Below are positions 1 through 34,276 of a stretch of 34,276 bases of DNA, piece after piece. Origin of the DNA: Desulfobacterales bacterium. Lineage in GTDB: Bacteria > Desulfobacterota > UBA8473. Position 1 is the first letter of the stretch; each line of letters opens with the position of its first letter. The notes beneath the pieces are model-generated. The model was not told where the DNA came from. It saw only the letters and a program-made list of their open reading frames with translations, and did not search any database. The translations under genes and the position numbers were made by a program. Where the stretch lies: NCBI GenBank assembly GCA_016209225.1, contig JACQWO010000073.1, forward strand, positions 1 to 34,276, in the 5' to 3' direction.

Positions 1-64
1 ATCCAAAATAAACTTCTTCAAATCGCATCTCCCGAATCTCCTGTAGCATCTCTGTCCGTCTCAT
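1..64 (-). CDS. IS transposase, N-terminal fragment (ISNCY-like)
   Basis: Reading leftward from an ATG at 62-64, the sequence encodes MRRTEMLQEIREMRFEEVYF and then runs off the window edge. A GGAGG ribosome binding site lies six bases upstream. From memory, this opening (RTE-LQEIR-MRFEE-Y) is typical of a family of rve-type IS transposases often filed under ISNCY, in which a helix-turn-helix follows. Only 21 codons are visible, so no catalytic residue can be checked. The two AAACCGGACA copies just upstream probably belong to the end of this element. Confidence 0.6.
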   Translation of the reverse strand, partial: MRRTEMLQEIREMRFEEVYFG

Positions 65-90
65 CCGTCACCTCCATCGGTGACTATAAT

Positions 91-123
91 AAACCGGACA
101 GATTGTGTGCTACAAACCGGACA
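91..123. repeat. Direct repeat AAACCGGACA, two copies, at the IS end
   Basis: AAACCGGACA occurs at 91-100 and again at 114-123, just upstream of the IS transposase start. On the transposase strand it reads TGTCCGGTTT. The spacing of 23 bp and the position suggest transposase-binding sites at the end of the insertion sequence. This is an inference; the other end of the element is outside the window. Confidence 0.5.
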
Positions 124-185
124 TATCACGTGTTACTAACAGAGTGAGAGCATTTTGTTGACACTTGCTTCCATATCTATTATAA

Positions 186-330
186 GTTGATTAGTAACTA
201 TTCAGGTAGGCACAGAGGCACAGAGCACCAAAGGCACAAAGTAGGAAAAAAACAATGAAACGACCCTGCTCCGCTTTGCTTTGTTCCTATGTGCCTTTGC
301 CACTTTGTGCCTGAGTAGTTACGTTGATTA
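186..330. repeat. Palindromic intergenic repeat
   Basis: The left arm (about 186-246) and right arm (about 285-330) are imperfect inverted copies. GTTGATTAGTAACTATTCAGG matches the reverse complement of CCTGAGTAGTTACGTTGATTA with few mismatches, and both arms hold GGCACAAAG and GGCACAGAG/GGCACATAG units. No reading frame is evident. The GGCACAGAGGCACAGAG type of repeat is seen scattered between genes in many environmental bacterial genomes. It may be a miniature element or a folded RNA. Confidence 0.6.
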
Positions 331-336
331 AAACCT

Positions 337-582
337 ATGATGCATAGACCATTAATCACCCTATTAATTTCCTACCTGTTAGGGCTTTTGCTTGGTAACT
401 ATCTTTATCTTCCTGCCAAACCCACCTTAATAGTTATAGCAGCTCTTCTGCTTGTGTTTTTAGGTGCAATCTTGCTTAACTGGAAAGGTTTAGGCATTAT
501 TCTTTTTCCAGTTGTCGGGTTAAACTTATTTTGCGACAAAATGAAACTTATTTTGCGACAAAAATTTGCTGGCTGGCTCTAG
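337..582 (+). pseudogene. comEC: ComEC/Rec2 N-terminal fragment, interrupted
   Basis: The start (MHRPLITLLISYLLGLLLG) matches the start of ComEC/Rec2, the inner-membrane channel for DNA uptake, which is normally about 700-800 residues long. Two hydrophobic stretches are visible at residues 5-25 and 30-60. The similarity ends near residue 59-60, where the sequence becomes AT-rich tandem repeats (522-563) and a stop follows at residue 82. Either of two adjacent ATGs (337 or 340) could be the start; no clear ribosome binding site is seen. The break coincides with a TG that looks like the end of the Mu-like prophage, so the gene was probably split by its insertion. The rest of comEC is not in this window. 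Confidence 0.6.
513..563. other. Putative prophage terminus with two MuA-type binding repeats
   Basis: AAACTTATTTTGCGACAAAA is present twice, at 522-541 and 544-563, giving a 22-bp period. Mu ends begin with TG and carry MuA-binding sites of about 22 bp in tandem, starting a few bases inside. Here a TG at 513-514 sits directly after the last recognisable comEC codon and nine bases outside the first repeat. The five bases before it, CCAGT (508-512), would be the target duplication. The matching end is not seen on the right side of the window. Confidence 0.55.
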
Positions 583-584
583 GA

Positions 585-604
585 CAAAAAAATCCTGCCG
601 GATT
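585..604 (-). terminator. Possible terminator after the methyltransferase
   Basis: On the minus strand AATCC, GGCA, GGATT forms a 5-bp stem with a 4-nt loop, followed at once by a run of seven Ts. It lies about 110 bp beyond the stop of the methyltransferase gene and just inside the proposed prophage end. The stem is short, so the assignment is tentative. Confidence 0.4.
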
Positions 605-711
605 GGGAGGTAAATTTTTCGAGTAAATATACCCCAAATCCACAGGAATACGGCCGCACAGAGAGCGGTCTAATTGTATATTAAATACCGTTTAAACCGG
701 CTTAAAAGCAC

Positions 712-1482
712 CTAATAATTCATTACCAGAAGCTCTGTAACCTTTTTCTTTTTGTCTGCACCTCCAGCACTGTATGATGTATTCACAACTTCATATCTAA
801 ATTCTTTGTATAGGTTCTTAATCTCCGGCAGATCGTTGATCGACATAATAAATTTACCCTTGATGCCCTTGAGAATCTCTCTGAGCTTTTCAAAGTCTTC
901 CCGCTGGAAAATTCCATCACCATAATAATCCTCACAACCCAAATACGGTGGATCGATATAGAAGAATGTGTCTGGCTTATCAAAGCGGGTTATTACTTCT
1001 TCATATGGCCTGTTTTCTATGTAAACACGCGCCAGACGTAGATGAATGGCCGACAATTCTTCTTCAATCCGCAGAAGATTTAAACGAGGCCTTGCTGTAG
1101 TAGCTATAGAAAAGGATGGATTTTTAATCCTCGCAGCGTAGCCCAGCTTCAATAGATAATAAAAGCGCACAGCCTTTTGAATGTCAGTCAGGGTCTCCGG
1201 AGCTTCCTGCCTGAATCGATAGAATTCATCCCTCGAAACCAATATCCATTTGAAATATCGAATAAACTCCTCGAGATGATGTTTTATAACGCGGTATAAC
1301 GTGACTAGATCGAGGTTTATATCGTTGATAATTTCAACATGAGACATATTTTCGTCTTTTTTAAATAGCATCCATGCAGCCCCTGCGAATACCTCAACGT
1401 AGCATCTATGCTTCGGTATTTTAGGAATAATTTTAGGTGCTAGCAGCGATTTGCCGCCCATATACGCCAAAAAGCTATTCAT
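712..1482 (-). CDS. D12-class N6-adenine DNA methyltransferase (Dam-like)
   Basis: This 256-residue protein has the layout of D12/Dam-type adenine methyltransferases. The N-terminal SAM-binding segment is YMGGKSLLAPKI (7-18) with VFAGAAWMLF (31-40), and the catalytic DPPY motif is at 177-180. It should transfer a methyl group from SAM to adenine in DNA; the site, perhaps GATC, cannot be told from the sequence. A strong GAGGAGGGG ribosome binding site precedes the ATG. It is the last gene of the late strand, where Mu carries its DNA-modification gene mom, so it may protect phage DNA from restriction. It is full length for the family. Confidence 0.92.
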   Translation of the reverse strand: MNSFLAYMGGKSLLAPKIIPKIPKHRCYVEVFAGAAWMLFKKDENMSHVEIINDINLDLVTLYRVIKHHLEEFIRYFKWILVSRDEFYRFRQEAPETLTDIQKAVRFYYLLKLGYAARIKNPSFSIATTARPRLNLLRIEEELSAIHLRLARVYIENRPYEEVITRFDKPDTFFYIDPPYLGCEDYYGDGIFQREDFEKLREILKGIKGKFIMSINDLPEIKNLYKEFRYEVVNTSYSAGGADKKKKVTELLVMNY

Positions 1483-1567
1483 TTTCCCCTCCTCTCTTGC
1501 AAAAACCCTGACTATATGATATTGCTTTCCCCTATCTACTAAGAGGGAAGTCGGGCTTTTGCCTGTT

Positions 1568-1609
1568 CGGATGTTGCTGCATCCGTTCGGTGAGGAGGGG
1601 CCCCCTCCT
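1568..1609. repeat. Two adjacent hairpins between the tail cargo gene and the methyltransferase
   Basis: CGGATG (1568-1573) pairs with CATCCG (1580-1585) around a 6-nt loop. AGGAGGGG (1593-1600) pairs with CCCCTCCT (1602-1609), giving a GC-rich, nearly uninterrupted palindrome. Neither is followed by a T run on either strand, so they are not standard terminators. They fill most of the 137-bp gap between 1482 and 1620, which has no convincing gene. Confidence 0.5.
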
Positions 1610-1619
1610 TACTGGCTTC

Positions 1620-1817
1620 CTAAATACCGGCTGTTTCTGCTATCTTCTCTCCAACCTTTTCACCCTTCACAAGTAACGTTTCATTCTCAATCACAGGCTG
1701 ATCCTCAACCGTTATCCACTCATATCCTTTTCTTGTCTCCGGCGGCTTGGGAGAACATATCCACCCAACTATTTTGCTGTCAGATAATCTTTTTTCAACA
1801 TATCCCCAGTGAGCCAT
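1620..1817 (-). CDS. Small hypothetical protein after the tail fiber
   Basis: A 65-residue protein of unknown family (MAHWGYVEKRLSDSKIVGWI...). A GGAGGA ribosome binding site precedes the ATG and the gene starts 8 bp after the tail fiber stop, so it should be in the same transcript. It has no signal peptide or membrane span and a lysine/glutamate-rich C-terminal third. Small genes in this place in tailed phages often help fiber assembly or form part of the fiber, but nothing in the sequence proves that role. Confidence 0.7.
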   Translation of the reverse strand: MAHWGYVEKRLSDSKIVGWICSPKPPETRKGYEWITVEDQPVIENETLLVKGEKVGEKIAETAGI

Positions 1818-1825
1818 ATTTCCTC

Positions 1826-3091
1826 CTAATCGCTAACGCTTACACCATCAGAATCCACAAATCCATGAACATGGATAACAAGTCTACCATTACCACTTGT
1901 CCACATATATTCGAAAACACCATTTACTAATTCCATGAAGACTTCGTTTACCTTATAACTAGTATTATCAGCTACTGTAGTCATAGCTACAAGTCTACCA
2001 TTACCACTTGTCCCATCTTTTCGAAAATATGCAGAATCAAGTGGTGCTACTGCACTATAAACTTTATTCCCTAATATAGCTTGGCGTGCCGTCGAAGGGG
2101 CATATCGAGTCGAGCCTACAGCGGGGTCTAAATCAACGTCTGTCCAAGCGGACGCAGCTCCTGCATTTAGAGATACTAAATCAAATCCGTCCCGCCACAT
2201 ATAGACCCCGTGCTCAGCCATATCAAATGCTCTGATAATAGCATTTGTCACTGTACTGTTGTATATGATCCCAACCTTCGTATATCCAGACTCTGCTATT
2301 GTAGCACCTTCCCTTATCACGAAATCAGATGCAACGGGCTGTCCGGTTACGGTATTGGCAATATAGACTATATAAAATTCATGCGCCGTAACTGCATCTC
2401 CTGCTTTTAGTTGTCCGCCACCTGCAGCAAGGGCAAGTTTCAGGGTGACATCAGTCCATGCTGCCGCCCCTGGGGGCGTGAATGGAAACGAGACTTTGAA
2501 TTCATCGGCATCAACATATTTAAGGATTGACCCTTTAATCCTAAGCGGTAGAAGTAGTTTTTCAAGGAAAGTGGTCGTGTGTTCTCCATCCTGTTCATGT
2601 TCGAACGCGAATGCTGTTTCGATAGGGCTCAAAGAATCATCCACATACTTCCGGGTAGCCAGAACCACAGCCGGATCTATCAGCAGGTTGACTTCCGCTT
2701 CACTGCTTACTTCCATAATAAACCTAATATACAAGTCTTTTCCCGATCCTTCGGCCAATACTGGCTTATACGTCTTCGGATATTTACCGATAGCGAATAG
2801 ATTTCCGTCACTGTCGAACAACCCCACTTCACAGACATCCCACCCTCCGTCTTCCGGCGGGATAACAGCCTCTGCTACTATATAATTGGGATTTTCAGGA
2901 TCACGCGCCAGGCTGTTCAGGGAATCTCTCCATTGTTCATTTACCAGGCTGGTCTGCCCTTTACTCGGCGTGTATTCCGCATTACCCACAGCCATCTCAG
3001 TTAACGATATAGGTGTTCCCCCAGCAATTGCTTCAGCAACCTTAGCTTCTCCCAATGTCGTTAAAATTATGTAGTAATTCTGTGTAGTCAT
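1826..3091 (-). CDS. Tail collar fiber protein
   Basis: 421 residues. The N-terminal ~150 residues (TTQNYYIILTTLGEAKVAEA...) match the phage tail-collar fiber family (PF12571 type), which attaches the fiber to the baseplate. An FEHEQDGEHTTT segment at about residues 163-174 is like the EH-x-DG-H turn common at the start of fiber shafts. The C-terminal ~250 residues are probably the shaft and receptor-binding tip and should be specific to this phage. SGNGRLV occurs twice near the C-terminus, encoded by a 25-bp exact DNA repeat. The start abuts the stop of the upstream baseplate gene. No invertible segment or second fiber set is seen. Confidence 0.88.
   Translation of the reverse strand: MTTQNYYIILTTLGEAKVAEAIAGGTPISLTEMAVGNAEYTPSKGQTSLVNEQWRDSLNSLARDPENPNYIVAEAVIPPEDGGWDVCEVGLFDSDGNLFAIGKYPKTYKPVLAEGSGKDLYIRFIMEVSSEAEVNLLIDPAVVLATRKYVDDSLSPIETAFAFEHEQDGEHTTTFLEKLLLPLRIKGSILKYVDADEFKVSFPFTPPGAAAWTDVTLKLALAAGGGQLKAGDAVTAHEFYIVYIANTVTGQPVASDFVIREGATIAESGYTKVGIIYNSTVTNAIIRAFDMAEHGVYMWRDGFDLVSLNAGAASAWTDVDLDPAVGSTRYAPSTARQAILGNKVYSAVAPLDSAYFRKDGTSGNGRLVAMTTVADNTSYKVNEVFMELVNGVFEYMWTSGNGRLVIHVHGFVDSDGVSVSD
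1878..2013. repeat. 25-bp exact direct repeat inside the fiber gene
   Basis: The same 25 bases (ACAAGTCTACCATTACCACT... on the plus strand) are found at 1878-1902 and 1989-2013. The offset is 111 bp, which is exactly 37 codons, so both copies encode TSGNGRLV in the fiber tip. Recombination between them would remove 37 residues without changing frame. Confidence 0.9.
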
Positions 3092-3763
3092 TTATGCCTC
3101 CAATGGATTCACAGTTATTGTTTCAACGGCTTGTATTGCCATGCCTACATACGGTGTATTGCCTGACAGCTCCGCTTCTGTCTGATTCCAGGGATACACA
3201 GTTATAGCTTCCCCAGAGTTTATGCAGGATACTATTGTTGGTTGTACACTCCGGGTACCCACATGCATCACAATCGTGTCTATCTTTGACCGTGCAGGTT
3301 TCCAATCATTTACTATAAACGGTATCAGATCAAAATCTTCTTCCTTAAACCCTTCATTTTCAGGTAGTGTTACCTCCGGCCTGAACTCCGCCCACCGGTC
3401 AGGATCGAAATGGCGGACATTGACAATTTTGTTGCATATATACCCATACTGCTCCAGTATTTTAGGAAGACCCTGAATGCCGCCGCCTAGCATCTGCCAC
3501 GCATATGCATCAATTACCCTCTGTTTGAATTTTTCATCATCCGTTTCCAGATTGTACCTCCTGATTCCTCTCGATCTGGCGAACCGGACAATATACTCCT
3601 TTTCACAGGTCTCCGGCTTAAACTGAGACCTGAGCCATAAAATGCTGTCACGTACATCATCCAAAACCAGCGCAGCACCCTTTACAATCACAGAAAGGGG
3701 TCCAGGCTTCCATATCAGGGGCCAGCGCAGGGTATCCTTAAAATATTTCCAGAAAAGGCTCAT
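3092..3763 (-). CDS. Baseplate/tail protein, P2 gpI / Mu gp48-like
   Basis: 223 residues, placed between the J-like baseplate gene and the tail fiber, where P2 has gpI and Mu has gp48. The N-terminal half (DTLRWPLIWKPGPLSVIVKGAALVLDDVRDSILWLRSQFKPETCEKEYIVRFARSRGI, given here in outline) has the look of this family, which joins the baseplate wedge to the fibers. The C-terminal ~60 residues contain two similar blocks ending in ITVYPWNQTEAE and ITVNPLEA. It starts 3 bp after the J-like gene stop and ends next to the fiber start. Confidence 0.75.
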   Translation of the reverse strand: MSLFWKYFKDTLRWPLIWKPGPLSVIVKGAALVLDDVRDSILWLRSQFKPETCEKEYIVRFARSRGIRRYNLETDDEKFKQRVIDAYAWQMLGGGIQGLPKILEQYGYICNKIVNVRHFDPDRWAEFRPEVTLPENEGFKEEDFDLIPFIVNDWKPARSKIDTIVMHVGTRSVQPTIVSCINSGEAITVYPWNQTEAELSGNTPYVGMAIQAVETITVNPLEA

Positions 3764-3766
3764 ATA

Positions 3767-4921
3767 CTATTCCTCAGACGACCAGGTTGCCGTCAGGTTC
3801 AACGAATTCAATACTGCCAGATCATCATCATCCACCTGGATGTCAGCTATTGGCGATGTCCAGTTGATCTTTTTAATACCTTCCACTGCCATAATAACCG
3901 ATACCAGTCTGTCCATTGTTAGATCCTCTCCGATCTGTAAAGGATTCACATCCGGCACCGGAGACGGGTCTTCAAACATGGCCCGCAATCGATTCTCTGC
4001 ATCCGCCAAAATTCCGCTCTCTGAACCGGATACCAACTCAAGTTCAGCATCAATAGTCACATTCAATCCAGTTGGTGCTTTCACTAAATAATCATCATTA
4101 ATCGGTGCTTTTCCCGCTATAACCGTTTCCACCGAATCAAGGAGATCCTGCGTTGGAATCCCTGCTGTCCCTTTAATAATTATATCGACCGTACCTTGTC
4201 CCCGTGGATGCTGATCCGCTATCTTTACGGCAACCACTCCTGTCACACCCAATGCCCATGACATGTAGGCGTACTTGGTCACGCCGTTATTCTCCATCCA
4301 CTTCAGCGAATATCTCTCTCTTAGCCTATCATCTGTCTCAGCATCTGCCCCCTCACTTTCGAGCCAATCCGAGCGGTTTTCAACACTGTCCACACCGGGT
4401 ATTGTGGTGGATATCTCCGAAATCTGTCCTGCGGTCACATTAGCCCCCTGTCCATACTCTTCTGATTCAACAGCCACTGACACCTCGGTCCCGCCGTCCG
4501 GCAACACCGCGCTTTCTGTAGTTACAAATCTATATATATTGCCCTCTCCATCGGGTTTAGTCTTTACTATTCGTCCAGCGGGGATCGATACATTCCCTGT
4601 TGACCCGGTACGCATAAACCAGACATTGCCTTTCGCTTTTGTGGTGGCTTTTCGTGACACATCCACCATGCTGCAATGCAGGTCCAGCCATAGCCCTGTA
4701 GCAGTTTCAGGAAATGCCTGTGAAAATATGGTCATCAGAAATTGATATAGCTGATAAAGCCCCCATGCCCATATCTCGATCAACCCGCGGGCCACACCCT
4801 TATTAAGACTCAACCGATTCGGAAGCCAGCCCTTGGCAGCGTATTCGTCCTGGACATCGTTGATACGGTCATACAGTTCCGTCCGGATCTCATCCAATGT
4901 CTTACTGATAGGGATTGACAT
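3767..4921 (-). CDS. Baseplate J-like protein (Mu gp47)
   Basis: 384 residues. Residues 1-110 include the LPNRLSLNKGVARGLIEIWAWGLYQLYQFL region, and the centre has the beta-rich AGRIVKTKPDGEGNIYRFVTT and VTAGQISEISTTIPGVDSVEN segments typical of the baseplate J-like family. This family forms the wedge around the central hub of contractile tails. It overlaps the gp25/W-like gene by 20 bp and precedes the gpI-like gene, the usual J order. Length is usual for the family. Confidence 0.92.
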   Translation of the reverse strand: MSIPISKTLDEIRTELYDRINDVQDEYAAKGWLPNRLSLNKGVARGLIEIWAWGLYQLYQFLMTIFSQAFPETATGLWLDLHCSMVDVSRKATTKAKGNVWFMRTGSTGNVSIPAGRIVKTKPDGEGNIYRFVTTESAVLPDGGTEVSVAVESEEYGQGANVTAGQISEISTTIPGVDSVENRSDWLESEGADAETDDRLRERYSLKWMENNGVTKYAYMSWALGVTGVVAVKIADQHPRGQGTVDIIIKGTAGIPTQDLLDSVETVIAGKAPINDDYLVKAPTGLNVTIDAELELVSGSESGILADAENRLRAMFEDPSPVPDVNPLQIGEDLTMDRLVSVIMAVEGIKKINWTSPIADIQVDDDDLAVLNSLNLTATWSSEE

Positions 4922-5336
4922 CTTTAATTACCATCTCCATTTTCTCACTGTTATACTCAATTACCAGGTTAAACGGGTGATCCTCATCTATAAATTGCCA
5001 CGATACTATGGCCGTGATACTTGTCTCATCCCATGTATCAATGCTACACGATACCGATCCGACCTGAACCCTGGGATCTGCCTGCACCCGCCTCTGTATC
5101 TCTGTCTCAAAAGCCATGCGGTTGGCCAGGACATTTTCCTCTTTGATCCAGTCATGAATAAGGCTCCCGAACTCAATATCATAAAACAATTCGCCAAGCC
5201 TGGTGAACAATCTCAACCTGATATCCTGCATACCGGTTTCAGGCCCATCTTCGGTCAGTACAAGCTCGCCGTTTGCCGCCACAACCGCCTGTAAATCACT
5301 GTCTAATTTAATATCCTGTCCAAATATATCGTCCAT
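4902..5336 (-). CDS. Baseplate wedge protein, gp25/W-like (Mu gp46)
   Basis: 144 residues in the GPW/gp25 family, the conserved wedge protein at the start of the sheath. Visible hallmarks are DIKLDSDLQAVVAANGELVLTEDG, the DIRLRLFTRLGELFYDIEFGS core and the IQRRVQADPRVQVGSVSC strand. It sits between the V-like spike and the J-like gene, the order conserved in P2 and Mu relatives. The gene starts 2 bp after the spike gene stop. Confidence 0.88.
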   Translation of the reverse strand: MDDIFGQDIKLDSDLQAVVAANGELVLTEDGPETGMQDIRLRLFTRLGELFYDIEFGSLIHDWIKEENVLANRMAFETEIQRRVQADPRVQVGSVSCSIDTWDETSITAIVSWQFIDEDHPFNLVIEYNSEKMEMVIKDVNPYQ

Positions 5337-5338
5337 AA

Positions 5339-6043
5339 TCAGTGTGAATGATGATTCGTATTGCCTCCCGAATCTATGATCGTCCCTGTTGCCTGAATAT
5401 TGCCGTCAACATTCAAGTCTCCCGAAATTAAATTAGCCCCCGCGCCTCCCGCTGATAACGCTCCGTTTAAAACGATACTCGGAGCCTGTATTGTTACAGT
5501 GCCATCAGCTATGATTGTCCATGCTCCGCCTATATTTGTAGAAACGTCCCCATCAATGTTTTCACTCTTGTTACCGCCTATGCCTGATTGCTGGTCTCCG
5601 GATGTCATATGAATAATTTTGTTGTCAGCTTCGATCTTAATATACACCCCCGATTCCTTCTGAATGATAAAAGCCTCCAGCTCACACTCCGGCGCACCAT
5701 GCCCGTGCCATCTGAAATTCGATATCCTCGGATAGTTAGGATCACCGTCATAATACTCCAGATCGCAATATGCCCCTGCCACAGGAGGACACACAACCCC
5801 CCGATTCTGTCCTGCCCATAATATTGGGATTTCAGCCTTTGGGATAACCGCCTCCTTTTCGTCAACGCTATCATCGTTTCTCAAGGGCTGCACATCGGCC
5901 CAATATTGGCCGTCAGAGGCATAAACTTTAACTACACGGGCCTTTCTCACGATACGGTAGTATGACCTTAGATCAGGCATCACAAGTTCAACTACACGTT
6001 TTAAAATGGCGTTTAAATCAGAATTTTTCATATTCCGTCCCAT
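5339..6043 (-). CDS. Baseplate spike protein V-like (Mu gp45)
   Basis: 234 residues. An N-terminal OB-like domain (about 35-115, RVVKVYASDGQYWADVQPL) is followed by a repetitive beta-helical spike (about 120-225) rich in G, I, N and V. The C-terminus is NTNHHSH, with H232-x-H234. In P2 gpV and Mu gp45 such an HxH motif at the spike tip binds iron, so the same is inferred here. The protein would pierce the outer membrane on sheath contraction. The start overlaps the hub gene by 26 bp; a second ATG at 6031 is an alternative. Confidence 0.9.
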   Translation of the reverse strand: MGRNMKNSDLNAILKRVVELVMPDLRSYYRIVRKARVVKVYASDGQYWADVQPLRNDDSVDEKEAVIPKAEIPILWAGQNRGVVCPPVAGAYCDLEYYDGDPNYPRISNFRWHGHGAPECELEAFIIQKESGVYIKIEADNKIIHMTSGDQQSGIGGNKSENIDGDVSTNIGGAWTIIADGTVTIQAPSIVLNGALSAGGAGANLISGDLNVDGNIQATGTIIDSGGNTNHHSH

Positions 6044-6818
6044 ACCAGATAAAAGTCCTCACAGAACGATCTTTAACCTCATGTCTTACCCGCACCGCAC
6101 GAAAATTGCCATCGATGCCACGCCTGGTATCAACCAGTCTGAATAGATGCGAATGCCTGAACCCTGCTATTAAAAATGTCTCCACCATGTTCAAGGCGCG
6201 TGTCCCGTTATCTGGAGAGTGTTTGATCAGCCCTGCCCCTGTCTCAATCTCCGGCACATCGCCCGGCTCGTCAAAATCCCCCCAGTTGATCTTCCCGTCC
6301 TCGTCCATCCAAAGCGCCCATTTGCTCATATCAATACCAAAAGCCTTCCGGCAAGTATGGGCACATTGTCTTGCCACCTGCCAGACAGGTACACAGGATG
6401 CCGTGAATCTCGGAAAAACCATCCCGGGTGAATCAATACGTCCAGCCTCCATACCTGCCTCTCCAATAGCCCACTTGATAATCGCCTCCGGAGTTTCATT
6501 CTCCCAGCTTTGGGTAATATGCGTCACAGAAAGAGGCAGCTCTTCACCAACCGCGTCAATCAATACCTGGTCATTTGTTCCAGGTCTTCTACTTGATACC
6601 GTCCCTTTCCAAACAGCCGGTTCCTCATTCCTGTAGCCTAGCCGGATATCTACAGCACCGCCTACCTTTATGCCCTTAAAATACTCCCCTTTCGGGTCCG
6701 GCAGTGTTACCTTGGCGTTGCCTAACGGCATATGCCGTTCCGATCCAATCGAAACATGAGGCGCCCTGATTATTTCCAGGTCGTCAATTAATATATGCGT
6801 TCTGATCCCCGATATCAT
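6018..6818 (-). CDS. Baseplate hub protein, late-control D-like (Mu gp44)
   Basis: About 266 residues of the phage late control gene D family, which forms the trimeric hub between tail tube and spike. The family is recognisable in ISGIRTHILIDDLEI at the start, the LPLSVTHITQSWENETPEAI region (about 105-124) and WALWMDEDGKINW. I place the start at the ATG at 6818 because it forms an ATGA overlap with the upstream gene; an ATG seven codons upstream (6839) is also open. It precedes the V-like spike gene, as in P2 and Mu. Confidence 0.86.
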   Translation of the reverse strand: MISGIRTHILIDDLEIIRAPHVSIGSERHMPLGNAKVTLPDPKGEYFKGIKVGGAVDIRLGYRNEEPAVWKGTVSSRRPGTNDQVLIDAVGEELPLSVTHITQSWENETPEAIIKWAIGEAGMEAGRIDSPGMVFPRFTASCVPVWQVARQCAHTCRKAFGIDMSKWALWMDEDGKINWGDFDEPGDVPEIETGAGLIKHSPDNGTRALNMVETFLIAGFRHSHLFRLVDTRRGIDGNFRAVRVRHEVKDRSVRTFIWYGTEYEKF

Positions 6819-7411
6819 TGTCCTATGCCGGCCTTCCATCCTGCTGCTAACGGGCCTGGATCCTCCATTATCGCCTTGTTCTGTACAGGTTTAGCAGTCG
6901 TAGCCTTTGGGGTGGTATTTCCTCCCTTTGCCTTGTCAGAGACCACAATTTGCTTCTCTTTCTTTTGTGCGGGGGGGTTATGCTCGACAAATTTAAGGCT
7001 TGCTACAATAACGTCATCCTCATCTGTCTCTCTTGAGTCCAGACCGGCGAATACAACCTGATCAATGCCTCTGGCCCTGGCGTGTGTGTTTATAACATCA
7101 TATACTTTTGGATCCCCCCCGTTATCCTGTCCCCTGAATATAGCGGAAAGAGAGGCCAGCTTGTCATAACAGGTAGTCTTTTTTCCGTCACGTTTAGGGA
7201 AGAAATCATCATCAGTGACCAGTTCAAGCTCTATGTGTATGTCCGAATCCTCCCATCCGTGCGGTGTCTTCACCTTGCCCGACATTGTGTCCGGCTTCGC
7301 TTCATCAAACCTGACAAGCCCGGCGATAGAAAGACTTTTTAAAACCCCCGGGACGAGTTTTTTCCCAAGCCTGACCTCACCATGCTCAAATTTTAATATC
7401 CCGTCATACAT
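6815..7411 (-). CDS. Tail protein between tape measure and hub
   Basis: 198 residues, family not certain. Its place between tape measure and D-like hub is that of Mu gp43 and of LysM-type adaptors in other contractile tails. The N-terminal ~135 residues are mixed alpha/beta (FEHGEVRLGKKLVPGVLKSL); the C-terminal ~60 are a flexible K/P/T-rich tail. No LysM motif is visible. The ATG at 7411 is chosen because it lies six bases after GGAGG and overlaps the tape measure stop by 8 bp. Upstream in-frame ATGs (7414, 7468) would overlap more. Confidence 0.7.
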   Translation of the reverse strand: MYDGILKFEHGEVRLGKKLVPGVLKSLSIAGLVRFDEAKPDTMSGKVKTPHGWEDSDIHIELELVTDDDFFPKRDGKKTTCYDKLASLSAIFRGQDNGGDPKVYDVINTHARARGIDQVVFAGLDSRETDEDDVIVASLKFVEHNPPAQKKEKQIVVSDKAKGGNTTPKATTAKPVQNKAIMEDPGPLAAGWKAGIGQ

Positions 7412-9980
7412 CATACCCCTCCACGAGTTGCCTGAGCTGCTCAACAAAACTCTCCGCATCAGTAACACCCGGCAAAGTCAGGTTAATATCTCCTTGAATT
7501 ATAAGATTTCCTTTATTCTTTCTGCCTTCCGAAATCCCCGTTGCGTCTTGTTGTTTATTCACCGCTGTTTGACTCCAATTCATATTCCCTGAAAGGTTTG
7601 GAGTCTTTGGCAAGTTAATCTCCCGACTTTCCCACATAGCTTGTGCGGACAGATCGGGAATAGCGGGAACTTTCAGCTGCTGAGGCAAAATGGCCGTGTT
7701 TTGTACAATTGCGGCAGGCTTGGCTAATTCCCCTGTAATATCTGGCGCAGCAACGACTGGAGACGCTATCATTACACCGGCCAGTGCGCCGGCAACAGCG
7801 TTTTTCATGGCAGGTACAGATGCTTGGACGCCGGCTCCCAGGGTTTCCATAATACGTGCGCCCGACAATGTCAGCTGAGATAGCGGCCCCTCTTTGGCGT
7901 CGGAAAAAGGCAAGAGATTTCTAACCTTTGCAAGTCCTCCTTTTACGATTTCCACTGGAGCTAGAAGTTTTGCTTTTATCCCTGTAACCAAGGCATCCCA
8001 TAATTTTGAGCCTGCCTCCAAAAAGCTCGGTATCAATCCCCGTATCCAATTCAACGCTGCTTGCACTCCTGTTTTTATCGCATCCCAATTCATGGCAATC
8101 GCCAAAGGAGGGAAAACAAACAAGGAAAGCAACGTGGACGCTGCATTGAGGACTGGCTTAAGCCAATTAAATTTCTCGGTCAGTTGTTGTATCTTGTTGG
8201 TAACCCATGAAATAATATTGCCTGCGCCCCAGAATAGAGCTTTAACAAAAAGAAGTGGATTGCATATCGCCGATAAAAAGCTTTTTCCAACCCTTACAGC
8301 CGTGCCGACAATGTATCCAAGCACAAAAAGAAATCCGTTAATAACGGTCCGTACAGCCTCAACTCTTTTATAAAGGAAAATTAAAGCCCCAACTAACACT
8401 GCAATCCCCACAACTACCCAGGTGATAGGGTTGGCCAGCAGCGCCGCAGTAAACGACCACACAGCCGCAATGGCAGCGCTAAGTGACGGTATTATTCCGG
8501 CGATAGTGCTTCTGACCCATGCCCAGATAGACGGAATCAACGTCCTGTTGATCGTGCTTGCATATGCCCTGATACCGCCCTGGGCATATAGAAAAGTAAG
8601 CAGCGATTGTTTTTGCCAGAGCATCCAGAATTTCATTGAAGCAATGGCTTTTAAAATGTTTCCCCGGACAAAACCAAAGGCTGTACCAATATGGGTAATG
8701 CCCAATATCATATTAGGAGCCATCAACCCGACGGCTCCTAAAACGGCAGCCACAGTCCCAAATACAAACACAAGCGCCGAAATCACTCCAAGACTGACGA
8801 CAATAACCCTGGTCAATGTCCCGTGCTTTTCGGCAAATTCGGTGATCAGTTTTATACCTCTGCCTATCCATGAAAACACCGGAGACAAAACAGGAATAAG
8901 CTGTTTACCGATAACCTCCAGGAAGTTACTGGTTCGTTGTTTCATAAGCGCGATCCCCGAACCTATATCCTTGTTCATGGTCATTGCCATCTGTTCGGTA
9001 AACCCGGTCCCTGTACGCATGGCAGCCGCCAGGCTTTGAGTGTTGTCGGTAAGTGCCCCAACTTTCCCATATAACAGGTCTATTACTGCCACAGCTTCCT
9101 GTGTCCCAAAGGCCTTCTGGATCTCCATCTTCTCGATGGCATCCAGGGTGTCGCCATATTTACCCTTCAGGTTTGCAAGGATCGCCGGCATACTGAGGAG
9201 CTGTTTGTTGCTGTCCACAAATCGGAGGTTCAGTTTTTCCCCCGCTCCTGCCGCTGCCTGCATAAGCGCCTTGTATTTTGTCCCTGCCTCGCTTCCACTC
9301 ATGGTCGCCTGCAGCATACCCAGGATGGTAAGCTGCTCCTCCATCGGTATTTTTGCGGTTGTAGCCACTGCCCCGATCGTCGAAATAGCCTGTGCCATCC
9401 CTGAACCGGTCGTCTTGAAGTTCTTAACGCTCGCCGCAATTCCGGCGGAAAACATCTCCCCGAACTGCATGTCAGAGAGATCCCCATACATATCCTTGTA
9501 TATCCCATAACCTGTAGCAAACAGGCTGGTCATCTCCGCTGTGGTTGATTTTGTAGCCTTGCCGGTAATGGCCGCCAACTTGGTGAACTCCGCCACTCCC
9601 GTATCCGTGAGGGTAGAGATACCGCTTTTTATGTCATAAGCCGCCCCTATAAACTGAGCCTTTGTGGTGCCTGCCCATTGGCCGGAAAATGCCGCTCCTG
9701 CCTTTTCCAAAGCGCCCAGATCCTGAACTCCAACAGAAGAAAGCTCTCCCAGTGCCTTTTGAGTATCCACTGTGGCCATAACTGCCCCGGAGAGCATGTG
9801 CAACATGAGCGCTCCGACAGTAGCCACCCTCAGACCATAGGTCTTGAATTTATCAAAAGAAGGCCCTAAAGAAGCCACTTTCCCCTTGAGAGTGTCCATG
9901 CCTCCGGATATACGTGAAGTAGGCCCAGTCACCTTGTCCACCACAGAAAGGAGTATGCCTAATTTAAAGATACTCTCCAT
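7404..9980 (-). CDS. Tail tape measure protein
   Basis: 858 residues, by far the longest late protein. It sets tail length and enters the cell envelope with the DNA. The N-terminal half is alpha-helical with the TP901-type tape measure core (residues ~80-330, including IGAAYDIKSGISTLTDTGVAEFTKLAAITGKATKSTTAEMT in outline). Two hydrophobic regions follow at roughly 390-450 and 490-575, as is usual for tape measures. It lies just downstream of the frameshifted assembly chaperone, the classic order. Its start is set apart from the chaperone by a 165-bp gap that carries an opposing small gene. Confidence 0.93.
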   Translation of the reverse strand: MESIFKLGILLSVVDKVTGPTSRISGGMDTLKGKVASLGPSFDKFKTYGLRVATVGALMLHMLSGAVMATVDTQKALGELSSVGVQDLGALEKAGAAFSGQWAGTTKAQFIGAAYDIKSGISTLTDTGVAEFTKLAAITGKATKSTTAEMTSLFATGYGIYKDMYGDLSDMQFGEMFSAGIAASVKNFKTTGSGMAQAISTIGAVATTAKIPMEEQLTILGMLQATMSGSEAGTKYKALMQAAAGAGEKLNLRFVDSNKQLLSMPAILANLKGKYGDTLDAIEKMEIQKAFGTQEAVAVIDLLYGKVGALTDNTQSLAAAMRTGTGFTEQMAMTMNKDIGSGIALMKQRTSNFLEVIGKQLIPVLSPVFSWIGRGIKLITEFAEKHGTLTRVIVVSLGVISALVFVFGTVAAVLGAVGLMAPNMILGITHIGTAFGFVRGNILKAIASMKFWMLWQKQSLLTFLYAQGGIRAYASTINRTLIPSIWAWVRSTIAGIIPSLSAAIAAVWSFTAALLANPITWVVVGIAVLVGALIFLYKRVEAVRTVINGFLFVLGYIVGTAVRVGKSFLSAICNPLLFVKALFWGAGNIISWVTNKIQQLTEKFNWLKPVLNAASTLLSLFVFPPLAIAMNWDAIKTGVQAALNWIRGLIPSFLEAGSKLWDALVTGIKAKLLAPVEIVKGGLAKVRNLLPFSDAKEGPLSQLTLSGARIMETLGAGVQASVPAMKNAVAGALAGVMIASPVVAAPDITGELAKPAAIVQNTAILPQQLKVPAIPDLSAQAMWESREINLPKTPNLSGNMNWSQTAVNKQQDATGISEGRKNKGNLIIQGDINLTLPGVTDAESFVEQLRQLVEGYDV

Positions 9981-9991
9981 TTACTTTCCAT

Positions 9992-10020
9992 TTGACTTTT
10001 TTGTTGAGTTTCCATATAAT
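9992..10020 (+). promoter_or_regulatory. Near-consensus sigma70-type promoter for the small plus-strand gene
   Basis: TTGACT (9992-9997) and TATAAT (10015-10020) are separated by exactly 17 bp. The expected start of transcription, about seven bases after the -10 box, falls on or next to the ATG at 10027. This is the clearest promoter seen in the window and it points against the late operon. Confidence 0.6.
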
Positions 10021-10026
10021 TAAACT

Positions 10027-10149
10027 ATGGAAACTTTAATTGGAATAGCTATGGCGATCATTATTTTTGCTGTCTTTTTCTGCCTTGTATGGGTAGTCAT
10101 TGACATAATCTCCGCTATAATAAGCCGTATCTTCTCTCTTGATCATTAA
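10027..10149 (+). CDS. 40-residue membrane peptide, antisense to the late operon
   Basis: The reading frame encodes METLIGIAMAIIIFAVFFCL followed by VWVVIDIISAIISRIFSLDH. Residues 4-33 are strongly hydrophobic, fitting one membrane span, with a short charged tail. It has no ribosome binding site; the ATG is six bases after the TATAAT box, so the mRNA would be leaderless. It sits in the only sizeable gap of the tail operon, between tape measure start and chaperone stop, and overlaps the frameshift product of the chaperone by 4 bp tail to tail. Function is unknown; a lysogen-expressed membrane peptide (moron) is the inference. An antisense RNA without a protein product is the alternative. Confidence 0.5.
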   Translation: METLIGIAMAIIIFAVFFCLVWVVIDIISAIISRIFSLDH

Positions 10150-10675
10150 CTCTTCCCACCAAAAGCCTTTGCGATAGCTCCCGCCATTACATTCATCTGC
10201 CTTTCCTCTATCCATGCAGCCTCGATATACTGAGACATTAATGTTTCTATGTCCTGCGCTGGCTCTAGCTGAAGGTAATGCCGGACCAAAATTTCCACCT
10301 GTCTGATCCAGTTTTTGTTAAGCTCCTCTCGGAGCCTTACAACTTTTTTACCTCAAATTCCTCATTGAGTCCTACTGCGTTCTGCAGAGCATTGCTGAGG
10401 GCAACCATCAGCCCAGGTTTTTCGTCGAACTTTCTCTTCAAAGCCTCGTGGTTTGGATGCACTGCAAGGTCGTAGACGAGATTCCGCACCGCAGAGGCCA
10501 GCTTTCCCTTTGCCGCGGCAGAAAGGTATCTGTCCATATCTCCTTTTCCGGGGGGTCTGAAATAGTATACCTCTCCGTCCTCGCCGGTCAGCTCAAGGAC
10601 TGCCCCCTGTTTTTTTGCGTCAACAACCTCTTTTGGGAGGTTCGTTTTTCCTTCACTTTTGATATCTTCGAGCAT
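10146..10675 (-). CDS. Tail assembly chaperone, -1 frameshift fusion product
   Basis: If ribosomes slip back one base at A AAA AAG (10349-10343), reading continues 65 codons past the zero-frame stop to TAA at 10148-10146, giving about 176 residues. The added part reads VVRLREELNKNWIRQVEILV and continues helical and charged to the end AGAIAKAFGGKS. Tailed phages make such a longer second chaperone (lambda gpGT; Mu gp41 region) just upstream of the tape measure gene. The uninterrupted second frame, the canonical slippery heptamer and the position all support it. Confidence 0.8.
10337..10675 (-). CDS. Tail assembly chaperone, short (zero-frame) product
   Basis: 112 residues ending EEFEVKKL. Residues ~30-110 (AVLELTGEDGEVYYFRPPGKGDMDRYL and following helices) resemble the gpG/gp41-like tail assembly chaperones that coat the tape measure during tail assembly. 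AAAGGAGG precedes the ATG by six bases. The last three sense codons overlap the slippery site AAAAAAG. It lies between the tail tube and tape measure genes, as expected. Confidence 0.82.
   Translation of the reverse strand: MLEDIKSEGKTNLPKEVVDAKKQGAVLELTGEDGEVYYFRPPGKGDMDRYLSAAAKGKLASAVRNLVYDLAVHPNHEALKRKFDEKPGLMVALSNALQNAVGLNEEFEVKKL
10343..10349 (-). promoter_or_regulatory. Slippery heptamer A AAA AAG (programmed -1 frameshift)
   Basis: Minus-strand codons GTA AAA AAG TTG TAA end the chaperone. The A of GTA, AAA and AAG form the canonical A AAA AAG heptamer, two codons before the stop. A -1 slip joins it to the 65-codon downstream frame. The following CTCCGAGAGGAG can form a small hairpin (CTCC with GGAG), a weak candidate for a stimulator. 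Confidence 0.8.
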
Positions 10676-10721
10676 TTTTTGCCTCCTTTAATTTGTTTCC
10701 GTTATTCTCAACAGGGCTTGA

Positions 10722-11162
10722 TTACATAGCGACAGGATATGCGCTTATGCCACTCCATTTAATCGGGCTCAGTATAGTAAAATCCAGCTTAACCACACCC
10801 GCATTGTCGTCTTCCTGTTTAGCCGATGTATCTGCCTTCGTGATGATGCAGTCAGGCAGGACGTCAATAATCGTCATCTGGTCCTCGTTGGCATACGAGA
10901 CAATGATCGGAAAAGGTTTTTCTCGATAAAAAGAGCCTCCTAGAGCGACTTGCAGCCTCTGCGCCTCATCCTTGTCCAGAGACATATTTCCGCCGGCCTT
11001 GTAATTTTTCCTGCCGAATCCACGGGGAATTGACCCTTTGCCATACCGGGCTTCGATCCCCCTCTCGTCGTTGTAACTGATTTCTGTGATCCCGATAGCA
11101 ATGCCGTTCGGCAGCATTATCTCTATACTCTCCCAGTCATAATAATTTCCGTTAATGGGCAT
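10722..11162 (-). CDS. Tail tube protein
   Basis: 146 residues, directly downstream of the sheath and upstream of the chaperone, the place of Mu gpM and P2 FII. It is beta-rich, with GNYYDWESIEIMLPNGIAIG at the start, an ISYNDERGIEARYGKGSIPRG segment (residues ~28-48) and VVKLDFTILSP near the end. This pattern is common in phage tail tube proteins of Mu-like phages that start MPINGNYYDW or similar. It would form the inner tube inside the sheath. Confidence 0.82.
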   Translation of the reverse strand: MPINGNYYDWESIEIMLPNGIAIGITEISYNDERGIEARYGKGSIPRGFGRKNYKAGGNMSLDKDEAQRLQVALGGSFYREKPFPIIVSYANEDQMTIIDVLPDCIITKADTSAKQEDDNAGVVKLDFTILSPIKWSGISAYPVAM

Positions 11163-11176
11163 CTATCTTCACCTCC

Positions 11177-12862
11177 TTATTGCAGTCTCGGATCGAATGA
11201 CGACCCGGCGTATATATAACTGGCGTAGAGCTTAATGGATCTGATTATCGGTATCCCGATCAGTTCCATCTCAACAGCTACGCCATTGTTAACGATGTCC
11301 TGGCCGTCCGGTATGGTCACCACGTAATCTGCAAGTTCCTGGGGCACTGCCGCCTTCAGGGTGTTAAGCGCCGTCTCGATGTTGGCCTTCAGGTAATTGA
11401 GCCCGGACGCGCCTCCTTCCATCAATGGATCCCCTGCCTCGTCATACATGCTCTTCAGGGCTGCAATCCTGGCCTTTCTGACGGCTTTAAAGACGGTCCT
11501 TACAACCTCAATGTATTGGTAATCGCTTGTAACGTCGGCCATTGTCTTGGCATCCCCCCAGTAGGCGCTGTTCAGACCCGCATAATGCCGTGCCGTGGCA
11601 AATCTGTTTGTTTCGAGTTGCTGCTGCATTGCTTCCGTGAAATCATCGGGCAAGGATCCCTGCGATATCCCGCCATCCCGAACCCTGCCGGTCGCACGCA
11701 TGACCGGAATAGACAACAGTCTTCCTGCCTCCAATCCTGCCCAGCTTCGCGTAACCCTCTTCCCTGTGGTGTCGCTCACCTCACCAAACGCAGCGCATAC
11801 TGAAACGAACCTGTGAGCAAACCCCTGTTGCTCCTCGATCATGGCTGCTGTCCAGTCATCAAGGTCTTCATTGTCATAGGGCAGCCTTGTCTCACACAGG
11901 AAAAATGTCGGCCGGTGAGCGTTCCACAACTCGTCTGCCTTCGCCCCCATTGAAGCCCAATCTGCCGAATCGCTCGGCCCTGCCACATAAACGAATTCAA
12001 CATCATAGAGGCTCAAAGGCTGCTCAAGAGCTGTCATAACAGCAGATATGCTTGGAACCGGCGGTATCAGCTCAAAGCTGTATGTATCGCCTGTTACCAT
12101 GTCCGGGCTTGCCGGAACCGTTATGGTTACGCCTGTTGATCCCACCGCAATCAGGCCATCCACAGGTATAGTCCTTACCGCCCCCCAGTTATCGCCGCCA
12201 TCGACCGTAAGCTGATATGTGCCGGTATTTCGACCGCCTCCGGAGACCACCTTCATCTGAACATCTGCAGCTGCTTTGACAGTCCCATCGACCGTGATAT
12301 CAGGCCCTGTTCCTACATGGCTTACTGGCCCGATGGATGTCCGGATCGTTGTGGCATATTCGTCATCCAAAACATGTGTTCCAGCCTCCAGGATCATGGT
12401 TATGCCTGTAGTTCCTATCGTGATCTGACCGTTTACCGGTGTGATCGTTTCAGTTCCCCATGTCTCGCCTCCGTCTTCACTCAGCTTATACTTTGCTGTG
12501 CCGAGTTCTCCGCCAAGAGTGATTTTAACGATGGCATCGGCGTTTTCTACAGGAGACCCACTAACGATGGCCTCCGGTCCCGTGCCGGTATGCTCCACAT
12601 TCGTATAGTATCCGCCTGAAAGCCCCGTCACCGGCACCGCTATTACGACAGGATTCTGCCCGCCGGTTGCAAATATATCCCTGAGCCGGTCAGTCAGCGG
12701 GCCCACACCCAGAAGTCCCTCCAGGTCGCTTGATTTGCCCAGTAGATACCCCTTGCCGACTTCACCTAGACTGCACACCCCTGCTACGATACACGCTCCC
12801 TCAACTCCTCCCGGAGCCAGTCCTGATGTACCGTCAACCAAATATTCTAAAACGTCTCCCAT
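11177..12862 (-). CDS. Contractile tail sheath protein with inserted duplicated domain
   Basis: 561 residues, DUF2586-like sheath (functionally Mu gpL). The N-terminal ~80 residues (LVDGTSGLAPGGVEGACIVAG) and the part after ~270 (ISAVMTALEQPLSLYDVEFVYVAGPSDSADWASMGAKADELW in outline) are sheath-like. Between them, residues ~91-176 and ~182-266 are two similar blocks. Each starts H-x-GTGP and holds YKLSEDGGETWG or YQLTVDGGDNWG, then PV-G-I--G-TG-T. These are probably Ig-like or beta-sandwich domains displayed on the tail surface. AGGAGG precedes the ATG. It is followed 14 bp later by the tube gene. Confidence 0.88.
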   Translation of the reverse strand: MGDVLEYLVDGTSGLAPGGVEGACIVAGVCSLGEVGKGYLLGKSSDLEGLLGVGPLTDRLRDIFATGGQNPVVIAVPVTGLSGGYYTNVEHTGTGPEAIVSGSPVENADAIVKITLGGELGTAKYKLSEDGGETWGTETITPVNGQITIGTTGITMILEAGTHVLDDEYATTIRTSIGPVSHVGTGPDITVDGTVKAAADVQMKVVSGGGRNTGTYQLTVDGGDNWGAVRTIPVDGLIAVGSTGVTITVPASPDMVTGDTYSFELIPPVPSISAVMTALEQPLSLYDVEFVYVAGPSDSADWASMGAKADELWNAHRPTFFLCETRLPYDNEDLDDWTAAMIEEQQGFAHRFVSVCAAFGEVSDTTGKRVTRSWAGLEAGRLLSIPVMRATGRVRDGGISQGSLPDDFTEAMQQQLETNRFATARHYAGLNSAYWGDAKTMADVTSDYQYIEVVRTVFKAVRKARIAALKSMYDEAGDPLMEGGASGLNYLKANIETALNTLKAAVPQELADYVVTIPDGQDIVNNGVAVEMELIGIPIIRSIKLYASYIYAGSSFDPRLQ

Positions 12863-12890
12863 AACTACCTCCTTAAACCCTTAATTTACT

Positions 12891-13190
12891 TTAGCTTACC
12901 TGAATCCGTCCTCCTCCTTGAGGTCGACACCTGAAAGCCGACACCGCCGAGTCAAACTCATTCTTTGTTACCTGTTTGCCTTCTGTCCATCCTGCTGCCC
13001 TTGCAAGTCCTGCCGTCTCCCAGGGTTTCAACTCTGCCTCTTCTGCCAGATCCTCCACGGGCTTCAAGTCTTCCTCGATTTTTTTCTTCCCCTTGCCGAG
13101 AGGATGAGGAGCAATCATCGATGTACCGCCTTTTTTTTCTTCCGATTTCTGACTTCCGGCCTCTGTTTTCTGACTTTTCTCTTCTGCCAT
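12891..13190 (-). CDS. Small hypothetical protein upstream of the sheath
   Basis: 99 residues. The first ~45 are low-complexity, charged and contain KTEAGSQKSEEKKGG, encoded by DNA resembling the short tandem repeats of intergenic regions. The rest (LKPVEDLAEEAELKPWETAGLARAAGWTEGKQVTKNEFDSAVSAF in outline) looks like a folded domain found in other Mu-like phages upstream of the sheath gene. GGAGG is six bases before the ATG at 13190; a GTG one codon upstream is less well placed. No function can be given. Confidence 0.7.
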   Translation of the reverse strand: MAEEKSQKTEAGSQKSEEKKGGTSMIAPHPLGKGKKKIEEDLKPVEDLAEEAELKPWETAGLARAAGWTEGKQVTKNEFDSAVSAFRCRPQGGGRIQVS

Positions 13191-13218
13191 CACACACCTC
13201 CTTTTAAGAGTTTAATAA

Positions 13219-13671
13219 TTACCAATCCATTACCTTGATGGTGTTTAACAAAATACGAGTCAATTGTTGGTTAATTCCAAATCGCTTTATGCAGATTTCA
13301 AGGCTTCGATAAATGTCTCCATCATTGTGTCGCATTGTGGCCGCCTTCCAATCACAAAGCATTTCCACAATGTCAATAAGGCTCATATCATCAATGCCGT
13401 TTGTATAGTGTTCGGGATGATGTGTGTTGCATTGGTTGTGATGATAAATAGCAGGCCTCATCTCATCTAGCATTTTCCGATATTCATCTGACCCATAAGT
13501 AACCGTTGACAAAAGAGGAGTCATTCGGTCAAAGCACTCCTTTTCGGGGAAATTCAGTTTGCTTCGATCATGGTTATCGCCTCGCTCTAATAATTCACGG
13601 ATCACATGGCCTATGAATCGTTGTACATTGTGTATATGTTCTAAAGTATCACCTCTGCTATCATATTCCAT
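13219..13671 (-). CDS. DUF5662-like protein with HD-type histidine/aspartate motifs
   Basis: 150 residues. Histidines and aspartates are arranged as in DUF5662 proteins: H11/H14 in LEHIHNV, NHDRSKL (33-39), YHHNQCNTHHPEHY (about 77-90) and MSLIDIVEMLCDWKAAT (about 96-112). This resembles a metal-binding, all-helical HD-like fold and suggests a hydrolase, but no substrate is known to me. It has its own GGAGGAGAA ribosome binding site and gaps on both sides, while its neighbours are tightly packed structural genes. It therefore looks like cargo inserted into the neck/sheath region rather than a virion part. Confidence 0.75.
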   Translation of the reverse strand: MEYDSRGDTLEHIHNVQRFIGHVIRELLERGDNHDRSKLNFPEKECFDRMTPLLSTVTYGSDEYRKMLDEMRPAIYHHNQCNTHHPEHYTNGIDDMSLIDIVEMLCDWKAATMRHNDGDIYRSLEICIKRFGINQQLTRILLNTIKVMDW

Positions 13672-13727
13672 TTCTCCTCCGTGTTCTAGTGCTCTCTATG
13701 AGAGATGAAGTTCCATATTCCTTATCC

Positions 13728-14294
13728 CTACTGCACCTCCGGTGTAATCTCCACGTCCGGTATAATAGGCACTGTCCAGGACGTATAAATCCCGCCTTTA
13801 AATTCCAACCTAACAATCGCCTTGTGAGGACGTCTCTTTAACCGATCTACAGCCTCGTCATCCATCCCCCAGGGTCTTACAGCGTCATGCAGCTCTACTC
13901 GTATAGCATTGTTATTGCTGTCGGCTATAATCCTGTCCGCCTCTGCCACTTTCTGTTCCAACTGATCTACCAGCCCGACAAAACCATCCTTCCCCCACAG
14001 ATCTTCAAAGCTCTTTGCATGTAAAAAGCATCTGAACAGCACACTCCGGCTAAATCTCCTCCTCGTAAAGGTATATTCCGTGCATCCCTCATTTCGTACC
14101 CTGGAGACAATGGCGCCGTTCTTTTTTTTCACATCGCTGAAGATCATACAATCAGCCGCATAGTCGTTATCCTTAAGAAAATCCCTGGGCATATCCCCGA
14201 AAAAGATAATCTCATCACTATATGCCTGGCTCTCATCCTCCAGCAGTATCTCTTTAATCCGGTCTGTCAGAAATGTTTTGCATGCCTCGATCAT
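13728..14294 (-). CDS. Tail terminator / completion-like protein
   Basis: 188 residues, no certain family. It lies between the gp10-like neck gene (ATGA overlap) and the sheath region, where contractile phages keep a tail terminator or sheath initiator (compare Mu gp37). The protein is mixed alpha/beta with a positively charged middle (CTEYTFTRRRFSRSVLFRCF) and a beta-rich end (KAIVRLEFKGGIYTSWTVPI). The role is inferred from order only. Confidence 0.6.
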   Translation of the reverse strand: MIEACKTFLTDRIKEILLEDESQAYSDEIIFFGDMPRDFLKDNDYAADCMIFSDVKKKNGAIVSRVRNEGCTEYTFTRRRFSRSVLFRCFLHAKSFEDLWGKDGFVGLVDQLEQKVAEADRIIADSNNNAIRVELHDAVRPWGMDDEAVDRLKRRPHKAIVRLEFKGGIYTSWTVPIIPDVEITPEVQ

Positions 14295-14767
14295 TTTTTA
14301 AAAGTCCTTATTGTGACGCCCATAATATCTGAAGCCACATCGTCTTTCACCTCATTCCAGGTCGGTTCCCACAGCTTTCTGGCCGGTATTTTAGTGCCGT
14401 CATTGTCCGGCTGTTCATGGATAATGGCGATGTCTGTGATTTCCTCGCCATCCTTGGTTTTAACCCCCCTTTTTACGCCTACAGACCCCTCAAGCTCATT
14501 TGGCTGATCCGTTGTGATGTTTTCATACATGGTATTGGTAGCCCTCAGTGTGTCAGGGTCCAACCCGGCTTTCTCTTTCCGTGCTGCATATTCGGGATCA
14601 AGTTCATCCCATCCCAGGTCTTGTTTGTCCATGTGGTCAAGAATTTTTCTCTCAATCTTCATCAGGTTTTTACCGATCCTTTTCCCCACATCGCTCTTGA
14701 AACGCCTGGCCATATTGTCGAGGTTTCTACTCAGCCTGTCCCAGTCACCGGTAAAAGAAACACCCAT
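14291..14767 (-). CDS. Neck protein, HK97 gp10 / virion morphogenesis-like
   Basis: 158 residues. The N-terminal helices (DWDRLSRNLDNMARRFKSDVGKRIGKNLMKIERKIL, in outline) and the phrase IPARKLWEPTWNEV near the C-terminus recall the P-x-R-x-F/L motif of phage virion morphogenesis and HK97 gp10-like proteins, which close the head-tail joint. It overlaps both neighbours (TAATG upstream, ATGA downstream), so it is translated in step with them. Confidence 0.65.
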   Translation of the reverse strand: MGVSFTGDWDRLSRNLDNMARRFKSDVGKRIGKNLMKIERKILDHMDKQDLGWDELDPEYAARKEKAGLDPDTLRATNTMYENITTDQPNELEGSVGVKRGVKTKDGEEITDIAIIHEQPDNDGTKIPARKLWEPTWNEVKDDVASDIMGVTIRTFKK

Positions 14768-15138
14768 TATCTGACCACCTCCAGGATCACCATGATCTTG
14801 CTTTCCCTGAACCCTTTTTCTTTAATGGAGGCAACATGATACCTTTTCCCGTCCATCCGGACCCTGTCATCGTATATAATCAGCAGGTTGTCGTTTTCAT
14901 CCACCAGCCCCTGATCCTTCAGATACTCGCGGTTGAAAGCGATCTCGTATCCCTCGTCTATCTCTCCACCTTCCTCTTTTTCCTTGAGCCGTTCAGTTAA
15001 TATCTTCCGCCCGGCAAGCAATTCCGTGTCTCCTGAATCCTGCTCAAGTATTACAGGGTATTTATGAAACGTGTCCGTCACGTCCCTTATAGCGTCCTTG
15101 AACGCTCCAACAGCCTCGTCATCAAGCAGATCCGTCAT
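14767..15138 (-). CDS. Head-tail adaptor-like protein
   Basis: 123 residues, placed between the connector and gp10-like genes, the usual site of head closure proteins. Segments include EKEEGGEIDEGYEIAFNREYLK in the middle and a beta-rich end RMDGKRYHVASIKEKGFRES. The DGKRYHV-SI pattern is like that of stopper/closure proteins, but I cannot name a family with certainty. Confidence 0.6.
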   Translation of the reverse strand: MTDLLDDEAVGAFKDAIRDVTDTFHKYPVILEQDSGDTELLAGRKILTERLKEKEEGGEIDEGYEIAFNREYLKDQGLVDENDNLLIIYDDRVRMDGKRYHVASIKEKGFRESKIMVILEVVR

Positions 15139-15148
15139 TCCTTTAACC

Positions 15149-15523
15149 TCATTCCACTACCTGCATTGGAACACCCGTATCCGTAACCGCTTCGATCTTT
15201 GCCCTTTTTTCTGCTATGTCTGTCGCCAGTTTAGCCTGCATCTCTTTCAGAAACTTAAGCTTGTCAACGAACTCTGCCGTTCCCGCACCTTCGCCTTCAG
15301 CCTTTGCCAGGTCTTTCTTATACTTGCTCATGGCCGGAAGTATAAGCGCCTTGGCCGCCATATCCGCAATAAGGGATTTCTGAAGAGTCGTGAGATCCTC
15401 CTCAGAGAGGCACTCGTAACCTGCAAGAGCCTGGGCTTCCTCCGAAAACGAGCCCAATGAGCCGGAGAAGATCTCCGACTCATCAGGCAGCCTGTTCTCG
15501 ATCATTTGCAGAATCGTTGCCAT
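15149..15523 (-). CDS. Head-tail connector-like protein
   Basis: 124 residues, mostly helical, starting at a TAATG overlap with the major capsid gene. The LIADMAAKALILPAMSKYKKDLAKAEGEGAG segment and the long charged helix (~83-110) fit small connector proteins that follow the capsid gene. Family assignment is from gene order and composition. Confidence 0.6.
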   Translation of the reverse strand: MATILQMIENRLPDESEIFSGSLGSFSEEAQALAGYECLSEEDLTTLQKSLIADMAAKALILPAMSKYKKDLAKAEGEGAGTAEFVDKLKFLKEMQAKLATDIAEKRAKIEAVTDTGVPMQVVE

Positions 15524-16524
15524 TATTCAGCGGCCTTTTTGAAGATCATTGCAGCTTCGGTGAATATCTTGGCAAAGCCTATTACCTGGCTGACAACGGT
15601 CTTTTCAAACTGCTTGTCTATTACCTTGTCGGTCTCGATCATCTCAGCGCCGGTCTCTTTTACCAGCTCCAGAGCTGCTGATTTATCCACCTGGAATATC
15701 CGATCATCACCGAGGGTTGTCTCGTCCCAGTTGAATTTTTTCATATCGAAACCGAAAGGCGTAGCCAATGCCCCTGTCTTTGCAGTATCAAAAAGCCTCG
15801 TATCCTTAAACTCATCCAGCACCATCGTTTCCTTGAGCATAGCCTTTTTGGCGAACCATACGGTCGGTTCCCACTGATCCATATCCAGCATCCAGCCTAA
15901 AAGGTTAGCATAGCTCAGGGCCAGCTCAGTCTCACTGGCTGGATTACTGTTCCCGTCGCCGTTAACCAGCACATAAACCGCGTATGCCACCATCTTTTTG
16001 GCCAGTCTCTTTCCGATCAACTGCATGTGGATAGACAGAAGAGGCAGCTTCATCCTTCTCAACACCTCATAGGTAGCATCCACCGCAACTCCTATCTTGG
16101 CCAGCTTTATGGACTGCTTGCCTGTGCTCATGGTAACGGTCGGGAAGGGCGCTCCCTCGGCGATCTTCTTGAAGTCGATCTTTTTCGTGTCGAACTCCGC
16201 TTGCACGGTCTCATAAACCCCGCTGTCAATAGGGGTTTCCGTAGCAATCAGGTCATCCAGCACCACGTCTCTTTTTCCCAGTCCCGCAACCCCGATCCGC
16301 ACGTTCCTGTTAATGAATTCAGGGAAGAGCACACTGTCTTCCGATGTCCGGTAAAATTTCTCCACAGCGTCTTTTTTGAGGTTTATATCACGCTCAAAAA
16401 GAGCAAACTCGAAGGCGTCCAGCCCTTCCCTTTCCGAGGGTCTTTCCCTGTCAAGCAGCTCGGAAAAGGTTACCCCTTTCCTTTGAGCCTCCTGGTACAT
16501 TTCCTTTGCTGGTTTAATTGCCAT
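15523..16524 (-). CDS. Major capsid protein
   Basis: 333 residues. Context (decoration protein before, connectors after) and sequence fit an HK97-fold major head protein. There is a helical N-terminal arm, an E-loop region (VYETVQAEFDTKKIDFKKIAEGAPFPTVTM, ~103-132 in outline), the spine-helix segment VDATYEVLRRMKLPLLSIHM, and P-domain text LGWMLDMDQWEPTVWFAKKA. Two ATGs lie side by side; the second (16524) has the better spacing to GGAGG. The IAEGAPFP phrase is typical of such coat proteins. Confidence 0.85.
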   Translation of the reverse strand: MAIKPAKEMYQEAQRKGVTFSELLDRERPSEREGLDAFEFALFERDINLKKDAVEKFYRTSEDSVLFPEFINRNVRIGVAGLGKRDVVLDDLIATETPIDSGVYETVQAEFDTKKIDFKKIAEGAPFPTVTMSTGKQSIKLAKIGVAVDATYEVLRRMKLPLLSIHMQLIGKRLAKKMVAYAVYVLVNGDGNSNPASETELALSYANLLGWMLDMDQWEPTVWFAKKAMLKETMVLDEFKDTRLFDTAKTGALATPFGFDMKKFNWDETTLGDDRIFQVDKSAALELVKETGAEMIETDKVIDKQFEKTVVSQVIGFAKIFTEAAMIFKKAAE

Positions 16525-16588
16525 CATCTCCTCCTTACATTGGTCTTTAAAATTGTTAATCCTGCTTGCGAGTTCACGCAGGCAAGCG

Positions 16589-17296
16589 TTATCCTAAATC
16601 CAGGATTAACGTGCCTGCATTCGAATCCACGCTTACGATCTGGTAATATTTTCCTATTGTTGGATCGACACCTCCTGCCAGAGCGGTTAACGCTTCGGCT
16701 GTAACGATTCCTGTCCCGTTACTTTCACCCGAATCCTCGGCAGTCACCAGACTGGCTGCGGCGCTGGTCGCTATGGCTGCGATGATCTCAGCGGCAGTGG
16801 AAGTAATTGCGCCTGCTACACCCGTGGCCAGATTCACGATGATATCCTTCCCGACCACGTCAATGGACAAAGCCTTATCATTCCCTCCGGGGTCTTTTAG
16901 CTGCACACGGATATCATGGTCGATAACTCCGTATGCCTTTGCTGTCCAAAGCATGGCGTTATTATTCTCTTCAACTCCGGTTATCAGCAGGGCCTGTACA
17001 CCAACGGCCGGCGCCTTGACTCCTCCGTTACCGTTCGCTACCAGCTCTTTCCGTCCGGGCGTGATTGTTCCGGAATAACTCACCTCTTTGAACCCTTTCC
17101 TGGTCAGGGCAACTACCCCTCCGCCCTCATCAAACTTACGGATTACGCCGTAAAAGACGTCCTCGGCATTGCAAAGGTCAACCTTCTTTTCACCGCTGAC
17201 CTTTGCCACCTTGCCCTCATCAGCCACAACCATGCCGCCGGCAGCCAGCATGGTCACGTCCTCAACCCCTATTCCTGTAAAATCTACTTCCCACAT
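16589..17296 (-). CDS. Capsid decoration-like protein
   Basis: 235 residues. The first ~100 (AAGGMVVADEGKVAKVSGEKK ... FYGVIRKFDEGGGVVALTRKG, in outline) resemble the small beta-barrel DUF2190-type capsid proteins placed next to major capsid genes. A second part (~125-215, IRVQLKDPGGNDKALSIDVVGKDIIVNLATGVAGAITSTAAEI in outline) is a repeat-like module also seen in other phage surface proteins. It lies between protease/scaffold and major capsid genes. It probably stabilises or decorates the head. Confidence 0.7.
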   Translation of the reverse strand: MWEVDFTGIGVEDVTMLAAGGMVVADEGKVAKVSGEKKVDLCNAEDVFYGVIRKFDEGGGVVALTRKGFKEVSYSGTITPGRKELVANGNGGVKAPAVGVQALLITGVEENNNAMLWTAKAYGVIDHDIRVQLKDPGGNDKALSIDVVGKDIIVNLATGVAGAITSTAAEIIAAIATSAAASLVTAEDSGESNGTGIVTAEALTALAGGVDPTIGKYYQIVSVDSNAGTLILDLG

Positions 17297-17351
17297 AATT
17301 TCCTCCTTTTGATTTTAAATGTTTTTAGGATTACAAAATCATTTCAAGGTT

Positions 17352-17774
17352 CTATAGTTTGTAATCCTCTACTCTCTTATCCCCCTTGTCCTCGCTCTTT
17401 CCTGTTGATGCGGAAGATTGCCTGCTCAGTTTTTCCCCGCATTTAGGGCATGTCAGTGGGATTGCTTTTTCAACCCCTTCCTGGTACTCATCCACCAAAG
17501 CCTGGGCCGTTTCAAGGTCCGCCTTCTTTATCACGTTCTCAATGTAATTTTCTTTAGCAGCGTCACCTTTGAGCGCCTTGTAGAGAGTAGATGCCTTATC
17601 CCTTATTTCTTCCAGGTGTTTCTTTCCAATTTCCGCATCCAGCTTTAAGCTCTCGATTTGGGTGTTAAGCTTGCCTATTTCCTCTCTCACCCTGGCTTCC
17701 ATCACTTGGACTTCCACCTCACGATTAGCATCTGAAATGCCCAGTACATTTAAAAACTCCTTGCTAAACTTCAT
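17352..17774 (-). CDS. Nested scaffold protein (internal start in the protease gene)
   Basis: An ATG at 17774 inside the protease frame is preceded by a full AAGGAGGT (17788-17781) with a six-base spacer, a better ribosome binding site than that of the protease itself. Translation gives 140 residues, MKFSKEFLNVLGISDANREV and onward, mainly helical. In Mu, gpZ scaffold is made from an internal start within gene I; lambda Nu3 in gene C is another case. The scaffold would fill the prohead and be cut by the protease. Confidence 0.78.
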   Translation of the reverse strand: MKFSKEFLNVLGISDANREVEVQVMEARVREEIGKLNTQIESLKLDAEIGKKHLEEIRDKASTLYKALKGDAAKENYIENVIKKADLETAQALVDEYQEGVEKAIPLTCPKCGEKLSRQSSASTGKSEDKGDKRVEDYKL

Positions 17775-18449
17775 GTCTTTACCTCCTTGTTGGTCTATAA
17801 TATCTTCAAGGTTTTCAAAGTCTTTGCCCGACTTCCCCATCACTAATGCCTTCGCATACGGGTCTTCCCCTTCCCACACCACTGAAACCTCACCTGCCCT
17901 GATAAGCCTTGTTACGATAAACCTTACGATCTCTCCATCCACCTCTTCGCCCAGGTAATCGGAAAATCCTCTGAGTTCAGGGTGGCTCCTTTTATACTCG
18001 AACCATATAGTCACTGACGCGCTCCGGAGCGCCCCTATCTCTACGCCTCTTGCTAAATTGGCATCTACCGTTCTGTCAAGCACCATAAGGCCGTTTATGC
18101 CATTGGGCTCGTTCTCCTCATCCCATACAGGCTTTTGTGTATATCCTTTCCACTGGTTAACGTCCGCGTTGTGGTTGGCATAAACTGTCAGGCCATCAAA
18201 AAGCGACACGCCGGTCTTGAGAACCCCTTCTTCTCTAAAGTCAATATAGCGATAGGGAGTGAGGGCAGCGGAAAGAAACCGGAAGGGTTTTACCAGAAAC
18301 TCCTCTCCTTCCAGGGTTTTCTCCTCTTCATCCACCTTAAAACGAATCGGTTTATCGCCCGGCGATACAACCTCATGCCCCATTACGCACCCGAATCTCG
18401 CAACCGCCAGCCCTTCCCTGATTATTTTGTATTTTTCTTTCATGGACAT
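17352..18449 (-). CDS. Prohead protease with C-terminal scaffold
   Basis: About 365 residues from the ATG at 18449, behind GGGGG. The N-terminal ~200 residues are protease-like. H93 in TVYANHN and the serines at 143/145 in GALRSASVTIWFEY match the His and Ser regions of HK97-type prohead proteases, though I cannot fix the exact pair. From ~226 a long helical part with coiled-coil character follows, ending in a lone CPKCGEKL. This is the Mu gpI/gpZ layout, in which the same frame makes the scaffold alone. An in-frame open stretch upstream to 18524 overlaps the portal gene and is probably not used. Confidence 0.82.
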   Translation of the reverse strand: MSMKEKYKIIREGLAVARFGCVMGHEVVSPGDKPIRFKVDEEEKTLEGEEFLVKPFRFLSAALTPYRYIDFREEGVLKTGVSLFDGLTVYANHNADVNQWKGYTQKPVWDEENEPNGINGLMVLDRTVDANLARGVEIGALRSASVTIWFEYKRSHPELRGFSDYLGEEVDGEIVRFIVTRLIRAGEVSVVWEGEDPYAKALVMGKSGKDFENLEDIIDQQGGKDMKFSKEFLNVLGISDANREVEVQVMEARVREEIGKLNTQIESLKLDAEIGKKHLEEIRDKASTLYKALKGDAAKENYIENVIKKADLETAQALVDEYQEGVEKAIPLTCPKCGEKLSRQSSASTGKSEDKGDKRVEDYKL

Positions 18450-18468
18450 GATCCCCCTTTTTAAATAA

Positions 18469-20742
18469 TTAATCCTCAGCCGCCTTGCGGTGCCTGCACT
18501 CAGGATGATACGGCGGACTCTCAAAACCCGCGTCCTGGAGCTGCTCGTCCGTCATCTTTCCGACCTCATCAACTGTGTAAGCGTTGGGCAAAAAAGGAGG
18601 TAGATCATCGACATCCTCAAAACCCTTACTTACGACCTTTGAGAGTCTCGTAGCCGCTTTTTCTACATCAAATACTCTTCCAACCATGCTTGCGCAATAA
18701 CCGCAAATATGTCCGCTCGTTGGGCCTACAATACGAAACCGTTTATAGCCTGTCTCATACAGCTTAAGCGTTTGTCCAAAGTTCTGAATCCTTCCCATTG
18801 ACGTATCAACAAGCTGGTTGATCTTCTGCCGGGAGGTCTCTTTTACCAATCCTGAAAAATTCCGCTCAAACTCCTTGATGGTCTCTTGATCCTTTATGTT
18901 CAGACCTTTATCGACATATTCTCCCTCGAGCCATTTAATGAATTTTTGGCTCACGGTTTTATGGTTCGCCAGATAATTCCCTGATCCAAAATAGTGCCTA
19001 TCAATGGCCCGCAAATACCTGAGAGCGTTCTCATCCACAATTCCCAGCCTAGCCCTTTGAGCCTTGAGCCTTGAGCTTTGAGCTTGAAGGAAGCTGTTAT
19101 CCTCATACCGGTACCGCTGCCACGCCTTCTCCACATATTTATCCGTGAGATTATCAATTGCAGGGTAGGGGATCTCATTCACCAGACTTTCTGAAAAAGC
19201 CTGATATACAGCATTTGCAAAAGCAGTCTCATCTCTGTAGTCCTTTTGAGCGGCCTTAACAGCCGCCACTATAGCCACATCCTCCGCACCTTCCAGAACA
19301 CTCGTCAACGCCTCAACACAATTCTGAACCCTCTTCTCCTTCTCGCTATGCGCCATGCGCTCTGTACTCTGCGACAGGTATAATCTGTCCGGCCGGTGCC
19401 TGTATTTTCCCGACTCCCTGTCAAACTTAAATCTGGTTTTACTGCCTTTTCCCCCCTGATCTTGCAACATCCAGTCCGGTACATTACCGGGCTTATCGCC
19501 GGTTGCCTCGTCATATCCGAGTTCTCTGGCTGCCTGATCATCGTCGATGAACCCCGCATCTCGCTTTTTAATCACATTGTCTATTACCTCTCCGTCTGCC
19601 TGGGCTCTTTCCAGTTCCTTGAATCCAGTCCCCTCGTTGAAATGGACTGTGACATCTGCTTCCATGCCCCTTAAAAGCAGGTCAAGCTCATATCCCTTTT
19701 CAATGAATCGCTTTGTGATTCGTCTTATATTCGTGATCCGTGTCATAAGCTTCTTAAAATCTACTTCAGCGTATGTCTCTGTTGTTGAGTAGCTTCTGCC
19801 CATCATGCTTGGCGGAATATCCAGGGCGCTGCATATTTGCTCTTCATTCAGGTTAAAAATGCTCTTTGCCCCGGCTGATGCTGTTGCTCCTACACTGTTA
19901 TGTTTGATCTCCTGGTCTTTGTAATGCACTGCTACTCCCTTGGAAAAATTAGACGCATAGGCTGCAGCGTAATCCTTAAGTCTCTTCTGGAGCCGCTGTT
20001 TGAATGATTCGTCACTCTCCCCGGCTTTTTGTTGAGGTATCTCCATATTCACGTCCAGAAAGCCGAGCAGTCCCGTCTTTTTAATGATATAGCCGATGTT
20101 GCTTACAGCATCCAATTGAACCTCAATGTTTTTAAGCGCCGCATAAAAGGGCGGGATTGCGTAAGGACTTCCATCCATCGTCATAATTGGGCTGTAAGAA
20201 AACGTAAGGGGATTCAATTCAACAAATGTGTTATCAATCCCCCTGCCTGTGTATTGATAGGGTCTGTATTCCCCGTTTCCGTATTTAAATCGTATGGTTC
20301 GCACCGGAGGAATCACCACATCCCTTACCCCTTCTTCGATCCTGTCGGCAATTACCCACTCGCCTGATAAGGCTCCCATTAGCGGTATCTGGCGGAAAAA
20401 ATGGTTGATCAGCCCATCCATACCCCCGCCTGTTTTGTAAACGTTGCCCGCAAGCCAGTTGAGCCGGTCAAGTGCAGCATCCGGGTTTTTTGCCTGAATC
20501 TCCACTTCATGTCCCGCATTTCCCATGTTCACCAGGATCGATAACGCCTGAGAAACATCAGGGTTCCATATAGCCAGTACCTCCAGCACCTGGAGGTACT
20601 CAAGAGGGAAGCCAGGTGTAGTAATGTCGTAAAACATTGAAAGTCTGCCAATGCTTCCCCTCAGCCCATCATCTTCAGGGATCGATCTTCGCCCGGGATC
20701 AATATCCGCAACCCTCACTCTTTTAAGTCTCTGCCATATCAT
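18469..20742 (-). CDS. Portal protein fused to a MuF-type minor head domain
   Basis: 757 residues. Residues ~30-440 are portal-like: ALSILVNMGNAGHEVEIQAK, PYAIPPFYAALKNIEVQLDA, then LDIPPSMMGRSYSTTETYAE near the portal crown. The C-terminal ~300 residues are MuF-like, with the helical LVDTSMGRIQNFGQTLKLYE, the HICGYCASMVGRVFDV motif and PPYHPECRHRKAA at the end; these Cys/His residues typify MuF. In Mu the two are separate (gp29 and gp30). Linker DNA at 19053-19087 holds a 7-bp tandem repeat. The start forms an ATGA overlap with the terminase gene. Confidence 0.88.
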   Translation of the reverse strand: MIWQRLKRVRVADIDPGRRSIPEDDGLRGSIGRLSMFYDITTPGFPLEYLQVLEVLAIWNPDVSQALSILVNMGNAGHEVEIQAKNPDAALDRLNWLAGNVYKTGGGMDGLINHFFRQIPLMGALSGEWVIADRIEEGVRDVVIPPVRTIRFKYGNGEYRPYQYTGRGIDNTFVELNPLTFSYSPIMTMDGSPYAIPPFYAALKNIEVQLDAVSNIGYIIKKTGLLGFLDVNMEIPQQKAGESDESFKQRLQKRLKDYAAAYASNFSKGVAVHYKDQEIKHNSVGATASAGAKSIFNLNEEQICSALDIPPSMMGRSYSTTETYAEVDFKKLMTRITNIRRITKRFIEKGYELDLLLRGMEADVTVHFNEGTGFKELERAQADGEVIDNVIKKRDAGFIDDDQAARELGYDEATGDKPGNVPDWMLQDQGGKGSKTRFKFDRESGKYRHRPDRLYLSQSTERMAHSEKEKRVQNCVEALTSVLEGAEDVAIVAAVKAAQKDYRDETAFANAVYQAFSESLVNEIPYPAIDNLTDKYVEKAWQRYRYEDNSFLQAQSSRLKAQRARLGIVDENALRYLRAIDRHYFGSGNYLANHKTVSQKFIKWLEGEYVDKGLNIKDQETIKEFERNFSGLVKETSRQKINQLVDTSMGRIQNFGQTLKLYETGYKRFRIVGPTSGHICGYCASMVGRVFDVEKAATRLSKVVSKGFEDVDDLPPFLPNAYTVDEVGKMTDEQLQDAGFESPPYHPECRHRKAAED
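19053..19087. repeat. 7-bp tandem repeat within the portal-MuF gene
   Basis: GCCTTGA (19061-19067), GCCTTGA (19068-19074), GCTTTGA (19075-19081) and GCTTGA (19082-19087) stand in tandem, preceded by a looser copy at 19053-19060. Translated on the minus strand they give QAQSSRLKAQRARL within a helical linker. Such TTGAGCC arrays are a common intergenic repeat type, here tolerated in frame. Confidence 0.8.
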
Positions 20743-22259
20743 GCAACTGCCTCCGCGAATTCAGGCATGGTATCGGTAACAATTGCTCCGCCCCAATCGG
20801 CATGAACGGCATACCAGGCCATTGCTCCAGCCACTCCCTCATCGCCGTGGCGTTTTTTATTATCCTTCCCTTTAGTCCTCACGTCCGGTAGTTTGGCGAT
20901 ACCGCGAATAACCTTGAACGCCCGATGATCTTCGATGACGTCGGCATCTTTTGCCATGAGAACAGTTTTGTCCTCAAACGCAGATCTATATTGATACATG
21001 TTCTCCCGATACCATTGTTCCGTCAGCATGACCTGGGCAATTCGGGAAGGGCCGTAACGCTGCATCGCACGTTCCGCCAGATACTGACCATTACCGCGTG
21101 CATCGAGTGCTCCGTACCGGAAACGGGGAAGGCGATCACAGATATAGTAGAAAATCTGCTCTTGCTGCTGAAACGGGATGTTCCTCAGCTCCAGATGGAA
21201 TATTGCCTTCCAGTTGGCGTTCTGCTGTTCAATCAATGGAATAAATACTGACAGATCTCCGGTCCTTCCGAAGTCCTCTCCAACTACTGTATTCCTTTCT
21301 TGATCGACAACCACCAGTAATGATTTTAGAACTTCCTCACACCAATCCTTGACCTCGGCATATCGGATATGATCGGGCAACTCGGCAAACGATGCGGGCT
21401 GTTCATAACGGATAACCGGAATATCATCAGACAAACAGGTTTCAATTAGTGCACGTGTTAAAAATGTTCCTGTCCCCTGGCTCGGCACACAGAAAAGCTC
21501 TTCATCGGCATCGTCTCGGTAAGAATCAATGATCTCCTGACGCCACGCAATTTCGCCTGCCGGTGTCCATTCCCTTTTTAATACCTCACAAATACGTTTA
21601 TAAAGACCGTCCTCTAATGCATCATCTAAATCAACCCGATGGAGGCTATAGGGGGTTTTCTTCGACCGTATATCCTGTATGATGGAATTGAATTCATTGG
21701 TATCCCCGAAATGTGTACTGATGACCCGTATCTGACCGCCCCACATAAGCAACGCCATCCCAGCCTTAAACAGTCCGGCAAGATCATCATGGAACGCCGC
21801 CTCATCAATTACCAGACGGCCCTGCTTACCACGCAGGTTTGTCGGCCTGCTAGAGAGCGCCGTTATCCGCCAGCCTGATTCGAGGGTGATCTTATACGCT
21901 AATATCTTCTTTTCTTGGACGACTCCGCCAACTTCTTCTTTGTCAATCTCCTCGTATTCTTCCATTTCTGAAGCTGCCAAGTTATACGCTCTGGCCCAGT
22001 TTGCGCAGTCGTTGATAAACTCCAGTGCCATGTCCTTTGTGTACCCGATATACCATACGTCCCGTTTCTCGCCGCTACCCTTCTCGGATGCGTAAAGGGT
22101 ATCATCCGCCGCCTCGGCCCACGAAATACCGACACGGCGGGATTTTTCGATGACCTTTACCGGAGACGGATCGGCAATCCAACGGATCTGATACGGCAAC
22201 AATACGCCCGTGGCAAAACGCGCCTGGTCAAAATCATTCTGTGGATTCACTTCTGTCAT
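20739..22259 (-). CDS. Terminase large subunit (Mu gp28-like)
   Basis: 506 residues with both enzyme halves. The ATPase has a Walker A-like KSRRVGIS (39-46), Walker B RLVIDEA (148-154) with the catalytic acid pair at 152-153, and a coupling motif near RVISTH (178-183). The nuclease has acidic residues D329 in GEDFGRTGD, D386 in ALDARGNG and HGDEGVAGAMAW near the C-terminus. It packages DNA into the prohead and cuts it at headful length. ATGA overlaps join it to the small subunit and portal genes. Length is usual. Confidence 0.93.
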   Translation of the reverse strand: MTEVNPQNDFDQARFATGVLLPYQIRWIADPSPVKVIEKSRRVGISWAEAADDTLYASEKGSGEKRDVWYIGYTKDMALEFINDCANWARAYNLAASEMEEYEEIDKEEVGGVVQEKKILAYKITLESGWRITALSSRPTNLRGKQGRLVIDEAAFHDDLAGLFKAGMALLMWGGQIRVISTHFGDTNEFNSIIQDIRSKKTPYSLHRVDLDDALEDGLYKRICEVLKREWTPAGEIAWRQEIIDSYRDDADEELFCVPSQGTGTFLTRALIETCLSDDIPVIRYEQPASFAELPDHIRYAEVKDWCEEVLKSLLVVVDQERNTVVGEDFGRTGDLSVFIPLIEQQNANWKAIFHLELRNIPFQQQEQIFYYICDRLPRFRYGALDARGNGQYLAERAMQRYGPSRIAQVMLTEQWYRENMYQYRSAFEDKTVLMAKDADVIEDHRAFKVIRGIAKLPDVRTKGKDNKKRHGDEGVAGAMAWYAVHADWGGAIVTDTMPEFAEAVA

Positions 22260-22786
22260 ACAATCCCCAATATTTTCTTCCGGATCATCTCGGCTTTTTC
22301 TTCCGAGAGACCATCTTTTTTGACCGATTTTACAATGTCATCCGCGGTGGCCTCTGCTTTCTTCTGAAAGTCCGCCTTGAGTCTCTCTCTTGTTACTGTA
22401 GATGATTGCAGCTTTGCAAAATCAGAGATTATCCTCGGTGTTTTGCTTATGTCTATTCCCTCGTCAAGCAGCAGTTCCATGAGGGTTGCCGCCATCTTCT
22501 TGGCAACTGCCTCTTCCAGCACCATTCCATCGCCGCCTGCCTCGGAGACTAATATCTTGCTCTTATCCTCAATGATCAGTAGCTTTCGGTACTCATTCAG
22601 GAACTCTTTGCCATATCTCCCGATGCTGGAGCGTGATATATCGTGCCCCTGTCCCTTCAGATAATCCGAGATATCCTCGTATGTCTCACCTTCGATGAGT
22701 AGTCGATTGACCTCCCTGCGTATCTCCGGGGGCAGCTCATCCTCGACTTTGCTGTGCCGTCTTACCTTGGTGTGCGGGCCACCCAT
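22256..22786 (-). CDS. Terminase small subunit (Mu gp27-like, DUF3486)
   Basis: 176 residues. The start KVRRHSKVEDELPPEIRREV and the helix-turn-helix region (VNRLLIEGETYEDISDYLKGQGHDISRSSIGRYGKEF, about 32-68, in outline) are typical of DUF3486, the DNA-recognition subunit of Mu-type terminases. The ATG at 22786 overlaps the upstream stop as TGATG and is preferred over the GTG one codon before. It feeds into the large subunit gene by ATGA. Confidence 0.88.
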   Translation of the reverse strand: MGGPHTKVRRHSKVEDELPPEIRREVNRLLIEGETYEDISDYLKGQGHDISRSSIGRYGKEFLNEYRKLLIIEDKSKILVSEAGGDGMVLEEAVAKKMAATLMELLLDEGIDISKTPRIISDFAKLQSSTVTRERLKADFQKKAEATADDIVKSVKKDGLSEEKAEMIRKKILGIV

Positions 22787-23034
22787 CACTCCAGCTCCTT
22801 TTCGACCTGTGCGATCTTATCGCAAACATCCATGTATTCACGGCGGAGATCCCGCGCTTCTATAGACAGATCAGCAACCACCTCCATGTCAATTTCGGAG
22901 ATTGGGGACAATGATGCACGTGCAAGCAGGTTTTTAATAGAATCGATTTTTCCGCCGGCTTTAACGGCAAGCTCCCTCTTCTTTTGTTTCAAAGCCAGAT
23001 GCTCTTGTTTCAATATCTGTCTTTCCGTGTTCAT
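22786..23034 (-). CDS. Small coiled-coil protein (Mu gp26-like position)
   Basis: 82 residues, charged and helical throughout, with a heptad-like N-terminus (LKQEHLALKQKKRELAVKAG) and C-terminus (LRREYMDVCDKIAQVEKELE). Mu has a similar small gene just before its terminase pair. Starts in an ATGA overlap and ends in a TGATG overlap. Function not known. Confidence 0.7.
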   Translation of the reverse strand: MNTERQILKQEHLALKQKKRELAVKAGGKIDSIKNLLARASLSPISEIDMEVVADLSIEARDLRREYMDVCDKIAQVEKELE

Positions 23035-23369
23035 CCCTGCACTCCTTCCGCCTGTTTTTTCAGCCTGATCATCGGACAGAACTGGTTAGTGTTAATAGAG
23101 TCGACCATCGTTTGCATGGCCTGTGTATTCATCATAACGATTTCTTTAAATCCCTCAGCCAATTCCTGGTCCTTCTCAACGAGCTTCACGTTTTCGTTAT
23201 ACATATTAATTGCAGCCTCTAGCCTCTTGCCCTGCTGAAAAAAGAGTATCGATGCAAATATCCACGGACCGATGAACAGTACGAAAATAATAGTTATCAA
23301 CGGCAACGTACCTATTTTAGCAACCAGGCTGAGGATTGCTGTTAAAAGCGCAATGTGAGACGCATCCAT
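23031..23369 (-). CDS. Membrane protein, holin- or spanin-like position
   Basis: 112 residues. Residues ~5-45 are strongly hydrophobic (IALLTAILSLVAKIGTLPLI then TIIFVLFIGPWIFASILFF), enough for two short spans. The rest is a charged helical domain with coiled-coil features. In many Mu-like prophages a membrane protein of this type follows the endolysin cluster (DUF2730-like or Mu gp25). It could take part in lysis, but no specific holin family is recognised. The gene starts directly after the DUF1353 gene stop. Confidence 0.65.
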   Translation of the reverse strand: MDASHIALLTAILSLVAKIGTLPLITIIFVLFIGPWIFASILFFQQGKRLEAAINMYNENVKLVEKDQELAEGFKEIVMMNTQAMQTMVDSINTNQFCPMIRLKKQAEGVQG

Positions 23370-23753
23370 TTATGTTCTCACTTTCTTTTTGTGATATGAG
23401 AAATACCCACCTAACACAACACCCCAAAACATCGGATACCTGATCAATATCGCCTTCTTTCTCGCATTCGCTGCTTCTAAAAATACTCTGTTGGCCACAG
23501 AGAATGAAACTACCGGCGTTGAATCTATTCGGTATAAATAATCATGCAATACCGCCTCTCTATGTACCCGTCCCCCCCAAAACCAGTATGCAATCGGAAC
23601 ACGAGGAACGCTTGCGAGATCCGTTTCAAAGCCTGCTGGAACCTCCACTATTTTATTCAGGAGGGCGCTTCTATATCGCAGTGGAGATATAAGTTTCCAT
23701 AGATTGTCATCAATGTTCTCGAGGTTGAGCTGTGTTAAAAACCTGGCTTTCAT
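23370..23753 (-). CDS. DUF1353 family protein
   Basis: 127 residues. VPAGFETDLASVPRV (38-52) and HREAVLHDYLYRI (about 64-76) are the hallmarks of DUF1353, a family common beside lysis genes of phages. The HDYLY and D-ASVP motifs are conserved across the family and may mark an active site; the reaction is unknown. A hydrophobic stretch near the C-terminus (YPMFWGVVLGGYFSY) may associate with membrane. ATGA coupling links it to the lipoprotein gene. Confidence 0.82.
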   Translation of the reverse strand: MKARFLTQLNLENIDDNLWKLISPLRYRSALLNKIVEVPAGFETDLASVPRVPIAYWFWGGRVHREAVLHDYLYRIDSTPVVSFSVANRVFLEAANARKKAILIRYPMFWGVVLGGYFSYHKKKVRT

Positions 23754-24142
23754 TTTGTGCCTGCCTTAATACCGCTAATAAAGGACTGGAGTAGGGTCAC
23801 GGCATCTTTATTGGTCTCACTAGCCTTAAGCTTGCCGGACATTTCTGTCGTTATGTCTGTAATCAACATCGGCAAAACAGGGTCGTCATCGCCGATATAA
23901 TTTGCCAGCAGGGTAACAGCCTCGTCTATCTGCCCCTGGGCTAAACTGCCTTCGGTTGCCATAGTTAGCAGTCCCTGAGCATAGGGCAACGCCTGTTTTG
24001 CCAGGGTAGGGTTGTTTTTCGATATTCTGTAACCCAGCTCAATAGCTGCCATTTTCCGGGCTGTCTTATTTGTAGAAAAATCCAACGTGGCACACCCCAT
24101 GAAAACAAGCAGCACAGGTATTAAATATAAAAGTCTTTTCAT
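23750..24142 (-). CDS. Phage lipoprotein
   Basis: 130 residues from the ATG at 24142 (GGAGGG six bases upstream). MKRLLYLIPVLLVFMGCATL is a clear lipoprotein signal peptide with lipobox VFMGC and lipidated Cys at 17. The mature part is helical and polar. It stands between endolysin and DUF1353 genes, so a role in the envelope step of lysis (spanin-like) or in exclusion of other phages is possible. No family is recognised. An upstream in-frame ATG (24184) would hide the signal peptide and is rejected. Confidence 0.82.
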   Translation of the reverse strand: MKRLLYLIPVLLVFMGCATLDFSTNKTARKMAAIELGYRISKNNPTLAKQALPYAQGLLTMATEGSLAQGQIDEAVTLLANYIGDDDPVLPMLITDITTEMSGKLKASETNKDAVTLLQSFISGIKAGTK

Positions 24143-24192
24143 TTCATTCCCTCCGTAGCACTGTAAATTTTTACAGCACATCATCCTAATTC

Positions 24193-24687
24193 CTATACCT
24201 CAAAATGCGGATAATCCGGGCGAGACTGACCTTTGCTATTCTTGAAACGTCCGCCCCATTTCAAACTTACGGATTCCCCGATTTTTCCAGCCTCTTCATA
24301 ATCTGTGATTTCGTTTTCGTTGACATCGGTCTTGATGTCCCATGTAGGCTGTCGTTTGCCCCCTAGAATGACAATGTCAAATGCCCGGGCCTTGTCGTTG
24401 TCTGGTTTCCCATCATCAAGGTCTATAATATGGTTAGACTTGAGTGTCCATGTAACCTTGAAAACATTTCTGTCATGGGGAATACTTCCAAGTCCTGCAA
24501 TCTTTCTAAGCGCATTTACATGATCCAGCGATTCTCTGCCCTGGGCATATAGAGCCATCTGTTCACGTATTGTCCTGGCGGTACAGGTGAGGATAAAAGG
24601 GATGCCTGCGTTGTCCATCTTTTCCTTAAAAAGCCAGTACTTCTCCTGCAATTCTGGAACACAATCCTCAATCTTGCGTGATGCCAT
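24193..24687 (-). CDS. Endolysin, M15-type peptidoglycan peptidase
   Basis: 164 residues of the VanY/M15 family (zinc L-alanyl-D-glutamate or D,D-carboxypeptidase type, as in phage T5 endolysin). Zinc ligands are inferred as H86 (SNHIIDLDDG), D104 (KARAFDIVI) and H161 (PDYPHFEV). FILTCTARTIREQMALYAQG (31-50) is the family's N-terminal motif. No signal peptide, so export needs a holin. The ATG overlaps the stop of the upstream selenoprotein frame as TAATG, so the two are translated together. Confidence 0.92.
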   Translation of the reverse strand: MASRKIEDCVPELQEKYWLFKEKMDNAGIPFILTCTARTIREQMALYAQGRESLDHVNALRKIAGLGSIPHDRNVFKVTWTLKSNHIIDLDDGKPDNDKARAFDIVILGGKRQPTWDIKTDVNENEITDYEEAGKIGESVSLKWGGRFKNSKGQSRPDYPHFEV

Positions 24688-24878
24688 TATCTATCCTCTG
24701 TTTCTATTCTTATGTCGGGGGTTGTCTGCACGCTGTAAAATGATGCCTCAGCCAGACCATCGATGGTTGTGATGTCGAAAATCTCCACATCATGCCCGCA
24801 GCCCTTCAAATCATCCGCCAATTTCCTGGCGGATTTGCATTTCGGTCAACTCTGAGAGACGAAGATTTTTATTTGCAT
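24687..24878 (-). CDS. Thioredoxin-fold selenoprotein with UxxC motif (TGA read as Sec)
   Basis: From ATG at 24878 the frame reads MQIKIFVSQS, TGA, PKCKSARKLADDLKGCGHDV and onward to the TAA at 24689-24687; with TGA as selenocysteine it is 63 residues. The TGA (24848-24846) takes the place of the first Cys of a CxxC redox motif at the end of the first beta-strand, and TTPDI (52-56) matches the cis-proline loop of thioredoxin/glutaredoxin folds. DGLAEASFYSV between them is typical of small glutaredoxin-like proteins. A stem-loop follows the TGA at SECIS distance. It may be a redox enzyme of the late operon; it lacks the final helix of longer relatives. The alternative is a Cys-to-TGA mutant. 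A weak GTGGGA site precedes the start. Confidence 0.8.
24813..24834 (-). promoter_or_regulatory. Bacterial SECIS-like stem-loop
   Basis: On the minus strand ATCCGCC (24834-24828) pairs perfectly with GGCGGAT (24819-24813) around the loop AGGAAATT. The loop starts 19 bases after the TGA (18 intervening), inside the 16-37 base window of known bacterial SECIS elements, and has G among its first two loop bases. This would recruit SelB with Sec-tRNA. Confidence 0.75.
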
Positions 24879-24883
24879 ACATT

Positions 24884-24978
24884 TCCCACTTGGAGCACAA
24901 AAAACAACTGAGATCTCATATTCCTTTTCCCACTTTTGCTTGGGTACCCACTCTCTTTTTGGGTGAAACATCCCACTT
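24884..24978. repeat. AAGTGGGA motif, three evenly spaced copies upstream of the late genes
   Basis: Minus-strand AAGTGGGA lies at 24978-24971, 24935-24928 and 24891-24884, spaced 43 and 44 bp, near four helical turns. A related GAGTGGGT overlaps the palindrome TGGGTACCCA (24941-24950). They fill the gap between the early terminator and the first late gene, where the late promoter and its activator site should be. No clear -10/-35 pair is seen. Confidence 0.5.
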
Positions 24979-25010
24979 TTCAAAAAAAATACAAGTTTGC
25001 ATTTTGTACC

Positions 25011-25061
25011 CAAAAAACAAAAAGCCCGCTCCCCGTTGCGGTTGCAACGAAAAGCGGGCTT
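25011..25061 (-). terminator. Strong rho-independent terminator closing the early operon
   Basis: AAGCCCGCT (25022-25030) pairs with AGCGGGCTT (25053-25061), and inside it CGTTGC and GCAACG form a second stem around GGTT. On the minus strand the structure is followed by TTTTTGTTTTTTG (25023-25011). It should stop early transcripts, including com, before the late genes. Confidence 0.88.
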
Positions 25062-25118
25062 CGTAAGCCTCTATTTTCTTATATGGCGATCGAATCGCTC
25101 TAGCTATTATTTAATGAA

Positions 25119-25280
25119 TTAAACTATTCTTTTTAAAAAGTCAACCCTTTTTTGACTATCTCTCTGTTTATCTCCTTGAATATTTTGAATATATCCACAC
25201 TTGGGGCATTTAATCTCTATAGTCTTAGCTTCCCCTTTAAATAAAAGTCTTCCGCACTTCTTACATTTATTCCTTTTCAT
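25119..25280 (-). CDS. com: Com-like zinc-finger translational regulator
   Basis: 53 residues, MKRNKCKKCGRLLFKGEAKT then IEIKCPKCGYIQNIQGDKQR and a basic tail. Two CxxC pairs (C6/C9 and C25/C28) and the LLFKG--K-IEIKCP-CG pattern match Mu Com, a small zinc protein that binds mom mRNA and opens its start site. Here no mom-like gene follows; the gene is followed by the early terminator, and the phage methyltransferase is 23 kb away at the end of the late strand. The gene lies opposite the start region of the secreted plus-strand gene. Confidence 0.85.
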   Translation of the reverse strand: MKRNKCKKCGRLLFKGEAKTIEIKCPKCGYIQNIQGDKQRDSQKRVDFLKRIV

Positions 25281-25296
25281 ATTTGTTTATTCTCTA

Positions 25297-25326
25297 TTGC
25301 GTTTCCCATTATTTCTGATATATATA
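25297..25326 (+). promoter_or_regulatory. Putative promoter of the secreted cargo gene
   Basis: TTGCGT (25297-25302) and TATATA (25319-25324, or 25321-25326) are 16-18 bp apart. Transcription would start at or just before the ATG at 25331. No ribosome binding site is present, so the arrangement repeats that of the small plus-strand gene at 10027. Confidence 0.4.
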
Positions 25327-25330
25327 CTTC

Positions 25331-25696
25331 ATGAAAAAGTTTATTATTGCCATCTTGATAATTCTTCTCAGCGCCACATTCAGCCTCGCAGAAAGAAAGC
25401 ATCCGGAGAAATGGTATCAAAATAAATGGTGTGATGAACATGGTGGACAGGCAGAGGTTGTCCTGTCGGACCGTACCAGGTGCGATTGTCTTACTAGTAC
25501 CCACGCCATTGAGTTTGATTTTGGGAAGAAATGGGCAGAGGCAATCGGGCAGAGCTTGTACTATTCTCTCCAAACAGGCAAAAAAGCAGGTGTCGTCCTG
25601 ATCCTCGAAAACAAAAAGGACTATAAATATTGGATTCGGTTGAATACTACTATCGATCATTTTAACCTGCCTATTGATACGTGGAAAATTGATTAA
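25331..25696 (+). CDS. Secreted PD-(D/E)xK-like protein, plus-strand cargo
   Basis: 121 residues. MKKFIIAILIILLSATFSLA is a signal peptide, probably cut after residue 20. The mature part has THAIEFDFGKKWAEAIGQSL (57-76) and GKKAGVVLIL, a beta-alpha-beta pattern with E61, D63, K66/K67 and Q74-x-x-Y77. This resembles the PD-(D/E)xK nuclease fold and its QxxxY motif; C34, C51 and C53 could form disulphides. It runs against the early operon and overlaps the stop of the facing gene by 4 bp. It is probably expressed in the lysogen and acts in the periplasm or outside. Function is inferred only; the nuclease could be inactive. Confidence 0.7.
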   Translation: MKKFIIAILIILLSATFSLAERKHPEKWYQNKWCDEHGGQAEVVLSDRTRCDCLTSTHAIEFDFGKKWAEAIGQSLYYSLQTGKKAGVVLILENKKDYKYWIRLNTTIDHFNLPIDTWKID

Positions 25697-25842
25697 ATAA
25701 CATCTGCATTGATTTCCCCTTTTGCCATTAAGACAGTTCCCCCGCACTTCGGGCATATTCCTTTTTTCTGAGGAGGTGCTGGTGGTGGTGGAGGTTTTAT
25801 TTGTCCTTTTGATGGCAATGGATTTGATTGTTTTTTACTCAT
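25693..25842 (-). CDS. Proline-rich single zinc-knuckle protein
   Basis: 49 residues from ATG at 25842 (GAGGT seven bases upstream): MSKKQSNPLPSKGQIKPPPP, then PAPPQKKGICPKCGGTVLMA and a short tail. A run of prolines (18-25) links a basic N-terminus to one CPKCGG half of a zinc ribbon, so it may dimerise around zinc. It faces the secreted plus-strand gene and shares its stop region with it. An upstream ATG (25887) would overlap the next gene. No family known. Confidence 0.6.
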   Translation of the reverse strand: MSKKQSNPLPSKGQIKPPPPPAPPQKKGICPKCGGTVLMAKGEINADVI

Positions 25843-25859
25843 TGTTTTTACCTCACAAT

Positions 25860-26105
25860 TCATATCTTCACTATAGACATCACGCATAGATTTTCGGGCA
25901 GCCCGAATTTGCCCTGGAGCATATACGTCACCATTAGAGGGCGTACCCTATGAGTGTATTCCTGTGTCTCAGGGTCCCATTCATGCAGGATCAAGATGTC
26001 TCCTTCATGATAGTCTTTATCGTTTACCCTAATTTCAAAGAGCTTCCTATCATCATGGATAGCCTGAAACTCCTCCGGCCAGCACTTAAGAACGTGTAGG
26101 CTCAT
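25860..26105 (-). CDS. DUF3850 (ASCH/PUA-like) protein
   Basis: 81 residues. MSLHVLKCWPEEFQAIHDDR with KLFEIRVNDKDYHEGDILIL is the signature of DUF3850, a small ASCH/PUA-like beta-barrel fold found in many phages and thought to bind RNA or nucleotides. The ATG at 26105 overlaps the upstream stop (ATGA); an upstream in-frame ATG (26141) lies inside the neighbouring gene. The role in this phage is unknown. Confidence 0.82.
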   Translation of the reverse strand: MSLHVLKCWPEEFQAIHDDRKLFEIRVNDKDYHEGDILILHEWDPETQEYTHRVRPLMVTYMLQGKFGLPENLCVMSIVKI

Positions 26106-26293
26106 ACTAACTTCTCCGACACCCTTGTAATGATATCCCACTGTCCTTTACTGATTATCGTCTTTTCACCATATACGTTAAAGCGTTCAATTATATCCTC
26201 CATAAACCCTTTCTCCCACTTCGTCAGTTCGTCCCAATGCTGATCGATCTCTGATTCCAGTCTTTTCAGCCAGTTATACTCTTTTTGTGTCAT
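26102..26293 (-). CDS. Small early phage protein
   Basis: 63 residues from ATG at 26293 with GAGGT five bases upstream; a TTG two codons earlier is unlikely. The phrase LTKWEKGFMEDIIERFNVYG followed by ISKGQWDIITRVSEKL is common at the ends of phage and plasmid proteins of unknown function, and would be a small helical domain. It is coupled to the DUF3850 gene by ATGA. Confidence 0.65.
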   Translation of the reverse strand: MTQKEYNWLKRLESEIDQHWDELTKWEKGFMEDIIERFNVYGEKTIISKGQWDIITRVSEKLV

Positions 26294-26305
26294 AGCCAAC
26301 CTCTT

Positions 26306-26494
26306 TCAGCAATACATATACCGATATGCATCCTCTTCGTATTCTATGTCTTCCTTTTTTACCCTATCGCCGATAGAAACAACTTTATTCTCCTGTACAA
26401 AGTCATTTATCATATTTTGTAATTTTTTCTTAAAAGCTAGCTTGTTTTCAAAATATTTTTCTTCTAATCCTTTGCCACTTAAATACTTATCCAT
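26306..26494 (-). CDS. Small hypothetical early protein
   Basis: 62 residues, lysine/glutamate-rich and helical in the first 40, with no recognised domain. AGGAGG lies six to seven bases before the ATG, so translation is well supported. The gap to the HNH gene upstream is only 15 bp. Confidence 0.65.
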   Translation of the reverse strand: MDKYLSGKGLEEKYFENKLAFKKKLQNMINDFVQENKVVSIGDRVKKEDIEYEEDAYRYMYC

Positions 26495-26509
26495 TTTTTT
26501 ACCTCCTTA

Positions 26510-27145
26510 CTAAAACCTCTTCACCCTTCGCCTCCGCCGCTTTCCGTCCGTCCTGAACCCTGCCTTCGCCTCCAGCCTTGCCAGAGATAAAACAGATGGT
26601 TTCAGCGCATCCGGTTGATTCTTATAGTCGTGATGATTTATATGTAATAATTCATTTCTTGTTAGCAGAATTAAGTTCTCAGGATCAAAGTTGCGATTGT
26701 TGCTATCCATAAAAGCTACCACATACCCTTCCGGCACCGGACCGTGCTCTTGCTCCCATATCCAGACATGTTTTAGTTTATAACAAGTCGGGGATCCGGT
26801 ATATGGATTTCTTTCAGGTACCTTCATCTCGATGTATCCGTCCTTAGATATCCTTTCCGACCATAACGGCTTACGATTCTGCGGTACATTCCCCTTTTTA
26901 AAACTTGTTCTATTCGCCGTAGTCAGCCCCTTTATGCCTGTATTCCAGGGGATATTCCCCTTTTCAAAACACCCTGTGCGTCCGGAAGTAATTTTATGAT
27001 TACCCAAACAACTCTTAATCTGATTTTCGGTTTTGTCCTCAATAAAACGCTGGTTGAAAAGCTCTGTCAGTTCTCTTTGGGAGTTTTTGGGATAGTATCT
27101 CCGCAGGTACCGTAATTGCTCTGATGTATATATTTTGTTAATCAT
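26510..27145 (-). CDS. HNH endonuclease
   Basis: 211 residues. LKHVWIWEQEHGPVPEGYVV (124-143 region) followed by AFMDSNNRNFDPENLILLTR and NELLHIN is the HNH_3 pattern, with the first His in LKHVWIWE and N in DPENL. The expected second His (usually DH in V-DHIDG) is replaced by AFMD, so catalysis may be altered. The N-terminal part (YTSEQLRYLRRYYPKNSQRELTELF) looks like a SANT/Myb-type DNA-binding domain and the end is a basic tail. It overlaps the upstream gene by 8 bp. It could be a homing-type or packaging-related nuclease. Confidence 0.82.
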   Translation of the reverse strand: MINKIYTSEQLRYLRRYYPKNSQRELTELFNQRFIEDKTENQIKSCLGNHKITSGRTGCFEKGNIPWNTGIKGLTTANRTSFKKGNVPQNRKPLWSERISKDGYIEMKVPERNPYTGSPTCYKLKHVWIWEQEHGPVPEGYVVAFMDSNNRNFDPENLILLTRNELLHINHHDYKNQPDALKPSVLSLARLEAKAGFRTDGKRRRRRVKRF

Positions 27146-27386
27146 CTTCTTTTCTGAGTTCTATACCCAACATTTCCGGCAGTTTGCGTATCCTCATCGT
27201 ATCGTCATATGCCAGTTGTGCATCAAAAACAAGCCTGGCATTGTCGATAATATTTTTGGCTATATTCCCTACAGCCTTGGCTCGCCCGATCTCCTCAATC
27301 AGTTTTTCCCCGACCCTCTCCTCTTCAGACAGACGTTCAATCTGAGCAAAAAGATGATCATTCAGATTAGTCAATTTGTTTTTCAT
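27138..27386 (-). CDS. Small early phage protein, all-helical
   Basis: 82 residues, starting MKNKLTNLNDHLFAQIERLS. Phage proteins with this LN-HLFAQ-ERL start and a GNIAKNIIDNARLVFDAQ core are frequent near early regulators, but their job is unknown to me. It follows the Gam gene in the same strand. Confidence 0.7.
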   Translation of the reverse strand: MKNKLTNLNDHLFAQIERLSEEERVGEKLIEEIGRAKAVGNIAKNIIDNARLVFDAQLAYDDTMRIRKLPEMLGIELRKEDD

Positions 27387-27404
27387 ACTCTCTCCTTTTT
27401 TTTG

Positions 27405-27875
27405 TTATACCCGTCCCCCGTCTTCCGTCTTCATCACCTCATAGCCAAACTTCTCCACCAGCTTCTTTCTCCCGCCGACCATAAACAGCCTCTCCTCCGG
27501 CCACTGCTCGATGACTGCTCTGTCCACACTCTTGGCAATCTTGATAGCCTCGGCAAAACCGTGCTCCTCTATCCTTGCAATTACATCCCTAGGCAAAGTA
27601 ATTTTTCTCTCCTTTGCATACAGCAGTATTCCATTCGCCAGATTAATTTTATCCCTGCCATCGAAGAGCGGCCCCTTGCTATCCTTCATTAGAAAAACGA
27701 TCTCCTTGTCGAGATCAACAAGATGGTCTTTAAGTGCGCCTAGTTCGGTTTCGTATTTTTGCCTGATAGCAGCTACCTCGACCTCTGCATCTCTTTCCCG
27801 CTCGCTGATCCAATCTGTAATTTCTTTGATCTCATGCAGCAGAATGTCTGCTTGTTCCTCCAGATATTTATCCAT
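27405..27875 (-). CDS. gam: Gam-like host-nuclease inhibitor (Ku-like end binding)
   Basis: 156 residues; Mu Gam is somewhat longer. A coiled-coil N-terminus (5-60) leads to the core GRDKINLANGILLYAKERKITLPRDVIARI and EHGFAEAIKIAKSVDRAVIE (in outline), both typical of Mu Gam. Gam binds ends of linear DNA and blocks exonucleases such as RecBCD, and is related to Ku. It lies among early genes downstream of the transposition operon, as in Mu. GAGAGGTAAAAGC precedes the ATG. Confidence 0.93.
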   Translation of the reverse strand: MDKYLEEQADILLHEIKEITDWISERERDAEVEVAAIRQKYETELGALKDHLVDLDKEIVFLMKDSKGPLFDGRDKINLANGILLYAKERKITLPRDVIARIEEHGFAEAIKIAKSVDRAVIEQWPEERLFMVGGRKKLVEKFGYEVMKTEDGGRV

Positions 27876-27890
27876 GCTTTTACCTCTCAG

Positions 27891-28148
27891 CTATACCTTT
27901 ATTTTCGGATCATCATGCGCGTGGCGATCTGCACAGGTCGGAACGGCAATCCATTGCTTACGACGGGCATATTCATCGAGATCTTGCTGACATTCTTCCG
28001 CTGTTTTTCTTGGTGGCATAGAAGGAGTCTTCACTCGATGATATCCCCCTGATCGTGGATTACGTCGCCCGACAATCCACCAGTCCCCCAATCCATGAGT
28101 CACCTCAACAACTGCACCATTGTTGTCAAAATATTTGGTCCAGATCAT
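27891..28148 (-). CDS. Small hypothetical early protein
   Basis: 85 residues, no recognised family. Begins MIWTKYFDNNGAVVEVTHGL and has several Trp and a central SGGYHRVKTPSMPPRKTAEE. It may be a small beta domain followed by a helix. Located between the winged-helix-like gene and gam. Confidence 0.6.
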   Translation of the reverse strand: MIWTKYFDNNGAVVEVTHGLGDWWIVGRRNPRSGGYHRVKTPSMPPRKTAEECQQDLDEYARRKQWIAVPTCADRHAHDDPKIKV

Positions 28149-28157
28149 ATTATGCCC

Positions 28158-28550
28158 TCAACCCTCTATATTCATCTGCATCTGTCCCAGCAGCTCCGCA
28201 ATCCCTATCCGTCTGATTCTCGATTCCATCGAGAGCGCCTTCAGTGCCCGCTGCCTGATCCTGCCGAGGTAGTCCTCCAGCTCCGACCCTGCACTGGCGA
28301 GATAGTACCCGCCTCCATGCTGGCTTGAGTCAGAGCAGATCGCCACACCATCCTTGCGCAGCAGGGTAATGACTGTTCGGAGCAGCCGGGTATCGTTGAT
28401 TCTATGCTCCCATGATTTTCCAAACGCTTCCTGATAAAGCTCTGCCATGCCGATTGCCTTCTCCTTCCCGATATGTCGGGACAGAATGGTCAATATCGCA
28501 ACCTTATGGACGTTTATTATGTTTATCTCTTCGGTTCCCTTCTTTCCCAT
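28158..28550 (-). CDS. Winged-helix-like early phage protein
   Basis: 130 residues. RINDTRLLRTVITLLRKDGV and the following ICSDSSQHGGGYYLASAGSE read as a helix-turn-helix and wing, and the C-terminal helices (LEDYLGRIRQRALKALSMES) are common in phage proteins with this layout. I infer DNA binding; a role in regulation or replication is not shown. It overlaps the preceding small gene by 47 bp. Confidence 0.7.
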   Translation of the reverse strand: MGKKGTEEINIINVHKVAILTILSRHIGKEKAIGMAELYQEAFGKSWEHRINDTRLLRTVITLLRKDGVAICSDSSQHGGGYYLASAGSELEDYLGRIRQRALKALSMESRIRRIGIAELLGQMQMNIEG

Positions 28551-28767
28551 CTCTTTCCCCTTTCCAATTTACGGTATTCAATTCCTTCCATGTCCATATC
28601 TTAAGCCCATATCTTTGCTTTAGAAAATCGGCAGTATCTCTGCATCCTCTCTTGACTTTTTCAAACAGCACTTTTCTTTCCTTTAGTATTTTGCCGTAGG
28701 TGTTGGTTAGCTGATAATCGTTGCCTATATACTCCAATGATATAGGTTCAAGACAGTGCCGGTTCAT
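28504..28767 (-). CDS. Small basic hypothetical protein
   Basis: 87 residues from ATG at 28767 with GGAGG six bases upstream. Rich in K and R, with LTNTYGKILKERKVLFEKVK in the centre and a KERDGKEGNRRDK-like tail. It begins 10 bp after the small membrane gene and overlaps the winged-helix gene by 47 bp. No domain recognised; the earlier ATG at 28806 would overlap the membrane gene. Confidence 0.5.
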   Translation of the reverse strand: MNRHCLEPISLEYIGNDYQLTNTYGKILKERKVLFEKVKRGCRDTADFLKQRYGLKIWTWKELNTVNWKGERDGKEGNRRDKHNKRP

Positions 28768-28777
28768 CCCAGCCCTC

Positions 28778-28921
28778 CTAGTGAAACACCTTAAATGCCC
28801 AGGCATACCCCAGCCCTATGCCAATTACCACGAGTAGAAATGCCCATTTAATCCTGTTGAATATTTTGTTTTCTGAAAAAAGAGCATCTATTAAATCGTC
28901 TATATTTAAAGTATTATTCAT
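28778..28921 (-). CDS. 47-residue single-span membrane protein
   Basis: The frame reads MNNTLNIDDLIDALFSENKI then FNRIKWAFLLVVIGIGLGYA and WAFKVFH. Residues ~25-42 form one membrane span with a short polar N-terminal helix. The ATG overlaps the upstream stop as ATGA, so it is translationally coupled within the early operon. Function unknown. Confidence 0.65.
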   Translation of the reverse strand: MNNTLNIDDLIDALFSENKIFNRIKWAFLLVVIGIGLGYAWAFKVFH

Positions 28922-29112
28922 CTCCGTTCCTCTATCTCTCTGTTGACAATCTCCCACGGCACACCGGTCAGGGCGTGTATCCTGGTCGTCTCTCTGACCG
29001 TATGGGCGGGGTTATTCCCTTCCCTACCGATCATCTTCCTCACCAACGATAAGTCGATGACCTGAGACTCCTTGCCTTTTACCCTCTTTTTGAACATCAA
29101 CAATCTTTTCAT
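28918..29112 (-). CDS. Small hypothetical early protein
   Basis: 64 residues, basic (MKRLLMFKKRVKGKESQVID). RKMIGREGNNPAHTVRETTR then IHALTGVPWEIVNREIEE may be a short helical DNA-binding domain, but no family is recognised. ATGA overlaps join it to genes on both sides. Confidence 0.6.
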   Translation of the reverse strand: MKRLLMFKKRVKGKESQVIDLSLVRKMIGREGNNPAHTVRETTRIHALTGVPWEIVNREIEERR

Positions 29113-29558
29113 GCTACCTCTCCTGCCTCTTCACTCCTTATCTTTTCCAGAATTACGAGCATCCTTTTTAGTTTCCCTATGTCCTTGCACCACTCAATTC
29201 TGTCCGTCCTGCATATTGTTTTACACAATCCGGTTGCTCTCTTTTCCCCATCTCTCATTCGGGCAGCAACCTCCATAATCCTCTCGTGCAATGCCTCAAT
29301 TTGGGTTCCCTTCTCTCCGGTCACTGGGGATTCCTGCCATCCCAGAGATTTGAAATGCCTCACAAGAGATTCCAACCCTTGTAGCGCAAGGTCGCCTGCC
29401 GATTTGACTCGCCAGGGTTTGCCTTCGAGTATCTCTCTGTACATTTCGTCATCAAGACAAAGATCCTTTTTTGCTATATGTATCTTTGCCAGCAACCCTT
29501 TTCTCTGGCGCTGTAACTCATTCTGCGACTTTTTCCCGCCACCATCGATTATGCGCAT
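29109..29558 (-). CDS. gemA: GemA/Gp16-like protein
   Basis: 149 residues from ATG at 29558, which overlaps the upstream stop as TGATG behind GAGGTG. RKGLLAKIHIAKKDLCLDDE (18-37) and YREILEG followed by LESLVRHFKSLGW are typical of the Mu Gp16/GemA family, early proteins reported to affect host gene expression and DNA topology. An in-frame ATG at 29633 lies within the upstream gene and gives an N-terminus unlike the family. Confidence 0.88.
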   Translation of the reverse strand: MRIIDGGGKKSQNELQRQRKGLLAKIHIAKKDLCLDDEMYREILEGKPWRVKSAGDLALQGLESLVRHFKSLGWQESPVTGEKGTQIEALHERIMEVAARMRDGEKRATGLCKTICRTDRIEWCKDIGKLKRMLVILEKIRSEEAGEVA

Positions 29559-30040
29559 CACATCACCTCGATCTTGAACTTTTCTCTGTTGACGATATTG
29601 TATAGTTGTGTCGCCCCTCTGCCGTGGACACACGGGCGTTTCCCTACTAGATGTATATGCCCATTTTTTTTCAGGTTCCGAATTATCCTGTTAACATAAC
29701 TCGTATTAGAAACACCTGAAATCCGCTGAATATCAGCGGAAGAAAATGCCGATGCTGACACATACATAGCCTTGACTATACGAGGTTTGAGACAGCCCTT
29801 TTTCTCTCTGCGCCAGCCCTGGTTATATTGGTACCTGCCTTTTTTTATTCTCTGTATCTCTCCCCTTTTTACAAAATCTGTGATGACGTTCCTGATCTGC
29901 ATCCTGTCTTTGCCTTTAGCTCTAAGACCGTTACAGACTTCCGGGACTGTGAAAATGGATTGTCTGGTGGATACCCAGCACCTTATCCTTTTTGCCAGTC
30001 CTGTTTTAGGTATTGTCGCAGATGTCTTTTGCGAGTTCAT
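29558..30040 (-). CDS. Early DNA-binding protein with two winged-helix-like domains
   Basis: 160 residues. Two similar blocks, residues ~25-70 (FTVPEVCNGLRAKGKDRMQI ... RGEIQRIKKGRYQY) and ~88-150 (SADIQRISGVSNTSYVNRII ... NGHIHLVGKRPCVHGRG), each read as helix-turn-helix plus wing. It is basic. AGAGGT precedes the ATG, which lies 35 bp inside the end of the MuB-like gene. No named family; it probably regulates or accompanies transposition. Confidence 0.7.
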   Translation of the reverse strand: MNSQKTSATIPKTGLAKRIRCWVSTRQSIFTVPEVCNGLRAKGKDRMQIRNVITDFVKRGEIQRIKKGRYQYNQGWRREKKGCLKPRIVKAMYVSASAFSSADIQRISGVSNTSYVNRIIRNLKKNGHIHLVGKRPCVHGRGATQLYNIVNREKFKIEVM

Positions 30041-30695
30041 CGCTTACCTCTTTTATTCCGCTTGCCCTCATTGCCCTCTCAATGCCTATCGCAGCAGTTA
30101 ACACAGGTCTCCAGTCGCCATGAGAACGGCGGTGAATGGTCGATGCTACCCCTGCCGATATCTCAACCCCTAGCGACTTTTGAAAAAACAGAGCTATGTC
30201 GGGTTGAATCACAGGGGTAAACTCCATTTTTTGCCTGATTCTGCTGGCTATGCGGCGGTGCCTTGCCACCTTTGTTTTCAGATCTTCCTCCCCGATTAAA
30301 AGAATAGGACATGAATACCGCTCGTTTACGCCTCTCAGCATCTCAAGTACCTGCATCGCAAGCAGGTCGGCCTCGTCAACGATTATCAGACGTCTCTCTC
30401 TGCCCAGTTCATCCCCGATCATGGAGAGGCACTTCTCTGAATTTCGGGGTTTGACCTTGCAAAGCTCGAACGTGATCTCCCTGAGCATCATCGATGCGGA
30501 ACGGATATTTAAAGGCGGCAGGTATATGGCAGATGACCCGGCTGCATAGTGTTTCGCTGCCTCTGACTTCCCTCTGCCAGCAGGACCCGTTACCATTGCA
30601 AGAGACGGCCCGATCATGCTCTCAGGGTCTTCCAACTCCCTGCAAATACTGTCAAAAGCATTTATGTTTTTCGTGTTTACAAAGACGTTTTTCAT
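30006..30695 (-). CDS. B: MuB-like AAA+ ATPase, transposition target selector
   Basis: 229 residues. Walker A is GPAGRGKS (37-44), Walker B RLIIVDEAD (102-110) and a sensor-like LLIGEEDL follows. MuB forms ATP-dependent filaments on target DNA, delivers it to MuA and protects phage DNA from self-insertion. It starts 13 bp after the transposase gene, the standard order. It is shorter than Mu B (312 residues): the N-terminal helix-turn-helix of Mu B is not seen, as in many relatives in which only the AAA domain is present. Confidence 0.92.
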   Translation of the reverse strand: MKNVFVNTKNINAFDSICRELEDPESMIGPSLAMVTGPAGRGKSEAAKHYAAGSSAIYLPPLNIRSASMMLREITFELCKVKPRNSEKCLSMIGDELGRERRLIIVDEADLLAMQVLEMLRGVNERYSCPILLIGEEDLKTKVARHRRIASRIRQKMEFTPVIQPDIALFFQKSLGVEISAGVASTIHRRSHGDWRPVLTAAIGIERAMRASGIKEVSDELAKDICDNT

Positions 30696-30708
30696 CTCTT
30701 CTCCCCTT

Positions 30709-32970
30709 CTATTGATACGTTCCGTATTTCCTCACCATCTCCCAATACTCTCTTTGCCCTTCGGTCATTCTATTTTCATACTCAGTCTTAAAAGCATAGT
30801 CATCCTTCCTTAACTCACCGCCGGCGATTTCATATTCCACACAGAACGTGTATCTGGTCAGGTCGTCCAGGAAGTATGTCGGTCTCGCAGGCAGGGGTTT
30901 TCTCCTGACCTCATTTTTGTTTTTTTCAGCCTGAGCCTCAAGCTCAGCTACCTCTGCTGCAAGTTCCTCCGATGTGCGTTCCCTGTATAGTTCGTGTTCC
31001 TCGTCTGCCCTTTTCTTTTTATCCTTGCCTATTAGAGCAGCAGCTTTTTCAACAGGTGAGGTTTGGGAGTGCTGAATAAAGTTCGGTATCTTCGATGTGA
31101 GCTGCCTGTATTCTAGTAGGCACTCTTTCCGACGCCTTGCCTTCTCCTCTATTTTTCTCCCTGCCAGGCCCACGTCCTTCATGCTGGAGTATTCCACCAG
31201 CTCGGCACGGCATATATATTCGCCCCTGCAAAATACCAGCAGCCATTCGGGGTCCATCGGGTCGTACCTAATCTCGACTTTTTCGCCTTTTTCAAGCAGG
31301 AGGGGAATAAGGGCGTCATGCTCATACTGCTCGTTTCTGAATGTGATCCTGCCACGGTCCACTCCCCTCTCATCCCGTGACAGGAATATCAGGTCTGTAG
31401 TATCGTCATTCAGATATGTCGGCTGCCATCCATCCTGGCAGCACATCTTCAGGCAGTCCATCGGGGTTGCTTCTCTAGGTTTTGGTTTCCAGACCCATTC
31501 TTTTCGCACTCCGCGATGCGCCTTTTTGTTGTTGTAGTAGTCCATAGCCTTGAAAAAAATCATCCTGAACTCACTGAATGTCAAAAGCTTGCCCGAGTTT
31601 CCAAGTTTTTGAATCTCCTTTTGATCTACTTCCTGCTCTTCCTGGGATGCACAGAGATCCTTTACATACCCGGGCACCAGGAATACATTTCTGAGGAGCT
31701 GCTCAAACCTCCTGAACGTCCCCTCGATCATCTTTGCCTTTGCGTTTCTGACAATCGCTTTTCGGTGTGTGCCGGGGATGATCACACACGGATGTATCTC
31801 CTCCGGGTCGATATCGATGGATGTGCAGGCGGGGATATCTATAACATTCCCTGCCGACATATTCAGAGAACGGATGTCCGCCATTATGCTTCTTATATAT
31901 TTAGATTCTTCCGGTTTCCCGTGGTCTGTATAGATAGATGAAAAAGCTCCGAATATCTTCATGCCAACTCTCAACGCAACACCCATGAGCTGGCTGTCGT
32001 ACTTTTTGTCTATGGCGCCGCCATAAAAACATCTAGTCCTGAGATCCTGCCATACGTACCCCTCCGGACGGAAGACCTCTCCGGTATCATCATCAACCAC
32101 CCAAAAGTCAAATCTGTGTTGATCTCCCACAAGGATCTCGAACGGAGCCAGGTCGGAATAATTTCGGAGTACTGGAGGAAGGGTATTGTCTAAAGCCCTG
32201 ACTCCACCTCTCTGAAGGGCAAGAAGCTGAGGGGTGATCTTCTTTTTGAGCCACCATAGGGCGCTCTCGTATCCGCCTATGTCCCAGCCTCTCTTGTTTG
32301 CCTCTTCCTGCAGGATGGCATACAGTATCTTCTTGCCGTCCTTCATCAGCTTGCGGTGCTCTTTTTTCAGACAGAGGCCAACCCACCAGTCGATAGCCTC
32401 CGGTGTCCATGCCTTTGCCTGTTTGGGCTTGCTGTGCTTTAACCCTGCAAGCCCTCCTTTTTGATATTTCTGTATTTTTCTATATATGGTAGATACAGTG
32501 GTGTCGTGCTTGACAGCCACCGCCTCGATCCACGTTCTCTTTTTCCATCCCCTGGGAACATCCAGGGCTTCCTGAACTATCTTGCTGGATTTCTGTACCC
32601 CCTCGTTGTGGAGGATGTTCGGGCTTATATGTGTATCTCCCTGCCATGCATCCGATTTTTGGGCTCCGGCAGAGAACGACATCTCCGGGAGATATTTGTT
32701 GGCAACCTCAATGGCAGCCTCAGGGGCAAGGACAGATAGGAGCAGGGGAGAGACATCGTTTTTTTCGACATATCTCTTTTGGAGGGATGGCGTAAGGCAT
32801 GAGAGGGCAATTTTGGTTATTTGTCCCCCCTTGCCTCCGCCATTTTGGGAAGGAAAGAGTTTTGTCTTTTTGTAGTAGCTGGAGTTGAGACGTCTCTGAA
32901 TTGTCTTTTCTGACGATTTTTCGATGTCCACCACCTCTTTTTGACTCAACCAGACCTCATCCATCCGCAA
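30709..32970 (-). CDS. A: MuA-type DDE transposase
   Basis: 753 residues; Mu A has 663. The order is an N-terminal Mu-type winged helix (1-70, VWLSQKEVVDIEKSSEKTIQ), two end-binding helix domains (~130-250), and an RNase H-like catalytic core with D283 in VGDQHRFDF, D349 in IYTDHGKPEES and E416 in KMIEGTFRRFE. A beta-barrel domain and a C-terminal region for MuB and ClpX contact follow. It cuts and joins phage ends during integration and replicative transposition. AAGGAT precedes the ATG. The long inverted repeat at 33024-33075 sits just upstream and a third copy of its motif lies at codons 12-16. Confidence 0.95.
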   Translation of the reverse strand: MRMDEVWLSQKEVVDIEKSSEKTIQRRLNSSYYKKTKLFPSQNGGGKGGQITKIALSCLTPSLQKRYVEKNDVSPLLLSVLAPEAAIEVANKYLPEMSFSAGAQKSDAWQGDTHISPNILHNEGVQKSSKIVQEALDVPRGWKKRTWIEAVAVKHDTTVSTIYRKIQKYQKGGLAGLKHSKPKQAKAWTPEAIDWWVGLCLKKEHRKLMKDGKKILYAILQEEANKRGWDIGGYESALWWLKKKITPQLLALQRGGVRALDNTLPPVLRNYSDLAPFEILVGDQHRFDFWVVDDDTGEVFRPEGYVWQDLRTRCFYGGAIDKKYDSQLMGVALRVGMKIFGAFSSIYTDHGKPEESKYIRSIMADIRSLNMSAGNVIDIPACTSIDIDPEEIHPCVIIPGTHRKAIVRNAKAKMIEGTFRRFEQLLRNVFLVPGYVKDLCASQEEQEVDQKEIQKLGNSGKLLTFSEFRMIFFKAMDYYNNKKAHRGVRKEWVWKPKPREATPMDCLKMCCQDGWQPTYLNDDTTDLIFLSRDERGVDRGRITFRNEQYEHDALIPLLLEKGEKVEIRYDPMDPEWLLVFCRGEYICRAELVEYSSMKDVGLAGRKIEEKARRRKECLLEYRQLTSKIPNFIQHSQTSPVEKAAALIGKDKKKRADEEHELYRERTSEELAAEVAELEAQAEKNKNEVRRKPLPARPTYFLDDLTRYTFCVEYEIAGGELRKDDYAFKTEYENRMTEGQREYWEMVRKYGTYQ

Positions 32971-33075
32971 ATCCTTAAAACTATTAAGAAAAATTAGAAA
33001 TTATCTTGTAAAAAATGGCTGACTTTTAATGTCCACCACCTGTCCAGCACCTAATGGAGGTGGTGGACATTAAAA
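32924..33075. promoter_or_regulatory. Candidate operator/enhancer: three copies of ATGTCCACCACC
   Basis: TTTTAATGTCCACCACC (33024-33040) and its exact reverse complement (33059-33075) form a 17-bp perfect inverted repeat with an 18-bp centre that holds a further TGTCCAGCACCT. ATGTCCACCACC recurs at 32924-32935 inside the transposase gene. The array covers the upstream gap and start of the transposase gene, as operators or the transposition enhancer do near the Mu early promoter. There is no T run, so it is not a terminator. The 110-bp gap 32971-33080 has no gene. Confidence 0.6.
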
Positions 33076-33080
33076 ATCTC

Positions 33081-33263
33081 TCACAACGAATGAGACAATT
33101 TGACCAGCTCGCACTTCAGGCATCCCACCGTCTCGTCATGTCTTTCAATCTCTGCAAACATCTTCCTGAGCCATGAGGTCGGACGGTCTATATGCCTTAC
33201 CCCGTCCAGCTCACTCTTACCCATGCTCTCCTCTATTCTCTTGGCCATTGCAGCTCTGGTCAT
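33081..33263 (-). CDS. Small hypothetical early protein
   Basis: 60 residues, helical and charged (MTRAAMAKRIEESMGKSELD then GVRHIDRPTSWLRKMFAEIE). GGGGAG precedes the ATG. It overlaps the small cysteine protein upstream by 47 bp in another frame. No family recognised; the second in-frame ATG (33248) is an alternative start. Confidence 0.5.
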   Translation of the reverse strand: MTRAAMAKRIEESMGKSELDGVRHIDRPTSWLRKMFAEIERHDETVGCLKCELVKLSHSL

Positions 33264-33405
33264 CGTTCATCTCCCCCTGCCACTCTTTTATCTTTCTCAT
33301 TGATCGCAAAAAGCACCAAAAACACAGCCCGTGCGTCTCTTCCTCGTCTTCCAGGGGCTCTTTTTCCCCCAGATATATCTTGCAATCGGCACAGATCCTC
33401 TTCAT
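33217..33405 (-). CDS. Small four-cysteine zinc-binding-like protein
   Basis: 62 residues: CADC (5-8) and CFWC (28-31) make two CxxC pairs that could hold one zinc, with an acidic loop between and a helical, charged tail. It begins in an ATGA overlap with the regulator gene, so the two are coupled. Function unknown. Confidence 0.6.
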   Translation of the reverse strand: MKRICADCKIYLGEKEPLEDEEETHGLCFWCFLRSMRKIKEWQGEMNDDQSCNGQENRGEHG

Positions 33406-33986
33406 TCAAACATCCTCATCTGTCCTTTTTCCTCAAGCTCTTGCCTCAGTTTTTCCTGTCTCTGCACTCTCTTTTTATGTGCCTTCTCAGCCAATCTTTT
33501 ATGAGAATCCTCCATTTGCATTTCATACAGCCTGGTGCATCTTCGGATCTGCATAATGAGCTGCCTCTCTCTTATCCTTATTTTCTTCATCCCACCGCCA
33601 TTAGGAGCTTTCTGAACCTCATTGGAAAAGGTTTGCAGGTAGGCTCCTATAGACTGTAAGCCTTTTCTTATCTCCTCGGTTACGTCAAACTGGTCCATCT
33701 CATCCAGCTTTGGCGGTTCAAAGGCTTCGATGCCTAATTCATAGTTGAGATGTATTACCGGATTCGTTGTAGTAATAAATCTGCAAAGGGTAAGGAGTTT
33801 TTGGGTGGGAATGTCGGTTTCGCCATCGTAGTATCGTCTGAGCTGTCTTGTACATATGCCGAGATGCCTGGCTATCTGATCGAGGTAATCAGAGCGCCTT
33901 TTAGGTGATATCTCAATCTGCTCGTTTATCCAGCTCTCAATCTCCTCATATATAATGTCTTCCAACTTGATTTCGGTTTCTGACAT
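33402..33986 (-). CDS. Helix-turn-helix early regulator (CII/CP76-like)
   Basis: 194 residues. YLDQIARHLGICTRQLRRYY then DGETDIPTQKLLTLCRFITT (residues 30-70) is a helix-turn-helix resembling phage CII-like (CP76) regulators. The C-terminal ~70 residues are a basic coiled coil (RLAEKAHKKRVQRQEKLRQE). It is the first gene of the early strand and points the same way as the transposase gene, unlike the Mu c repressor. It may act as repressor or as an activator of the early operon. TTTTGAC and TTGAC dyads upstream are candidate sites. Confidence 0.72.
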   Translation of the reverse strand: MSETEIKLEDIIYEEIESWINEQIEISPKRRSDYLDQIARHLGICTRQLRRYYDGETDIPTQKLLTLCRFITTTNPVIHLNYELGIEAFEPPKLDEMDQFDVTEEIRKGLQSIGAYLQTFSNEVQKAPNGGGMKKIRIRERQLIMQIRRCTRLYEMQMEDSHKRLAEKAHKKRVQRQEKLRQELEEKGQMRMFE

Positions 33987-34010
33987 CTCTATATGTCCAA
34001 ATTCTCAAAA

Positions 34011-34035
34011 TTTTGACATTGCATTTAGGTCAAAA
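34011..34035. promoter_or_regulatory. Dyad TTTTGAC-N11-GTCAAAA upstream of the regulator
   Basis: TTTTGAC (34011-34017) and GTCAAAA (34029-34035) are exact inverted half-sites 25 bp upstream of the regulator ATG. A second, shorter pair TTGAC (34123-34127) and GTCAA (34140-34144) lies about 110 bp further. They look like operator sites, perhaps for the regulator itself. Confidence 0.45.
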
Positions 34036-34049
34036 AAAATATATAGTTC

Positions 34050-34119
34050 CCCTAACAGCCTCAGAACCATGATCGACCACCCCTGATACGATCTAATGGT
34101 CCCCTTTTGGCTGTTAGGG
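34050..34119. repeat. Long multi-stem hairpin element
   Basis: CCCTAACAGCC (34050-34060) and GGCTGTTAGGG (34109-34119) pair perfectly. Inside, ACCAT and ATGGT (34066-34070, 34096-34100) and GATCG and CGATC (34071-34075, 34089-34093) add two more stems, leaving a 13-nt loop. On the minus strand a T8 run follows 13 bases later. It may be a structured RNA, a terminator-like signal or part of the phage end. Confidence 0.55.
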
Positions 34120-34156
34120 AGGTTGACATGTTTGACCTTGTCAATTTAGTGAATTA

Positions 34157-34175
34157 CCCCGCCCACAGGGCGGGG
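34157..34175. repeat. IS200/IS605-type end hairpin
   Basis: CCCCGCCC (34157-34164) and GGGCGGGG (34168-34175) form an 8-bp stem around ACA, four bases beyond the transposase stop. IS200/IS605 elements carry such subterminal hairpins, which the Y1 transposase binds, and it can also serve to stop transcription. Confidence 0.7.
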
Positions 34176-34179
34176 CATC

Positions 34180-34276
34180 TTAAAACAATTTTAATTGCTT
34201 CGGAGATTTCTCTTGTTCACGATGATACTTAATATAATTTCTGATCACATCTGCCGTCACTTTGTCTCCAACTGTG
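34180..34276 (-). CDS. IS200/IS605-type Y1 transposase, C-terminal fragment
   Basis: The frame enters from beyond the window and ends TVGDKVTADVIRNYIKYHRE then QEKSPKQLKLF and stop. The (T)VGDKVTADVI-.YI..H.EQE segment is typical of the last helix of IS200-like transposases (TnpA), in which the catalytic Tyr lies further upstream and out of view. The hairpin after the stop supports this. The element borders the prophage regulator region. Confidence 0.75.
   Translation of the reverse strand, partial: TVGDKVTADVIRNYIKYHREQEKSPKQLKLF

Follow-up and report, generated by a model that had tools for sequence, protein, structure and literature searches.

A Mu-like prophage gene with an in-frame TGA very likely encodes a selenocysteine-containing relative of the glutaredoxin-like protein of nrdD-nrdG operons

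Introduction

Within the class III ribonucleotide reductases, the NrdD3 subclass receives its electrons from a glutaredoxin-like NrdH, a CxxC redoxin tied to NrdD (PMC9176816, Table 1); the example is that of Methanosarcina barkeri (Wei et al. 2015, cited in PMC9176816), which we liken to the present case by its description there. Selenocysteine (Sec)-containing glutaredoxins are also known in bacteria (PMC13188914, PMC1794560, PMC1088965), and those of Geobacter sulfurreducens and Clostridium oremlandii, again likened by description, carry a UxxC motif with the SECIS element right after the UGA (PMC13188914, PMC1794560). The bacterial SECIS model requires a stem of 4-16 bp, a loop of 3-9 nt, a spacing of 16-37, a G within the first two loop positions and an MFE of -7.5 or lower (PMC13188914). 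Phages, for their part, carry NrdH and glutaredoxin genes for nucleotide metabolism, which are of the Cys type and counted with the aerobic class Ib nrd genes (PMC3653736), whilst Basilisk-like Bacillus phages carry a tRNA-Sec gene, with no described phage selenoprotein (PMC6145125). The latter are the nearest precedent that we found among published open-access papers, where no phage- or prophage-encoded selenoprotein came to light; in a 2026 review of prokaryotic selenoproteomes, the words 'virus' and 'prophage' occur nowhere.

The locus described here lies in a 34,276-nucleotide contig of a Desulfobacterales bacterium (JACQWO010000073.1, assembly GCA_016209225.1), analysed over its whole length and hereafter called the window. 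Like the NrdH of NrdD3 reductases, its product belongs with redoxins tied to NrdD, but it is predicted to carry Sec for Cys, is encoded away from nrdD and is ~25 residues shorter. Like the Sec glutaredoxins of G. sulfurreducens and C. oremlandii, it has a UxxC motif followed at once by a SECIS-like hairpin; unlike those proteins, which are listed as cellular, it comes from the nrdD-linked branch and sits in a prophage. It shares with the phage NrdH and glutaredoxin genes a putative role in nucleotide metabolism, and with the Basilisk-like phages a link to the Sec machinery, albeit in a prophage that has no tRNA gene of its own. What is new, judging from the sequences, is a predicted UxxC glutaredoxin in a phage, from a branch of the family that is otherwise Cys in every genome seen here.

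Results

A redoxin frame split by a single TGA in a Mu-like prophage

The window represents a transposable prophage of the Mu type, in which a MuA-type transposase, MuB, Gam and Com accompany an endolysin gene as well as head and contractile-tail genes (terminase, portal, major head protein, contractile tail sheath, tape measure, baseplate and tail fibre; Table 1). The Sec gene sits among the late (lysis and head) genes and away from the replication genes; because a strong terminator-like site separates it from com, it probably heads the late operon. An earlier note, made from the DNA letters alone, had proposed a 63-residue frame interrupted only by a TGA, and translation of the minus strand from 24878 to 24687 bears this out: the leading residue of a UxxC motif corresponds to the single in-frame TGA, and the product, with the TGA read as U, is MQIKIFVSQSUPKCKSARKLADDLKGCGHDVEIFDITTIDGLAEASFYSVQTTPDIRIETEDR*. 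Elsewhere in the prophage TGA is an ordinary stop, ending 11 of the 28 long minus-strand frames, so that any recoding at the Sec gene would be local; an alternative code with TGA as sense throughout is ruled out on the same count.

Table 1. Features of the prophage window that bear on the Sec gene and its surroundings.
Feature	Position	Strand	Remark
DNA methyltransferase gene	712-1482	-	far prophage end
Terminase large and small subunits	20739..22789	-	
Endolysin (Peptidase_M15_4)	24193..24687	-	start overlaps Sec-gene stop
Predicted Sec-containing glutaredoxin-like gene	24687..24878	-	63 codons, UPKC active site
In-frame TGA, putative Sec codon 11	24846..24848	-	TGA also in L025, TGY (Cys) in cellular homologues
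Candidate SECIS hairpin	24813..24834	-	perfect 7-bp stem, 9 bp in predicted fold
Terminator-like hairpin, strong	25021..25062	-	between com and Sec gene
Com-like zinc ribbon protein (Mu-like)	25119..25280	-	
Mu Gam-like protein	27405..27875	-	
MuB-like DNA transposition protein	30006..30695	-	
MuA-like transposase	30709..32970	-	

Within the window, only two in-frame UxxC or CxxU candidates are accompanied by a SECIS-like hairpin. The second, at 9532 on the minus strand in the tape measure region, has an in-frame TGA, a Cys at +3 and a hairpin downstream; its sequence is without redox-like character, and it looks like a product of chance.

A shortened thioredoxin fold

The thioredoxin-like pattern that had been read from the residues up to the cis-Pro loop is upheld by profile and structure predictions. 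With C in place of U, the product matches the Pfam families Thioredoxin_3 (2.2e-5) and Glutaredoxin (8.3e-5), both barely exceeding the curated cut-off, and AlphaFold2, given 35 aligned sequences, confidently predicts a β-α-β-α-β core (mean pLDDT of 90 in the best model, 71-90 across the five). In this model UPKC opens helix 1, and TTP, with the cis-Pro, precedes strand 3, which is the arrangement of the thioredoxin-fold core. By fold, the nearest PDB entries comprise thioredoxins as well as glutaredoxin-like proteins, the best match having an E of 1.9e-3, the profile-nearest solved structures being archaeal glutaredoxin-like proteins. Nothing follows strand 3 in the model: the fourth strand (the C-terminal β-hairpin partner) and the last helix are absent from both phage copies known (the second is described below), whose frames span 61-63 residues, compared with about 80-98 in nearly all cellular relatives, and the residues missing from both lie at the C-terminus of the cellular form. 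This shortening could change the choice of partner. Both phage redoxins have thus lost the last strand and helix, and purifying selection nonetheless persists in them.

The TGA is shared by a diverged prophage and the sequence beyond it is under selection

The TGA had been placed where the first Cys of CxxC belongs, and ~60 cellular homologues, which is to say all of those seen, indeed have Cys there. A scan of one genome per species across 84,980 species found 34 relatives, with Cys at position 11 in all but one. The exception (locus L025), on a contig of SURF_34 ('Deltaproteobacteria') that is also present in IMG/VR, has a TGA at the identical codon and a homologous endolysin next to it, and SURF_34, identified with genome G002 through its contig coordinates, is another species of the host genus; the position thus holds Cys in cellular homologues and TGA in a second prophage. 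Across the phylum, the redoxin family occurs in 65 of 395 genomes, with TGA in the window and SURF_34 only.

These two redoxins are 74-76% identical, and identity between the prophages is 91% for MuB, 89-93% for terminase, 65% for Gam and 54% for the endolysin, a considerable divergence through which the TGA has been retained. Upstream of the Sec gene the two prophages carry different genes, yet its place ahead of the endolysin is the same in both. Over codons 12-58, comparison of the two copies gives a dN of 0.19 and a dS of 0.91 (dN/dS about 0.2, Fisher p about 1e-4), with similar values over codons 24-58, beyond the hairpin (dN 0.18, dS 0.86). Such purifying selection argues that the sequence past the TGA is translated and selected as protein.

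Further Sec copies were sought in viral contigs by a profile-guided scan, which found only the SURF_34 element, and the pattern K-x-F-xxx-U-P-K-C gave 10 matches in viral contigs, none of them redoxin-like; a tblastn search against annotated phages returned only distant thioredoxins and glutaredoxins, at 41% identity or less. The known Sec sequences therefore number two, both from one genus.

A hairpin kept by compensatory change

Just past the TGA, the arms ATCCGCC and GGCGGAT form the perfect stem that had been described in the earlier note, enclosing the loop AGGAAATT; the stem begins 11 nt past the TGA and the loop about 18-19 nt past it, close to the 18 bases first reported. The segment has an MFE of -14.6 to -16.6 kcal/mol and a fold z-score of -2.8, and all of the features of the bacterial SECIS model (PMC13188914) are present. 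The SURF_34 hairpin shares all of them except the G, which is found at neither of its first two loop positions. Among the 1249 TGA trinucleotides on both strands of the window, only 3 are followed, at a spacing of 16-37, by a stem that has 7 or more Watson-Crick pairs and a G at one of the first two positions of its loop.

Conservation of the hairpin had been suggested as a check, and between the two prophages 5 of the 14 stem bases are substituted whilst all 7 pairs are kept, two of them altered on both sides; the changes are A-U to U-A, U-A to G-C and C-G to U-G. In a simulation that placed an equal number of changes at random and ignored codon constraint, all pairs survived in 0.4% of cases with at least five stem changes (P 0.004). 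At the corresponding positions, 57 Cys homologues have a mean of 2.8 of 7 paired and a maximum of 5 of 7, and the host's own Cys redoxin gene has 3 of 7; since pairing is complete in the Sec copies only, a hairpin in this location is a feature of the Sec form alone. Stem position and pairing, not MFE alone, separate the two forms, given that 16 of the 57 Cys forms are at least as stable as the SURF_34 hairpin.

The host carries most of the Sec machinery

No tRNA gene was found in the prophage, which implies reliance on the Sec machinery of the host. The sel genes that the earlier note proposed to look for are largely there: the host genome, 98.5% complete in 95 contigs, contains SelA (633 bits), tRNA-Sec (selC; 75.9 bits, gathering score 47) and SelD (390 bits), the last with a TGA in its own active site and, similarly spaced behind it, a strong hairpin. 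No fewer than four genomes of the genus, the host's among them, have a selD with a TGA at the active-site Cys position and a strong hairpin after it (locus L010 in the host, L117 in SURF_34).

SelB, on the other hand, was not found in the host assembly, where the sub-threshold matches are all GTPases, CysN and EF-Tu among them. Two of these were considered and rejected, one on contig C14, which is CysN and adjoins CysD, and one at the edge of contig C10, which is the start of EF-Tu. The gene is present in two genomes of the same genus (G001 and G004), and host contig C58 agrees with the flank of the selB block in G004 at 85-91%, as far as C58:60117. As C58 ends at 60266, about 70 bp short of the expected start of selB, the absence is very probably an assembly gap. 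In the SURF_34 MAG (73% complete), SelD with a TGA was found, whilst selA, selB and tRNA-Sec were looked for and not found; the MAG may be too incomplete to show them, or its organism may have given up full Sec decoding.

Relatives of the phage redoxin are encoded with the anaerobic reductase

In cells, the family is a glutaredoxin-like protein whose gene has nrdD on one side and nrdG on the other. At 64 non-prophage loci, which include a few organisms drawn twice from two collections, nrdD lies beside the redoxin gene in 62 and nrdG in 60. The phage redoxin is 41-54% identical to cellular members, keeps the C/U-P-x-C motif and retains the GLAEASFY signature in full. Neither nrdD nor nrdG was found in the prophage window; the host has an operon of nrdD, a redoxin with CPKC, a CheY-like receiver and nrdG. 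The gene for the CheY-like receiver domain lies between the Cys redoxin and nrdG of this class III operon (L060:1805-2224, contig C18).

In a tree of 63 rows, built on few columns, the phage pair stands apart from the host genus's own redoxin with 98/95 support, which argues that the phage gene is no recent copy of the host gene and disfavours a recent capture from the present host.

Discussion

The selenoprotein interpretation put forward in the earlier note has gained support from the homologues, the second TGA copy, the compensatory hairpin and the host machinery, and we consider it very likely that the gene does encode a selenoprotein. To this we add the identity of the family, which by sequence is the glutaredoxin-like one found in nrdD-nrdG operons. 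Taking both together, a genuine phage selenoprotein, most likely a reductant of NrdD, is in our view the probable and best joint explanation of the homology, the conserved TGA and hairpin, the purifying selection past the TGA, the Sec machinery of the host and the nrdD/nrdG linkage of the relatives. Weighing against it are the selB missing from the host assembly, the SURF_34 loop without its G and the Sec genes not found in that incomplete MAG, the mere two Sec sequences from a single genus, the shortened C-terminus, the lack of nrdD and nrdG in the phage and the place of the gene among late rather than replication genes.

Could the TGA instead be a true stop, in a decaying or truncated frame with an incidental hairpin? 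The loop G missing in SURF_34, the short C-termini of both phage proteins and the selB missing from the host assembly would fit, but diverged prophages share the TGA, the stem changes are compensatory, selection continues past the codon and the host has Sec machinery, all of which make this improbable. More implausible still is that the hairpin is a transcription terminator of the plus strand, where the stem is followed by TTGCATTTCG and is flagged as terminator-like: the T tail is poor, a convincing plus-strand gene was not noted there, and the hairpin goes with the Sec version of this gene. The neighbouring endolysin raises another thought, namely that the UGA and hairpin act mainly as a selenium-dependent switch, whereby read-through would control how the overlapping endolysin gene is translated, with the redoxin of secondary importance. 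The two genes adjoin in both prophages, and the TAATG overlap of the Sec-gene TAA stop with the endolysin ATG, from which the earlier note had argued for coupling, is real in the window; as an argument it is weak, given that the overlap is not conserved and a 48-nt gap replaces it in SURF_34. Moreover, the window endolysin has its own purine-rich GAGG stretch before its start, and selection acts on the amino acids of the redoxin, so we regard a switch as very unlikely. Scarcely better is a broader version, in which the late programme is tied to selenium, Sec read-through both making a reductant for the host anaerobic reductase and tuning endolysin translation through TAATG, with dNTP supply and lysis timing tracking selenium status.

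A more serious contender accepts the selenoprotein and gives it another target, in lysis or in general thiol redox, such as reduction of the endolysin or other late proteins, or defence against peroxide. In both prophages the gene immediately precedes the endolysin, and this, together with its apparent place at the head of a late operon after a terminator and the shortened C-terminus, which may alter the choice of partner, speaks for such a target; against it, all non-phage relatives are tied to nrdD/nrdG and the family signature is fully retained. We hold such a target to be possible, if the less likely of the two, and lean modestly towards a phage protein that serves ribonucleotide reduction by feeding the host anaerobic reductase, because of its homology to the nrdD-linked family.

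Returning to the NrdD reductant, we infer Sec insertion, the partnership with NrdD and a benefit to the phage along the following lines. A glutaredoxin-like gene of the nrdD-nrdG type, from anaerobes, would have been acquired by a Mu-like temperate phage, and in the phage version the N-terminal catalytic residue would be Sec (UxxC), with loss of the last strand and helix. Host SelA, SelD, tRNA-Sec and SelB would insert Sec, guided by the hairpin just past the UGA, and the small selenol redoxin could then reduce the disulfide that the host class III NrdD forms at each turnover. Selenocysteine is a more reactive nucleophile than cysteine, by virtue of selenol chemistry. Perhaps the supply of dNTPs for phage replication would in this way be raised in the anaerobic cell, alongside the Cys redoxin of the host.

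If the gene is what it appears to be, its dependence on the host Sec machinery would link phage fitness to selenium supply, and the phage would offer a route for Sec genes to move between hosts; it would also show that UGA-blind annotation hides phage genes. Should the link to the reductase hold as well, a class III reductase would here have a Sec electron donor whose Cys counterpart sits in the same cell, and the pair would provide a natural test of what selenium buys.
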